From Candidatus Falkowiibacteriota bacterium (GTDB lineage Bacteria; Patescibacteriota; Patescibacteriia; Patescibacteriales; UBA12465): 48,167 nucleotides of DNA. The stretch lies in NCBI GenBank assembly GCA_003554785.1, contig PWHG01000069.1, positions 1-48,167 on the forward strand, in the 5' to 3' direction. Every line of letters starts with the position of its first letter. Positions within the stretch are counted from its first letter, which is position 1. This document shows, in pieces, positions 1 through 48,167 of the stretch. The notes under the pieces were generated by a model. It saw only the letters and a list, made by a program, of their open reading frames with translations, ran no database searches and was not told the origin of the DNA. The position numbers were made by a program, and so were the translations under genes.

Positions 1-1
1 A

Positions 2-130
2 ACAATAGATTGGTTAATATGGTATAATACTAAAAGATATCACTGGAGTTTAAATCTAATGTCTCCTGTGGATTATTTAATAAATAATGGATGCTTTTCC
101 AAAATGTGCTGGACTAATACAAACTCTTGA
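2..130 (+). CDS. C-terminal fragment of rve/DDE integrase-type transposase (truncated by window edge)
   Basis: Frame 2 reads TIDWLIWYNTKRYHWSLNLMSPVDYLINNGCFSKMCWTNTNS*, matching the typical rve transposase C-terminus (W..YNT.R.H.SLN...P..YL). Confidence 0.72.
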   Translation, partial: TIDWLIWYNTKRYHWSLNLMSPVDYLINNGCFSKMCWTNTNS

Positions 131-155
131 CAAGTTTTTTAAGTTTGTTTATAAT
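127..155 (+). promoter_or_regulatory. Sigma70-type promoter of the 16S rRNA unit: TTGACA-N17-TATAAT
   Basis: TTGACA at 127-132, 17-nt spacer, TATAAT at 150-155, about 230 nt upstream of mature 16S. Confidence 0.75.
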
Positions 156-197
156 TGCTTACAAGAATAATAAAATAAAATAAAGTTAATAAAACAA

Positions 198-223
198 GAT
201 ATTTTTTATATCTCTGTTTTTTT
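198..223 (+). terminator. Weak hairpin plus T-tract in the 16S leader (possible attenuator or transposase terminator)
   Basis: AGATAT-TTTT-ATATCT followed by ctgttttttt. Confidence 0.35.
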
Positions 224-270
224 CTAACTTAGTTAATTTATTTTATTTGTCCTTTAAAAACTGAATACTT

Positions 271-307
271 GGTGAAAATAATTTTGATGCTAATTGGCAT
301 CAATTCG
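271..307 (+). promoter_or_regulatory. 5' strand of pre-16S processing stem
   Basis: ctaattggcatcaattcg (290-307) is an exact reverse complement of 3451-3468; pairing continues with mismatches to about 271/3486. Confidence 0.8.
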
Positions 308-392
308 GATAAACAAATTTTTATTCCGTTTTAATAAACGGATCTATATAAGCGAAAGCTTTATCAAGAGTACTTGATTAAAACTTTTAAAA

Positions 393-432
<40 letters not shown>

Positions 433-1141
433 TCTAAGGCATGCAAGTCGAATGCTGATAGCAATATCGGCATGGCAAACGGGAGAGTAACACATTGGTA
501 ACCTACCCCAAAGTCGAGAATAATCCACCGAAAGGTGGGGTAATACTCGATAGTATAATTAAACATATGTTTAATTATTAAAGTTCCGGCGCTTTGGGAG
601 GGGCCTATGTCCTATCAGCTTGTTGGTGAGGTAAAAGCTCACCAAGGCAATGACGGGTAGCGGGTGTAAGAGCATGACCCGCCTCACTGGGACTGAGACA
701 CTGCCCAGACTCCTACGGGAGGCTGCAGTCAAGAATCTTCCTCAATGGACGAAAGTCTGAAGGAGCGACGCCGCGTGTATGAAGAAGCCCTTCGGGGTGT
801 AAAATACTTTTATCAGGGAAGAATCCATGACGGTACCTGATGAATAAGGGGCTGCTAACCTCGTGCCAGCAGCAGCGGTAATACGAGGGCCCCAAGCGTT
901 ATCCGGATTTATTGGGCGTAAAGCGTCCGTAGGTGGTTTATCACATCTCCTGTTAAATCCCAAGGCTCAACCTTGGGGCTGAGGGAGAGATGGATAATCT
1001 AGAGACCGGAAGAGGCAAACGGAATTGCTGGTGTAGGGGTTAAATCCATTAATATCAGCAGGAACACCAAATGCGAAGGCAGTTTGCTAGGACGGATCTG
1101 ACACTAAGGGACGAAAGCGTGGGGAGCGAATAGGATTAGAT

Positions 1142-2168
1142 AAATCCTAACTGTAGTCATTAATTTGACAAGCAGTAAACGGTGTCCCTCTTAACGGCGA
1201 CGTTAAGAGTGCATTCAGCTATATCGGGGAAAATCCTAATATTTTTTTGGTTCACTACAACCATATTTAGGGCAATCCCGAGGGAAGTTCATCAATTTAT
1301 TGATATGAACCCCGTAGAGACTATGAAGTTGATTAAAAATAGAGGGTGCTAATGATATAAACTATATGAATCAATATCAAAAAGTACCTTTGTTAGACCA
1401 AACTAAAGAGATAATCTTAGGATCTCTCTTGGGCGATGGTTCACTAAAAATCCATAAACCTTATAAAAATGCGAGATTTTCTTTTCGACATTCTAGCTTA
1501 CAGAAAAAATATTTTTTCTGGAAACTAAGTAAGTTAAAAGAAATATCGAGAGATAAGAATTATTGGATTCAAAAAAATGATTTAGGCTTTTCTAAAAAAC
1601 CTAAATTACGGTATCAAAGCAAAGCGCTTGAAACTTTAACTGATATATATAATTTTACTCATAAAAAAGGAAAATTTAAAATCAGTCGTCGTTGGTTAAA
1701 TTATATGACTCCACTGTCACTAGCCATTTGGTGGCTAGATGATGGATCAATAATTTCCAATGGACGAAAAGGAGTTTTCTGTACTGATGGCTTTGATAAA
1801 GAATCAATTAAAATTTTAGCTAGATATTTGCAGATTAATTGGCAAATTGAAACTAAGATTTCACCAGTCTATCTTAACTATAAAAATGAAAAACGAGAGT
1901 ATTGGCGATTATGGATAAGATCGACTGAACAATTAAAAAATTTTTTACAAATTATTCTGCCCTCTATTGAGGTGGAAGAAATGTTACCAAAAGTGATATT
2001 ACTTTATCACGACAATCATCTTCAACAACGCTGGATTTCTGAAATAGCAAAAAACACTAAATTTTCTGAAGAAACTATTAATAAATACGTAGTTTTAAAG
2101 AAAAAAAAGTGGAAGCAATTTTAGAAAATGATATAGTCCAACCTTTATAGTAATATAAAGAAGCATTG
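1142..2168 (+). mobile_element. Group I self-splicing intron in 16S after E. coli-equivalent U793, with ORF between R and S elements
   Basis: 5' exon ends in U (GATTAGAU), intron ends in G (gcattG), 3' exon resumes ACCCTAGTAGTCC. P-like tcggggaaaatcc, Q-like aatcccgag (TCGGG/CCCGA pairing), R gtagaGACTATgaag with GACTAT 1319-1324 pairing ATAGTC 2133-2138 in S gatATAGTCC (P7). Confidence 0.9.
1366..2124 (+). CDS. LAGLIDADG homing endonuclease (intron-encoded)
   Basis: 252 aa with two LAGLIDADG-like helices (EIILGSLLGDGSL and LAIWWLDDGSI), inside the group I intron. Confidence 0.92.
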   Translation: MNQYQKVPLLDQTKEIILGSLLGDGSLKIHKPYKNARFSFRHSSLQKKYFFWKLSKLKEISRDKNYWIQKNDLGFSKKPKLRYQSKALETLTDIYNFTHKKGKFKISRRWLNYMTPLSLAIWWLDDGSIISNGRKGVFCTDGFDKESIKILARYLQINWQIETKISPVYLNYKNEKREYWRLWIRSTEQLKNFLQIILPSIEVEEMLPKVILLYHDNHLQQRWISEIAKNTKFSEETINKYVVLKKKKWKQF

Positions 2169-2766
2169 ACCCTAGTAGTCCACGCCGTAAACGATGGATA
2201 CTAAGCATTGGCAGTATCGACCCTGCCAGTGTTGTTAATTTAAGGTAACCCGTTAAGTATCCCGCCTGGGGAGTACGAGCGCAAGCTTAAAACTCAAAGG
2301 AATAGACGGGGACCCGCACAAGCGGTGGAACATGTGGTTTAATTCGACGATAAGCGAAGAACCTCACCAAGGTTTGACATCTAGCTGCAAGGCCTGGAAA
2401 CAGGTCCGCCTTCGAGGGTGCTAGACAGATGCTGCATGGTTGCCGTCAGCTCGTGTTGTGAAATGTACCGTTTAGTCGGGTAACGAGCGCAACCCTTTTC
2501 TTATGTTTTACATGTCATAAGAGACTGCCCGTTTTAAATGGGAGGAAGGTGGGATGACGTCAAATCAGCATGGTTCTTACACCTTGGGCAACACACGTGT
2601 TACAATGGGAAATACAAAGGGACGCCAAACCGCAAGGTGGAGCAAATCCCTAAAAATTTCTCTCAGTTCGGATTGAGGTCTGCAACTCGACCTCATGAAG
2701 CTGGAATCGCTAGTAATCGTGGATCAGCTATGCCACGGTGAATACGTTCTCGGGTCTTGTACTCAC

Positions 2767-3253
2767 AATATCTGCGCCGGGCAGATTAATTTTCCAAACG
2801 GTTAAAATCCGTTCCTCCTTTTTGTCTATTAAGGAGCGTAGTTAAGAGATAGTTAATTTTCGCGAGGAAATTAGCGGAGGATCTCAAGACAAATAGTAGC
2901 CTAAAGATATAAAACGAAGAATCGACCTTTGATTGGGTGGTGAGCCTAGGGAAGATTCAATAAAAATTCGTTTTAGGATGCTAGGAAAGGAAAACTAATT
3001 TACCCCGGGAGATCTAATATTAGTGGCTTCATTAATATATTTATTAATGATATAATTAAACTAACGCTATATTAGAAGTCAGCTGATTCATAGTACTTTA
3101 ATTTATAATTAAAGGAAGGAATCACTTTAATGTATATAGTCTGGTTTAACTAAATTATATCAGTTAAAACAGAAAATGCATTAGAGCTCGCTCAGTGCGG
3201 GAAATCCGCTCGCTGAGTGGGAACATCAATTCTTAAGTTTATAAGAAGATAAT
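2767..3253 (+). other. 487-nt ORF-less structured insertion in 16S between C1399 and C1400 equivalents; probable intron of unresolved class
   Basis: Removing 2767-3253 restores TACTCAC|CGCCCGTCA. Dense hairpins: ATCTGC/GCAGAT, TAATTTTC-GCGA-GGAAATTA, AAAACGAA/TTCGTTTT, CATTAATA/TATTAATG, CTTTAATT/AATTAAAG, and a D5-like stem at 3188-3220. Confidence 0.75.
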
Positions 3254-3450
3254 CGCCCGTCATGTCAAGGGAGTCGGTAGTGCCCGAAAGCTCGCTTTAT
3301 GCGGGAATAAGGTAAGACCGATGACAGGGACAAAGTCGTAACAAGGCATCCGTAGCGGAAGCTGTGGATGAATCACCTCCTTTCTAGGGAGATCGTGGTT
3401 ATTACCACTGGTGAGACCACACGGTCGACATTATGCTAGTCATAATGTAA

Positions 3451-3486
3451 CGAATTGATGCCAATTAGACTTAAAATATTTTCACT
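3451..3486 (+). promoter_or_regulatory. 3' strand of pre-16S processing stem
   Basis: cgaattgatgccaattag complements 290-307 exactly. Confidence 0.8.
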
Positions 3487-3492
3487 ATATTA

Positions 3493-3522
3493 AAAAAATC
3501 ACCTTTATTTAGGTGATTTTTT
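3493..3522. terminator. Bidirectional Rho-independent terminator between 16S (+) and trpS (-)
   Basis: AAAAAATCACCT-TTATTT-AGGTGATTTTTT, 12-bp stem with T-run on both strands. Confidence 0.88.
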
Positions 3523-3543
3523 GTATTTAAAATATATTTTTAT

Positions 3544-4533
3544 TTATTTTACTCCAATTACTCGCTTAACTTCCTCTAATTTTTTCTCAGCTATTGCTTT
3601 AGCTTTTTCTTTACCTTTCTCCAATATCTCTTCAGCTTGACTATCACTAATTTGACTATATTTATCTTGAAACTTTTCCAGAAACTTAATTACTATGTCA
3701 GCTAAATCATTTTTAAAGTCTCCATAGCCAACGTCCTTATAGTCTTTCTCTAATCGTTTAATCTCTCTGTTTCCTAAAAAAGCATAAATTGACAATAAAT
3801 TTGAAATCGCTGGCTTTTCATCAGGTAAATAGTATATACCACTACCAGAATCTGATACTGCTTTTTTAATTTTTTTCCTAGCTACATCTGGAGCGTCAAG
3901 TAATGCAATATAGCTATTTTTATTGGCCTCACTTTTGCTCATTTTTTTATAAGGATCACTTAGGCTCATTACTCTAGCCCCTTCTTTTTTTACCATTACT
4001 TCCGGAACTTTAAAGGTTTGGCCAAATTGATGATTAAATCTTTTAGCAATATCTCTGGTTAATTCAACATGTTGTTTTTGATCTTCACCAACTGGAACTA
4101 TATCAGTATCATATAGCAAAATATCAGCTGCCATTAAAACTGGATAATTAAAAAGACCAACTGAAACTAATTCTTGTTTATCTCCAGCTTTATCCTTAAA
4201 TTGCGTCATTTTTTTTAAGTCAGACATATAACAACCCTTGCAATTAAATATCCAGGAAAGTTCAGTGTGCGCGGAAATATCTGATTGTTTAAATATAATT
4301 GATTTTTCCGGATCAATACCCATGGCTATATATAGTTTACAAATTTCTAAACTTCTTTTTTTAAGTAATTCTGGATCATGGTTTACAGTAATTGCGTGAT
4401 AGTCAACTATAGAAAAAATGCAATTGTTTTCATTTTGCAACTTAATCCATTGCTCAATGGCTCCAATATAGTGACCAATATGCAATTCTCCGCTTGGTTG
4501 AATTCCAGAAAAGATTATTTTTTTCTTATTCAT
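3544..4533 (-). CDS. trpS: Tryptophanyl-tRNA synthetase
   Basis: FSGIQPSGELHIGHYIGA (HIGH) and KKMSKS; TrpS-specific core. Confidence 0.97.
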   Translation of the reverse strand: MNKKKIIFSGIQPSGELHIGHYIGAIEQWIKLQNENNCIFSIVDYHAITVNHDPELLKKRSLEICKLYIAMGIDPEKSIIFKQSDISAHTELSWIFNCKGCYMSDLKKMTQFKDKAGDKQELVSVGLFNYPVLMAADILLYDTDIVPVGEDQKQHVELTRDIAKRFNHQFGQTFKVPEVMVKKEGARVMSLSDPYKKMSKSEANKNSYIALLDAPDVARKKIKKAVSDSGSGIYYLPDEKPAISNLLSIYAFLGNREIKRLEKDYKDVGYGDFKNDLADIVIKFLEKFQDKYSQISDSQAEEILEKGKEKAKAIAEKKLEEVKRVIGVK

Positions 4534-4692
4534 AAAATTAAATTATTATATTATTATTTTACTCTATATTATTGTTTAAAGCAAAAAATAAGTTATTTTA
4601 TCTAATATTAGTTAAAAATTAATTTTTTTAACTTTTGACAAAAAAACTAAAATATCATAAAATAATAAAGATTATAATTTATTAATATATAT

Positions 4693-4839
4693 ATGGAAAA
4701 CTTTGAAGATCCGATTCAAAAAAATTTAAGAGAAAAATTAAAAGAGTCAGGTACAGAATTTAGTCAAGAAAATAAAAATCGTTTTTTAACTAAAGAAGAA
4801 ATTGAAGACAGAAAAAATAAAAACAAAAACGATAAATAA
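4693..4839 (+). CDS. Small hypothetical protein, 48 aa (below ORF-track cutoff)
   Basis: ATG..TAA: MENFEDPIQKNLREKLKESGTEFSQENKNRFLTKEEIEDRKNKNKNDK. Confidence 0.45.
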   Translation: MENFEDPIQKNLREKLKESGTEFSQENKNRFLTKEEIEDRKNKNKNDK

Positions 4840-4851
4840 TAAAAATTAACC

Positions 4852-4922
4852 CGGGGTGTAGTATAAAGGTAGTACGCATGCATGGGGTGCATGTAGCCCG
4901 GGTTCAATTCCCGGCATCCCGA
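4852..4922 (+). tRNA. tRNA-Pro (anticodon GGG), no encoded CCA
   Basis: Acceptor CGGGGTG/CATCCCG, anticodon arm CATGC-ATGGGGT-GCATG, T-arm CCGGG-TTCAATT-CCCGG. Confidence 0.92.
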
Positions 4923-4973
4923 CTTTTAATAATAATTGTCAAAGTAATTAGAGTAAAAAATACTTTTTAATTT

Positions 4974-6437
4974 ATGATTGACTTTAAAAACAAAATGCAA
5001 GAAGAAAACGAAAATCTAGAAGATAATTTTAGTTTAAAAAAAAATAGAAAAAATAAAAAAATTAGATTTTTTATAATAATTAGCATAACTGCTATATTTA
5101 TTTTATTTGGAAAAATTATCATATCTAGCCCACAAACTAGTAAATGGCTTGAGGAAAACACTTTTTGGGGAAATATTAAACATTTAACTGAAAGTGCAGA
5201 CAGAAAACTAGTTGGTGAAGAAGAAGATCGTATCAATATTCTTCTTCTTGGTATTGGTGGTGATGGTCATGACGGCTCACAACTAGCTGATACAGTTATG
5301 TTAGCAAGCTTAAAACCATCAACTAAAGAAGCTGCTCTAATTTCTCTTCCAAGAGACTTAGTGGTCCCCAATCAATTTTCCAGTAATTGGCGAAAAATAA
5401 ATTCTATCAATGCCTTAGCAGAAGCCAATAATTCTGGTAGTGGTGGTGAGGTCAGCGCTAAAGTAGTTAGTAATATATTAGATACTCCAATTAGCTATTA
5501 TCTTAGATTAGATTTTTCTGGCTTTATAGATATAATTGACGAATTAGGAGGAATTGAAATTGATGTAGAAAGAACCTTAAGTGATCCACATTATCCAATA
5601 GAAGGAGAAGAAGATAATCCAGACTATTATGCCCGTTTTCAACACTTATATATTGAAGAAGGACTACAAAAAATGGATGGTAGCTTAGCTTTAAAATATG
5701 TTCGTAGTCGCCATGCTCCAGGAATTGAAGGCTCAGATTTTGCTCGCGGTAGAAGACAACAAAAAGTTTTAGAGGCCATTAGAAGAGAATTACTATCACT
5801 TGACATGCTACTTAAACCCGCTTCTTTAACTAGAGTTATATCTGAATTAGATAGTAATATCCATACCAATTTAAGTGTATGGGAGATGTATAGAGTTTGG
5901 GATAAATTTAAAGATACAGAAGAAAAAAATATTAGCAATCATGTATTTGATGATTCGCCTAATGGACTTTTAAGAGCTTCTCAAGGACACAACGGTGCTT
6001 TTATACTTATACCCAAAGATAATAATTTTCAAGAAATTCAAAAATATGTAAACACTGTTTTTAGCGAAGAAAAAATCACTGAAGAAGAAGAAGTAGTAGT
6101 AGAAGAAGAAGAGTCAGGGGAAACAGAAAAAGAAGTTTATTCTCAAGCTGAAATAGTTGTAATTAATGGAACTTGGATTTCTGGATTGGCTACCAACACT
6201 GCTGATAATTTAAGACAAGCTGGTTTTTCAATTTCAGATATTAACAATGCACCTAAAAGAGATTATGAAGAAAATATTATTTATGATTTAACCTATGGCA
6301 GAAACAATGAAGAACTAGAAAAACTTAAAGTTTTAACTAATGCATCACTAGCTTTTGACGCCCCCTCTTGGTTAGAAGAATACAAAAAAGAAAATATTGA
6401 CTTTATTGTTCTTTTGGGTGGTGATGATAATAATTAA
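4974..6437 (+). CDS. LytR-CpsA-Psr (LCP) family cell-envelope protein with LytR_C-like C-terminus
   Basis: INILLLGIGGDGHDGSQLADTVMLASLKPSTKEAALISLPRDLVV, YVRSRHAPGIEGSDFARGRRQQ, one N-terminal TM helix. Confidence 0.9.
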   Translation: MIDFKNKMQEENENLEDNFSLKKNRKNKKIRFFIIISITAIFILFGKIIISSPQTSKWLEENTFWGNIKHLTESADRKLVGEEEDRINILLLGIGGDGHDGSQLADTVMLASLKPSTKEAALISLPRDLVVPNQFSSNWRKINSINALAEANNSGSGGEVSAKVVSNILDTPISYYLRLDFSGFIDIIDELGGIEIDVERTLSDPHYPIEGEEDNPDYYARFQHLYIEEGLQKMDGSLALKYVRSRHAPGIEGSDFARGRRQQKVLEAIRRELLSLDMLLKPASLTRVISELDSNIHTNLSVWEMYRVWDKFKDTEEKNISNHVFDDSPNGLLRASQGHNGAFILIPKDNNFQEIQKYVNTVFSEEKITEEEEVVVEEEESGETEKEVYSQAEIVVINGTWISGLATNTADNLRQAGFSISDINNAPKRDYEENIIYDLTYGRNNEELEKLKVLTNASLAFDAPSWLEEYKKENIDFIVLLGGDDNN

Positions 6438-6441
6438 TAAA

Positions 6442-7827
6442 ATGAAAGATGAAAATAAAAATTTACCTTTAGTAGTAATTTTTGGACGAACTAATGTAGG
6501 CAAATCTACATTATTTAATCGTTTAACTGAAGATAGTCAAGCTCTTGTATCTAATATTGAAGGCACTACTAGAGATTGTAACTTAGGTGATGTTTCTTGG
6601 AATCATCGCGATTTTACATTAGTCGATACTGCAGGATTGCTAACTGCTAATTTTCTTGAAAAAGATAAAACCAGCAAAGATAACAATATCAATACCCAAG
6701 CTCAAAAACAAGCTTTAAATTATCTGCGAAACGCACATGTGATTATTTTTTTAGTTGATACAAAAAGCGGAATTTTACCAGAAGATAGCGATTTAGCTAA
6801 AGCTATCAACAAAAGAAATGATATTAAAGGAAAAGTTATTTTAGTAGCCAATAAAGTTGATGGTAGCAGACAAAGAACAGAAACAGCTCAATTCAATCAA
6901 CTTGGAATTGGAGAACCAAATTTAATTTCAGCTCAAACAGGTTCAGGTTCTGGTGATTTATTAGATTTAATAACTAAAAAAATACCCAAACAAGAAAAAA
7001 AAGAAGAAACCAGTGATGAAGAAGTTAGAATAAGTATTCTTGGTAAACCTAATGTGGGTAAATCATCTCTTTTAAATGCTATATTGGGCTATGAAAGAGT
7101 GATAGTAAATGAAAAACCACACACCACCAGAGAACCACAAGACACTAAGATTGTTTATAAAGATCAAAATATTCGCTTAGTTGATACTGCGGGAATATCA
7201 CGACATGGTCACAAAGCAAAAGGTTTAGAAAAAACCGGTATTTCTAAATCTTTAAAAGCTCTTAATCGATCTGATATCGCTTTATTAGTTTTTGATATCT
7301 CTGATAATATTACTCACCAAGAAGCTAAAATAGTAGAAGAAATATTTAAAAGAAAAAAAAGTTTAATATTTATCGCTAATAAATGGGATAGAATTGAAGA
7401 TAGAGACAGAAAAAAATGGACACAATATATTCGAGTTAGCCTACCTTTTGCTTTTTGGGTCCCAATTATTTTTATATCCGCAAAAAACAAAGGTAAGATA
7501 AACCAAGTTTTAGATACTGCCCTGCCAGTTGCTCAAGCAAGAAAAACAAAAATTAGTGACACACAATTAAAAAAATTTTTATCTAGAGTGGTTAAAATTC
7601 ATCTACCTGCTAAAGCAAAAGGAACTAAAGCCCCTCATATTTTTTCTATAAAACAAAGTAAAAGTAATCCTCCAATTTTTATAGTTAGAATCGGTGCTAA
7701 AGACACCCTTCACTTTTCATATTTACGTTTTTTAGAAAACCGACTTCGCGAACAATTTGATTTTTTTGGTACTCCAATAAAATTAATTGTTGAAAATAAC
7801 AAGCAAGTGCACGGTAAAAAGTCCTAA
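6442..7827 (+). CDS. der: GTPase Der/EngA (ORF track opens at 6397; ATG 6442 more likely)
   Basis: Two G domains: GRTNVGKSTLFNRL and GKPNVGKSSLLNAI, plus KH-like C-terminus. Confidence 0.95.
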   Translation: MKDENKNLPLVVIFGRTNVGKSTLFNRLTEDSQALVSNIEGTTRDCNLGDVSWNHRDFTLVDTAGLLTANFLEKDKTSKDNNINTQAQKQALNYLRNAHVIIFLVDTKSGILPEDSDLAKAINKRNDIKGKVILVANKVDGSRQRTETAQFNQLGIGEPNLISAQTGSGSGDLLDLITKKIPKQEKKEETSDEEVRISILGKPNVGKSSLLNAILGYERVIVNEKPHTTREPQDTKIVYKDQNIRLVDTAGISRHGHKAKGLEKTGISKSLKALNRSDIALLVFDISDNITHQEAKIVEEIFKRKKSLIFIANKWDRIEDRDRKKWTQYIRVSLPFAFWVPIIFISAKNKGKINQVLDTALPVAQARKTKISDTQLKKFLSRVVKIHLPAKAKGTKAPHIFSIKQSKSNPPIFIVRIGAKDTLHFSYLRFLENRLREQFDFFGTPIKLIVENNKQVHGKKS

Positions 7828-7902
7828 TTTTATTTAATAAAAATATATAATCTTTTTAAATTAAATTTATTTAAAAAAAGCTATAATATAAATAATTAAA
7901 AT

Positions 7903-8466
7903 ATGTTAAATCACGTAGTCGTCGCTTTAGGAAATCCTGAAGCGCAACACGAAAAAAGTCGTCACAATGCTGGTTGGATAGCAGTTGATAAATACATTAA
8001 AAAAACTAAGTGGCGAAAAGAAAATAAATTTCAAGCTCTAGTTGCCAAAGAAGAAGATATTTTATACGTTAAACCCCTAACTTACATGAATTTGTCAGGT
8101 GATAGTGTTTTTAAAATCATGAACTATTACAAATTCTTACCTAAAAAATACGGCTTAATTGTTAAAAAAAATAGCAACTTAAGGGATTGTTTAACCATTA
8201 TTCACGATGATATTGATATAAATTTAGGAGAATATAAAATTGTTTCTGATTCCAGTAGTGCTGGTCACCGAGGAGTTCAGTCTATTATTAACCGACTAGG
8301 CACTAAAAAATTCAATCGTCTGCGCTTGGGAATCAAAACCCCACTTTTAAAACAAGTTATTCCGGCCAATAAATTTGTTCTACAAAAATTCAATCAAGAA
8401 GAACTAGATAAATTATTAAATACAGTTGAAAAAGCGTGGCCACATGTAAGTGAAAATTCTTGGTAG
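7903..8466 (+). CDS. pth: Peptidyl-tRNA hydrolase
   Basis: ALGNPEAQHEKSRHNAGW, PLTYMNLSGDSV, IIHDDIDINLGEYK, GHRGVQSI. Confidence 0.94.
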   Translation: MLNHVVVALGNPEAQHEKSRHNAGWIAVDKYIKKTKWRKENKFQALVAKEEDILYVKPLTYMNLSGDSVFKIMNYYKFLPKKYGLIVKKNSNLRDCLTIIHDDIDINLGEYKIVSDSSSAGHRGVQSIINRLGTKKFNRLRLGIKTPLLKQVIPANKFVLQKFNQEELDKLLNTVEKAWPHVSENSW

Positions 8467-8489
8467 TTATTTTTTTGCTCAGAAATCAA

Positions 8490-8657
8490 TTTTACCAAAT
8501 CTAAGAGGGGCGGTTTGGGCAAAATTACTTCTGGGCAAAAACATGATTTATAAAAGGCTTAGTTTAATGCTCATGTTATTTGGTAATATTTCTGACCAGG
8601 AGGAACGTCAGAAAAAACCAACTTCACACAAGCATTAAACTAAGCCTTTTTTTAACT
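8490..8657 (+). ncRNA. Structured intergenic RNA candidate ending in a terminator-like 20-bp stem
   Basis: Perfect inverted repeat AAAAGGCTTAGTTTAATGCT (8552-8571)/AGCATTAAACTAAGCCTTTT (8631-8650) plus T-run, nested TTTCTGAC/GTCAGAAA hairpin with AGGAGG loop; upstream TTTTaCCAAA..TTTGGgcAAAA hairpin. Confidence 0.5.
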
Positions 8658-8683
8658 TTTGAGATTAACAATCAATTTTATTT

Positions 8684-9583
8684 ATGTCAATAGAAAATAA
8701 ATATGAAAAAAATGCCCTACTCACCTTAGCTTGCTTTTCTGGATTTGGTCCAGTTACTTTAAAAAAACTATATTCATATTTTTATAGCTGGTCTAAAGCT
8801 CTTAATGCTAATTATCAAAACTTAAAGCAATTAAATTTAAACGATAAGCTAATTAACGATTTTTTACATTTCCGAAAAACTTTTGATATTAAAAAAATCA
8901 TAAATATTATAAATAAAGAAAATATCGATTTACTTTACTTTAAGGATGATAACTACCCACCACTGTTAAAAGAAATTCCTAATCCACCTATCCTGCTTTT
9001 TTTAAAAGGCAACAAAAAATTACTAAAAAATAAAAAACAATTGAGTGTTGTTGGTTCAAGAAAAACTAATCAATATGGAATTTACTCCGCTAATGAACTA
9101 ATACCTAAATTAAATAAAAATATTATTATAGTTAGCGGTCTAGCTTACGGCATAGACAGTTTAGCACACAGGCTAGCTTTAAATAATCAACAAAAAACAA
9201 TTGCTGTTTTAGGGTCTGGAGTTGATAATAACTCTATATATCCAAAAGAAAATCAAAGTCTGGCTAATGAAATTATAATCAATAATGGATTAATTATTTC
9301 TGAATTTCCTCCTTTATCTCCCCCTTTAAAACATCACTTTCCCCAAAGAAATCGTATATTGGCAGGATTGTCTATGGCAAGTTTAGTAATTCAAGCAAAG
9401 AAAAAATCGGGCGCATTAATTACTGCCTATATGGCCCTAGACTTTAATCGTGAAGTCCTAACTGTGCCTGCAAATATTAACTTACAATATAGTCAAGGAA
9501 ATAATCAATTAATAAAAAACGGAGCTAAAGTAATTTTGAACTATAAAGATATAGAAGAAAGTTTAAATATTGACAGCTCTTAA
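8684..9583 (+). CDS. dprA: DNA-processing protein DprA
   Basis: VVGSRKTNQYG, VSGLAYGIDSLAH, AVLGSGVD..YPKEN, FPQRNRILAGLS. Confidence 0.95.
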   Translation: MSIENKYEKNALLTLACFSGFGPVTLKKLYSYFYSWSKALNANYQNLKQLNLNDKLINDFLHFRKTFDIKKIINIINKENIDLLYFKDDNYPPLLKEIPNPPILLFLKGNKKLLKNKKQLSVVGSRKTNQYGIYSANELIPKLNKNIIIVSGLAYGIDSLAHRLALNNQQKTIAVLGSGVDNNSIYPKENQSLANEIIINNGLIISEFPPLSPPLKHHFPQRNRILAGLSMASLVIQAKKKSGALITAYMALDFNREVLTVPANINLQYSQGNNQLIKNGAKVILNYKDIEESLNIDSS

Positions 9584-9625
9584 AAAAACGCTACACTAGG
9601 TATAGTAAATAAATTATATAAATCT

Positions 9626-11821
9626 ATGCAACTAATTATTGTTGAGTCACCAACCAAAGCTAAAACAATAGGCAAATTTTTGGATAAAAATTTTATAATC
9701 ACCTCCTCTTATGGTCATATTAGGGATTTGCCTCAAAAAAACTTAGGAGTAGATGTAGAAAATAATTTTACACCTTCTTATGAAATTCCTAGTAAAGCCA
9801 AAAAAACTATTGAGGCTTTAAAAACAAAAACTAAAAAAGCCCAAAAAGTTATTTTAGCTACTGATGAAGACAGAGAAGGAGAAGCAATTGCTTGGCATTT
9901 AAAGCAAATTCTAAAGCTATCAGACAACGATTATAGTCGGATAGTTTTTCACGAAATTACCAAAGACGCTATATTAAAAGCTTTAAAAGATCCAAAAACA
10001 ATTAACGAAAATTTAGTTAATGCTCAACAAGCTAGAAGAGTTTTAGATCGTTTAGTGGGCTATAAGCTTTCTCCATTTTTATATAAAAAAGTAGCCAGAG
10101 GACTTTCTGCTGGTAGAGTGCAAAGTGTTGCGGTTCGTTTAATTGTAGAAAGAGAAAGAGAAGTGCGAAAATTTAAAGCCGAGGAATATTGGTCTATTTT
10201 TGCTCATCTAAAAAAAGATGATCAATCATGTCAAGCCGAGTTAAATAAAGTCCAAGGAAAAACAATTCCAAAATTAGAACTTAAAAAAGAACTGGCACAT
10301 GAAATTAGCTCAGATTTAAAAAAAGCTAAATATAAAATTAAAAACATCAGTGCAAAAGAAACTAGCAAAAATCCTTTACCTCCTTTTACTACTTCATCTC
10401 TTCAACAAACAGCCAACCGTTTACTTGGTTATGGAGCAAAACAAACCATGCTTGTAGCTCAAAGGCTTTACGAACAAGGCCATATTACCTATATGAGAAC
10501 TGATTCTCTACATTTATCTAAAAACTTTTTAGAAGATGCAAGACAATGGTTAAAAAAACATCAAGGTGAAAAATACTGTTTAGATAAAGCAAGAGTATTT
10601 AAAGGTAAAAGCAAAGGAGCTCAAGAAGCCCATGAAGCTATTAGACCCACTCAAGCTTCCCAAGATCCTGAAAGTTTGGAACCTAAAATAGACAAAAAAT
10701 TATTACCACTTTACCGACTAATCTGGCAAAGAGCTATTGCTAGTCAAATGCCCGCTGCTAAACTAAAAAATAGTTCAATAGAAATAGAGGCAAAAGCTAA
10801 AAAAGAATATATATTAAAAGCTAATGGGCAAATATTAATATTTTCCGGCTATTTATCTATTTATCCCGAAAAAACCAAAGAACAAAATTTACCTGACTGG
10901 CAAATTGGAAATGAATTAATTTTAGAAAAAATTGATACCAATCAACACTTCACCAAACCACCAGCTCGATACAGCGATGCTGGTCTTGTAAAAGAAATGG
11001 AAAAATATGGTATTGGCCGTCCTTCTACTTATGCACCAACTATTTCCACTGTTATTGCCCGTAATTACGTCGATCGTGATGAAGGGAAACGTTTATTTCC
11101 AACCGATATTGCCTTTATAGTTAATGATTTGTTGGTTAAACATTTTTCTGAAATTGTTGATTATAATTTCACAGCCGAAATGGAAAACAATTTAGATAAA
11201 ATTGCTTTGGGTAAAAAAGATTGGCAGCCAATAATTAAAGATTTTTATTTCCCTTTTGTTGATAAAATTAAAGTTAAGGACAAGGAATTAAAAAAAAGCG
11301 ATATTATACCAACCGAGGAAAGTCAAGAAAAATGCGATAAATGTGGTGCAAAAATGATTATTAAAACCGGACGCTATGGAAAATTTCTTGCCTGTTCAAA
11401 TTATCCTGAATGTAAAAATATTAAAAGCTTAAAAAAACAAGAAAATCAAGAAAAAGATGAAGAATTAAAAGAATTAGAGAAAAAACATCAAGGAAAAACG
11501 TGTGATAAATGCCAATCACTTATGCAAATAAAAAAAGGTCGCTATGGACCCTTTTTAGCTTGCTCAGCTTTTCCTAAATGTAAAAATATTAAAAGTGTTG
11601 ATGATGATTTAAATATTACTTGCCCAGCTTGTAGTCAAGGCAAAATTGTTAAAAAGGTTAACAAACGAGGAGCTTTTTATGCGTGCAATAATTATCCTAA
11701 GTGTAAAAATTTATACCAAACAAAGCCAAGTGAAAAAAAATGCCCAGAATGTAAAAGTTTAATGATAAATAAAGATAATAAATTGATCTGTTCAAATAAA
11801 AATTGCTCAAGCCGTTTATAA
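9626..11821 (+). CDS. topA: DNA topoisomerase I with C-terminal zinc-ribbon repeats
   Basis: LIIVESPTKAKTIGKFL, DEDREGEAIAWHL, ITYMRTDS, several CxxC zinc ribbons. Confidence 0.97.
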   Translation: MQLIIVESPTKAKTIGKFLDKNFIITSSYGHIRDLPQKNLGVDVENNFTPSYEIPSKAKKTIEALKTKTKKAQKVILATDEDREGEAIAWHLKQILKLSDNDYSRIVFHEITKDAILKALKDPKTINENLVNAQQARRVLDRLVGYKLSPFLYKKVARGLSAGRVQSVAVRLIVEREREVRKFKAEEYWSIFAHLKKDDQSCQAELNKVQGKTIPKLELKKELAHEISSDLKKAKYKIKNISAKETSKNPLPPFTTSSLQQTANRLLGYGAKQTMLVAQRLYEQGHITYMRTDSLHLSKNFLEDARQWLKKHQGEKYCLDKARVFKGKSKGAQEAHEAIRPTQASQDPESLEPKIDKKLLPLYRLIWQRAIASQMPAAKLKNSSIEIEAKAKKEYILKANGQILIFSGYLSIYPEKTKEQNLPDWQIGNELILEKIDTNQHFTKPPARYSDAGLVKEMEKYGIGRPSTYAPTISTVIARNYVDRDEGKRLFPTDIAFIVNDLLVKHFSEIVDYNFTAEMENNLDKIALGKKDWQPIIKDFYFPFVDKIKVKDKELKKSDIIPTEESQEKCDKCGAKMIIKTGRYGKFLACSNYPECKNIKSLKKQENQEKDEELKELEKKHQGKTCDKCQSLMQIKKGRYGPFLACSAFPKCKNIKSVDDDLNITCPACSQGKIVKKVNKRGAFYACNNYPKCKNLYQTKPSEKKCPECKSLMINKDNKLICSNKNCSSRL

Positions 11822-11836
11822 TCTTTTATTTAACAT

Positions 11837-12175
11837 TTATTTCTTTTTTTTACCTCTTTTTTTAGGCTTAACTTCATATTCATAATTTTCATCCTCTTCT
11901 TTTTTATCAGTTTTTTTGTCCTTCATCATTTGACTGATTTTTTTTACAAGCTCAGTTACCATATACAAATAAGAGGCACTGCTGGAAATTTTATTTTTAA
12001 TTAAATCTAGTAAACTTTCAAACTTACCAACAATATTTTCTGCTTTCCTTACTATTTTCACACCTCGACGAAAGGTGTTAATTATATAATAAAGACCCCA
12101 GCAAATAAAAAAAGCAATTGCTAAAACTGATAAAGTTATAGCCCAATTTAAAATATCAACTGATGTTTCAAACAT
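11837..12175 (-). CDS. Small single-TM hypothetical protein with Lys-rich tail
   Basis: 112 aa, hydrophobic N-terminus, KPKKRGKKKK tail. Confidence 0.6.
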   Translation of the reverse strand: MFETSVDILNWAITLSVLAIAFFICWGLYYIINTFRRGVKIVRKAENIVGKFESLLDLIKNKISSSASYLYMVTELVKKISQMMKDKKTDKKEEDENYEYEVKPKKRGKKKK

Positions 12176-12196
12176 ATTTTTATATATTATTATTTT

Positions 12197-14614
12197 TTAA
12201 AAATCTCTTAATTGCGCTGAAAAATTATCAGCTAAATACTTAATTAGTTTATCTTGAATATGATCTACCTCCTGAGTTGATAAGGTTTTTTCAAATGATT
12301 GATAACTTACATGAAAAGCCAAACTTTTTAAATTACTATCTAATTTATCACCAGAGTAAACATCAAACAATTCAGCTTTCGCTATTAACGGACTAAAATT
12401 AGAAATAGTTTTATATAATTTATTATAACTTATTTTTTTATCAACTACAAAAGCTAAGTCTCTTTCTACTGCCGGAAATTTAGAAACTTCTTGATATTTT
12501 ACACCGGGTATATTTTTATATATATCTAATAATTTGGAAAAATCAATTTCTGAAAACACTGTTTCTAATTTTATTCCTAATTTATCCGCTACTTCTTTAT
12601 TTACTTTTGCAATATAACCTAAATTTTCATTTTCTAATTTAATATTTACAGACCAATCCTGGTCAAACCAAGATAGTTTATTTTCTAAAATAGTAAAATC
12701 TACTTGTTGATTTTTTCCTAATATACTCTTTATTAAAACTTCAACCACACCTTTAGCCTTTGAAAATGAATCACTATATCCAGCAATTGTTAGTCCTATC
12801 TTTTTTTCTTGTAGTGGTAATTTTTCTTTCTTTCCTTCTCTGTCATAGCTACCTTCAATAGGTAAAAAGACTTTACCGGTTTCAAAAAAAGCTAAGTCCT
12901 TAAAATTATTTTGGTTTAAAATAATGCTTTGAATTAAATTAGGAGCTAAACTTTGTCTTAATAAATTATAATTTTGTGAGCTGGGATTTGCTAAACGCAG
13001 ATAAGATGAAGTCTCAATTCCCATTTTAAGCAATTGTTTTTCATCAACGAAGGCATAATTATAATCTTCATAAAAATTTGCTGATTGACTTAAAAAATTT
13101 TTAATTTCTCTTTCCAGTTTTAATTCATAATTAGCAGTTAAGGGTTTTAGTTTTAATTCTGGTAAACTAGATTCTATATTATTGTAACCATAAACTCTAG
13201 CAACTTCTTCTAAAATATCTTCTTTTATTTTTACATCCTTAACCGCGCGCCAACTTGGAATAGTAATTAATAATTTATCCTCATTAACTTCAATCGTGAA
13301 ACCTAAATGTTTTAAAATTGAAATCACTTCTTCTTTTTCAATTGTTTTACCTATTCGATTACACAGCCAACTATAGTCTAGCTCAATTTTATTTACTTTT
13401 TCATTTAAATAGTTAACAACATCACTTGCTTGAGAAATAAATTTTGCTTCAGGGCATAATTCTTTTAAAATAGTAGCAAATCTTTTAAGTGCCAGTGGTG
13501 CTAATTCAGGATCAATTGATTTTTCAAAGCGAGCAGAAGCTTCAGTTCGCAAATTTAAAGATTGTGAACTTTTTCTGATAGATACAGCATCAAAATTAGC
13601 TGATTCAATAATTATTGACTTAGTATCTGTATTAACTGCACTATCTAAACCTCCCATAATTCCAGCAATAGCTAAAACATCCTTTCCTGATGTAATTAGT
13701 AAATCATCTTCACTTAAAGCCCTGTCTTTTTCATCAATTGTCTTTATACTCTCTCCTTTTTTAGCCAATCTAACTTCTATTTTTTCAATATTTTCAGCAC
13801 TAAAGGTGTGTAATGGTTGACCACTTTCTATCATGACATAATTGCTAGCATCGACAATATTATTAATAGGTCTATATCCAGCGGCTAGAAGTTTATTCTT
13901 TAGCCATAAAGGAGAATCTTTGACTGTAATATTTTCTACTTTCCAAGCTAAATATCTAGGACATAAATCTTCCTTTGCAACTTTAACTTTAAAAGCTTCG
14001 CCTTCTTCATTATTTATTTCTTCTATGAATTCATTGTAGGGCTTTAATTGACTTTTTAAAATTGCTGACAAGTCTCTGGCTAAACCGTAGTGCCCCCAAA
14101 GGTCAGCTCTATGTGACAGAGATTTATTATCAATTTCAAAAATAATATCATCTAAATTTAAATGTTCAGATAAGCTTTGACCTTTTTTAGCTTTTTTATC
14201 TAAAACTAGAATTCCTTCTTGTTCTTCACCTAAACCTAATTCGTCTTCAGAGCAAATCATACCACTAGATTTAACTCCTCTAATTTCTGTCTCTTTTATT
14301 TCTAAACCATTAGCTAAAATTGCTCCTGGTAAGGCTAAGGCAATTTTTTGTTTAGGCTCAACATTACTAGCTCCACAAACAATGTCTAAATCTAATTTAC
14401 CATCATTAACTTTAACTAGGCTTAATCTATCAGCATTTGGATGAGCTTTAACTTCTATAACTTCAGCAACAACAATATTTTTAAACTGATCTTTTAAGTC
14501 TATAACTTTTTCTACTTCCACTGTATGTAGATTTAAAAGACTAGCTAACTCTTCAGTTGATAAAGTTTTTGGAATTTTTGTAAATGTTTTTAGTAAATTA
14601 TAGGATATATACAT
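12197..14614 (-). CDS. pheT: Phenylalanyl-tRNA synthetase beta subunit
   Basis: MYISYNLLKTF, tRNA-binding domain HPNADRLSLVKV, FPAVERDLAFVVD C-terminal fold. Confidence 0.96.
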   Translation of the reverse strand: MYISYNLLKTFTKIPKTLSTEELASLLNLHTVEVEKVIDLKDQFKNIVVAEVIEVKAHPNADRLSLVKVNDGKLDLDIVCGASNVEPKQKIALALPGAILANGLEIKETEIRGVKSSGMICSEDELGLGEEQEGILVLDKKAKKGQSLSEHLNLDDIIFEIDNKSLSHRADLWGHYGLARDLSAILKSQLKPYNEFIEEINNEEGEAFKVKVAKEDLCPRYLAWKVENITVKDSPLWLKNKLLAAGYRPINNIVDASNYVMIESGQPLHTFSAENIEKIEVRLAKKGESIKTIDEKDRALSEDDLLITSGKDVLAIAGIMGGLDSAVNTDTKSIIIESANFDAVSIRKSSQSLNLRTEASARFEKSIDPELAPLALKRFATILKELCPEAKFISQASDVVNYLNEKVNKIELDYSWLCNRIGKTIEKEEVISILKHLGFTIEVNEDKLLITIPSWRAVKDVKIKEDILEEVARVYGYNNIESSLPELKLKPLTANYELKLEREIKNFLSQSANFYEDYNYAFVDEKQLLKMGIETSSYLRLANPSSQNYNLLRQSLAPNLIQSIILNQNNFKDLAFFETGKVFLPIEGSYDREGKKEKLPLQEKKIGLTIAGYSDSFSKAKGVVEVLIKSILGKNQQVDFTILENKLSWFDQDWSVNIKLENENLGYIAKVNKEVADKLGIKLETVFSEIDFSKLLDIYKNIPGVKYQEVSKFPAVERDLAFVVDKKISYNKLYKTISNFSPLIAKAELFDVYSGDKLDSNLKSLAFHVSYQSFEKTLSTQEVDHIQDKLIKYLADNFSAQLRDF

Positions 14615-14618
14615 AAAT

Positions 14619-15644
14619 TTAAAATTGTTTTAAAAATCTTAGATCTCCACTATGAAAATTGCGAATATCGTTGATATCATATTTTAACATCACTAGTCGA
14701 TCTAAACCGAAACCAAAAGCAAAGCCAGAGTATTTCTCTGGATCAATTCCACCAGCCCTTAAAACATTGGGATGAATCAAACCACAACCTAAAACTTCAA
14801 GCCAACCAGAATTTTTACACACTCGACAACCTTTTCCTTGGCACAGAAAACAACTAAACTCACCGTTTAAACCTGGTTCAACAAATGGAAAGTATTTTGG
14901 CCTGGTTCTTAATTTTGTATTTGGTCCATATAAAAATTTTCCAGTTTCTTCTAAAACTGCTTTTAAATGAGCTAAATTAATATTTTCATCAATCAATATT
15001 CCTTCTAACTGATAAAAAGTATGTTCATGCCTAGCGTCAGTTGATTCACAACGAAAACATCTTCCTGGTACAATCGCTCTAAGAGGGGCTCCATGTTTTA
15101 GCATCGCTCTAACTTGAGTATTGGAGGTTTGAGTGCGCATTAATAGATCAGCTTGCTTATCTTCATCTTTGCTATCAATATAAAATGTATCCTGCATGTC
15201 ACGAGCTGGATGATGAGCTAAAACATTTAGGGCAGTAAAATTATAATAATCACTTTCAAGTTCAGGACCATCTATGCTCATAAAACCTAAAGTAGCAAAG
15301 AAATCTTCAATTTCTTTTCTAACTATAGTAATTGGATGCAGAGCTCCGGTTGAAATTTTTTCACCCGGCAGAGTTGGGTCAACAACATCGCTAGTTTTTT
15401 CACGACTTAAATCTTTTCGAGTTTTTTCAAGCACTTCTTTTAATTCATTTTTTAATGAATTAGCAAATTTTCCCACTTCTTGTCTTGTTTTCATATCCAA
15501 ATCCTTTAATTGACGTAAAATCAAAGATAGCTCACCTTTGCGAGAAAAATATTTATCCTCTAAATCACTTAAAGATTTTTGATCTTTAACTTCTTTGATT
15601 GACTGGAGAAAATCTTGTTTAATTTTTTCTAATTTAGTCTTCAT
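14619..15644 (-). CDS. pheS: Phenylalanyl-tRNA synthetase alpha subunit
   Basis: HPITIVRKEIEDFFATLGF, HPARDMQDTFY, GFAFGFGLDRLVMLKY. Confidence 0.97.
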   Translation of the reverse strand: MKTKLEKIKQDFLQSIKEVKDQKSLSDLEDKYFSRKGELSLILRQLKDLDMKTRQEVGKFANSLKNELKEVLEKTRKDLSREKTSDVVDPTLPGEKISTGALHPITIVRKEIEDFFATLGFMSIDGPELESDYYNFTALNVLAHHPARDMQDTFYIDSKDEDKQADLLMRTQTSNTQVRAMLKHGAPLRAIVPGRCFRCESTDARHEHTFYQLEGILIDENINLAHLKAVLEETGKFLYGPNTKLRTRPKYFPFVEPGLNGEFSCFLCQGKGCRVCKNSGWLEVLGCGLIHPNVLRAGGIDPEKYSGFAFGFGLDRLVMLKYDINDIRNFHSGDLRFLKQF

Positions 15645-16050
15645 ATTGATTATTTATATTATTACTAGACCTTTTTTTATCTGAAAAGCTAGAAAATATT
15701 ATTTCTAAAATTGTAAAGATTATTAACAGTAGAATTAAATTAAACCAAGTGTTTAAATTTTGTGAAAATAAAAAAAGCAACGTTATTAAAAAAAATGAAA
15801 ATAAAAATGATTGACGAAAAGCAATTTTAACTGCATAAAAAACTAATTCCCGCCTAAGCACTACAAAACGAAAGAAAAAACCAATTATAGCACTGGTGCC
15901 AATTAATGATAAAAAGAGTGATAAATAAAACAAAATAAAACCAATCAAATTTGTAGTTTCCGGGTCTATTAAATTAACAATAAAAATAAAAACTCCCCAG
16001 CAAAATGCGGTTGCAAGTGTCATTGAAATTAAATAGCTTTTTAAAGTCAT
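15634..16050 (-). CDS. Hypothetical integral membrane protein
   Basis: 138 aa with about four hydrophobic segments. Confidence 0.65.
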   Translation of the reverse strand: MTLKSYLISMTLATAFCWGVFIFIVNLIDPETTNLIGFILFYLSLFLSLIGTSAIIGFFFRFVVLRRELVFYAVKIAFRQSFLFSFFLITLLFLFSQNLNTWFNLILLLIIFTILEIIFSSFSDKKRSSNNINNQYED

Positions 16051-16053
16051 AAA

Positions 16054-18711
16054 TTATTTTAAATTTTTTATTTTTTCAATTATTTTCTCTAGTTTTTCAG
16101 TGGAACTTTTTAGTTTTTCCTTTTCAATTTTTACTACTTTTTCTGGTGCTTTTTTTACAAAATCAGAATTATCTAATTTTACTTTAACAATTTTTATATA
16201 TTTTTCTAAATCTTTTCTTTCTTTATCTAATCTTTCAAGCTCTTGATCTTTATCAATTTCTTGTAACAAATATATTTCAATATCAGAGGCGATAGTAAAT
16301 ACTGCTTCTTTGGGAGCTTGTTTTTTCTCAATAAAGTTTAGCTCTTTTATATTAGTTTTTAAATTTTTAATTAAAGCTTGCTGATTTTTTATTAAATCCT
16401 CTTTTTTGTTAACTACAATATAGGCAGCAATTTTTTTGGACGGCTCAATTTTGTGAGCACTTCTAGCTTCTCTTATAGCTACTATAATTTCTTGTATTAA
16501 TTCAAAGTCTTTCAAGTCTACATTTTCTACATTAACAAATTCAGAAATACTGGGATATTTTTCCGTCATTAAAGTAGTGTTTTGCCAGCTTTGCCAAATA
16601 GCTTCACTAACAAAAGGTGCAAGTGGATGAATTAAACGAAGAATACCAGAGAGCATGCAAGATAAAATTTCTTCTTTATTTTTTTCTATCTTAGAAATTT
16701 CTAAATACCAGTTAGCTAAATCATTCCAAATAAAATTTATTAACTCTTCAGTCGCTAGGGAAAAATCTTTTTTCTCCAATCGTTCATTAGTGTTTTCTAC
16801 AATCTCTAGGAATTTAGAAAATATCCACCTATCAGCCAAAGTATTTAATTGAGCTTTCTTGTTAATTTTGTTATCACTGGAACTGATAATAAAGCGAGAA
16901 ATATTCCAAAACTTGTTGATAAAATTTCTTTTTGCCTCTGCTTTTTCTTCACTGTAGCGACTATCATTTCCAGGAGTAACTCCGGTTAAAAGTGATAAAC
17001 GAACGGCGTCAGCCCCATACTTTTCAATTAGGTCCATTGGATCAATACCATTGCCCTTTGATTTAGACATCTTTTTACCTTCGCCATCTAGTATCATACC
17101 ATGTAAATAGACTTCCTTAAATGGCACTTCGTTTAAAGTAAAAAGTGACATCATTACCATTCGAGAAACCCATAAAGTAATAATATCATAACCAGTTTCT
17201 AAAACATTTGTGGGATGAAATTTAGCTAAATCACCTTTTTTTTCTCCATTTTGATAATTATCTGGCCATCCAAGTGTTGAAAAAGTCCACATACCTGAAG
17301 AAAACCAAGTATCAAGCGTGTCTTCGTCTTTTTGCCAACCAGCCTCTTTTGGTTTTTCGAAACCAACATAAACCTCATCTTCTCTGTGCCAAGCAGGAAT
17401 TCTATGACCAAACCAAATTTGTCTAGAAATACACCAATCATGTAAATTATTTACCCAATTTAGATAAGTTTGCTTAAATCTAGCTGGTAGAAATTTTATT
17501 TCTTCATTTTCCACTACCTCAGCTGCTTTTTGCTTTAAACTTTTTCCCTCTAGGTGTTTAATTGGTTTATCAACTGAAACAAACCATTGCTTAGATAAAA
17601 GTGGCTCAATTACACTTGAGCAACGATAACAGGTTGATATACTGTTTTCTATAGTTTCTGTTTTGATTAACAAACCTGCTTCTTTTAAATCATTTACAAT
17701 TTTTTTTCTGGCTTCAAGGCTACTTAGCTTGGAATATTTTGAAAAATCATTTTTAATTAAACCATCTTCGTCAATAACTTTTTTAAATTCTAAGTTATGC
17801 TCTTGAGCCATTTGCCAATCAGCCATAGAGTGGGCTGGAGTAACTCCCAGAGCTCCTGATCCAAATGATTTATCAACTAAATTATCAGCTATAACTTGCA
17901 AACTTAAATCAACTCCCAGAAAGCTTAAATTAATTGTTTTTCCTAAATATTTACTATATCTTTTATCTTTAGGATTAACTGCAATTGCTGTATCTCCCAA
18001 CTTTGTCTCTGGTCTGGTGGTTGAAATTGCAATTGGTAAATCTTTACTATAATAAAAGGTGTATAACTCACTAGTTTTTTCTTTATATTCCACCTCATCA
18101 TCAGCTAAAGTTGAATGACATCTGGGGCACCAATTTACAATTCTCTCTCCTCTATAAATAACTCCAGACTCATACATGTCAACAAACATTTTTTCTACCG
18201 CTTTTTGTCTTGGCTCATCAAGTGTAAAAGCTAGTCTTGACCAATCAAGAGAAGCTCCCATTTTTTTAATTTGTTTTAAAATAGTGGCTTGAGTTTCATC
18301 AATAAATTTCCAAACCTCCTTTAGAAACTCTTCTTTTCCTAAATCGTGACGAGTTTTTCCTGTTTCTTTTAAAATCTTTTTTTCAACTGCATTTTGAGTA
18401 GCAATAGCCGCATGATCAGTTCCAGGAAGCCAAAGAGCTCTATAGCCCTTTTGTCGATGATAACGAATAAGCAAGTCCTCAATTGCTATCATAACACTAT
18501 GGCCCATATGCAATTTATCGGTAATATTTGGAGGTGGTAGTATAATAGTATAGCTAGGCGCACTTTCAGCTAAATCTAAATTATCAGGATTAAAAAGTCC
18601 TGATTTTTCCCAGCTTTTATAGATTTTGTCTTCAAAATCTTCTGGATTGTATGATTTAGAAATTTTCTCTAACATATTAATTAATTTATCAGAATAAACT
18701 AGTTTGGTCAA
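16054..18711 (-). CDS. valS: Valyl-tRNA synthetase (start may be the internal Met at about 18675)
   Basis: PPPNITDKLHMGHS, GTDHAAIATQ, KKMSKSKGNGIDP. Confidence 0.96.
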   Translation of the reverse strand: MTKLVYSDKLINMLEKISKSYNPEDFEDKIYKSWEKSGLFNPDNLDLAESAPSYTIILPPPNITDKLHMGHSVMIAIEDLLIRYHRQKGYRALWLPGTDHAAIATQNAVEKKILKETGKTRHDLGKEEFLKEVWKFIDETQATILKQIKKMGASLDWSRLAFTLDEPRQKAVEKMFVDMYESGVIYRGERIVNWCPRCHSTLADDEVEYKEKTSELYTFYYSKDLPIAISTTRPETKLGDTAIAVNPKDKRYSKYLGKTINLSFLGVDLSLQVIADNLVDKSFGSGALGVTPAHSMADWQMAQEHNLEFKKVIDEDGLIKNDFSKYSKLSSLEARKKIVNDLKEAGLLIKTETIENSISTCYRCSSVIEPLLSKQWFVSVDKPIKHLEGKSLKQKAAEVVENEEIKFLPARFKQTYLNWVNNLHDWCISRQIWFGHRIPAWHREDEVYVGFEKPKEAGWQKDEDTLDTWFSSGMWTFSTLGWPDNYQNGEKKGDLAKFHPTNVLETGYDIITLWVSRMVMMSLFTLNEVPFKEVYLHGMILDGEGKKMSKSKGNGIDPMDLIEKYGADAVRLSLLTGVTPGNDSRYSEEKAEAKRNFINKFWNISRFIISSSDNKINKKAQLNTLADRWIFSKFLEIVENTNERLEKKDFSLATEELINFIWNDLANWYLEISKIEKNKEEILSCMLSGILRLIHPLAPFVSEAIWQSWQNTTLMTEKYPSISEFVNVENVDLKDFELIQEIIVAIREARSAHKIEPSKKIAAYIVVNKKEDLIKNQQALIKNLKTNIKELNFIEKKQAPKEAVFTIASDIEIYLLQEIDKDQELERLDKERKDLEKYIKIVKVKLDNSDFVKKAPEKVVKIEKEKLKSSTEKLEKIIEKIKNLK

Positions 18712-18746
18712 TTTAAAAACTAATAAATTACATTAAAATCCTAGTC

Positions 18747-18775
18747 TTGACTATTATTAAAATAAGCTATATATT
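18747..18775 (+). promoter_or_regulatory. Promoter candidate for the DHH gene: TTGACT-N17-TATATT
   Basis: TTGACT 18747-18752, TATATT 18770-18775. Confidence 0.5.
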
Positions 18776-18787
18776 ATTAAGTTAAGT

Positions 18788-18816
18788 CAAAAAAACCGCT
18801 TTTAAAAAGAGCGGTT
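18788..18816 (-). terminator. Hairpin with T-run on the minus strand, in the valS 5' leader
   Basis: Minus strand AACCGCT-ctttttaaa-AGCGGTTTTTTT. Confidence 0.55.
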
Positions 18817-18829
18817 AATTTATCAAAAA

Positions 18830-19981
18830 ATGCTAAGTCTAGAAGAACAAATTTTTAAACAAATTAAAAAGGCCAAGAAAATTTTGCTAACCCTACCTTC
18901 GCAAAGAAGTGGAGGGTCAATTTCTGCTGGCTTAGCTTTTTATTTATTTTTAAAAAAACTAGACAAGAAAGTGGATATTATTGCAGAAAATGATATTAAG
19001 TTTGAGTTAAACAAACAATGGTCATTTTTACCTAACTATGAAGATATAAAAAGTAATTTAACAAATTTAAGACAATTTATTATTTCACTCAACATAAAAG
19101 ACTCAAAAGTTAAGCAAATAAAATATACCTTAGAGGAAGATAAGCTTAATTTTATTATCTCACCTGAAAAAGGTTGGTTTGAGTCAAAAGATGTTAGCTC
19201 ACACCCTGGTGGCTTTAAATATGATTTAATTATTACCCTTGACGCTATTGATTTGGAATCAATTGGAAAAATCTATGACAACAATGTAGAATTTTTCTAT
19301 AAAACCCCAATTATTAACATTGATTGTCATCCTGGAAATGAAGAATTTGGACAAATTAACTATCTGGATTTAAATGTAATTTCAAGCGCTGAAATTCTCT
19401 ATTATTTAATGAAAAATCACTATCATGGACTAATAGATGAAGATATTGCTACTTGTCTTTTAGCAGGAATTATTTCTGATAGTAAAAATTTTAAAATTAA
19501 TAATTTAAGCCCTAGAACTCTGCTAACAACTTCCAAATTAATTGACTTAGGTGGTCGTCGTGAAGAAATTATTAATCATCTCTATCGTTCTCGCTCTTTT
19601 AGTGCTTTAAAATTGTGGGGTAAATTATTAAATAATTTAAAAAGTGAGGATAATAAAAAAATAGTCTGGTCAAAATTAAGTCCTGAGGATTTTAAAAATA
19701 CCGGAGCTAGTGAAAAAGAATTAATGGAAATAATTGATGAATTAGTTTTAAATTTAAATGAAAGTTATCTACTGGCAATAATTTATCAATTAAAAACTGA
19801 GGATAATAAATTTTTAGTTTTAGAAAGTGTAAAAAATATTAATGCCTTAAAAATTGGCAATACTTGGCAAGCTAAAGGTAATAGCAAAAGAGCGGTAGCA
19901 GAAATTAAAAAAGACTATAAAATCAAGGATAACCAGGAAATCATTGATGTTTTAAGAGACAAACTTGCTAAAATACCATAA
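18830..19981 (+). CDS. DHH/DHHA1-family phosphoesterase (NrnA-like)
   Basis: LIITLDAID, NIDCHPGNEEFGQINYLDLNVISSAEILY, CLLAGIISDSKNF. Confidence 0.85.
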   Translation: MLSLEEQIFKQIKKAKKILLTLPSQRSGGSISAGLAFYLFLKKLDKKVDIIAENDIKFELNKQWSFLPNYEDIKSNLTNLRQFIISLNIKDSKVKQIKYTLEEDKLNFIISPEKGWFESKDVSSHPGGFKYDLIITLDAIDLESIGKIYDNNVEFFYKTPIINIDCHPGNEEFGQINYLDLNVISSAEILYYLMKNHYHGLIDEDIATCLLAGIISDSKNFKINNLSPRTLLTTSKLIDLGGRREEIINHLYRSRSFSALKLWGKLLNNLKSEDNKKIVWSKLSPEDFKNTGASEKELMEIIDELVLNLNESYLLAIIYQLKTEDNKFLVLESVKNINALKIGNTWQAKGNSKRAVAEIKKDYKIKDNQEIIDVLRDKLAKIP

Positions 19982-20007
19982 TAAGGTATATAATAAACCA
20001 AGTAAAA

Positions 20008-20080
20008 GCGCCTATAGCTCAGGGGTTAGAGCGCTGCTCTTATAAAGCAGAGGTCGATGGTTCAATTCCATCTAGGCGCA
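20008..20080 (+). tRNA. tRNA-Ile (anticodon UAU)
   Basis: Acceptor GCGCCTA/TAGGCGC, anticodon arm CTGCT-CTTATAA-AGCAG (34-36 = TAT), T-arm GATGG-TTCAATT-CCATC. Confidence 0.92.
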
Positions 20081-20133
20081 CCTGTATTGAAATAATCTCA
20101 CAATAATTATATAATATAAGTGGCAACGCCTAA

Positions 20134-20207
20134 GGGCTCGTAGCTCAGTTGGTTAGAGTGCTACGTTGACATCGTAGAGGTCGCCCGTTCGAGCCGGGCC
20201 GAGCCCA
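20134..20207 (+). tRNA. tRNA-Val (anticodon GAC)
   Basis: Acceptor GGGCTCG/CGAGCCC, anticodon arm CTACG-TTGACAT-CGTAG. Confidence 0.93.
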
Positions 20208-20232
20208 CATTTTAATTATATAAAAAATCCCT

Positions 20233-20652
20233 ATGCTAAAACTTTCAAAAAAAGATAAATCAAAAAAAACTAAAGATGATAATATTGTTGATGTTGATGA
20301 TACTTGGATCAGCGAAGAAGAAAGCGATGAAGGCCAACTATCTGTGGATGTTTGCCAAACTGATAAAAAAATTATCATTCAATCAACAATTGCTGGCGTT
20401 AAACCAGAAAATTTAAACATCTCTTTAAACCATGACCTACTAACCATTAAAGGAAAAAGAGAGGCGGGTGATAAAATTAAAAACACTCAGTATTTATATC
20501 AAGAATGCTATTGGGGACCTTTTTCAAGATCAATTATTTTACCATCAGAGGTGGATAATAAAAAAATTGATGCTGAACTAGAAAATGGTGTATTAACTGT
20601 AACTCTACAAAAAGCTAAACCCAGCAAAGTTTCAATTAAAGTAAAAGATTGA
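20233..20652 (+). CDS. Hsp20/alpha-crystallin family small heat-shock protein
   Basis: GQLSVDVCQTDKKIIIQSTIAGVKPENLNISLNHDLLTIKGKRE ... ELENGVLTVTLQKAKP. Confidence 0.9.
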   Translation: MLKLSKKDKSKKTKDDNIVDVDDTWISEEESDEGQLSVDVCQTDKKIIIQSTIAGVKPENLNISLNHDLLTIKGKREAGDKIKNTQYLYQECYWGPFSRSIILPSEVDNKKIDAELENGVLTVTLQKAKPSKVSIKVKD

Positions 20653-20656
20653 TGTT

Positions 20657-20857
20657 ATGGACATATCTTTAAAAGTAAAAAAGCAAGAAAGTGATAAGTA
20701 TATTCTCCAAGACAGTGACCACAATTTAATTTATTGGCCAGCTGATAAATTACCCAGTGATATAAAAGTTGGCGAGACAGTAAAATTTTCAATCAACCAA
20801 GCCAGTGGTAAAGAAATATTAAACGACATTTTAAAAACTGATAAATCTAGCGATTAA
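20657..20857 (+). CDS. Small hypothetical protein
   Basis: 66-aa ORF tightly packed between hsp20 and the vanW-like gene. Confidence 0.6.
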   Translation: MDISLKVKKQESDKYILQDSDHNLIYWPADKLPSDIKVGETVKFSINQASGKEILNDILKTDKSSD

Positions 20858-20860
20858 GTT

Positions 20861-22666
20861 ATGAAAAAAAAATTTTCAAAAAATACGACCATTGCGATTG
20901 TAATGGTTTTTTTATCAATTATTATATTAACGGCAATTGTTTATATTCTTTTCTTTTTACCAATTAATAATTTTCAAAAAAACACTTATCTAGGACAAGT
21001 AGATCTTAGCTATTTAAGTATAGAAGAAGCAGAGGAAAAAATTAATAATCAGATAGATAAGTTTAAAGAACAAGGAATAATATTTAACTATAATCAAAAG
21101 GAAATAAAAATTCCCTCAAAAGTGGTTGCTTTTGATTCTGAGTTGTCATATGAAGTTTTTTCAATTAATAATCAAGCTAGTTTAGAAAATGTAATTAATA
21201 ACCAATCAAAAAATATTTTCTATAAACTATTTCCTCAATTAAAAAATCAAGAAATACAAATACATAAAGCTCAGTTTCGATTACATCAAGAGCGTTTTGT
21301 TCAAACATTAAATAAACACTTTGCTGATTTTTCAGTTGATGCTAAAAACGCTTATTTTAAATTTAATGACGAGGAAGAATTAATTATCGTTCCTGAAGTT
21401 GTGGGTATTAATTTAAAAGAAGATAAGAATTTAGATAAAGCTAAAAAACATTTAGCTAATTTAAACTTAGATAAAACTGATCTAGCAGTTGAAAATATTT
21501 ATCCACAAATTACAGCTAGTGATTTAGAAAATAAAAGAGATATTGCCTTAGAAGTTTTAGAGGAAAATAATTTTATCTTAGTTTTCAGTGAAGATGAATT
21601 TCCTATCTCCAATGAAGAACTAATTCAATGGTTAATGATAAACGGTGAAGAAGTTACTTTAAACAAAGAAAGAGTGGAAGATTATTTGCAATATAATATT
21701 GCTCCAGAAATAAATCGTTTGGCAAAAATGCCTCAATTTACCATTGAAGATGAAAAAGTTAAAGACTGGGAACCGGGCAGTAGCGGTAGAAAATTATTAC
21801 TGGAAGAAAATGCTCAGAATATTGTTGATAACTTACTACAAGAAGATGAAGCTATTAGCTTAGAGGTAGAAGAAATATTTTATGAAGAAGCAGAAGGTTT
21901 AGTAAGTGAGATAAGAGAAATTATTGGCACTGGTCATTCTAATTTCGCTGGTTCACCATACAATAGAGTTCATAATATTAAATTAGGAGCAGATACATAT
22001 GATGGAATAATCATTAATCCAGGGGAAGAATTTTCTACTCTAAAACATTTAGGTCCAGTAAATGCCAGTACTGGCTATTTACCAGAATTAATAATTAAGG
22101 AAGGAGAAACTATTCCTGAGTATGGTGGAGGTTTGTGCCAAATATCTACCACTCTTTTTAGAACCGCTTTGCAAGCTGGGCTACCAATTACTGCCAGACA
22201 AGAACATTCTTATCGAGTTAGCTATTATGAACCCGCTGGTACGGACGCTTCAATTTATAATCCTTGGCCAGACTTTAAGTTTGTAAATGATACTGACTAT
22301 CATATTTTAATTCAATCTCGAATTGAGGGCTCAGACATTTATTTTGATTTTTGGAGCACAGATGATGGTCGAATTGTAAAACTAACCGATCCAGCGATTT
22401 ACAACATTACTCCCCCACCACCAACTAAATATATTGAGAGTGAAGATTTAGAACCAGGAGAAGAAAAATGTACTGAAAGAGCTATAAATGGTGCCAGTAC
22501 ACATTTTGACTATGTAGTTACTTATCCTGATGGTGAAAGTGTTGAAGAAAGATTTAATTCACATTATGTACCTTGGCAAGAGGTTTGTTTAATTGGTGAA
22601 GAAATTGATGATGAAGATGAAGACAAAGATGAAGATAAAAACAAAGAAGAGGAAACTGAATTATAA
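20861..22666 (+). CDS. VanW-family envelope protein (YoaR-like), one TM helix
   Basis: INPGEEFSTLKHLGP ... PEYGGGLCQISTTLFRTALQAGLPITARQEHSYRVSYYEPAGTDASIY. Confidence 0.92.
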   Translation: MKKKFSKNTTIAIVMVFLSIIILTAIVYILFFLPINNFQKNTYLGQVDLSYLSIEEAEEKINNQIDKFKEQGIIFNYNQKEIKIPSKVVAFDSELSYEVFSINNQASLENVINNQSKNIFYKLFPQLKNQEIQIHKAQFRLHQERFVQTLNKHFADFSVDAKNAYFKFNDEEELIIVPEVVGINLKEDKNLDKAKKHLANLNLDKTDLAVENIYPQITASDLENKRDIALEVLEENNFILVFSEDEFPISNEELIQWLMINGEEVTLNKERVEDYLQYNIAPEINRLAKMPQFTIEDEKVKDWEPGSSGRKLLLEENAQNIVDNLLQEDEAISLEVEEIFYEEAEGLVSEIREIIGTGHSNFAGSPYNRVHNIKLGADTYDGIIINPGEEFSTLKHLGPVNASTGYLPELIIKEGETIPEYGGGLCQISTTLFRTALQAGLPITARQEHSYRVSYYEPAGTDASIYNPWPDFKFVNDTDYHILIQSRIEGSDIYFDFWSTDDGRIVKLTDPAIYNITPPPPTKYIESEDLEPGEEKCTERAINGASTHFDYVVTYPDGESVEERFNSHYVPWQEVCLIGEEIDDEDEDKDEDKNKEEETEL

Positions 22667-22678
22667 TTTTAATAAATA

Positions 22679-22806
22679 AAAAAGACCGACTGAAACGGGT
22701 AGGCAAGAAATATTCTTCTAGGCATTTTTGAGCAATAAAGCCCAAAAACCCTAACAAGAAAATCCCCATGCTTGTCGTGCCTGACCCGTTACAATCGGCC
22801 TTTTTA
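22679..22806. ncRNA. Long imperfect hairpin (about 125 nt) with T-tracts on both strands; ncRNA or composite bidirectional terminator
   Basis: Outer arms AAAGaCCGAcTGaAACGGGTaGGCAaG and CTTGtcgTGCCtgACCCGTTaCAaTCGGcCTTTTT, inner TTTTTG/CAAAAA hairpin; lies between convergent genes. Confidence 0.5.
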
Positions 22807-22896
22807 AAAAAAACAAAATTATTTTTCTTTTCAAAATCAGATATTAAATAGTATCACACAAATAAAACTTTGTCAATAGAGTTATCCACATTTTAT

Positions 22897-23754
22897 TCAG
22901 TTCTCAGTTTCTACTGAAATTTCTTTATTATTAGACAAAATTTTAATATCTCCAACAATATCAGTGCGAAAGACTTCTGCCCCTATTTTTGAAATATTAT
23001 TTAAAGTTTTTTCTCCTGGATGTCCATGTCTATTATCTTCACCAACAGAAACAATAAATAAATCTGGATTTACAGCATTTAAAAATTCAATATTATTACT
23101 TGTATCTGAACCATGATGACCGGCTTGAAAAATTTGTGATGATAAAAAGCTTTTTGGAGCTTTTTTTATTAAACTTTCTTCCCCTTCTTCTTCTAAATCA
23201 CCAGTAAACAAAGCTTCAATTCCATAACAATCAATTTTAAGTGAAAATGATAAATTATTTTCTGAAACGTTTTCTTTATTTGATGTAAAAAGTAAAGGGG
23301 ACGCTAAAACATCAAAATAACAATCTTCTTCTAAATAATATCTATTCAGATTACTGCTTTGAGGCATAATTTGAGTATTTTTTTCTTCTAAGTCATTTGA
23401 CCAATTTATTAGTAAATCATTATCAGTCCAAGTGGCTAAAATAGCATTTTCAAAATGATAATAATCACTTAATGCTAGAAGTCCTATATAATGATCACTA
23501 TGAGCATGAGATAATACCAAGTAATCTATAGTTTTTTTTCTTTTTTTAAAAACCCTTCCTATTTTATTCGTAATTATTTTATTAGGACCTCCATCAATTA
23601 ATAAAGTTTTTCCTTTTGGAGAAACTAATAAAGCAGCATCTCCTTGGCCGACTGAAAAAATTATTAATTTTGCTTGATCACTTTTAAAATTAATCTTTTC
23701 AATAAAAAATAAAAAGCAATAAACAATAAGAATTAAACAAAAATATTTTTTCAT
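22897..23754 (-). CDS. Standalone ComEC-like metallo-beta-lactamase-fold hydrolase
   Basis: FSVGQGDAALLVSPKGKTLLIDGGPN, LSHAHSDHYIGL, FQAGHHGSDTSNN. Confidence 0.9.
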   Translation of the reverse strand: MKKYFCLILIVYCFLFFIEKINFKSDQAKLIIFSVGQGDAALLVSPKGKTLLIDGGPNKIITNKIGRVFKKRKKTIDYLVLSHAHSDHYIGLLALSDYYHFENAILATWTDNDLLINWSNDLEEKNTQIMPQSSNLNRYYLEEDCYFDVLASPLLFTSNKENVSENNLSFSLKIDCYGIEALFTGDLEEEGEESLIKKAPKSFLSSQIFQAGHHGSDTSNNIEFLNAVNPDLFIVSVGEDNRHGHPGEKTLNNISKIGAEVFRTDIVGDIKILSNNKEISVETEN

Positions 23755-23863
23755 ATTTATATTATAAAAAAATAACTATGAAAAAATTATTAATAAAATA
23801 TAAAAAACAAAAACCACTCGTTAAATACGAAATAGTTTTTGTCTTCTAAAAAATAAATTTAAT

Positions 23864-24076
23864 TTATTTCTTCTTAACCGCTTTTTTCACCGGTTTTTTC
23901 TTAGCTACAGCTTTAACCGCTTTTTTCACCGGTTTTTTCTTGGCTACAGTTTTAACCGCCTTTTTTGCAGTTGTTTTAGCTTTTTTCACCGGTTTTTTCT
24001 TGGCTACAGTTTTAACCGCCTTTTGTGTGGTTGTTTTAGCTTTTTTAACAGGCTTTTTTTTGTTTACGTTTACCAT
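23864..24076 (-). CDS. Lys/Ala/Pro-rich histone H1-like (KKPVKKA repeat) protein
   Basis: MVNVNKKKPVKKAKTTTQKAVKTVAKKKPVKKAKTTAKKAVKTVAKKKPVKKAVKAVAKKKPVKKAVKKK. Confidence 0.8.
   Translation of the reverse strand: MVNVNKKKPVKKAKTTTQKAVKTVAKKKPVKKAKTTAKKAVKTVAKKKPVKKAVKAVAKKKPVKKAVKKK
23875..24056. repeat. Coding minisatellite within the H1-like gene
   Basis: Near-identical units containing ttttttcaccggttttttcttggctacagttttaaccgcc, 3-4 copies. Confidence 0.8.
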
Positions 24077-24109
24077 ATTATCACCCCCCCTTCTTTTTAT
24101 TTTAATTAA

Positions 24110-25492
24110 TTATATTTTCTCGATAAAAAAATTATTTAATTTATCAATATTTATTCTTTCTTGCTTCATGCTATCACGATTCCGAATAGTCACTGTGTCG
24201 TCTTTTAAGCTATCAAAATCAACAGTTAAACAAAATGGGGTACCAATTTCATCTTGTCTGCGATATCTTTTACCAATATTTCCATGGTCATCAAATTCAC
24301 AGCGCCAATTATATTTTAATTTATCAAAAATTTCTTTAGCTTTCTTAACTAACTCCAGCTTGTTTTTAAGCAATGGAAAGACTGCAATTTTAATTGGAGC
24401 AATTTTATTGTTTAGTTTTAAAACTATACGATCATTTTCTTTCTCTTCACTATAAGCATCACACAAAACTGCCAAAAGAGTTCTGCCAACACCAGCTGAT
24501 GATTCAACTACATGGGGAATAAATTTCTTATTGCTTTTAGGGTCAGTATAGCTCAAATCTTTACCTGAATATTTACTGTGTTGAGTTAAATCATAATTAC
24601 CTCGTGCGTGAATACCTTCAAGCTCTTTAAAACCAAAAGGGTAATTATATTCAATGTCATAGGCTTCTTTACAATAAAAATTTAAATTTTCATGCTTGTG
24701 CCATCTTAAATTTTCCTCTTTAATGCCTAAATTTAAATAGAAATCATAGCGCCATTTCTTTAAATCTTCATAATGTTTTTTATAGCTATCTGGGTCTATA
24801 AAATACTGCATTTCCATTTGTTCAAATTCTCTAGTTCGGAAAATAAATTGTCGAGCAGTTATTTCATTTCTAAAAGCTTTACCAATTTGAGCCACACCAA
24901 AGGGAATTTTTACTCGACTGGAGTCTAGTATGTTTTTATAATTTACATATATCCCCTGACAAGTTTCTCCTCGCAGATAACTAGGGTCTTTTTCCCAGTC
25001 ACCAGTGAAGTTACCTAGATTTGATTTTACCAGTAAATTAAATTTTTTAGCTTTAGTAAAATCTTTTGCTCCACAGTTTGGACATTTAATTTTTTGGCTA
25101 TTTTTTGCAAAAAGTTTATTGATTTCATCTTCACTCATTTTTTCATCAGCAAATACTCCAAAATCTTCTAAAAGATTATCCAGTCTTAAGCGAGAGTGGC
25201 ATTTTTTGCACTCGGTTAAGGGGTCAGATAAATTTTTTATATGCCCTGATGCCTCCCAGGTTTTGGGGTTCATAAAAATAGCAGCATCAAGACCAACTAT
25301 ATCATCTCTTAATTGAACAACTTCCCTCCACCAATAATTTTTAATATTATTGCTTAACTCTACTCCATAAGGCCCTAAATCATAAACAGCGGAAAAACCT
25401 TCATAAATTTCAGAAGAAGGAAAAACAAAACCCCGTCTTTTACAAAGAGAGATAATTTTATCTAATAATTTTTTATCATTCTTTTCTGACAT
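24110..25492 (-). CDS. glyS: Glycyl-tRNA synthetase, single-chain homodimeric type
   Basis: KRRGFVFPSSEIYEGFSAVYDLGPYGVELSNNIKNYWW; GIHARGNYDLTQH; HVVESSAGVGRTLLA. Confidence 0.95.
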   Translation of the reverse strand: MSEKNDKKLLDKIISLCKRRGFVFPSSEIYEGFSAVYDLGPYGVELSNNIKNYWWREVVQLRDDIVGLDAAIFMNPKTWEASGHIKNLSDPLTECKKCHSRLRLDNLLEDFGVFADEKMSEDEINKLFAKNSQKIKCPNCGAKDFTKAKKFNLLVKSNLGNFTGDWEKDPSYLRGETCQGIYVNYKNILDSSRVKIPFGVAQIGKAFRNEITARQFIFRTREFEQMEMQYFIDPDSYKKHYEDLKKWRYDFYLNLGIKEENLRWHKHENLNFYCKEAYDIEYNYPFGFKELEGIHARGNYDLTQHSKYSGKDLSYTDPKSNKKFIPHVVESSAGVGRTLLAVLCDAYSEEKENDRIVLKLNNKIAPIKIAVFPLLKNKLELVKKAKEIFDKLKYNWRCEFDDHGNIGKRYRRQDEIGTPFCLTVDFDSLKDDTVTIRNRDSMKQERINIDKLNNFFIEKI

Positions 25493-25497
25493 ATATT

Positions 25498-27243
25498 TTA
25501 CATTTTATTTAAATATTTTATTCCTAACACTTTAAATCCATTTTCTAGAACTTGTTTGGTAGATAAAATAAGGGCAATTCTGGCTTGTTTTGTTTTGGTT
25601 TCTGCTTTTAATATATTAACAGATTGATAGTAATCATTAAATAGACTGCAAAGATCAAATAAATAGCGAGCAATAATTGCAGGATTAAATTCACTGGCAG
25701 ATTGCTTTATTTTTTCAGGATATTGAGAAAGTAATAATATTAATTTCATTTCCTGATCTAATTTTAAATATTTAGAATCAAATTTAAAAAATAAACGTGT
25801 ATAAATATTTAAACCTTTTTTAATTAAACTACTAATCCTAGCTCCAGTGTATTGCAGATAAACTGCAGTGTAACCATCAAATCGCAGTGAAGATTCAACA
25901 TCAAAAACAATTATTTTGTCTCGAGCAACCTTTATCATTTCAAACTTTAAGGTGCTAATTGTAATATCTCTAGCTATTTTTTCAATTTTTTTATCTGACC
26001 ATCCTTTTCTTCTTTTTTTTGTTTCATCTTTAGCTTTTTGATAGACACTTTCATATGCTTTTCTGTAAGATACAGTATTGCCAGATCGAGAAGACATCAT
26101 TCCACTTTTTAATTTTACAAAATCATAAGAAAGATGTGTTAATTTCTGCTTGTAACCTACTTTTTCTAAAATTTTGAAAAGCTGTTTGAAGTGAAGACTT
26201 TGTCTAACATCAATAACATAAATTGATTCTTCTAAATTGTAGAGCTCAAACTTAGTCATTGCTAGCGCTAAATCAGCTACTGGATAAAGGGCAGTTCTGT
26301 CAGAACGCAAAACTGGCATTACTTCTAAACCATCTTCTCTTAGATCTGCAATTACCGCCTTATCACTTACTTTTAAAATATTTTTAGCTAGTAAATCATT
26401 GACAATCTCTAGACCCCTTTTTAACATTTGGCTTTCATAAAATATTTTATCTAACTTAATATTTAATTGACTATAAACTTTACTGAAATAATCAATACTC
26501 CACTTTCTGGTTTCCAACCATAATTTATAATCCTCACCCTTTTTTTCTTCTATTGCTTTTTTAATTTTTAAAACTTCTTGTTTATTTTTTTCATCTTTTT
26601 CAATTTCTTCCACGGCTTTTTGATAATATTTACCAAGTTTCTCCCCTTTGTTTTTTTGATTTTTTTCTATATTGCCTTTTTGTTTTAAATACCAAATAAT
26701 TTTTGCAACATTTATACCTATATCATTAATATAGGAGACTGCGACAGTTTTTTTCCCAGCAGAATTTAATAATTTAAAAATTGAGTCTCCATAACTTAAA
26801 TTTCTTAAATGGCCAACATGTAAATCTTTGTGAGTATTTTGATTAGCATGTTCTACCATTTTTAAGCGACCACTGACTGGATATTTACCATAAATAGATT
26901 TTAAAGATATTATATTATTCAATACATTTTCGCTATATTTATTTTTTTTAAAAAATATATTTAAATAAGGACCAACTGCCTTTGCTTCCTCAATTAAATT
27001 AGAATAATTTTTATCTTCATTTAAAAGTTTAGCTTTTTCCTGGGCCAGAACCTGCGGGCTTACTTTTTTTTGTTTAGCCAAATTAAATAAGGGCAAGCTT
27101 AGATGCCCTAGTTTTATATCTGGTGTTTGTGTAAACTCACTACTTGAGACTTGTAAAATATGAGCTAAATCTCTCTTTAATTTATCTATATAAAACATAA
27201 TATTATTTAATTTTAACAAACTGTCTTTTGCCTCTTTGTACAA
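25498..27243 (-). CDS. argS: Arginyl-tRNA synthetase (start may be internal Met near 27198)
   Basis: VEHANQNTHKDLHVGHLRNLSYGDSI; DALR-type anticodon-binding C-terminus. Confidence 0.92.
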   Translation of the reverse strand: MYKEAKDSLLKLNNIMFYIDKLKRDLAHILQVSSSEFTQTPDIKLGHLSLPLFNLAKQKKVSPQVLAQEKAKLLNEDKNYSNLIEEAKAVGPYLNIFFKKNKYSENVLNNIISLKSIYGKYPVSGRLKMVEHANQNTHKDLHVGHLRNLSYGDSIFKLLNSAGKKTVAVSYINDIGINVAKIIWYLKQKGNIEKNQKNKGEKLGKYYQKAVEEIEKDEKNKQEVLKIKKAIEEKKGEDYKLWLETRKWSIDYFSKVYSQLNIKLDKIFYESQMLKRGLEIVNDLLAKNILKVSDKAVIADLREDGLEVMPVLRSDRTALYPVADLALAMTKFELYNLEESIYVIDVRQSLHFKQLFKILEKVGYKQKLTHLSYDFVKLKSGMMSSRSGNTVSYRKAYESVYQKAKDETKKRRKGWSDKKIEKIARDITISTLKFEMIKVARDKIIVFDVESSLRFDGYTAVYLQYTGARISSLIKKGLNIYTRLFFKFDSKYLKLDQEMKLILLLSQYPEKIKQSASEFNPAIIARYLFDLCSLFNDYYQSVNILKAETKTKQARIALILSTKQVLENGFKVLGIKYLNKM

Positions 27244-28579
27244 TTAAATTAGCTTTTACACTTATTTCACTTTTAGGGTCACTACATACCTCTGTAGAGT
27301 TATCATTAATTATTTTAATTGCCCCTTGAGTAATTAATCGTCTAGCTTCACTTTTGCTTTTTGCAAGAGAGGTTTTTATTAACAACTCATCAAGCTGAAT
27401 TTTTTCTTTTTCTAAACTTAATTCTTCTATATCATCTGGCAAGACTTTTTTTTGAACAGTGCTAACAAATGATTCTTGTGCTTTTTTAGCTTCTTTTTCG
27501 CCTCTGATAGTTTTGGTAATTTCAAATGCTAATTTCATTTTTAAATCACGGGGATTTATTTTTTTATTACTTAAAGACCTCTCCATTTCTTTTGTTTCTT
27601 CTAAACTAAAAAAAGTGCACAACTCAAAACTTTTTATTATCAAATCATCTGGCCATGACATTATTTTTCCATACATATCTTTAGCGTCATTGTCTAAAAA
27701 CACGGCATTACCTTCACTTTTTCCCATTTTTACTCCCTTATCATCAGCTAATAACTTCAAAGTTACAACAAATTTTTCCTTTCCGGTTTTTGCCTTCATT
27801 AAATCTCGACCACACATCATATTAAACATTTGATCGTTGCCACCAACTTCTAAGTCAACATTCATATACAAACTATCATAGGCTTGAGCTAGGGGGTATA
27901 AAAATTCATGTAAATAAATTGGTTTATCTTTTTCTTCTGGACTTGAAATATTGTAGTCATAACTAGCCTCCAACACTTCTTTTTCAGTGCCATGATTATC
28001 ATCTTTTTTGTTTTCAGATGCTGACTGGGATCGCTTTGTTTCGCTTGTTGGATAGCAAATAAAAGGATAATTAGTTACACTATTTCTTATCCTGGCTTGA
28101 AACATGTCCCTTTGAATTATTTGTTGGTACGTAAAGTTACTGGCTATATCAATTAAATCAGCAAAAGTTAACTTATCACTCCAATCACTATTATATAATA
28201 CTTTAACTGGATTATCTCCTGTAAAATTCAGAAAAGAAGAAGCTTGTTTCTTATAATTTTTAGCATTTTCTAACACCTCTTCTCTAGTTAATTGTTTACG
28301 AGCAGATTTTTTATCACTAGGATCACCAATCATGCCGGTAAAACTACCGATTAAAAAAATAACTTCATGACCCAATTTTTGAAATTGTGATAATTTATTT
28401 AAGATTATAGCATGGCCAATATGTAGCGAGGGAGCACTAGGATCAAAACCACAATAAAGTTTCAGTTTTTTGCCAGACTTTAATTCATCTATTAATATTT
28501 TTTTACTGGGATAAATTTTCTCCACTCCTTTAGAGACCAATTCTTCTATTAATTTTTTGTCAGTATTAACTGCTTTCAT
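27203..28579 (-). CDS. tyrS: Tyrosyl-tRNA synthetase with about 50-aa internal insertion
   Basis: YCGFDPSAPSLHIGHAI, GGNDQMFNMMCGRDL, KMGKSEGN, S4-like C-terminus. Confidence 0.95.
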   Translation of the reverse strand: MKAVNTDKKLIEELVSKGVEKIYPSKKILIDELKSGKKLKLYCGFDPSAPSLHIGHAIILNKLSQFQKLGHEVIFLIGSFTGMIGDPSDKKSARKQLTREEVLENAKNYKKQASSFLNFTGDNPVKVLYNSDWSDKLTFADLIDIASNFTYQQIIQRDMFQARIRNSVTNYPFICYPTSETKRSQSASENKKDDNHGTEKEVLEASYDYNISSPEEKDKPIYLHEFLYPLAQAYDSLYMNVDLEVGGNDQMFNMMCGRDLMKAKTGKEKFVVTLKLLADDKGVKMGKSEGNAVFLDNDAKDMYGKIMSWPDDLIIKSFELCTFFSLEETKEMERSLSNKKINPRDLKMKLAFEITKTIRGEKEAKKAQESFVSTVQKKVLPDDIEELSLEKEKIQLDELLIKTSLAKSKSEARRLITQGAIKIINDNSTEVCSDPKSEISVKANLIVQRGKRQFVKIK

Positions 28580-28670
28580 AAATTTGTTAATATTTTTATA
28601 ATTATGCTATAATAATAACAAACTTAAGTTATTTTTTCAATTATATTTAATTTAAATTAATAATAAAAAT

Positions 28671-29639
28671 ATGTTTTCATATCGTTTTTTTCTAAAACAA
28701 GCTTGGGATATAACTAAGCATTATAAACACCTTTGGTTTTTTGGACTTTTTGCCTCTCTTCTTTATGCTAGTGGTGAATATCAGATTATAAGTTCATTTT
28801 TAAGTCAAAATGACAGTGGTACTTTCTTAGGCACTTGGATGATTATTATTGGTAGTTTGTTTACTGCTTCTTTTTGGACTGGACTTTTTGAGCTAGCCTC
28901 ACAAAACCCCACACTTTTATGGACCTTTATTTCCCTGTTTATTTTAGCAGTCGCCTTATTTATTATTTTTCTCTATATTTCTATAACATCACAAGCAGCT
29001 TTAGTTAACCAATCAGCTAAAATAATAGAAAGTAAAAAGAAATTAACTAATCTCAATATTAGTGATGGTTTAAAAAATAGTCGAAAATGGTTTTGGACAG
29101 TGCTGTGGCTTAACCTGGGAACTAAACTAGCTATTACTATATGCTTTTTAATTTTAAGCATTCCCCTTTATTTCACTATAATAAATCAAGCTTGGTTTAG
29201 CGGAATCGTTTATGCTTTGCTTTTTATAGTATTTTTACCGATTGTGCTTTTTATTTCCTTTACTATGAAATATGCTATTGCTAGTTCAATTATTGAAGGG
29301 AAAAAATTTCTTGAGGCTGTAAATCGAGGAACCCAAATGTTTATAAACAACTGGTTAGTTAGTTTTGAGATGGCCTTTATTTTATTTCTTATAAATTTTA
29401 TAGTCGGTTTATTCAGCCTCCTTTTTGTTACTTTATTTTTTGTTTCCTTGTATGTAATTGGTATGTTAGTCACTTCAGTTTCTTTGGTTGTCTTTAGTTT
29501 ACTACTAACAATCGCTACCATGGCTTTAGTGGCCGCTCTTTTGGGAGTATTTCAAACAGCTGCTTGGACAGGATTATTTTTAAAAATTAAAAAAGAAAAA
29601 GGTCGTAGTAAATTAGAAAGATTTTTTCTAGGAAAATAA
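28671..29639 (+). CDS. Multi-pass membrane protein, function unknown
   Basis: 322 aa with about six hydrophobic segments. Confidence 0.8.
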   Translation: MFSYRFFLKQAWDITKHYKHLWFFGLFASLLYASGEYQIISSFLSQNDSGTFLGTWMIIIGSLFTASFWTGLFELASQNPTLLWTFISLFILAVALFIIFLYISITSQAALVNQSAKIIESKKKLTNLNISDGLKNSRKWFWTVLWLNLGTKLAITICFLILSIPLYFTIINQAWFSGIVYALLFIVFLPIVLFISFTMKYAIASSIIEGKKFLEAVNRGTQMFINNWLVSFEMAFILFLINFIVGLFSLLFVTLFFVSLYVIGMLVTSVSLVVFSLLLTIATMALVAALLGVFQTAAWTGLFLKIKKEKGRSKLERFFLGK

Positions 29640-29653
29640 AAAAGAAAATCTTT

Positions 29654-29691
29654 GAGGTAAAGTTAATTTATTTTTCTTTACCTCTTATTTT
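29654..29691 (+). terminator. Rho-independent terminator upstream of the pilB-like gene
   Basis: GAGGTAAAG-(13 nt)-CTTTACCTC then TTATTTT. Confidence 0.7.
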
Positions 29692-29699
29692 AAAATATT

Positions 29700-32600
29700 A
29701 TGAGCGACTTAAAATCAATTGACGACTTAATTAGCCCTTCTTCAGATAAAGAAAATGATCCGGTTAATAAGTTTGCTAAAAAACAAAAAGAAATTAAGTT
29801 AAAAGCAATTGAAAAAGAAACTAAAAAGAAAGCTAAGTCTATTGGAATGCCATACATTAACTTAGTTGGTTTTCCTATTAGCCCGGAAGCAATTTCTTTG
29901 ATTGATGAAAAAAAAGCTAAAAAAATTCAAGCAGTCTGCTTTTTCTATGATGGAAAAAATTTACGCCTAGCTTGTATTGAACCAACCAAAGAAGTAATCG
30001 AAACTTTAGAAAAACTCAAGAAAAAATATTACTGTCAAGCTAAGCTATATTTAATTACAAAAAACAGCTTTGATTACGCACTAGAAATTTATAAGTCAGT
30101 TCCTAAAATTAAAAAAACTAAAGGCGGAGTAGAGATTAAAGAAAAAGACTTAGAAAAATTTAAACATGAAATAAGTGATTTTAGAAAATTAGATGAAAAA
30201 ATTAGTAAAGTTAATATCTCAGATATTGTCACATTACTTTTAGCAACAGCCATTAAAATAAAAGCTAGTGATGTTCATATTGAATCAGAAGAGAAAAAGG
30301 TAGCAATTCGTTTTCGTGTTGATGGCGTTTTACAAGAAGCCGCTAAGATTGATAAATCACAGTGGAAAAAAATTATTTCACGCATGAAAATGTTAGCTAA
30401 GGTAAAGATAAACATAGAAGACACTCCTCAAGATGGTCGCTATACTATATTTTTAAAAGACAGAAAAATAGATGTTCGCTCTTCCTTTCTACCTACCGCC
30501 TATGGAGAAAGTGTAGTTATGCGTCTACTTGACTCTGATTCCGTAGCCTTAGATTTAAAGGATTTAGGTTTGCGAAAAGAAATGTTAAATATATTAGAAG
30601 CGGAAATAAAAAAACCCAATGGATTAATTTTGGCCACTGGACCAACCGGGTCTGGTAAAACTACAACTCTTTATGCTATTTTAAAAAAACTTCATCACCC
30701 AGATACAAAAATTATTACCCTAGAAGATCCAATTGAATATCAGATAGAAGGTATAAATCAAAGTCAGGTAGATAAATCTAGTGAATATGATTTTGCTCAA
30801 GGCTTAAAGTCAGTTCTGCGACAAGACCCTGATATAGTTTTAGTTGGCGAAATTCGTGACAAAGAAACTGCCCAAACTTCAGTTCAAGCCTCTTTAACGG
30901 GTCACCTGGTATTATCAACTCTTCACACCAATGATGCAGCTGGAGTGATTCCAAGGATGATAGATATTGGTGTAAAGCCATATTTTTTAGTGCCTTCAAT
31001 TAATACAATTATTGGACAAAGACTGGCTAGAAAACTGTGTCCTAAATGTAGAGTAGAGCATGTTTTAGATGAGGAGGAAAAAGAAAAAGTCAAAAAAATA
31101 TTAGCGGTTATTTCTCCAAAGGCCAAGGTTGATGTTCCCTCAGAGCTACCAACAATTTATAAAGCCGGGAAGGGCTGTGAAAATTGTAATGGCTTAAAAT
31201 ATAAAGACAGGGTTGGACTTTATGAAATATTTACTATGGATGAAAAAATTAAGCAATTAACTTTTGATAAAGCCCCTTCTTTTAAAATTTTAAAACAAGC
31301 TATTGAAAACGGTCTAATTACTATGCTTCAAGACGGTATTTTGAAATGTCTTGACGGCCTAAGTTCTCTTGAGGAAGTTTATAGAGTAGTTGGTAATTTT
31401 GACTATATTGATGATCTCTATGAAAATGTAATTTCTCAAACTATTGGTCGTGGTATAAAGCTGGAAAAAGGAGAATATCAAAAGGCACAAGAAATTGGAA
31501 AAAATATTAATCAAATAAAAAGTGAAGATTTAGATAAAACAGCACCTAATGAATTAATTAATTTAATTTTAAGTTTAGCGGTTATAAATCGTGCTGGTGA
31601 TATTCATATTGAACCAGCAGAAAAAGAAGTCAAAGTTCGCTTTAGAATTGATGGCGTAATGCATGATATTTTAACTATCTCTAAAACTGCCTTTTTGCCA
31701 GTTATCTCTGAAATTAAAATTCTAGCTGGCTTTGCCACAAATGTAAAAAAAGCTACCTTAGATGGACGCTTTAGTATCTATGCACCTGATAATAAAATAG
31801 ATTGTCGCTTATCAATAATTGCTGGTGGTTACGGAGAAACGATTGTTATTCGTCTGCTGGACAATACCATGGTATCTATGGGGTTAGAATCTTTAGGTGT
31901 CACCTCAGTAGCCAAAAAATCTCTTGACAAGGCAATAAATAAGACCAAGGGAATAATTATCACTTCTGGTCCCACTGGATCTGGAAAAACTACTACCCTG
32001 TATGGAATTTTAAAAAAATTAAATAAATCTGATAATAAAATAATTACAATCGAAGATCCAATCGAATACAATTTGCCAGGAGTAATTCAAACCCAAATTG
32101 ATAAAGAAAATGATTATACTTTTGCTTCTGCTATGCGCTCACTTCTAAGACAAAATCCAAACATAATTATGATTGGTGAAATTCGTGACCAGGAAACCGC
32201 TAAGATTGCAACTGAAGCTGCCATGACAGGACATCTAGTACTATCAACCATTCACGCCAATAGCGCTGCCGGAGCCATTTCTCGTTTAGCTGGTTTAGAT
32301 ATTGATCGCTCCAGTCTAGCTAACTCTCTTGAGTTTTCTGTTGGACAACGTCTAGTTAGAAAGCTTTGTCCTGATTGTAAAAAAGAAACAGAAATTGATA
32401 AGGACCAAGAAAAAATTGTTAAAAAAGAATTAGATAATATAAAAAACCCTGAACCTGAAATAGAAATTCCTAACAAATTAGTATTTTATAAACCAGTTGG
32501 TTGCCCAAAATGTAGCCAGTTAGGTTTCAGTGGTAGACTTGGTATATATGAAACCATTTTAAGTCATCCAGAAATTCAAAAAATAATGCAAAAAGAAAAA

Positions 32601-32723
32601 GTTACCGATGAGGAGATTAGCCAGGTTGCCAGTAGTCAAGGAGAACTAAATATTATGCAAGATGGAATACTAAAAGCTTTAAATGGAGAAACTAGTTTAG
32701 ATGAAATATTAAGAGTAATATAA
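29700..32723 (+). CDS. Tandem-duplicated PilB/GspE-type secretion ATPase (two complete ATPase modules, 1007 aa)
   Basis: Two Walker A motifs (ATGPTGSGKTTTLYAILKKL, TSGPTGSGKTTTLYGILKKL), two Walker B regions (VLVGEIRDKETA, IMIGEIRDQETA), two tetracysteine modules. Confidence 0.93.
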   Translation: MSDLKSIDDLISPSSDKENDPVNKFAKKQKEIKLKAIEKETKKKAKSIGMPYINLVGFPISPEAISLIDEKKAKKIQAVCFFYDGKNLRLACIEPTKEVIETLEKLKKKYYCQAKLYLITKNSFDYALEIYKSVPKIKKTKGGVEIKEKDLEKFKHEISDFRKLDEKISKVNISDIVTLLLATAIKIKASDVHIESEEKKVAIRFRVDGVLQEAAKIDKSQWKKIISRMKMLAKVKINIEDTPQDGRYTIFLKDRKIDVRSSFLPTAYGESVVMRLLDSDSVALDLKDLGLRKEMLNILEAEIKKPNGLILATGPTGSGKTTTLYAILKKLHHPDTKIITLEDPIEYQIEGINQSQVDKSSEYDFAQGLKSVLRQDPDIVLVGEIRDKETAQTSVQASLTGHLVLSTLHTNDAAGVIPRMIDIGVKPYFLVPSINTIIGQRLARKLCPKCRVEHVLDEEEKEKVKKILAVISPKAKVDVPSELPTIYKAGKGCENCNGLKYKDRVGLYEIFTMDEKIKQLTFDKAPSFKILKQAIENGLITMLQDGILKCLDGLSSLEEVYRVVGNFDYIDDLYENVISQTIGRGIKLEKGEYQKAQEIGKNINQIKSEDLDKTAPNELINLILSLAVINRAGDIHIEPAEKEVKVRFRIDGVMHDILTISKTAFLPVISEIKILAGFATNVKKATLDGRFSIYAPDNKIDCRLSIIAGGYGETIVIRLLDNTMVSMGLESLGVTSVAKKSLDKAINKTKGIIITSGPTGSGKTTTLYGILKKLNKSDNKIITIEDPIEYNLPGVIQTQIDKENDYTFASAMRSLLRQNPNIIMIGEIRDQETAKIATEAAMTGHLVLSTIHANSAAGAISRLAGLDIDRSSLANSLEFSVGQRLVRKLCPDCKKETEIDKDQEKIVKKELDNIKNPEPEIEIPNKLVFYKPVGCPKCSQLGFSGRLGIYETILSHPEIQKIMQKEKVTDEEISQVASSQGELNIMQDGILKALNGETSLDEILRVI

Positions 32724-32728
32724 ATATT

Positions 32729-33304
32729 ATGTTAGACAAAAATTTAGCTAAAGACTTAAAAAAACAATACTTTCAAAAAGAAAAGGAAAGACGACAAATA
32801 ATAAGGCTTGCCAATGAAGTTTTGTTTATTGCCAAAAAAACCATCTTTGCCCTGCACCGTGAAAATATTGATGAATCACAAGAAAAAATACTTGAAATGA
32901 ACAGCAAAATACAAAACTTGGAAAAACAATTTGGCTACACCAGACTACAAAGCGAAGGCGCCTATCAAGCAGCTCTAGAGGAATATGTTGAAGCTATTTG
33001 CTTTAAAGCTGTTTTAGATAATAAGAAAATAAAAAAAGTAAAGGATGTAAAATTAAACCACGTTAGCTATATTGGTGGTTTATGTGACTTAATTGGTGAA
33101 ATGGTTCGCCTGGCTACCAATCAAGCAGCTAAAGGAAATTTTGAATTAGTTCCTCGCCTTAAAAAACAAGCTGAAGATATTATGTCAGAGCTTTTAGAAT
33201 TTGATTTTACTGGGTATTTGCGTACCAAATATGATCAAGCCAGGGGACATTTGCGAAAACTTGAACAAATTCATTATGACTTAAAATTAAGAGATAAAGA
33301 GTAA
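32729..33304 (+). CDS. Translin/TRAX-superfamily protein
   Basis: REKxRR..ANEVLFIAKKTIFALHR, YQAALEEYVEAICF, GGLCDLIGEMVRLA, RTKYDQARGHLRKLEQIHYDL. Confidence 0.85.
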   Translation: MLDKNLAKDLKKQYFQKEKERRQIIRLANEVLFIAKKTIFALHRENIDESQEKILEMNSKIQNLEKQFGYTRLQSEGAYQAALEEYVEAICFKAVLDNKKIKKVKDVKLNHVSYIGGLCDLIGEMVRLATNQAAKGNFELVPRLKKQAEDIMSELLEFDFTGYLRTKYDQARGHLRKLEQIHYDLKLRDKE

Positions 33305-33306
33305 TT

Positions 33307-33753
33307 ATGATAATCGCAATTTTTTCCGACTTGCATGACAATTTAAAAAACTGGAAAAAGTTAAATAAGTTTCTAAAAGAAAAAGATATTAAAACCCTTC
33401 TTTTTGCCGGTGATTTAACTAAACAATCCACTTTCAAGCAAATAAAAAAAGATTTTCAACACGAAATCTTTTTTGTTTCCGGCAATGCTGATCTTTTTGT
33501 AAGCAAAGAACTACCTGAATCAAGAATTATTGAAATTAAAAATACAAAAATTGCCATTAGTCATTTTTCATCAAATTTTAAAAAGGAAAACAATGATTAT
33601 GATTTTTGTTTTTACGGTCATACCCATAAACCTTGGATAAAAAAGCATAAAAATACTTACCTTGTTAATCCAGGAAGTCTAAATGATAATAATTTTTCTA
33701 GCTTTGCTCTGCTGGATGTTAAAAATAAATATATTAATTTACAAAAACTATGA
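33307..33753 (+). CDS. YfcE/MJ0936-type calcineurin-like phosphodiesterase
   Basis: IAIFSDLHDNLKNW, FAGDLT, VSGNADLF, FYGHTHKPW, VNPGSL. Confidence 0.9.
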   Translation: MIIAIFSDLHDNLKNWKKLNKFLKEKDIKTLLFAGDLTKQSTFKQIKKDFQHEIFFVSGNADLFVSKELPESRIIEIKNTKIAISHFSSNFKKENNDYDFCFYGHTHKPWIKKHKNTYLVNPGSLNDNNFSSFALLDVKNKYINLQKL

Positions 33754-34532
33754 AAAAATCAATCTATCTATCAAGTATTGAACCAATAATAAAAAAAGCT
33801 GGGCAAGCAGCTTTAAAAAAATGGTATAAATTTGATCGTCAAAACTCTATTTTAAAAGGTGAAAAAGACTTAGTTACTAAAGTTGATATTGAAACGGAAA
33901 AATATTTAATAAAAGAAATCAAAAAATCATTTCCCAGTCACGGTTTTTTAGCTGAAGAATCTGGCAAACAAAATTTTTCAGCTTCCCATGTTTGGTTTAT
34001 TGACCCAATCGACGGCACAACTAATTTCACTATTCACAATCCACTGTGGTCTATTTCAATTGCTTTGGCTAAAGATAAAGACATTATCTTTGGAGCAATT
34101 TATTATCCTTTTCTTGATGAACTTTTCTGGGCGGAAAAAGGAAAAGGTGCTTATTTAAATCAGAAGAAAATTAATCTAGATAAAAAGCTTAATCCTAAAA
34201 AACAAATTCACACTTATTGTCATGGCAGTGGTTTAAAAGCAAAAAAACAAGCAATTAAATACTACAAACTACAAAAATTAAATTCTCTAGATTGTCGTCA
34301 GTTGGGAAGTGCAGCGATTGAATGCTCATATGTTGCTTGTGGTCGAGTGGACTCATTAGTTATCCCAGGCGTTAATTCTTGGGATGTTGCTGCTGGTGCT
34401 TTAATCGCCAAAGAAGCAGGCGCTAAAGTCCTAGATTTTTCCGGAAAGAACTGGAGCTTAAATAGCCAAGATATTTTACTTTGTCATCCAAAGCTTAAAA
34501 AAGATATATTGAGTGTTTTACAGAAATTATAA
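33750..34532 (+). CDS. Inositol monophosphatase family protein
   Basis: [49 protein letters not shown]. Confidence 0.93.
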
Positions 34533-36995
34533 AAATATTTCTTTTAGATAATAGGCGGTATAGCTATTTTTATTTTTACTTACCTGACTAGGAGTTCCAC
34601 TAGCAACTAGTTTACCACCTCTTTTGCCTCCACCTGGTCCTAAATCTATAATCCAATCAACGGATTTAATAACCTCTAAATTGTGTTCAATTACTAAAAC
34701 CGTATTTCCTTGATCAACTAATAAGTTTAAAACGTCAAGGAGTTTTTTTATATCATAAAAATGCAAACCAGTGGTTGGTTCATCTAAAATATAGAGTGTT
34801 TTTCCGGTTGAACGTCTTGAAAGTTCAGTCGCTAATTTAATTCTTTGCGCCTCTCCACCCGAAAAAGTATTGGCTGCTTGGCCAAGCTTAATATAGCCAA
34901 GACCAACCTGTTTTAAGGTTAAAAGTTTTTGGCGAAGAGCATCTTGGTTTTTAAAAACCTCTAAAGCCTCGTTAATAGTTAATTCCAATATTTCATAAAT
35001 ATTTTTATCCTTATACTTTACCTCCAATATCTTATCCTTAAATCTTTTCCCTTGGCAAAACTCACATTTTAAATAAATATCGGACAGAAATTGCATTTCT
35101 ACTTTAACTAGCCCATCACCAGCACAATGCTCACATCTTCCTCCGTTGACATTAAATGAAAAATGGCCCGGTCTTAAGTTTTTTAATTTAGACTCAGGTA
35201 GTTGAGCAAATAAATCACGGATATAACTAAAAGCTCCAGTATAGGTGACTGGATTGGATCTTGGACTACGACCAATTGGTGACTGGTCAATTGCTATGAC
35301 TTTATTAATATTTTCTACTCCTTCTATTTTTTTATGTTTTCCTGGAACTGCTTTAGCTCGATTAAATTTCTTATTTAAATATTTTGCTAAAATATCAGTC
35401 ATCAATGAAGATTTTCCTGAACCGGAGACACCAGTAATTGCCACCAATTTTGATAAAGGAATATCAACATCAATATTGTCTAAATTATTTTCACTAGCTC
35501 CCTTAATACTAATTTTTTTATAATTACCTTGACGATATTTTTCCTTTTTAGGAATAGTTAACTTATGAGACAAATATTGGCCAGTAATTGACAATGGGGA
35601 CTTTAAAATATCTTTAGTTTCTCCTGAAAAAACTAATTTTCCTCCGGCTTTTCCTGCTTTAGGACCAATATCAACTAAATGATCAGCGGCTCTTATAATT
35701 GCTTCATCATGCTCAACCACAATAACCGTGTTTCCTTTATCTCTTAAGTTTTTAAGAATTTCAATTAATTTTTCATTATCTTTTTGATGTAAACCAATTG
35801 ACGGCTCATCTAAAACGTAGATAACTCCACTTAGTCCTACCCCAACTTGAGATGCTAGGCGTATTCTTTGAGCTTCACCACCGGACAAACTACTAGCTGA
35901 CCTGTCAATTGCTAGATAATCTAAACCAACCATTTCTAAATACCCTAATTTTTTAATAATTTCTACAATTATTGGCTTAACAATTAAATAATTAGTATTG
36001 TTTTGGTTTTTCTTTAAATAGTTATTGAGCTCAAAAATTAAATCATTAACTGATGAGTGACTAAATTCAAAAATATTTTTATTAGCAAATTTTACCGCTA
36101 GATATTGAGCCTTTAGACGCCTTCCTTGGCAAGCTTCACAATCAACCATTTTTAAATATTTATTAATTTCTTGGCGAACAAAACTTGATTTTGTTTCCTG
36201 ATATTTATTAATTAAATATAGTGACAGCCCTGGCCATTTCTTGTCGCCCTCTAAAATTAGATTTTTAGATTCTTTATTTAAAATCTTAAGAGGGGTGTTT
36301 AGAGAAATTTCGTGACGATTAGCTAAAAGCTCTATTTCCTCTAAAACTTTTTTCTGGCCACCGAGGTTAATTTTAAACAGTGGTTTTATAGCCCCTTCAT
36401 TTATACTTAATTTTTCATTAAAAACTAAAGTTTCATCAACTTTTATATCTTTACCCAATCCAGCGCATCTACTACAGGCTCCGAAGTTAGAGTTAAATGA
36501 AAAATTTCTTGGTTCCATTGCCGACATTTTAAAATCACAAGACAAACATTTAAAAGCAACTTGTTCTTCCTTCTTTTTTTTGCTGGTTTTTTTGGTAGCT
36601 AGTTTTTTTAATTTTTTCTGACAATTTGGGCAATATGGTGCTCCGGCTTTGGAAAACAAAAGACGAAAATGATCATATATTTCTGTAATTGTTCCCACAG
36701 TTGATCTGGGGTTGCTACCAATAGTTCTTTGATCAATGGCAATTGCTGGTGAAAGACCGTCTATATAATCAAATTCTGCTCTACCTGTTAAACCAACAAA
36801 TTGTTGAGCATATGAAGATAATGACTCAACATAACGTCTTTGACCTTCAGAATAAATTGTATCAAAAGCTAGAGAAGATTTTCCTGATCCTGACAATCCA
36901 GTTATTACAATTAGTTTATTGCGAGGTAAGTCAACATCAATATTGTCTAAATTATTTGTCCTTGCACCTTTAATGCTAATATATTTTTTATCCAT
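34527..36995 (-). CDS. uvrA: UvrA-family ABC ATPase, apparently lacking the UvrB-binding domain
   Basis: [91 protein letters not shown]. Confidence 0.93.
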
Positions 36996-37035
36996 AAAAA
37001 TTAAAATTAATAGCCATTATTATAGCGCAATATTT

Positions 37036-37061
37036 GAAAAAAAACAAGGCTAGCAAGCCCT
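37036..37061 (-). terminator. Terminator for the PLD/patatin pair
   Basis: Minus strand AGGGCT-TGCT-AGCCTTGTTTTTTTT. Confidence 0.65.
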
Positions 37062-37083
37062 GATTTTATTTTGTAAATTTTAA

Positions 37084-38121
37084 CTAAATTACTGGATAAA
37101 AAATTCGCAAGAAAAAAATTGAAATTCTATCTCTTATTGACGGAATTTTTTTCTTGAGATTTAATTCTTGAGAAAGTTTTTTCCACTTATTAATAATTTT
37201 CAACAAATCATCAACCAGAGCTTTTTGTGTAAAAAAGACTCCAGCTTCAACATTGGTATTAAATGATAATATATCTAGATTTTGTGAGCCAATTAATGCT
37301 TCTCTGTCATCTATTACCATTAATTTTGAATGGTTCATATTTTTAGCAAAATATATCTTTACTCCAACTGCAGATAAACGACAAGCATTTAAATAATTTA
37401 TTCGGTTCAATGATTTAACATCTGTATCTTTGGGAATAATTATCTCAACTTTAACACCTCGATTAACAGCCGCAATTAAGAGAATAATTAACCATCTAGG
37501 TGGAATAAAATAAGGAGTTAATAGTTTTATACTATATTTAGCTGAACTAATTTTTTCTCTGTAATAATTATTTAATTGAAACACTCCGGTTGTTTGTTTC
37601 CAGTTATCAATTACCCAAGATTTTATTTTTCTTGGCAGAGTTTTTTTATGATGTCTTAGAATTGATGATTTTTTACCACCACATCGCCAGTATGAGCGAG
37701 CAAAAGATTTAATTATAGGCTTTACAATACTACCAGATAATCTAATTTGAAGATCATGCCAGGCTCTAATTTTATTTTTAATATTTACTCCTCCTAAAAA
37801 AGCTATTTTATTATCAACAATAATAATTTTTCGATGATTTCTTCTTAGCCAATGACTAAAATATAGAAATTCTACCCCCGACTCTCTCAATTCTTTTACC
37901 ACTGAGTTTTTTAAATAATAACTACCGTAAGCATCAACAATTACAACTACCTCTAAACCTGCCCTAGCTTTTTCCTCTAGGGCACCGACAAAATTATGGG
38001 TATTTTTAGTGTCATCTAAAAAAATAAACATTTCAATATATATTGAATGTTTAGCTTTTTTTATTGCGCTTAAGGTTCCATCCCAAGCTTTTTGTGAGGT
38101 CGTATAAAATCGATACTTCAT
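37084..38121 (-). CDS. Phospholipase D/cardiolipin synthase-like protein
   Basis: Two HKD-type motifs: RNHRKIIIVDNKIAFLGGVNI and NHSKLMVIDDREALIGSQNLD. Confidence 0.9.
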   Translation of the reverse strand: MKYRFYTTSQKAWDGTLSAIKKAKHSIYIEMFIFLDDTKNTHNFVGALEEKARAGLEVVVIVDAYGSYYLKNSVVKELRESGVEFLYFSHWLRRNHRKIIIVDNKIAFLGGVNIKNKIRAWHDLQIRLSGSIVKPIIKSFARSYWRCGGKKSSILRHHKKTLPRKIKSWVIDNWKQTTGVFQLNNYYREKISSAKYSIKLLTPYFIPPRWLIILLIAAVNRGVKVEIIIPKDTDVKSLNRINYLNACRLSAVGVKIYFAKNMNHSKLMVIDDREALIGSQNLDILSFNTNVEAGVFFTQKALVDDLLKIINKWKKLSQELNLKKKIPSIRDRISIFFLRIFYPVI

Positions 38122-38915
38122 ATCATTTTTTTAATTTCCTTTAAATTGGCTTTAGTATGTTTTTCGCCAATAGAAATTGCCTCCAGGGCTAATTTTTTTG
38201 AAAATACTGCCTTTAGTCCGGCTTCTATAACTTGTTTGGAAACATCAGGATTGATATGTATATCAGCATCTTTAGCTTTTTGTTGAGTATAATTATAAAG
38301 TAATATTCTAACTGAACGAAGAGCAATATGGGCTAAGTTAAATCTTTTATCATTAAATTCATGTTTGTGATATATATTGGAGGCAATTACAACATCAGCT
38401 CCTGCAGTTTTTAAAATATTTATAGGCAAAGGTTCAACAAGGGCTCCATCAACTAAAATCTTATTTTTATGTTTTATTGAATTAAATATCAAAGGCACTG
38501 CACAGCTAGCTTGAACTGCTAATTTTATTGAACCACTTTTAAAAACCATTGTCTCTCCATTTTTTAAATTAGTACTAACTATTTGCAAAGGAATTTTACA
38601 GTCAGAAAACTTTGCTTGACCGAAAATTGGTTCTAAATGTTTAGAAATTTTATTTTGACTCAAAATTCCTTTATATGAACTTTTATCTATAAATTGAAAA
38701 ATATTTCTTTTTCCTAGAGAATTAACTTTATCCAACAATGTATCAACCTCCTTGTTTAAACTATAATATGCAGCAATTAAAGAACCAATAGAGGATCCAG
38801 AAATATAGTCTATTTTTATATCATTTTCACGAAGCACTTTTAATACTCCTATATGAGCAAAACCACGAAAACCACCACTACCTAAAGCTAAACCAACTTT
38901 TTTTCTTTTTTTCAT
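38118..38915 (-). CDS. Patatin-like phospholipase (RssA-like)
   Basis: GLALGSGGFRGFAHIGVLKVL, GSSIGS nucleophile elbow, DGALVEPLP; overlaps the PLD start. Confidence 0.92.
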   Translation of the reverse strand: MKKRKKVGLALGSGGFRGFAHIGVLKVLRENDIKIDYISGSSIGSLIAAYYSLNKEVDTLLDKVNSLGKRNIFQFIDKSSYKGILSQNKISKHLEPIFGQAKFSDCKIPLQIVSTNLKNGETMVFKSGSIKLAVQASCAVPLIFNSIKHKNKILVDGALVEPLPINILKTAGADVVIASNIYHKHEFNDKRFNLAHIALRSVRILLYNYTQQKAKDADIHINPDVSKQVIEAGLKAVFSKKLALEAISIGEKHTKANLKEIKKMI

Positions 38916-38986
38916 ATTTTAAATCTTATTTACTATTATTATAACATTTTTTTAAATAAATAATCCACTTAAATTAAATAATACTC

Positions 38987-39024
38987 TTTACAAATATTTT
39001 TTAAAGAAGTATACTATTAATAGT
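38987..39024 (+). promoter_or_regulatory. Promoter TTTACA-N17-TATACT with overlapping palindrome ACTATTAATAGT (AbiEi operator candidate)
   Basis: TTTACA 38987-38992, TATACT 39010-39015, palindrome 39013-39024, AbiEi ATG at 39046. Confidence 0.6.
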
Positions 39025-39045
39025 TTAATTCATTTTTTTTATAAT

Positions 39046-39672
39046 ATGATAAAAAAACTAAATCGTCTTAAAGTAATAAAAAAATTAAAATCATTAAACA
39101 TTTTGATGTTTTCGCCAAGAGAGTTTCAAGATATTTTTGGTGTTTCAAAAAATACTGCATCTGTTTTTTTAACTAATAATGTAAAAAATGATGTTTTTAT
39201 TAAATTGCGCAACGGTTTTTATATATTAAAGGATGATCAGCCTTCATTATATAAAATTGCTAATAGATTATATAGGCCTTCATATATCTCCCTAGAATCA
39301 GCTTTATCTTTTTATAATATTATTCCAGAAACAGTTTATAGTATTACCTCAGTTAGCCCAAAGGCTACAAGAGAATTTGAATCTGAAATTGGTATTTTTA
39401 GTTATAAAAAAATAAAAAAACAAGTTTTTACTGGTTATGAGCTAAAGGACTTTCACGGAGAAAAAATTTTTATAGCTGAAGCTGAAAAAGCTTTATCTGA
39501 TTATTTATATTTTGTTGATTTAAATCTAATCTCTTTAAACGATAGATTAAATTTAAAAAATATTAATAAAAAGAAATTAATCTCATATATATCAATTTAT
39601 AAAAGAAAGTCATTAAAAGATTTAATAGATAAAATTTATGTTGAATATAAAAAGCCTCGAAAAATATACTAA
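39046..39672 (+). CDS. AbiEi-like antitoxin (type IV toxin-antitoxin)
   Basis: N-terminal wHTH (FSPREFQDIFGVSKNTASVFLTN..GFYIL), YRPSYISLESALSFYNIIPETVYSITSVSPKATREFE. Confidence 0.88.
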   Translation: MIKKLNRLKVIKKLKSLNILMFSPREFQDIFGVSKNTASVFLTNNVKNDVFIKLRNGFYILKDDQPSLYKIANRLYRPSYISLESALSFYNIIPETVYSITSVSPKATREFESEIGIFSYKKIKKQVFTGYELKDFHGEKIFIAEAEKALSDYLYFVDLNLISLNDRLNLKNINKKKLISYISIYKRKSLKDLIDKIYVEYKKPRKIY

Positions 39673-40363
39673 TCAATTTCAAACCAGTCTTGATAATATT
39701 ATACGAGAATATTGCCAGCATTTATTTTTGTCATACCTATATCAAGAACCTGGTTCTGAAAAACTGTTATTTAAAGGTGGAACTGCCCTGCGAATTGTTT
39801 TTCAAAGCCCCCGTTTTTCTGAAGATTTAGACTTCACGGGCTTTAATATTAAATACAATGAAATTGAAAAACTCATTACTAACACTTTAACGAATTTAGA
39901 GAAAAATGGATTAATAGTTGATATTGAAGAAAGCAAAAAAACTAGTGGTGGTTATTTGGCAAACATACTTTTAAAAATAGAAAAAAGAAGCACTAAAATT
40001 CAAATAGAAATATCTTTAAGAAAGAGAAAAAAAATAAAAGGCACAAGGGAAATGATTCATAATAATTTTATCCCTGCCTATACTCTAATTCATTTACCTA
40101 CAAAATATTTAATAGAAGAAAAAATTAAGGCTCTGTTTAATAGAAAAAAACCACGTGATTTTTTTGATTACTATTTTTTGCTTTCTGCTAATTACTCATC
40201 AGTAAAAAATAAAGAAAATCTGAAGAAAGTCATTTTTTTACTAGAAAATAATAAAATTAATTTTAATAATGAAATTCGAAATTTTCTACCAGTTAGTCAA
40301 GCTAGACACATGAAAAATTTTAAACAAATGTTAATAGATAAAATAAAAAATTATTTAATCTAA
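39638..40363 (+). CDS. AbiEii/AbiGii-family nucleotidyltransferase toxin
   Basis: LLFKGGTALRIVFQSPRFSEDLDFTGF; EEKIKALFNRKKPRDFFDYYFLL; start overlaps the antitoxin. Confidence 0.92.
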   Translation: MLNIKSLEKYTNQFQTSLDNIIREYCQHLFLSYLYQEPGSEKLLFKGGTALRIVFQSPRFSEDLDFTGFNIKYNEIEKLITNTLTNLEKNGLIVDIEESKKTSGGYLANILLKIEKRSTKIQIEISLRKRKKIKGTREMIHNNFIPAYTLIHLPTKYLIEEKIKALFNRKKPRDFFDYYFLLSANYSSVKNKENLKKVIFLLENNKINFNNEIRNFLPVSQARHMKNFKQMLIDKIKNYLI

Positions 40364-40383
40364 TATCTACCTGAACTTTTTTA

Positions 40384-40650
40384 TTATTTTTTTATATTAA
40401 TCGCTAATTGTAAATCATCGGGACTAAAACCAATTACCTTGATTGATTCCTTTTGCAGGTGTTTAGCTAAACCTTCTTTGAAGTTATCAATTTTTTTATT
40501 AATTAAAAATTTCTCAATTGAAAAAAGTCCAGTTTCAGGATAAATAAAAAAATCACCTCTAATTTTAATATCCTCTATAATTCCATTTTTTTCTTTAATT
40601 TTAATTCTCAATAGCTTTCCTTGTTCAACTTTATAATCAATTTTTCTCAT
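40384..40650 (-). CDS. lplB: LplB-like (LplA C-terminal/accessory) lipoate ligase subunit
   Basis: 88 aa GKLLRIKIKEKNGIIEDIKIRGDFFIYPETGLFSIEKFL, directly after LplA N-domain. Confidence 0.72.
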   Translation of the reverse strand: MRKIDYKVEQGKLLRIKIKEKNGIIEDIKIRGDFFIYPETGLFSIEKFLINKKIDNFKEGLAKHLQKESIKVIGFSPDDLQLAINIKK

Positions 40651-41458
40651 ATTTTTGTTTATAGTTCCAATCTTTTGTTAAATATTTATTTAAATATAGC
40701 TCATCTATCATTTCTTTTTCTTCTTTTATTAAATCAGAAGTTTTAAAATTTGCATTTAAAGCTTTAGAAAATCCTTGGGCAAAAATTTCTTGTAAATAAT
40801 TTATGTCCGTAAATCTTTGCGGAAGTTCATTTTTAAGCGAAGTTACTCTTTCTTTAACATTTTTAATTAATTTACCTTTCAGTTTCTCATTTGATACTTT
40901 TAGAATTGAAAACATCTTTTCTACATCAACTGACAACAAAATAGTTCCATGTTGAAGTATGACTCCATACTTTCTAGTTTGCCCGTTACCTGATATTTTT
41001 TTATCATTTACTAAAATATCATTTATTGGTTTAAAGCTAGCCTTTAGACCTAATTTTTCTAAACCAAGAACCACTCCATGACACAGATGTTTATATGATT
41101 CTTCAATACTAGAAGGTAAATCTTTTTCTTTTATTACCAAAGAATAAGTTAGTTCATCTTCATGAAAAACCGCCCCCCCTCCGGTATAGCGCCTAACAAT
41201 CTCTACTCCCAACTCTTCTGCTTTTTTTTCATTAATTTCTTGTTTTAAATCTTGAAAAAAACCAACAGTTATTGCACTTGGTTTCCAGGTAAAAAAGCGA
41301 AGAGTGTTAGGTGCTAAATTTTTACTTCTAGCAATTAACATTGACTCATCAATTGCCATTTGTTTAGCTCCTCTTAACTCTAAGTTTTTAATTAAGCGCC
41401 AATTATTCATATGTTTTAGCTTTATATGAGCTCCTAACATAAAAACCAGCTTGAACAT
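40637..41458 (-). CDS. lplA: Lipoate-protein ligase A catalytic domain (start may be Met at 41410)
   Basis: RRYTGGGAVFHEDELTYS, NDILVNDKKISGNGQTRK, LQHGTILL. Confidence 0.92.
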   Translation of the reverse strand: MFKLVFMLGAHIKLKHMNNWRLIKNLELRGAKQMAIDESMLIARSKNLAPNTLRFFTWKPSAITVGFFQDLKQEINEKKAEELGVEIVRRYTGGGAVFHEDELTYSLVIKEKDLPSSIEESYKHLCHGVVLGLEKLGLKASFKPINDILVNDKKISGNGQTRKYGVILQHGTILLSVDVEKMFSILKVSNEKLKGKLIKNVKERVTSLKNELPQRFTDINYLQEIFAQGFSKALNANFKTSDLIKEEKEMIDELYLNKYLTKDWNYKQKYEKN

Positions 41459-42239
41459 GCTTAAATCCCATTTTATAAGCTAAATTTTTATAAACTAAAA
41501 ACTCTTTATTAGTATAATATTTTTCAACCTTTGCATGTTTAGGACTTGGAGCTAAATATTGACCAATAGTTAAAATCTCAACTTTTGATTTTTTTAAATC
41601 TTTAAGGGTGTCTAAAACTTGTTTTTTAGTTTCCCCTAGTCCAAGCATTATGCCTGATTTCGTTTTTATTTGATTATTTAATTCTTTAGCTTTTTTTAAT
41701 AAGCTAAGGGATCTTAAATAATTACCTTCTGGTCTTAGTTTTGGAAATAATTCATCAACAGTTTCTATATTGTGATTTAATACATATGGCTTTAAATTAA
41801 CAGTTTTTTCTAAAGCTAAATTGTTGCCACCAAAATCAGGAATTAATAATTCAATTTTGCAACTTTTTCTTTTTTCTCTAATTTTTTCTACAGTTAGTTG
41901 AAATTGATCAGCACCACCATCTTCTAGATCATCTCGAGTGACGCTGGTAATTACCACATAATCTAAATTTAGTTTATCAACAACTTGGGAAATATTTTCA
42001 GCCTCATTTTTATTAACTATTTCGGGTTTTTTGTTTTCTATATTACAATATTTACAATTGCGAGTACAAATATCTCCTAAAATCATAAAGGTAGCGGTTG
42101 ATTTAGAAAAACATTCATAGCGATTAGGACAATTGCCTGACAAACAAACTGTGTTTACCTTTTTATTTTCTAACAAGCGGAGGGTTTTTAAATAATTATT
42201 TTTATTAAATTTTTTAATTTTTAAATAATTATTTTTCAT
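41403..42239 (-). CDS. lipA: Lipoyl synthase (radical SAM)
   Basis: VCLSGNCPNRYECFSKSTATFMILGDICTRNCKYCNI, TSVTRDDLEDGGADQF, NHNIETV. Confidence 0.95.
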   Translation of the reverse strand: MKNNYLKIKKFNKNNYLKTLRLLENKKVNTVCLSGNCPNRYECFSKSTATFMILGDICTRNCKYCNIENKKPEIVNKNEAENISQVVDKLNLDYVVITSVTRDDLEDGGADQFQLTVEKIREKRKSCKIELLIPDFGGNNLALEKTVNLKPYVLNHNIETVDELFPKLRPEGNYLRSLSLLKKAKELNNQIKTKSGIMLGLGETKKQVLDTLKDLKKSKVEILTIGQYLAPSPKHAKVEKYYTNKEFLVYKNLAYKMGFKHVQAGFYVRSSYKAKTYE

Positions 42240-43557
42240 TTTTTATTTTTAGTTTTTTTAAACAAAGTTCAGCAGCAACAATCACCGGGTCAAAGATTTC
42301 AGAAACAGCTGGATTATAACAAGTTTCTGATTTTATAAATTCTTCAAGTTTTAATTGATTTTTTATAGCCAAAGATACCATATTTAAATTTCCAGCCACA
42401 TCGCTGTAGCCAGCCATTTGACAACCCAATATTTTTCCTTTTAAGTCAGCTATTAAATAAACATAAAAATCCTTACTTTCTGGATAGTAGCTAGCTTTAT
42501 CTTTGCCCGTATAAAAAGCACTTGCTGTTTGTGTTTGTTTGTCCTGGCAATATTTATTTGTTAAACCACAAGATCCAAATATTAAATCACCAAATTTTGA
42601 TACACTGGTATTTAATACTTTCTCTCTTTTGCTAGATTTTTTAAGAATATTATTACTGACCACCCTGGCTTGTGAAACTGCTGTAGTCGCTAATTGACTT
42701 AAGGTTTTTTGATTGTCATAAAAATTAATTGACTCAACTATATCACCAAGCGCAAAAATATTATTATCGCTACTTTGATTATAGTCATTCACCACAACTC
42801 CTTGTTTGCATTTTAAATTTGCCTTTTTCGCTAAACTTAAATCAACTTTAAAACCACAGGCTAAAAATAAATGATCAAAGCTATTTTTATTATCTTGGCT
42901 AATTAATGTAGAGTTTTTAATTTCTTTTATTTCAATTCCTTCTAAAACCTCAACTCCGTTTTCTATCATTTTTTCTTTTATTTTTTGACTAATTTTTTTA
43001 TCATAGCTGTCTGCTAGTATTTCTGGTTTTGCTTCTACTAAACTGACCTTTAGCCCTAGTTTATTTAAAGCTTCAGCTAACTCTACTCCCACATAACCAG
43101 CCCCAACAATAACTGCCCTTTCTTTTCCTTTAACTTGTTTTTTTATACTCAAAGCATCATTAATATTTTTTAATCTAAAAAATTTATGCTCATCTAAACC
43201 TTTAATATCCGGTTTTTCAAACTTTAAACCACTGGCTAAAACTAAATAACTATAATCTAATTTTTTTCTCTGACCATCTTTTATATACTCAACTACTTTA
43301 TTTTTTTCATCTATATCAACTACTTCTGAATTTAGACGCAAATCTATTTTATTATATTGATAATATTTTTCATCAAATAGTAAAATATCCTCTGCCTTTT
43401 TAATCTTACCGCTAACTAGATAAGGCAAAGCACAGGGAGAATATTGAGTATGGCCTCCTTTTTCTAGGATAATTATTTCTGCTTCCTTGTTTTCTTTGCG
43501 TAACTGCCAAGCAACTTCACTGCCAGCAGTACCGCCACCAATTATTACTACTTTCAT
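42229..43557 (-). CDS. FAD-dependent pyridine nucleotide-disulfide oxidoreductase, CoA-disulfide/persulfide reductase-like
   Basis: VVIIGGGTAGSEVAWQL, single-Cys active site QYSPCALPYLVSG, VIVGAGYVGVELAEAL, FALGDIVES, CYNPAVSEIFDPV. Confidence 0.88.
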   Translation of the reverse strand: MKVVIIGGGTAGSEVAWQLRKENKEAEIIILEKGGHTQYSPCALPYLVSGKIKKAEDILLFDEKYYQYNKIDLRLNSEVVDIDEKNKVVEYIKDGQRKKLDYSYLVLASGLKFEKPDIKGLDEHKFFRLKNINDALSIKKQVKGKERAVIVGAGYVGVELAEALNKLGLKVSLVEAKPEILADSYDKKISQKIKEKMIENGVEVLEGIEIKEIKNSTLISQDNKNSFDHLFLACGFKVDLSLAKKANLKCKQGVVVNDYNQSSDNNIFALGDIVESINFYDNQKTLSQLATTAVSQARVVSNNILKKSSKREKVLNTSVSKFGDLIFGSCGLTNKYCQDKQTQTASAFYTGKDKASYYPESKDFYVYLIADLKGKILGCQMAGYSDVAGNLNMVSLAIKNQLKLEEFIKSETCYNPAVSEIFDPVIVAAELCLKKLKIKNEK

Positions 43558-43561
43558 ATTT

Positions 43562-44047
43562 TTAATTTTTGATTTTATTTCCTGGATCAGGACATTCTTC
43601 TTCTAAACAAAATTCTATTTTTTCCTCTAGTTCATCTTCCATTTGAGCTGAAAAACCAATTGTTGGATCAAAGTCACCAATAAAAGTCATTGGCACTCCT
43701 GATGCTCTTGCTCCATATGCCTCAGCCATTTCTTGTAGTATTTGAGCATTGTCTCTGTCTTTCCAAGTTTCATACATCTTTATCTCAAGGTCTGAGTATT
43801 TATCTTGCATTTCTTCTAAAAATTCTCTTTCCACTTCACAATGTGGACATCCATCACCCCAGAAGAAATACAGAGTAGTTTTAGCGTCTGGTCTACTCTC
43901 TCCCAGTTGAGAAGAGCTGGTTTCATCAATACTGCCTTGACCTAGATTTTGATTGTTTATTTCAGTTTCACTTGGTGAAGCACAAGCTGAAATTAGAAAA
44001 ACTGACAAAACAATTATAATTGATAATAGATAATTTTTTTTAAACAT
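43562..44047 (-). CDS. Thioredoxin-fold lipoprotein (CPHC)
   Basis: Lipobox-like FLISACAS; LYFFWGDGCPHCEVEREFLEEM; GVPMTFIGD. Confidence 0.88.
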   Translation of the reverse strand: MFKKNYLLSIIIVLSVFLISACASPSETEINNQNLGQGSIDETSSSQLGESRPDAKTTLYFFWGDGCPHCEVEREFLEEMQDKYSDLEIKMYETWKDRDNAQILQEMAEAYGARASGVPMTFIGDFDPTIGFSAQMEDELEEKIEFCLEEECPDPGNKIKN

Positions 44048-44079
44048 AAATTTATTATTATTATTTTTAAATATATTAA

Positions 44080-44481
44080 TTAATTATTTTCTACTTCTTC
44101 TTCAAGCCATGGTTGAACCTCCTTTGCGCTCAGTAGTTCATTTTTTTCTCCTGGATTGCTAATTTTAATTTTAGCAATCCAACCCTTCTCATAAGCATCT
44201 TCGTTTATAATACTGGGTTCATCAAAAACTTCTTCATTTACTGACTCAACTTTACCCGATAGTGGACTTGATAGATGACCGGTCCATTTAACTGCCTCCA
44301 GCGAGGCGTAGACATCGCCTTTTTTGATAGTTTTTCCAACTTCAGGTAATTTAATGAAAACAAACTCTTTAACCTTGTCAGCGGCTGGCTTAACTATTCC
44401 CAAAGTAGCTATGTCGTCTTCAATTTTGACCCAAGAATAATCTTGGTTGTAATATAATTTTTTTGGTAAATCTTTTTCCAT
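44080..44481 (-). CDS. GcvH-like lipoyl-domain protein
   Basis: GDVYASLEAVKWTGHLSSPLSGKVESVNEEV; predicted lipoyl-Lys65 (codon 44287-44289); no gcvT/gcvP in window. Confidence 0.88.
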   Translation of the reverse strand: MEKDLPKKLYYNQDYSWVKIEDDIATLGIVKPAADKVKEFVFIKLPEVGKTIKKGDVYASLEAVKWTGHLSSPLSGKVESVNEEVFDEPSIINEDAYEKGWIAKIKISNPGEKNELLSAKEVQPWLEEEVENN

Positions 44482-44486
44482 ATTTT

Positions 44487-45878
44487 TTAATTTAAATTAT
44501 TATTTTCATTATTATTATCTTCTTCTTGACCGTCATCTTTTGTGGCTTTTTCTATAATTTCTTTTTCTGTACCAATTTTTACTCCATATTTAGGCAACAG
44601 TTTTCTGTGAATAAATATCACTACAAAAGAAAGAACAATCGCAGAAGCAAAGATTAAAATAGTTCCACCTATATTATGCATTAAATTAGGATCAATTAAC
44701 ATAACCAAACCTAAGGCTAACATAATTACACCACCAATTAATTTTAGAATTCTACCATGCTTTTCTTCAAAACGACTAGATTTTAAGGTGAAAATAGCAG
44801 TTAATAGGATTATAATTTCTATCAATAGATAAATTGATACATATAAAATTAAAAGACTAAAAAAAGCCATGCCTTGAATTTGGCTTTGAGCTAAGATATT
44901 TGTCCAAATAAGAGGAAAGCCAGCTGTACAAGGTAACTCTACTAAAACCACTCCTAAAGCCAGTATGGTTGTACCAACTACCACTTGCCAGGTAGACTTA
45001 TCGCTTTTCATTATACCTCTGACATTTTTAAATATCTTGGGTGTAAATTTATCTGGTATAGTAAAAGATATACCCTTTTTATACCAGAAATAATCTTTTA
45101 TATTAACAGCCGCAAATATAAAAGCCATCATCGCTACTACTATTTGAATCCAGTTTAAATAACCAACATAAGTAAAGACATTAAGTAGTCCGGCCATAAA
45201 TGCAGCATAAGCAGTTCCAGTAACTAACAGAAAGGTTCCACCAACGATAAATATTTTTTTCTTTGAGCGAGTATAGATGACAATTCCTAACAGAAAGGTT
45301 ATAAGCCACAGGGAACATGGATTAAAGCCATCAATAAAAGCAATAATTCCTGTAGTGATTGCAATTGGAGTGGCTGAGAAATTAATTTCACCTACAATTG
45401 GTAAATTTACAACACTAGGATCCTCAGGAGTAATCTCTCTAGATTGCGGCATAGAAGAGGTTGTCCCTTTTATTTTCATCAGCGGACAAATACAATCCTT
45501 GTCATAACAATTAATGATTTGATTTTCTAAATTTTCTTCAATAGCACTATCACCAACTAAATAGTTATCACCAATAAATAAAATTGGATAAGCCCCACTG
45601 ACTAAACTATACTTATCTTTGAAAAGCTCATAGGTTTCTTCATTTTCTACTTCATCAACATTGTATTTTTCAATGTTTACTGAATAATCATCTTCAATTT
45701 CATCTAAATACTCATTTATACTTAAACACTGCGGACAGTCTTGTTTGTAAAATAAATGAATACACGGTTCTTGGTTATCCATCTCTAATTGATTGTCATT
45801 GGCTAACAAGGGGCTTAAATTAACCACAAAAATAGAAATGATAGCAATTACTGCTATAAATAATCTTTTTTTCAACAT
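44487..45878 (-). CDS. Thioredoxin domain (CPQC) fused to CcdA/DsbD-like membrane domain
   Basis: Signal/TM, HLFYKQDCPQCLSINEYL, then multi-TM with DGFNPCSLWL and ELPCTAGFPL Cys motifs. Confidence 0.85.
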   Translation of the reverse strand: MLKKRLFIAVIAIISIFVVNLSPLLANDNQLEMDNQEPCIHLFYKQDCPQCLSINEYLDEIEDDYSVNIEKYNVDEVENEETYELFKDKYSLVSGAYPILFIGDNYLVGDSAIEENLENQIINCYDKDCICPLMKIKGTTSSMPQSREITPEDPSVVNLPIVGEINFSATPIAITTGIIAFIDGFNPCSLWLITFLLGIVIYTRSKKKIFIVGGTFLLVTGTAYAAFMAGLLNVFTYVGYLNWIQIVVAMMAFIFAAVNIKDYFWYKKGISFTIPDKFTPKIFKNVRGIMKSDKSTWQVVVGTTILALGVVLVELPCTAGFPLIWTNILAQSQIQGMAFFSLLILYVSIYLLIEIIILLTAIFTLKSSRFEEKHGRILKLIGGVIMLALGLVMLIDPNLMHNIGGTILIFASAIVLSFVVIFIHRKLLPKYGVKIGTEKEIIEKATKDDGQEEDNNNENNNLN

Positions 45879-45884
45879 AAATTT

Positions 45885-46604
45885 TTAATTAATTAAATAT
45901 TTTATTAAATATTGACTATAATAAAGGCCACTGAGAATAAAAATAAAAGCTACGATATAGCGAACAATTTTTTCAAGTTTTTGAGTAATCCTAAAAGTTT
46001 TAGCTAATAACTTAAAACTAAAGGCAATAATTAAAGCAAAAACAATAACTGGTAAAGCACTTCCGATGGAAAAGAAAAGCGGTAAAAGTAAAGGACTGCC
46101 TGACTGAAGTACAAGTGGCACAAGGATGCCGAAAAATAAAACTCCACTATAAGGACAAAAGGCTAAAGCAAACAATACTCCTAAAATAAGTGAACCTAAA
46201 TAACCTTTTTGACCTAAATATTTTTGCCATTTAAAGAACCAATTGTTTGACTTTATAAAACTCAATCTTGTTTTTATAAACCCCAACATAAACAAAGCAA
46301 TAATGATCAGAAGTGGCCCTAAAACTATATTAACCCACTTTAAAAAAATACTTGATAAACTAAAAGCGGAAAAACCAAAATAAATTATTAAAGAAAGCAG
46401 TATATAAGTAATTGCTCTACCTAGGGTATAAAATAATCCAGAAAAAAGAACATGTTTAGAATTCTTTATTTTTTTCGATATATAAGCAACCGCAGTAATA
46501 TTAGTTGTCAGCGGACATGGGCTAATTGACATTAAAATTCCTAAAACAAAAACTGATAAAATCGGCCAATTATAATTATTTAAAAAACTATAAAATATCT
46601 CCAT
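45885..46604 (-). CDS. CcdA/DsbD-like membrane protein (ArsG-like permease family)
   Basis: LMSISPCPLTTNITAVAYI and FALAFCPYSGVLFFG in six-TM context. Confidence 0.78.
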   Translation of the reverse strand: MEIFYSFLNNYNWPILSVFVLGILMSISPCPLTTNITAVAYISKKIKNSKHVLFSGLFYTLGRAITYILLSLIIYFGFSAFSLSSIFLKWVNIVLGPLLIIIALFMLGFIKTRLSFIKSNNWFFKWQKYLGQKGYLGSLILGVLFALAFCPYSGVLFFGILVPLVLQSGSPLLLPLFFSIGSALPVIVFALIIAFSFKLLAKTFRITQKLEKIVRYIVAFIFILSGLYYSQYLIKYLIN

Positions 46605-46611
46605 AATAAAA

Positions 46612-47049
46612 TTAATTATCTAACCACTGTTTTGTCTTTTTTTCTAAATAATCAGTAAACTCATCTTGATCATTTAAATATCTCCAAACCGAAACATCTT
46701 CTTTAATTATATTTTCATTATCACTAATTATATTAAAATATAAACCTAGATTTCTAGCTGAAAATTTCTCAACTAACTCTTTATTCTCCTTATCATCATA
46801 ATTAATTTTTTTTAATTGCAGTTTATCTCTTTTAATTTTCTCATAAGCATTTTCTAGAAACTTCTCCATATTTTTACAAAAAACACAACGTTGATTTGAA
46901 TAAAAATAAACAATCTCAATTTTTTCTACATTTTCAACTGTTTCTTTTTGATCATTGTTTACCTGACTGCAAGCTGTCAAAAAAATTATTGGCAATATAA
47001 ATATTAAAATTAACAAAAAAAATTTTTTCATATTAAATAATTGATCCAA
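46612..47049 (-). CDS. Thioredoxin-fold lipoprotein (CVFC), ArsF-like family
   Basis: Lipobox-like FLTACSQ; IVYFYSNQRCVFCKNMEKFLENAY. Confidence 0.75.
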   Translation of the reverse strand: MDQLFNMKKFFLLILIFILPIIFLTACSQVNNDQKETVENVEKIEIVYFYSNQRCVFCKNMEKFLENAYEKIKRDKLQLKKINYDDKENKELVEKFSARNLGLYFNIISDNENIIKEDVSVWRYLNDQDEFTDYLEKKTKQWLDN

Positions 47050-48151
47050 AAATTAAACCACCAATTACTGAGTAAAAAACCACAAGCAACATATACACTA
47101 AAGTTTTTTTATTTCCCAACACCCTTCTAATAACTAATAAATTAGGTAAACTAAGTGAGGGCCCAGCTAAAAGCAAGGTTAGAGCTGGTCCTTGATTCAT
47201 TCCTTTAGCCATTAAAGCTTGAATTATAGGAACCTCAGTTAGGGTAGAAAAGTACATAAAAACCCCAAAAAGAGCCGCTATCAAATTACCAAAAACAGTA
47301 TTATTGCCAACTATTTGAGTTATTAACTCCTCGGGTAATAGTGGCATAATAAAACCGGCAATAAAAACACCGATCAACAGTAAAGGTAGTAATAATTTAG
47401 CAAACTTCCAGGTTTCACTTATCCATTCTTTATTGGTAGATTTTTTAAAGAAATAACTAGCTATAAAAACAACTAAAGCAACAAAAAACAGTATTAATAA
47501 ATATTTAATTCCTGCATTAATTGATAAACCAGAGACCACTAAGACGGCTAACATGCTTAACATGAAAAAAATAATATGTTTTGAATTATAATTATCATCT
47601 TTTTTACCTTCATTAACACTTAAATTTTCATTATTTTTTGTCTTTTCTTTAAAAATAAATTGCATTGATAAACCAACTAAAACTGCCATTATTATAGCTA
47701 AAATTATTCTCGCCAAACCTATTTCAAAGCCAAGCACTGACATAGTTAAAAATATTGCCGCTATATTAATTGCCGGACCAGAAAATAAAAAGGTAATTGC
47801 CGGACCCAAGCCCGCTCCTCTTTTGGAAATTCCGGCAAATAAAGGCAAAATTGTACATGAACAAACTGCCAAAAGAATCCCAGAAACAGAAGCAATTGAA
47901 TATGAAACATATTTTTTTGCCTGATTTCCTAGATACTTTAAAATAAATTCTTTTTTAATAAATACTGCAATTGCTCCAGCAATAAAAAAGGCTGGCAAAA
48001 GACAAGTTAAAACATGATCTCTGGCGTATTCATTTAACATAACCAGGCCAGCTAAAAAAGATGTACCTAAAACTGGTATATCAAGAGGCACAAAATAAAA
48101 AACTAAAAATACTGCTAAAAATAAAATTAGAGTTTTAATTTCTTTTTTCAT
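47033..48151 (-). CDS. DUF318/ArsP/SO_0444-type permease
   Basis: LLAVCSCTILPLFAGISKRGAGLGPAITFLFSGPAINIAAI, repeated GPALTLLLAGPSLSLPN half. Confidence 0.85.
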   Translation of the reverse strand: MKKEIKTLILFLAVFLVFYFVPLDIPVLGTSFLAGLVMLNEYARDHVLTCLLPAFFIAGAIAVFIKKEFILKYLGNQAKKYVSYSIASVSGILLAVCSCTILPLFAGISKRGAGLGPAITFLFSGPAINIAAIFLTMSVLGFEIGLARIILAIIMAVLVGLSMQFIFKEKTKNNENLSVNEGKKDDNYNSKHIIFFMLSMLAVLVVSGLSINAGIKYLLILFFVALVVFIASYFFKKSTNKEWISETWKFAKLLLPLLLIGVFIAGFIMPLLPEELITQIVGNNTVFGNLIAALFGVFMYFSTLTEVPIIQALMAKGMNQGPALTLLLAGPSLSLPNLLVIRRVLGNKKTLVYMLLVVFYSVIGGLIFGSII

Positions 48152-48167
48152 AACTTATAAAAATTTA

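Follow-up and report, generated by a model that had tools for sequence, protein, structure and literature searches.

The 16S rRNA gene and its inserts

The window, that is the whole stretch of 48,167 nucleotides analysed (forward strand of contig PWHG01000069.1 from Candidatus Falkowiibacteriota, assembly GCA_003554785.1), carries a 16S rRNA gene that is interrupted twice (Table 1). The Rfam match to this gene overruns into the second insert, to position 2818, so its end is not the end of the gene, and the exon 3254–3380 was followed by eye as far as CACCTCCTTT. The rRNA ends and the anti-SD are intact. The first insert, at 1142–2168 on the + strand and at about position 788 of the 16S rRNA, is a group I intron with the canonical ends T|A...G|A; it encodes a LAGLIDADG_2 ORF of 252 aa at 1366–2124 and is matched by Rfam RF00028 in two pieces of 26.5 and 23.0 bits, both under the cut-off. 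There is no 23S or tRNA gene directly after the 16S gene (3400–4533), and the rRNA operon therefore seems to be split; the next gene, at 3544–4533 on the - strand, resembles a tryptophanyl-tRNA synthetase by eye.

The second insert, the subject of this study, is 487 bases long and located in the decoding site of this Patescibacteria 16S gene, between the equivalents of C1399 and C1400. The numbering was fixed with two E. coli 16S copies, which exceed 1542 by 1 and 3 nt and show offsets of 1 and 2, together with the standard 1392 primer site. The 5' exon ends with TTGTACTCAC at 2766, and the 3' exon begins with C3254 followed by GCCCGTCA. In 20 intron-less loci of the same order the site is uninterrupted and reads TTGTAC[T/A]CACCGCCCG. 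A single C lies 3' of the insert in the window, so only the boundaries C2766/C3254 restore TCAC-CGCCCG, and alternative boundaries were rejected. No + strand ORF reaching 30 aa is contained wholly in the insert; the - strand has one, of 33 aa. Exon alignment, uninterrupted loci and ORF scan all agree with the original prediction of an insertion without ORF that divides C1399 from C1400. The element was also described as highly structured, and the fold of 2755–3270, which includes short exon flanks, has -144.4 kcal/mol against -109.5 +/- 6.3 for shuffled sequences (z = -5.5).

Table 1. Features of the 16S rRNA gene and of its second insert, with the evidence for each.
Feature	Position	Strand	Basis
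16S rRNA gene, interrupted twice	387..3380, end approximate	+	Rfam RF00177, 1158.7 bits from 387; only copy found
IBS1 CTCAC, last 5 nt of the 5' exon	2762..2766	+	complementary to EBS1
Probable group II intron without ORF, between C1399 and C1400	2767..3253	+	Rfam, boundaries, domain V, covariation, EBS1
5'-terminal linker AATAT before the motif (C)TGCGCC	2767..2771	+	sequence; comparison with relatives
Domain I, basal helix 2777–2781/3004–3008	2777..3008	+	RNAalifold on 74 introns
EBS1 GTGAG (2940–2944), plus preceding G2939	2939..2944	+	exact IBS1 complement; covariation
Domains II–III region	3009..3121	+	Rfam group-II-D1D4-1 at 3048–3121
LAGLIDADG_1 ORF remnant in domain IV, codons SGLTKLYQLKQKMH and stop	3140..3184	+	alignment to the intact ORFs of L034–L039
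Domain V, 33 nt	3188..3220	+	pairing and compensatory changes
Domain VI, closed helix, no bulged A on the 3' strand	3225..3250	+	comparison and folding
3' end AAT, group II AY rule	3251..3253	+	sequence

Related introns in other genomes

Eight homologous inserts, all at precisely this position, turned up when 111 genomes of the order were searched at the DNA level. A covariance model of domains V–VI and the 3' exon was then run on 380 genomes sampled from the phylum and on 381 from the class; 22 matched in each sample, the window's own genome among them both times. Most of the 107 stretches of GTDB genomes matched by a domain V pattern come from named CPR lineages, whereas the labels Omnitrophica, Saganbacteria and Methylomirabilis occur on single bins, which may be the result of misbinning. 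The introns L194, on a contig labelled Saganbacteria, and L214, on one labelled Omnitrophica, are family members outside CPR by label, with the same reservation about binning.

For comparison 102 introns were extracted, and they fall on four neighbouring insertion points: A after 1399 (45 introns, including that of the window), B after 1398 (28), D after 1397 (12) and C after 1396 (9). Another eight, here called AB, have an extra C at the junction, and a cut at 1398 or at 1399 would in both cases yield a correct 16S (L045, L047, L052, L176, L184, L193, L209 and L218). L175, L176 and L193 have far longer or different 5' ends, with 23–38 bases ahead of the first GC-rich motif.

Structure and class of the intron

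Rfam gives no intron match in the insert at the gathering cut-off, and the domain V–VI family RF00029 does not match it. The search against intron families that was proposed with the original prediction had a borderline outcome: group-II-D1D4-1 scores 34.6 bits with E 1.4e-4 (region 2700–3320 searched), which is 0.4 bits under the cut-off of 35, and the nearest relative, L003 from the same family, which occupies the same site and shares 84% identity over most of its length, reaches 39.0 bits. Relatives at other insertion positions score 35.1–55.5 bits.

Domain V of the window consists of a 9-bp lower stem, a CGC triad at 3189–3191, a GCGG/GAAAU/CCGC hairpin and a 2-nt bulge TC at 3210–3211. 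The triad, the bulge and the compensatory changes are group II features, and the length of 33 nt instead of 34 counts against this assignment. In nine aligned sequences 100% of the cells in the domain V pairing are paired, with two pairs changed on both sides, and the lower stem pairs in nearly all of the 102 introns at A, B, AB and C, the clade at position D excepted, where the gapless register seems to be off by one. Group IIC is marked by a CGC triad in domain V together with a reduced domain I; the triad is present in 89 of the 102. In the RNAalifold consensus of the 74 introns at A, B and AB the helices of domains I–III are 76–100% paired, with several pair types per position.

The ends of the insert had been called atypical, which holds for the 5' end, where AATAT-CTGCGCC, a linker followed by a GCGC-type motif, takes the place of the group II consensus GUGYG. 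It does not hold for the 3' end, since AAT before C3254 obeys the AY rule, and most introns at all four positions end in AT. Almost every intron at A, B and C has the conserved GCGC-type motif and an A/T-rich linker, and there is no such linker at D. The earlier failure to find a group I P7 is matched by the absence of any RF00028 hit in 2700–3320 at E up to 10, a family that does match the insert at 1142–2168; the ends C|A...T|C also differ from the U at the 5' exon end and G at the intron end of group I. An archaeal-type bulge-helix-bulge intron was dropped given the covarying group II core.

EBS1 and the insertion point

The putative EBS1 in domain I is complementary to the last five bases of the 5' exon, and G2939 can pair with C3254 in a delta-like manner. 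GTGAG is carried by all 45 introns at A. At one aligned place EBS1 reads GGTGAG[C/G] at A. At B it is GTGAGT or GTGTGT, depending on whether the exon has TCA or ACA; introns at C have TGTAC, and most of those at D have GAGTAC or GTGTAC. It is the exact 5-mer complement of the IBS1 of its own position in 99 of the 102 introns, against a mean of 39.6 and a maximum of 52 among 2000 permutations of the labels, which ignore kinship. The A and B strings overlap save for one base, a T in 27/28 introns at B and 0/45 at A, so the contrast between A and B rests on that base, and the A introns are largely one clade. Covariation from related genomes, the other comparison suggested at the outset, is found in domain V, in the helices of domains I–III and between EBS1 and IBS1.

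Linker, branch point and probable splicing route

From the conservation of the insert and its position in the decoding site we infer that the intron is spliced, in line with the original view of an RNA element that has to be removed; it would do so without a protein. EBS1 should hold the last five bases of the 5' exon and thereby fix the cut after C2766, domain V should catalyse both steps, and the exons would be joined to GTACTCAC-CGCCCG, with a ligated junction reading GTACTCACCGCCCG. The first step would be hydrolysis by water, releasing a linear intron and not a lariat. The bulged branch-point A of group II domain VI is missing in the window and five extra bases precede the 5' motif, which makes hydrolysis the most likely first step, and linear, hydrolytic excision is regarded as likely. 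The spare As of domain VI in the window sit on the 5' strand of a closed helix. As a point against this route, folding energies leave some room for an unpaired A near -7/-8, with 0.27 unpaired at -7.

A tree was made from 387 core columns, leaving out the ends and EBS1, and rooted at the midpoint. Folding predicts a bulged A at -8 in 28/28 introns at B, 8/8 at AB, 11/12 at D, 6/9 at C and 9/45 at A, and in none of the clade of 34 introns to which the window belongs; on the tree this label takes 6 changes. Set beside the distribution of the linkers, this makes linker gain and branch loss look like separate events.

The insert, still as a group II intron, could instead splice through a lariat, with the A near -7/-8 as branch in spite of the linker and the closed helix. 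The A at -8 is retained in most introns at position A, related introns at B and C combine a linker with a bulged A, and at least one family of LHE-encoding introns with a IIB1 backbone has been shown to form a lariat (Liu et al. 2026, PMC13190283). In the clade of the window, however, this A is predicted to be paired, with 0.02 unpaired in the window itself, in a helix with compensatory changes, and the lariat route is considered unlikely, though it is by some distance the best of the alternatives.

Very improbable is excision as an intervening sequence, in which RNase III-like processing would not be followed by ligation and the 16S rRNA would be left in fragments. Such sequences are probably common in CPR 23S genes (PMC11270868), but the decoding region that holds the site is universally conserved, and the element combines EBS1–IBS1 pairing with a complete, covarying group II core. 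That the element is dead and its 16S copy non-functional, or that the assembly is at fault, is given just as little credence: the assembly is a draft of 86 contigs and 82% complete, but this is the sole 16S gene found in it, its rRNA ends and anti-SD are undamaged, and the core recurs in about 100 homologues from other genomes. The new or unclassified ribozyme class suggested originally, for which the window's own score just under the Rfam cut-off and the atypical 5' end could speak, is scarcely credible, as homologues above the cut-off, domain V, the covarying helices of domains I–III and the covarying exon pairing all point to group II. The alternative description as degenerate is right for the lost ORF and the vanished branch-point motif, but not for the catalytic core, which has been conserved through compensatory changes. 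The insert is thus best read as a group II (IIC-like) intron without ORF, located between C1399 and C1400 and predicted to excise itself from the precursor rRNA, with hydrolysis as the probable first step; we give this reading a probability of about 0.87.

Loss of the homing endonuclease and possible shifts of the insertion point

Seven of the eight inserts at the same position exceed 800 bases, and six of these seven (L034–L039) have an open LAGLIDADG_1-type frame of 151–187 codons, located after the domain III region and before domain V. Of these frames two were scanned, and both match PF00961, with LAGLIDADG_1 and no reverse transcriptase seen. The frame is broken in L032, which is the same intron as L003, and lost in L033 and in the window, where the last 14 codons and the stop remain in frame (TCT GGT TTA ... 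ATG CAT TAG). The ancestral intron would have encoded a LAGLIDADG homing endonuclease within domain IV and propagated at the DNA level through homing. In the window the endonuclease gene is deleted save for these codons, and this copy is therefore probably no longer self-mobile. Introns without ORF (under 620 bases) number 19, and since this label needs 14 changes on the tree, ORF loss appears frequent.

The introns at D and at C are each confined to one side of a branch (support 100/100 and 98/99). Position A needs 3 changes on the tree, B 10 and AB 5, and all four positions need 5 when AB is counted as B. The family may have slid base by base through the decoding site (1396–1399), with EBS1 retuned to each exon, the introns with an extra C as possible passing stages, and the clade of the window losing its branch point after the linker had arisen. 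We hold this tentatively, at slightly less than an even chance; independent insertion by homing at neighbouring sites may account for the same pattern.

Relation to known introns

Publications already cover group II-like introns at "1400" in CPR, ORF-less ones among them: the main text of Tsurumaki et al. 2024 (PMC11270868) gives 53 insertions at 16S position 1400 (site 16IS9), with a LAGLIDADG ORF in 39/53, no ORF in 14/53 and no reverse transcriptase. The window shares with these the site, the host group by kin, a group II-like Rfam score, in the window 0.4 bits short of the cut-off, and the LAGLIDADG_1 remnant or ORF-less state, and by its sequence is a further member of this known but little-studied CPR family. 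That main text treats one position, without structure, splice junctions, linker, branch point or EBS.

Another close parallel is rns-1396, the IIC-LHE introns of Thiotrichaceae (Salman et al. 2012; Liu et al. 2026, PMC13190283), which have a linker in all members, no EBS2 and a single-motif LAGLIDADG ORF in domain IV; the bacterial members listed in the latter paper are from Thiotrichaceae only. Both are bacterial 16S introns with a 5' linker, of IIC type there and IIC-like here, and the A/T-rich linker of the window similarly precedes (C)UGCGCC, but the window intron lies three bases downstream (1399), has a correspondingly different EBS1, and lacks the ORF and the branch A. The nine introns at position C insert after 1396, at the same phosphate as rns-1396, the two being equated by site and published description. 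Li et al. reportedly described, in 2011, mitochondrial rRNA introns of subclass IIB1 that have 5'-terminal insertions and lack a branch point, with linear products said to have been obtained for one. The extra 5' bases and the loss of the bulged A are shared with the window intron, whereas subclass and host differ, and linker and branch loss coincide there while most linker-bearing relatives here retain the bulged A.

A set of 102 related introns at 1396–1399, with EBS1 matched to its own exon in 99, was not found published. Neither sliding nor retuning of EBS1 at 16S 1396–1399 was found in a search of open-access main texts, which is weak evidence of absence.

The intron would account for an insertion in a stretch that ranks among the most conserved of any genome, and it illustrates how simple rules for intron ends together with Rfam cut-offs can overlook it. 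Linker-bearing bacterial LAGLIDADG group II introns would extend from Thiotrichaceae, as listed in 2026, to many CPR lineages, and perhaps also to single Omnitrophica and Saganbacteria bins. The family may serve as a natural series for how an intron shifts its insertion point while the essential RNA around it stays intact, and for the order in which group II introns gain a 5' linker and lose the lariat pathway.

What the first reader, a model, noticed from the sequence alone, without database searches (positions are those of the whole stretch)
32729..33304. Translin/TRAX-like protein in a bacterium, with apparently intact catalytic acidic residues
Helical pattern with ALEEYVEAICF, GLCDLIGEMVR and KYDQARGHLRKLEQIHYDL matches the translin superfamily, known mainly from eukaryotes and archaea. 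ExxE (EYVE) and DxxxE (DLIGE) arrangements resemble the TRAX RNase site, implying possible RNase activity. It sits 6 bp after the double PilB gene.
Basis: partly seen in the sequence, partly recalled or inferred. Interest (0 to 1): 0.7.

Follow-up and report, generated by a model that had tools for sequence, protein, structure and literature searches.

The report
TRAX-type ribonuclease in Patescibacteria
This small gene encodes a bacterial relative of TRAX, the RNA-cutting half of the animal RNA-clearing enzyme C3PO, with its cutting site intact; it is a standard gene in one group of tiny uncultured bacteria, where its role is unknown and where it occurs without any detected RNA-interference machinery.

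Summary
The observation and its interpretation both hold. Window 32729-33304 (+) encodes a 191-aa translin-superfamily protein: Pfam Translin E 8.6e-20, and predicted-structure matches to human TRAX (Z 22.4), archaeal AfC3PO (22.0) and NeC3PO (20.5). The ExxE (E85, E88) and DxxxE (D120, E124) residues align with those of human, fly and two archaeal TRAX proteins and are invariant in 131 distinct relatives; mouse translin has lost three of the four. The protein is therefore TRAX-type. The genome is a Falkowbacteria-like Patescibacterium. The gene is near-universal in its family (29 of 29 good genomes), present in about half of its class, and rare in the rest of the phylum. It is single-copy, with no translin partner and no Piwi domain in the family; RNase P RNA, RNase Y, RNase J and PNPase are there. 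Two Elusimicrobia-group genomes carry copies nested in the Patescibacterial clade, pointing to lateral transfer. Most likely it is a self-assembling, metal-dependent single-strand RNase that clears short RNA pieces. Fold, site and single copy are shown; oligomer, activity and substrate are inferred. Bacterial TRAX was already reported (Gupta 2012), so this is a new member of a known kind. A fifth invariant acid, E84 (Q in all five references), is a possible lineage signature.

The parts
32729..33304 (+). TRAX-type translin-superfamily protein, 191 aa
   Evidence: Pfam PF01997 E 8.6e-20; AF2 model pLDDT 96.4; best structural match human TRAX 3pja_J Z 22.4
32978..32992 (+). Codons 84-88: ExxE half of the acidic site (E85, E88) plus the invariant extra acid E84
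   Evidence: E85/E88 align with E/E in HsTRAX, DmTRAX, AfTrax and NEQ131; E84 is Q in all five reference proteins; all invariant in 131 relatives
33086..33100 (+). Codons 120-124: DxxxE half of the acidic site (D120, E124)
   Evidence: D120 and E124 align with D/E of all four TRAX references; D120 is the position that differs (D to A) between the AfTRAX entries 3zc1 and 3zc0
29700..32723 (+). Upstream gene: double PilB-like ATPase (two T2SSE domains), probably same operon
   Evidence: Pfam T2SSE, two stretches; same cluster directly upstream in 59 of 80 named loci
33307..33753 (+). Downstream gene: calcineurin-like phosphoesterase (Metallophos_2), two bases after translin
   Evidence: Pfam E 5.1e-26; directly downstream in 33 of 80 loci
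33750..34532 (+). Inositol monophosphatase-family protein, overlapping the previous gene by 4 bases
   Evidence: Pfam E 2e-59

Best explanation
The gene encodes a TRAX-type, catalytically intact translin protein. It probably assembles by itself into a closed homo-oligomer (as archaeal C3PO does) whose inner surface carries the E85/E88/D120/E124 metal-binding acids, and cuts single-stranded RNA that enters the cavity. In the cell it most likely clears short RNA pieces, such as the 5' leaders released by RNase P or decay intermediates from RNase Y/J, as a housekeeping accessory RNase that is not tied to RNA interference. SHOWN: family, fold, conserved acidic site, single copy with no translin-type partner, no Piwi domain in the family, presence of RNase P RNA, RNase Y, RNase J and PNPase in the family. 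INFERRED: oligomer, metal-dependent cleavage, and the substrate (weakest step).
For: Pfam Translin. Profile matches to NEQ131 4.5e-25, AfTRAX 1.2e-21 and human TRAX 1.2e-20, against 2e-14 or weaker for translin chains. AF2 pLDDT 96.4; structure matches Z 22.4, 22.0, 20.5. The acidic quartet matches the TRAX references while mouse translin keeps only one of the four; invariant in 73 relatives gathered by profile and 131 in all. One copy in each positive genome of the family. No Piwi in 39 genomes. RNase P RNA in 34 of 39. PNPase, RNase Y and RNase J in the family. Transfer to Elusimicrobia without the PilB neighbours fits a self-sufficient enzyme; in one of these it sits among RNA-metabolism-type genes. 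Trax alone degrades RNA in N. equitans (PMC9051087); C3PO is believed to degrade RNase P 5' fragments (PMC7586317).
Against: No biochemical test. The monomer was modelled, not the octamer. The conserved neighbours in Falkowbacteria (PilB, phosphoesterase, inositol monophosphatase) give no clear RNA link. About half of the class lacks the gene, so it is dispensable at that level.
Confidence: 0.75

Rival explanations
1. It is a non-catalytic single-stranded RNA/DNA-binding protein (translin-like), with the acids kept for structure or metal-stabilised assembly rather than cleavage.
For: The fold is shared with non-catalytic translin (Z 19-20); basic residues K36, R127, R165 and K167 are invariant.
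Against: Mouse translin, the binding-only reference, keeps only one of the four acids, whereas all 131 relatives keep all four.
Confidence: 0.12
2. It is an RNase dedicated to a specific process of its operon, for example regulating the pilus ATPase mRNA, or acting with the downstream phosphoesterase and inositol phosphatase in one nucleic-acid or nucleotide recycling pathway.
For: Tight spacing in the window; PilB-like gene upstream in 59 of 80 loci and phosphoesterase downstream in 33 of 80.
Against: In other families of the class the neighbours are different, with a P-type ATPase-like or MltG-like gene upstream and a MurD-like or UvrD-like gene downstream (names read by eye from the sequences), and in Elusimicrobia they differ again. 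The linkage can be shared descent.
Confidence: 0.1
3. It is part of an RNA-interference-like or defence pathway, the bacterial counterpart of RISC activation.
For: C3PO in animals degrades the nicked passenger strand (PMC9051087).
Against: No Piwi-domain protein in any of 39 family genomes, with a positive control ringing; near-universal presence in the family is unlike a defence gene.
Confidence: 0.03

Closest known systems
Archaeal C3PO / TRAX (AfTrax of Archaeoglobus fulgidus, NEQ131 of Nanoarchaeum equitans)
   Same: Similar length, about 20% identity over the full fold, the same acidic quartet, no second translin-family gene in the family's genomes
   Different: Bacterial host; carries E84 where the archaeal pair has Q; Patescibacterial sequences group together apart from both archaeal ones (support 0.89, few outgroups)
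Eukaryotic TRAX (TSNAX), RNase subunit of C3PO
   Same: Highest structural Z (22.4); SKxxIFxLHR-type first-helix motif, ExxE and DxxxE all kept
   Different: TRAX works in a hetero-oligomer with translin and in RNAi or tRNA metabolism; here there is no second subunit and no Piwi protein; shorter, lacking insertions seen in TRAX
Eukaryotic translin (TSN)
   Same: Same fold (Z about 19-20)
   Different: Mouse translin has lost three of the four acids; profile similarity is clearly weaker
Bacterial TRAX described in 'eubacteria' (Gupta, Kale and Kumar 2012, J Mol Evol; Chloroflexi, from memory of its abstract)
   Same: A bacterial TRAX-like single protein
   Different: Different phylum; not compared here, because the paper is not held and no Chloroflexi sequences were obtained

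Membership tests
Translin superfamily (PF01997) | Profile match above curated cut-off over the full domain | tested here: met
   72 bits vs 25.9 cut-off, profile 2-205 of 205
Translin superfamily (PF01997) | All-helical translin fold | tested here: met
   Model pLDDT 96.4, seven helices; Z 18.7-22.4 to translin/TRAX chains (14.4-14.5 for two shorter fly translin entries), next unrelated 9.2
TRAX (catalytic subfamily) | Four acidic residues ExxE ... DxxxE at the aligned positions | tested here: met
   Aligned with four TRAX references; invariant in 131 relatives
TRAX (catalytic subfamily) | Closer to TRAX/archaeal proteins than to translin | tested here: met
   hmmsearch with A1: NEQ131 91.8, AfTRAX 80.6, human TRAX 77.3, best translin 57 bits
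TRAX (catalytic subfamily) | Superposition of the four acid side chains on the TRAX site | tested here: inconclusive
C3PO | Octameric barrel assembly | not testable with these tools
   Only monomer prediction offered
C3PO | Mg2+-dependent single-strand RNA cleavage | not testable with these tools
   Needs a bench assay
Eukaryotic C3PO (TRAX plus translin) | Second, translin-type subunit in the same genome | tested here: not met
   One PF01997 match in the own genome (82% complete) and in each positive genome of the family
RISC-associated C3PO | Argonaute/Piwi protein in the genome | tested here: not met
   0 of 39 family genomes

The most novel reading that the evidence does not exclude
Patescibacteria hold a distinct, old lineage of stand-alone C3PO ribonuclease with a five-acid active site (E84 added to the canonical four). 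It serves a general bacterial RNA-clearing role without RNA interference and is portable enough to have been taken up by Elusimicrobia. This would show that the RNA-clearing function of TRAX does not depend on its role in RNAi and may predate it.
Probability: 0.3. Interest if true: 0.55.

Novelty: new member of a known kind. Interest (0 to 1): 0.42.

Why it matters
TRAX/C3PO is studied almost only in animals, fungi and a few archaea. A single-subunit version conserved across about half of a bacterial class, in genomes of roughly 1 Mb that keep few accessory genes and in a family with no detected Piwi protein, offers a clean system to ask what the enzyme's basic job is. The lateral copies in Elusimicrobia give carriers with larger genomes to look at.

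Tried and rejected
Single-protein scan of genome contigs with P0001 found nothing, its patterns having fallen on variable stretches; alignment A2 worked instead. Alignment A1 was too diverse to scan with. Archaeal sequences through plasmids with AfTrax: none. Phages: none. Viral contigs: none. Naming a control genome as a centre, to reach archaea, was not accepted, so the tree has only two archaeal references and the origin cannot be decided. The idea that translin replaces missing core RNases or RNase P was rejected: RNase P RNA, PNPase, RNase Y and RNase J are present in the family. The RNAi link was rejected for lack of Piwi. The NCBIfam names 'haloacid dehalogenase superfamily protein' (PRK14562) are taken as a naming error in those models, since the same region matches translin by Pfam and structure; all were far below their cut-offs. 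Promoter-like and terminator-like sites in the region were about as frequent as in shuffles. 14-3-3 and other helical rows in the structural list (Z 9.2 or below) were treated as background. The NeC3PO paper (PMC5100593) is not held.

Full report
What is there. Window 32729-33304 (+) is a complete 191-aa ORF. It matches Pfam Translin over essentially the whole profile (E 8.6e-20, 72 bits against a cut-off of 25.9). By sequence its solved relatives are AfTRAX and NEQ131, the archaeal C3PO proteins, then human TRAX.

Whose genome. The window is contig 35 of a 0.91-Mb, 86-contig genome, 82% complete. Named relatives found by an alignment search are mostly Candidatus Falkowbacteria, Parcubacteria-group and other Patescibacteria records; the own record is not named by the tools, so 'Falkowbacteria-like' is an inference.

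Distribution. In the same family 37 of 39 genomes have it, 29 of 29 of the good-quality ones, and one copy each. In the class 198 of 380 do. In an even draw over the phylum 26 of 379 do, 22 of them in the same class. It was not found in phage records or viral contigs. This looks like a vertically kept chromosomal gene of one part of the Patescibacteria.

Active site. An alignment of 73 proteins, gathered by profile and so not chosen for the site, has E84, E85, E88, D120, E124, R127, R165, K167, K36 and G123 invariant, at identities to the window protein down to 24%. With the named loci this holds in 131 distinct proteins with a median pairwise identity of 46%. The named set was found with patterns that include E84 and E85, so it is biased for those two, but the first 73 are not. 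In a common alignment the four acids E85, E88, D120 and E124 match the acids of AfTrax, NEQ131, human TRAX and Drosophila TRAX; mouse translin has R, F, I and E there. The AfTRAX entry 3zc0 differs from 3zc1 by D to A at the column of D120, which looks like the depositors' inactive mutant (inference). E84 is Q in all five reference proteins, so an added invariant acid beside the site may be particular to this lineage; five references are too few to be sure.

Structure. AlphaFold2 on the alignment gave mean pLDDT 96.4 and pTM 0.89, seven helices. The best structural matches are human TRAX 3pja_J (Z 22.4, rmsd 2.0 over 189 residues), AfC3PO (22.0) and NeC3PO (20.5), with the next unrelated fold at 9.2 (Foldseek also puts these chains on top). 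Side-chain superposition could not be measured because coordinates are not given.

TRAX or translin. A profile of the bacterial proteins scores NEQ131 at 91.8 bits, AfTRAX 80.6, human TRAX 77.3, fly TRAX 72.4, and translins at 57 or less. With the acids this makes it TRAX-type. In a small tree rooted on mouse translin the Patescibacterial proteins are one group (support 0.89) with weakly supported archaeal neighbours (0.58). Origin is therefore open.

Company. There is no second translin subunit and no Piwi domain in 39 family genomes. RNase P RNA (34 of 39; not found in this incomplete genome), PNPase, RNase Y and RNase J are present in the family. So the protein neither replaces the bacterial RNA-decay core nor serves an Argonaute pathway. 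Upstream in 59 of 80 named loci is a PilB-like gene, downstream in 33 of 80 a calcineurin-like phosphoesterase (Pfam). Elsewhere in the class the neighbours change, so the linkage can be descent.

Lateral transfer. One genome recorded as Elusimicrobia (2.4 Mb) and a second from the same phylum group (3.0 Mb) carry a copy, the only two out of 198 searched there. Both copies lie on long contigs (384 and 301 kb) among genes unlike the Patescibacterial neighbourhood, keep all the invariant residues, and nest within the Patescibacterial tree as sisters (0.999; an enclosing clade with named Patescibacteria 0.91), about 70% identical to the nearest. In one the translin lies between a poly(A)-polymerase/tRNA-nucleotidyltransferase-like gene and a metallo-beta-lactamase-fold gene, with a PIN-PhoH gene next, which fits RNA metabolism but is one case.

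How it likely works. By analogy with archaeal C3PO: a homo-oligomer with an inner acidic site that binds metal and cuts single-stranded RNA. A paper held here states that Trax alone, through oligomerization, is capable of RNA degradation in N. equitans (PMC9051087), and another that the C3PO complex is believed to degrade the 5' fragment left by RNase P (PMC7586317). Oligomer, metal and substrate are inference here.

Novelty. Translin-superfamily proteins in 'eubacteria' were reported in 2012 (Gupta et al., cited in PMC5424206; Chloroflexi from memory). I found no held paper on translin in Patescibacteria; most subscription papers are not held. It is a new member of a known kind, with a possible lineage signature at E84.

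Noticed in passing
window 29700-32723: PilB-like ATPase with two T2SSE domains in one 1007-aa chain. Of 56 complete PilB-like ORFs upstream of translin in named relatives, 36 are 1003-1031 aa and 20 are 567-599 aa; 33 have two exact Walker A motifs. A fused double motor is conserved in part of these relatives.
   Followed up: partly
L117 6001-6597 and L159 5948-6523: Translin copies in two Elusimicrobia-group genomes nested inside the Patescibacterial clade: apparent transfer from Patescibacteria to a larger-genome phylum.
   Followed up: partly
L117 4247-9639: Translin flanked by PolyA_pol/tRNA nucleotidyltransferase, metallo-beta-lactamase-fold and PIN-PhoH genes, an RNA-metabolism-like cluster.
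   Followed up: partly
NCBIfam models PRK14562 (NF011156-NF011161), matched by window 32729-33304: These models are named 'haloacid dehalogenase superfamily protein' yet match a translin-fold protein; probably a naming error that would hide prokaryotic translins.
   Followed up: no
window 28671-29639: 322-aa ORF upstream of pilB with no Pfam match, hydrophobic by eye (membrane protein?).
   Followed up: no
L036 and L046 (G166:C1:372800-373306): In G166 the translin match was reported as two pieces of one 194-aa open frame; taken as a split alignment, not two genes.
   Followed up: no

Follow-up and report, generated by a model that had tools for sequence, protein, structure and literature searches.

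A lipoyl H-protein as candidate cytosolic donor to a CcdA-type transporter in a rare gene cassette of small-genome bacteria

Introduction

What does a lone GcvH-like lipoyl acceptor do in an operon that otherwise encodes lipoate assembly, CcdA-type membrane proteins and extracytoplasmic thioredoxins? The question is raised by a stretch of 48,167 nucleotides from Candidatus Falkowiibacteriota (the whole stretch is hereafter the window), for which a first-pass annotation had proposed a relay running from NAD(P)H via an FAD-dependent reductase and the lipoylated H-protein to CcdA and external thioredoxins (Trx). An ArsP-like permease and an ArsG-type partner were included in that system, and envelope thiol reduction, persulfide handling or metalloid detoxification was suggested as its task, with LbpA sulfur carriers cited among the precedents.

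Results

Organization of the operon

All ten open reading frames described in the first-pass annotation were confirmed on the minus strand between 40384 and 48151 (Table 1); neighbouring frames either overlap by 11 to 56 bases or leave 4 to 32 bases between them. Searches against Pfam-type and NCBIfam models agreed with the family assignments of that annotation. Two starts, that of LplA as listed at 41458 and the TTG of the CVFC thioredoxin at 47049, are probably placed slightly too far upstream. As a correction to the first-pass picture, the operon is transcribed from the contig end inwards: the first visible gene is arsP, and since the contig ends only 16 bases beyond it, genes further upstream are not visible. 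The core of the operon consists of the genes for Trx, CcdA, the H-protein, the CoADR-like flavoenzyme, LipA and LplA.

Table 1 Genes of the lipoyl-H/CcdA operon in the window
Product	Position	Strand	Core or accessory	Family evidence and features
ArsP/DUF318 permease	47033..48151	-	accessory	PF03773, 284 bits
ArsF-family thioredoxin-like lipoprotein, CVFC	46612..47049	-	accessory	NF040494, 64.6 bits (cut-off 60)
ArsG-family CcdA-like membrane protein	45885..46604	-	accessory	NF040495, 264 bits (cut-off 200); DsbD_2, 73 bits
Extracytoplasmic Trx (CPQC) fused to 7-TM CcdA	44487..45878	-	core	TM cysteines C188, C317
GcvH-like lipoyl acceptor	44080..44481	-	core	GCV_H (PF01597), 128 bits; TIGR00527 below cut-off; predicted lipoyl Lys65
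Extracytoplasmic Trx-like lipoprotein, CPHC	43562..44047	-	core	weak Thioredoxin_2 match
CoADR-like FAD/NAD(P)H enzyme	42229..43557	-	core	Pyr_redox_2, 206 bits; single redox cysteine C42
Lipoyl synthase LipA	41403..42239	-	core	TIGR00510, 315 bits (cut-off 310)
LplA, lipoate-protein ligase catalytic subunit	40637..41458	-	core	PF21948 (LplA-B_cat), 172 bits
LplB, lipoate-protein ligase small subunit	40384..40650	-		NF053749, 68.8 bits (cut-off 65)

Recurrence and rarity of the cassette

The search for recurrent synteny suggested in the first-pass annotation found the core order again, across phyla, at three loci: one in a relative from another genus (G1233), one in a different family (G267) and one in a Mollicutes MAG (locus L050); the permease does not count as part of this core. 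Between the window and these three cassettes, the H-protein, the flavoenzyme and LipA share 42–69% identity (53–61% for LipA), and this recurrence of the core order in three other genomes at such identities makes the cassette more than a chance arrangement. The corresponding values are 43–69% for LplA; the Trx-CcdA fusion is 62% identical to that of G267, 66% to that of G1233 and 37% to that of the Mollicutes cassette, and the CPHC lipoprotein has homologues with 58, 52 and 34% identity, respectively. LplB is present in the G267 and G1233 cassettes and was not found in the Mollicutes one.

In total, four loci were obtained from approximately 1,100 genomes, and the carriers are small-genome bacteria belonging to two phyla. 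Scanning of the genome contigs with the lone H-protein gave no match, and with a two-sequence H-protein alignment one locus; the cassette H-protein was not found in the viral contigs scanned. All H-proteins from the plasmid search showed less than 60% identity, the best among the matches listed reaching 36–40% and being gcvH where annotated.

Several candidates were set aside. The H-protein match in G033 (L046) is accompanied by gcvP genes, and its 3-kb GC-rich contig resembles contamination; the matches in family f29 belong to true glycine cleavage operons (the mapping of G039, from this family, covered the H-protein, LipA and LplAB only). The assignment of all Trx-CcdA fusions of the phylum to this system was rejected, related CcdA proteins occurring in 94 of 240 genomes and the H-proteins being rare. 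Contamination of the Mollicutes bin was also considered: the GC content of the contig (0.295) falls within the range of the other contigs in the bin (0.27–0.31) and its proteins branch deeply, although a binning error could still account for its placement.

Arsenic-related neighbours

The ars-type neighbours differ among the loci: ArsP with ArsF/ArsG in the window, ArsR-ArsE-ArsP in G1233, where the ArsR/ArsE pair lies upstream of arsP at the point at which the window contig had already ended, and ArsR-ACR3 in G267; on the 11.5-kb contig of the Mollicutes cassette, ars genes are absent. The ArsP of the window is 67–69% identical to the ArsP genes adjoining TrxCcdA in G193 (L041) and G1233 (L096), and ArsP is found in neither the G267 nor the Mollicutes cassette. 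Since the Mollicutes cassette has neither the permease nor ArsF/ArsG, and G1233 has no ArsF/ArsG, these genes are accessory and lie outside the conserved core; their inclusion in the system as first annotated could not be maintained.

The H-protein and its client status

The H-protein of the window is the sole one found in its genome. In the phylogeny that had been suggested for it, the four cassette H-proteins group apart from the others in a clade of their own (100/100). The lipoyl lysine is invariant in all four, and in all four E16 is replaced by S and D69 by H, at columns where canonical H-proteins carry Glu (33/33) and Asp (32/33). These columns align with Glu14 and Asp67 of the pea H-protein, which we take to hold the methylamine intermediate.

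The genome-wide check for gcvP and other lipoyl proteins, likewise suggested at first pass, was negative in three carriers, G000 (18% of the genome missing), G267 (98% complete) and G728: the GcvP model (PF02347) gave no match in them, while the same search matched 10 of 14 control genomes, and no lipoyl domain besides the cassette H-protein was detected. Therefore, lipoate assembly in these carriers appears to serve this H-protein alone. As a control, H-protein loci outside the cassette were inspected in a Bacilli-side sample: all of the 29 that scored best adjoin gcv genes.

CcdA and the flavoenzyme

The H-linked CcdA proteins of both phyla fall in a single clade (100/99); thus, the H-protein and CcdA have co-diverged. 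Seven hydropathy peaks, read as transmembrane (TM) segments, were seen in all four H-linked proteins, whereas each of the 30 unlinked entries compared has five or six. The cytosolic loop of the H-linked proteins is also changed, without the cysteine that most unlinked proteins carry there; C188 (TM1) and C317 (TM4) are invariant in the four. Such a change specific to the H-linked clade would fit a lipoyl-H protein as the donor. The loop alone is no proof of H-protein binding, because the CcdA proteins of f29 have the same loop change and no linked H-protein. Furthermore, G000, G267 and G728 each encode ordinary Trx and a Pyr_redox_2 protein of TrxB size; CcdA could therefore draw on these two, which counts against a lipoyl donor.

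The best NCBIfam model for the flavoenzyme is CoADR (301 bits, under the equivalog cut-off of 579), and its C42, corresponding to the single redox cysteine that CoADR has near residue 43, is invariant in 4/4. The nearest solved structures are, in order, NoxA-3, CoA-persulfide reductase and CoADR. Judged by these matches, the enzyme is a family-level relative of CoADR; it is more like CoA/persulfide reductases and NADH oxidases than lipoamide dehydrogenase, which weakens any assignment of its acceptor and also counts against the relay.

Discussion

With the gene linkage, the conserved catalytic residues, the co-divergence of H-protein and CcdA and no other lipoyl client found, we lean towards reading the cassette as a dedicated thiol relay across the membrane, where the part of cytosolic donor would fall to a lipoylated H-protein in place of thioredoxin. 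We infer lipoylation of Lys65 by LplA (with LplB) and LipA, as well as the flow of electrons, its direction and its acceptors, from the gene content of only four loci. The CoADR-like flavoenzyme would reduce the lipoyl disulfide, using NAD(P)H and Cys42; from the dihydrolipoyl arm, electrons would move to the two TM cysteines of the 7-TM CcdA and from there to two acceptors outside the membrane, the Trx domain fused to CcdA and the Trx lipoprotein. The order of carriers proposed at first pass withstood both checks named there as able to refute it and thus gains from the synteny, lipoyl-client and CcdA-clade evidence, and the permease and ArsF/ArsG drop out as fixed parts. In Patescibacteria-like genomes, the relay set stands in metalloid-resistance neighbourhoods (ArsP, ArsR, ACR3, ArsE/F/G), and therefore probably serves, in these genomes, envelope redox reactions of thiols or (organo)arsenicals.

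The known CcdA/DsbD relay, which runs from thioredoxin through CcdA to extracytoplasmic Trx-fold proteins, shares the TM cysteine pair, the extracytoplasmic Trx domain and the lipoprotein with the cassette, but the latter co-encodes a lipoyl-H protein, a flavoenzyme and lipoate assembly, and its CcdA has a seventh helix in addition to the usual six, together with the altered loop. From the ArsEFG and ArsP modules of organoarsenical resistance, of which the ArsF, ArsG and ArsP families occur in the window and the ArsE family in G1233, it differs in that these genes are non-constant members joined to the lipoyl-H/flavoenzyme/LipA/LplAB set. More tentatively, the cassette could represent a new class of electron relay across membranes, with thioredoxin supplanted, as the donor to a remodelled CcdA, by a lipoylated carrier that has a flavoenzyme of its own as reductant.

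It is unlikely that the H-protein is instead a sulfur carrier, a cousin of LbpA whose lipoyl arm holds sulfane sulfur, with the flavoenzyme acting as a persulfide reductase and CcdA/Trx feeding or removing sulfur or electrons. A precedent exists in the LbpA proteins of the sHdr pathway, which are GcvH-like, act outside the glycine cleavage system (GCS) and have their own lipoate ligase and synthase (PMC6067878, PMC10332631), and the second-best solved match of the flavoenzyme is CoA-persulfide reductase. However, LbpA is marked by two conserved cysteines near its N- and C-termini (PMC6067878), and both are missing from the cassette H-proteins, three of which contain no cysteine at all and the fourth one only (position 34), so that an LbpA-like role is not favoured. 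In addition, the flavoenzyme has no rhodanese domain, none of the four cassettes contains shdr genes, and LipA stands in the place of LipS1/S2.

A metalloid chaperone, whose dihydrolipoyl dithiol would bind trivalent (organo)arsenicals and deliver them to ArsP or ACR3 while the flavoenzyme keeps it reduced, is distinctly improbable. Dihydrolipoyl groups are a classic target of trivalent arsenicals, and the three Patescibacteria-like cassettes (window, G1233 and G267) adjoin ars-type genes; nevertheless, the Mollicutes cassette, on its 11.5-kb contig, does not, and the constancy of CcdA and Trx as neighbours would be left unexplained.

We give still less credence to an oxidative-stress function of the kind proposed for the SirTM operon, where lipoyl-H would scavenge oxidants and be regenerated by the flavoenzyme, the linkage to CcdA/Trx reflecting a shared stress response and no direct transfer. 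That operon offers the parallel of a GcvH-L that stands alone with a dedicated LplA (LplA2) and flavin oxidoreductases, its OYE binding the lipoylated GcvH-L (PMC4518038). In contrast, the cassette has no sirtuin or macrodomain, its flavoenzyme is CoADR-like, its H-protein is linked to CcdA/Trx, and the joint divergence of CcdA and the H-protein implies a direct partnership. Finally, service to a GCS or 2-oxoacid dehydrogenase encoded elsewhere in the genome, which membership in the GCV_H fold family, the lipoyl lysine and the complete GCS with LipA/LplAB in another family of the phylum (G019, G057) might suggest, is very improbable and largely refuted by the missing GcvP and second lipoyl domain in three carriers, the separate clade and the replaced intermediate-binding residues.

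The roles taught for lipoate as a cofactor are those in 2-oxoacid dehydrogenases and in glycine cleavage, to which sulfur oxidation is a recent addition. We found no description of the cassette, or of such a role for lipoate, in the open-access literature. Here, bacteria with reduced genomes maintain the complete lipoate assembly pathway for a single protein apparently unfit for any of those jobs, beside a membrane thiol transporter that has changed together with this protein. If the relay reading is true, a further physiological role would join those of H-type lipoyl proteins in glycine cleavage, in sulfur oxidation and in the SirTM system, and the relay would be the sole detected use of lipoate in the carrier cells. 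This small, self-contained gene set, open to reconstitution, would then show what besides thioredoxin can power CcdA-type transporters.

Organization and recurrence of the operon

The window corresponds to contig C35 in a 911-kb assembly (82% complete) and ends only 16 bases upstream of arsP, the first visible gene of the operon. The first-pass annotation was right in describing ten genes on the same strand, and their families agree with the profile matches. The sampled genomes of this phylum are almost all ≈ 0.4–1.4 Mb in size and mostly > 90% complete, consistent with Patescibacteria/CPR, and GCV_H matches, several of them weak and partial, are rare among them (5/381 genomes of the class and 6/380 of the phylum). 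Synteny in relatives, which had been proposed as a check, was found as a conserved core order in G267, one of the genomes with a GCV_H match, from a different family (98% complete; 43–62% identity), in G1233, from another genus of the same family, detected by searching with the gene order of the window (52–69% identity), and in L050, the one further locus obtained when 85,462 species genomes were searched with an alignment of the window and G267 H-proteins. The latter belongs to a Mollicutes MAG from soda-lake sediment, and neither LplB, ArsP nor any ars gene was found on its contig. The conserved core thus comprises Trx, CcdA, H-protein, FAD enzyme, LipA, and LplA, with the permease and ArsF/G as accessory members.

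Putative relay cassettes, their ars-type neighbours, and further features of the loci
Locus	Coordinates	Strand	Content (order of transcription for the window)	Ars-type neighbours
Window	40384–48151	−	arsP, arsF-like Trx lipoprotein, arsG-like CcdA, Trx-CcdA fusion, gcvH-like, Trx lipoprotein, CoADR-like FAD enzyme, lipA, lplA, lplB; short gaps or overlaps	ArsP + ArsF/G
Window	39046–40363	+	Pair just past the operon 3′ end: 208-aa protein (no match in Pfam search), then AbiEii nucleotidyltransferase (90 bits); looks like an AbiE-type toxin-antitoxin pair	
G1233			ArsR, ArsE-family Trx, ArsP, Trx-CcdA, H-protein, Trx, FAD enzyme, LipA, LplA, LplB	ArsR-ArsE-ArsP
G267			Double-Trx-CcdA fusion, H-protein, Trx lipoprotein, FAD enzyme, LipA, LplA, LplB	ArsR-ACR3
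L045 (G267)	7540–8202		Directly upstream of the cassette: 220-aa secreted-looking protein, CPTC motif (no match to Pfam and NCBIfam families)	
L050			Trx lipoprotein, CcdA, H-protein (54% identity), FAD enzyme, LipA, LplA	
L050	8546–9298		LplA without recognisable LplB; could act as a transferase or rely on a partner encoded elsewhere	
L043 (G039)	4232–5470		f29 CcdA, no linked H-protein	
L042 (G057)	1298–2548		f29 CcdA, no linked H-protein	

Divergence of the H-protein and the linked CcdA

Glycine cleavage is a very unlikely role for this H-protein. The genome check for gcvP gave no GDC-P match in the three carrier genomes searched (that of the window, G267, and G728). Nor was a second lipoyl domain detected in these genomes, with a model that scored even the G267 H-protein under its threshold. 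The phylum itself offers a contrast: two other Patescibacteria-like genomes, of family f29, carry a full gcvT-gcvH-gcvPA-gcvPB-lipA-lplAB operon. These operons (L047 in G019 and L048 in G057), with LipA and split LplA/LplB, are rare in the phylum; in a third f29 genome, G039 (L049), the H-protein, LipA, and LplAB genes follow this order too. A 3-kb contig (L046, G033:C26) with gcvH and gcvP genes of proteobacterial look is probably contamination of the G033 assembly. Among 296 genomes sampled around the Mollicutes genome, all 29 other best-scoring H-protein loci adjoin gcv genes.

Phylogenetic analysis of 37 H-proteins placed the four from the cassettes in one clade on a long branch (100/100 support), apart from the 33 canonical ones. 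They retain Lys65 and have in common Y15, S16, A63, W66, G68, H69, and S90, where canonical proteins almost always carry H, E, S, A, S, D, and E, respectively. In the pea H-protein, these positions 16 and 69 correspond to Glu14 and Asp67, residues that in structural work hold the methylamine intermediate.

The CcdA partner was altered together with the H-protein. When 33 CcdA cores were placed in a tree, those linked to an H-protein formed one clade of four (100/99 support) that unites Patescibacteria-like and Mollicutes proteins and leaves out 27 unlinked proteins of the window's phylum. Each of the four has seven hydropathy peaks, where the 30 unlinked entries have five or six (L012 and L041 are the same gene, which leaves 29 distinct ones), and a C-terminal extension of ~35–70 residues. 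Both transmembrane cysteines are kept, and the cytosolic TM3–TM4 loop, FWYKKG(I/L)SxTIxD, is devoid of the cysteine present there in most unlinked proteins. The f29 CcdAs are the sister group and have the changed loop as well, yet lack the seventh helix; this pattern, in the family with a glycine cleavage H-protein, may be either a hint or a coincidence.

Proposed relay and alternatives

The most economical reading, which we consider somewhat probable, is that NAD(P)H would reduce the flavoenzyme, whose single redox cysteine, C42, typical of the CoADR/persulfide reductase/NADH oxidase group, is kept in 4/4 cassettes, and that electrons would then pass to lipoyl-H, to CcdA, and to external Trx domains with CPxC-type motifs; the direction could in principle be the reverse. 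Each link is drawn from gene linkage, conserved residues, and co-divergence, and this central idea of the first-pass annotation withstood its comparative tests, namely recurrent synteny and the gcvP and lipoyl-domain searches of three carrier genomes. Since ordinary Trx, along with TrxB-sized Pyr_redox_2 proteins, occurs in the three carrier genomes, the relay would be a parallel, dedicated line.

Persulfide carriage by lipoyl-H is unlikely, even with a CoA-persulfide reductase standing beside NoxA-3 and CoADR among the closest solved relatives of the flavoenzyme. LbpA of the sHdr sulfur pathway has two conserved cysteines near its ends (PMC6067878), and this pair is missing from all four relay H-proteins, three of which have no cysteine and the fourth only one, at position 34. 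The cassette moreover encodes LipA, not LipS1/S2, for lipoate assembly, and an LbpA-type carrier is not favoured. Metalloid chaperoning by lipoyl-H appears slightly less likely still.

As to the suggested metalloid detoxification, the three Patescibacteria-like cassettes adjoin ars-type genes but the Mollicutes one does not, so metalloid handling is not part of the core. Related CcdAs without an H-protein also lie in ArsR-ArsP (G193) and ArsR-ArsP-ArsM-CDF-ACR3 (L043 in G039) neighbourhoods, and because of these settings envelope metalloid handling is a plausible use in Patescibacteria-like genomes. As for the proposed CcdA-type thiol relay itself, its membrane half is familiar, whereas the lipoyl half, which would be a new kind of cytosolic donor, is not.
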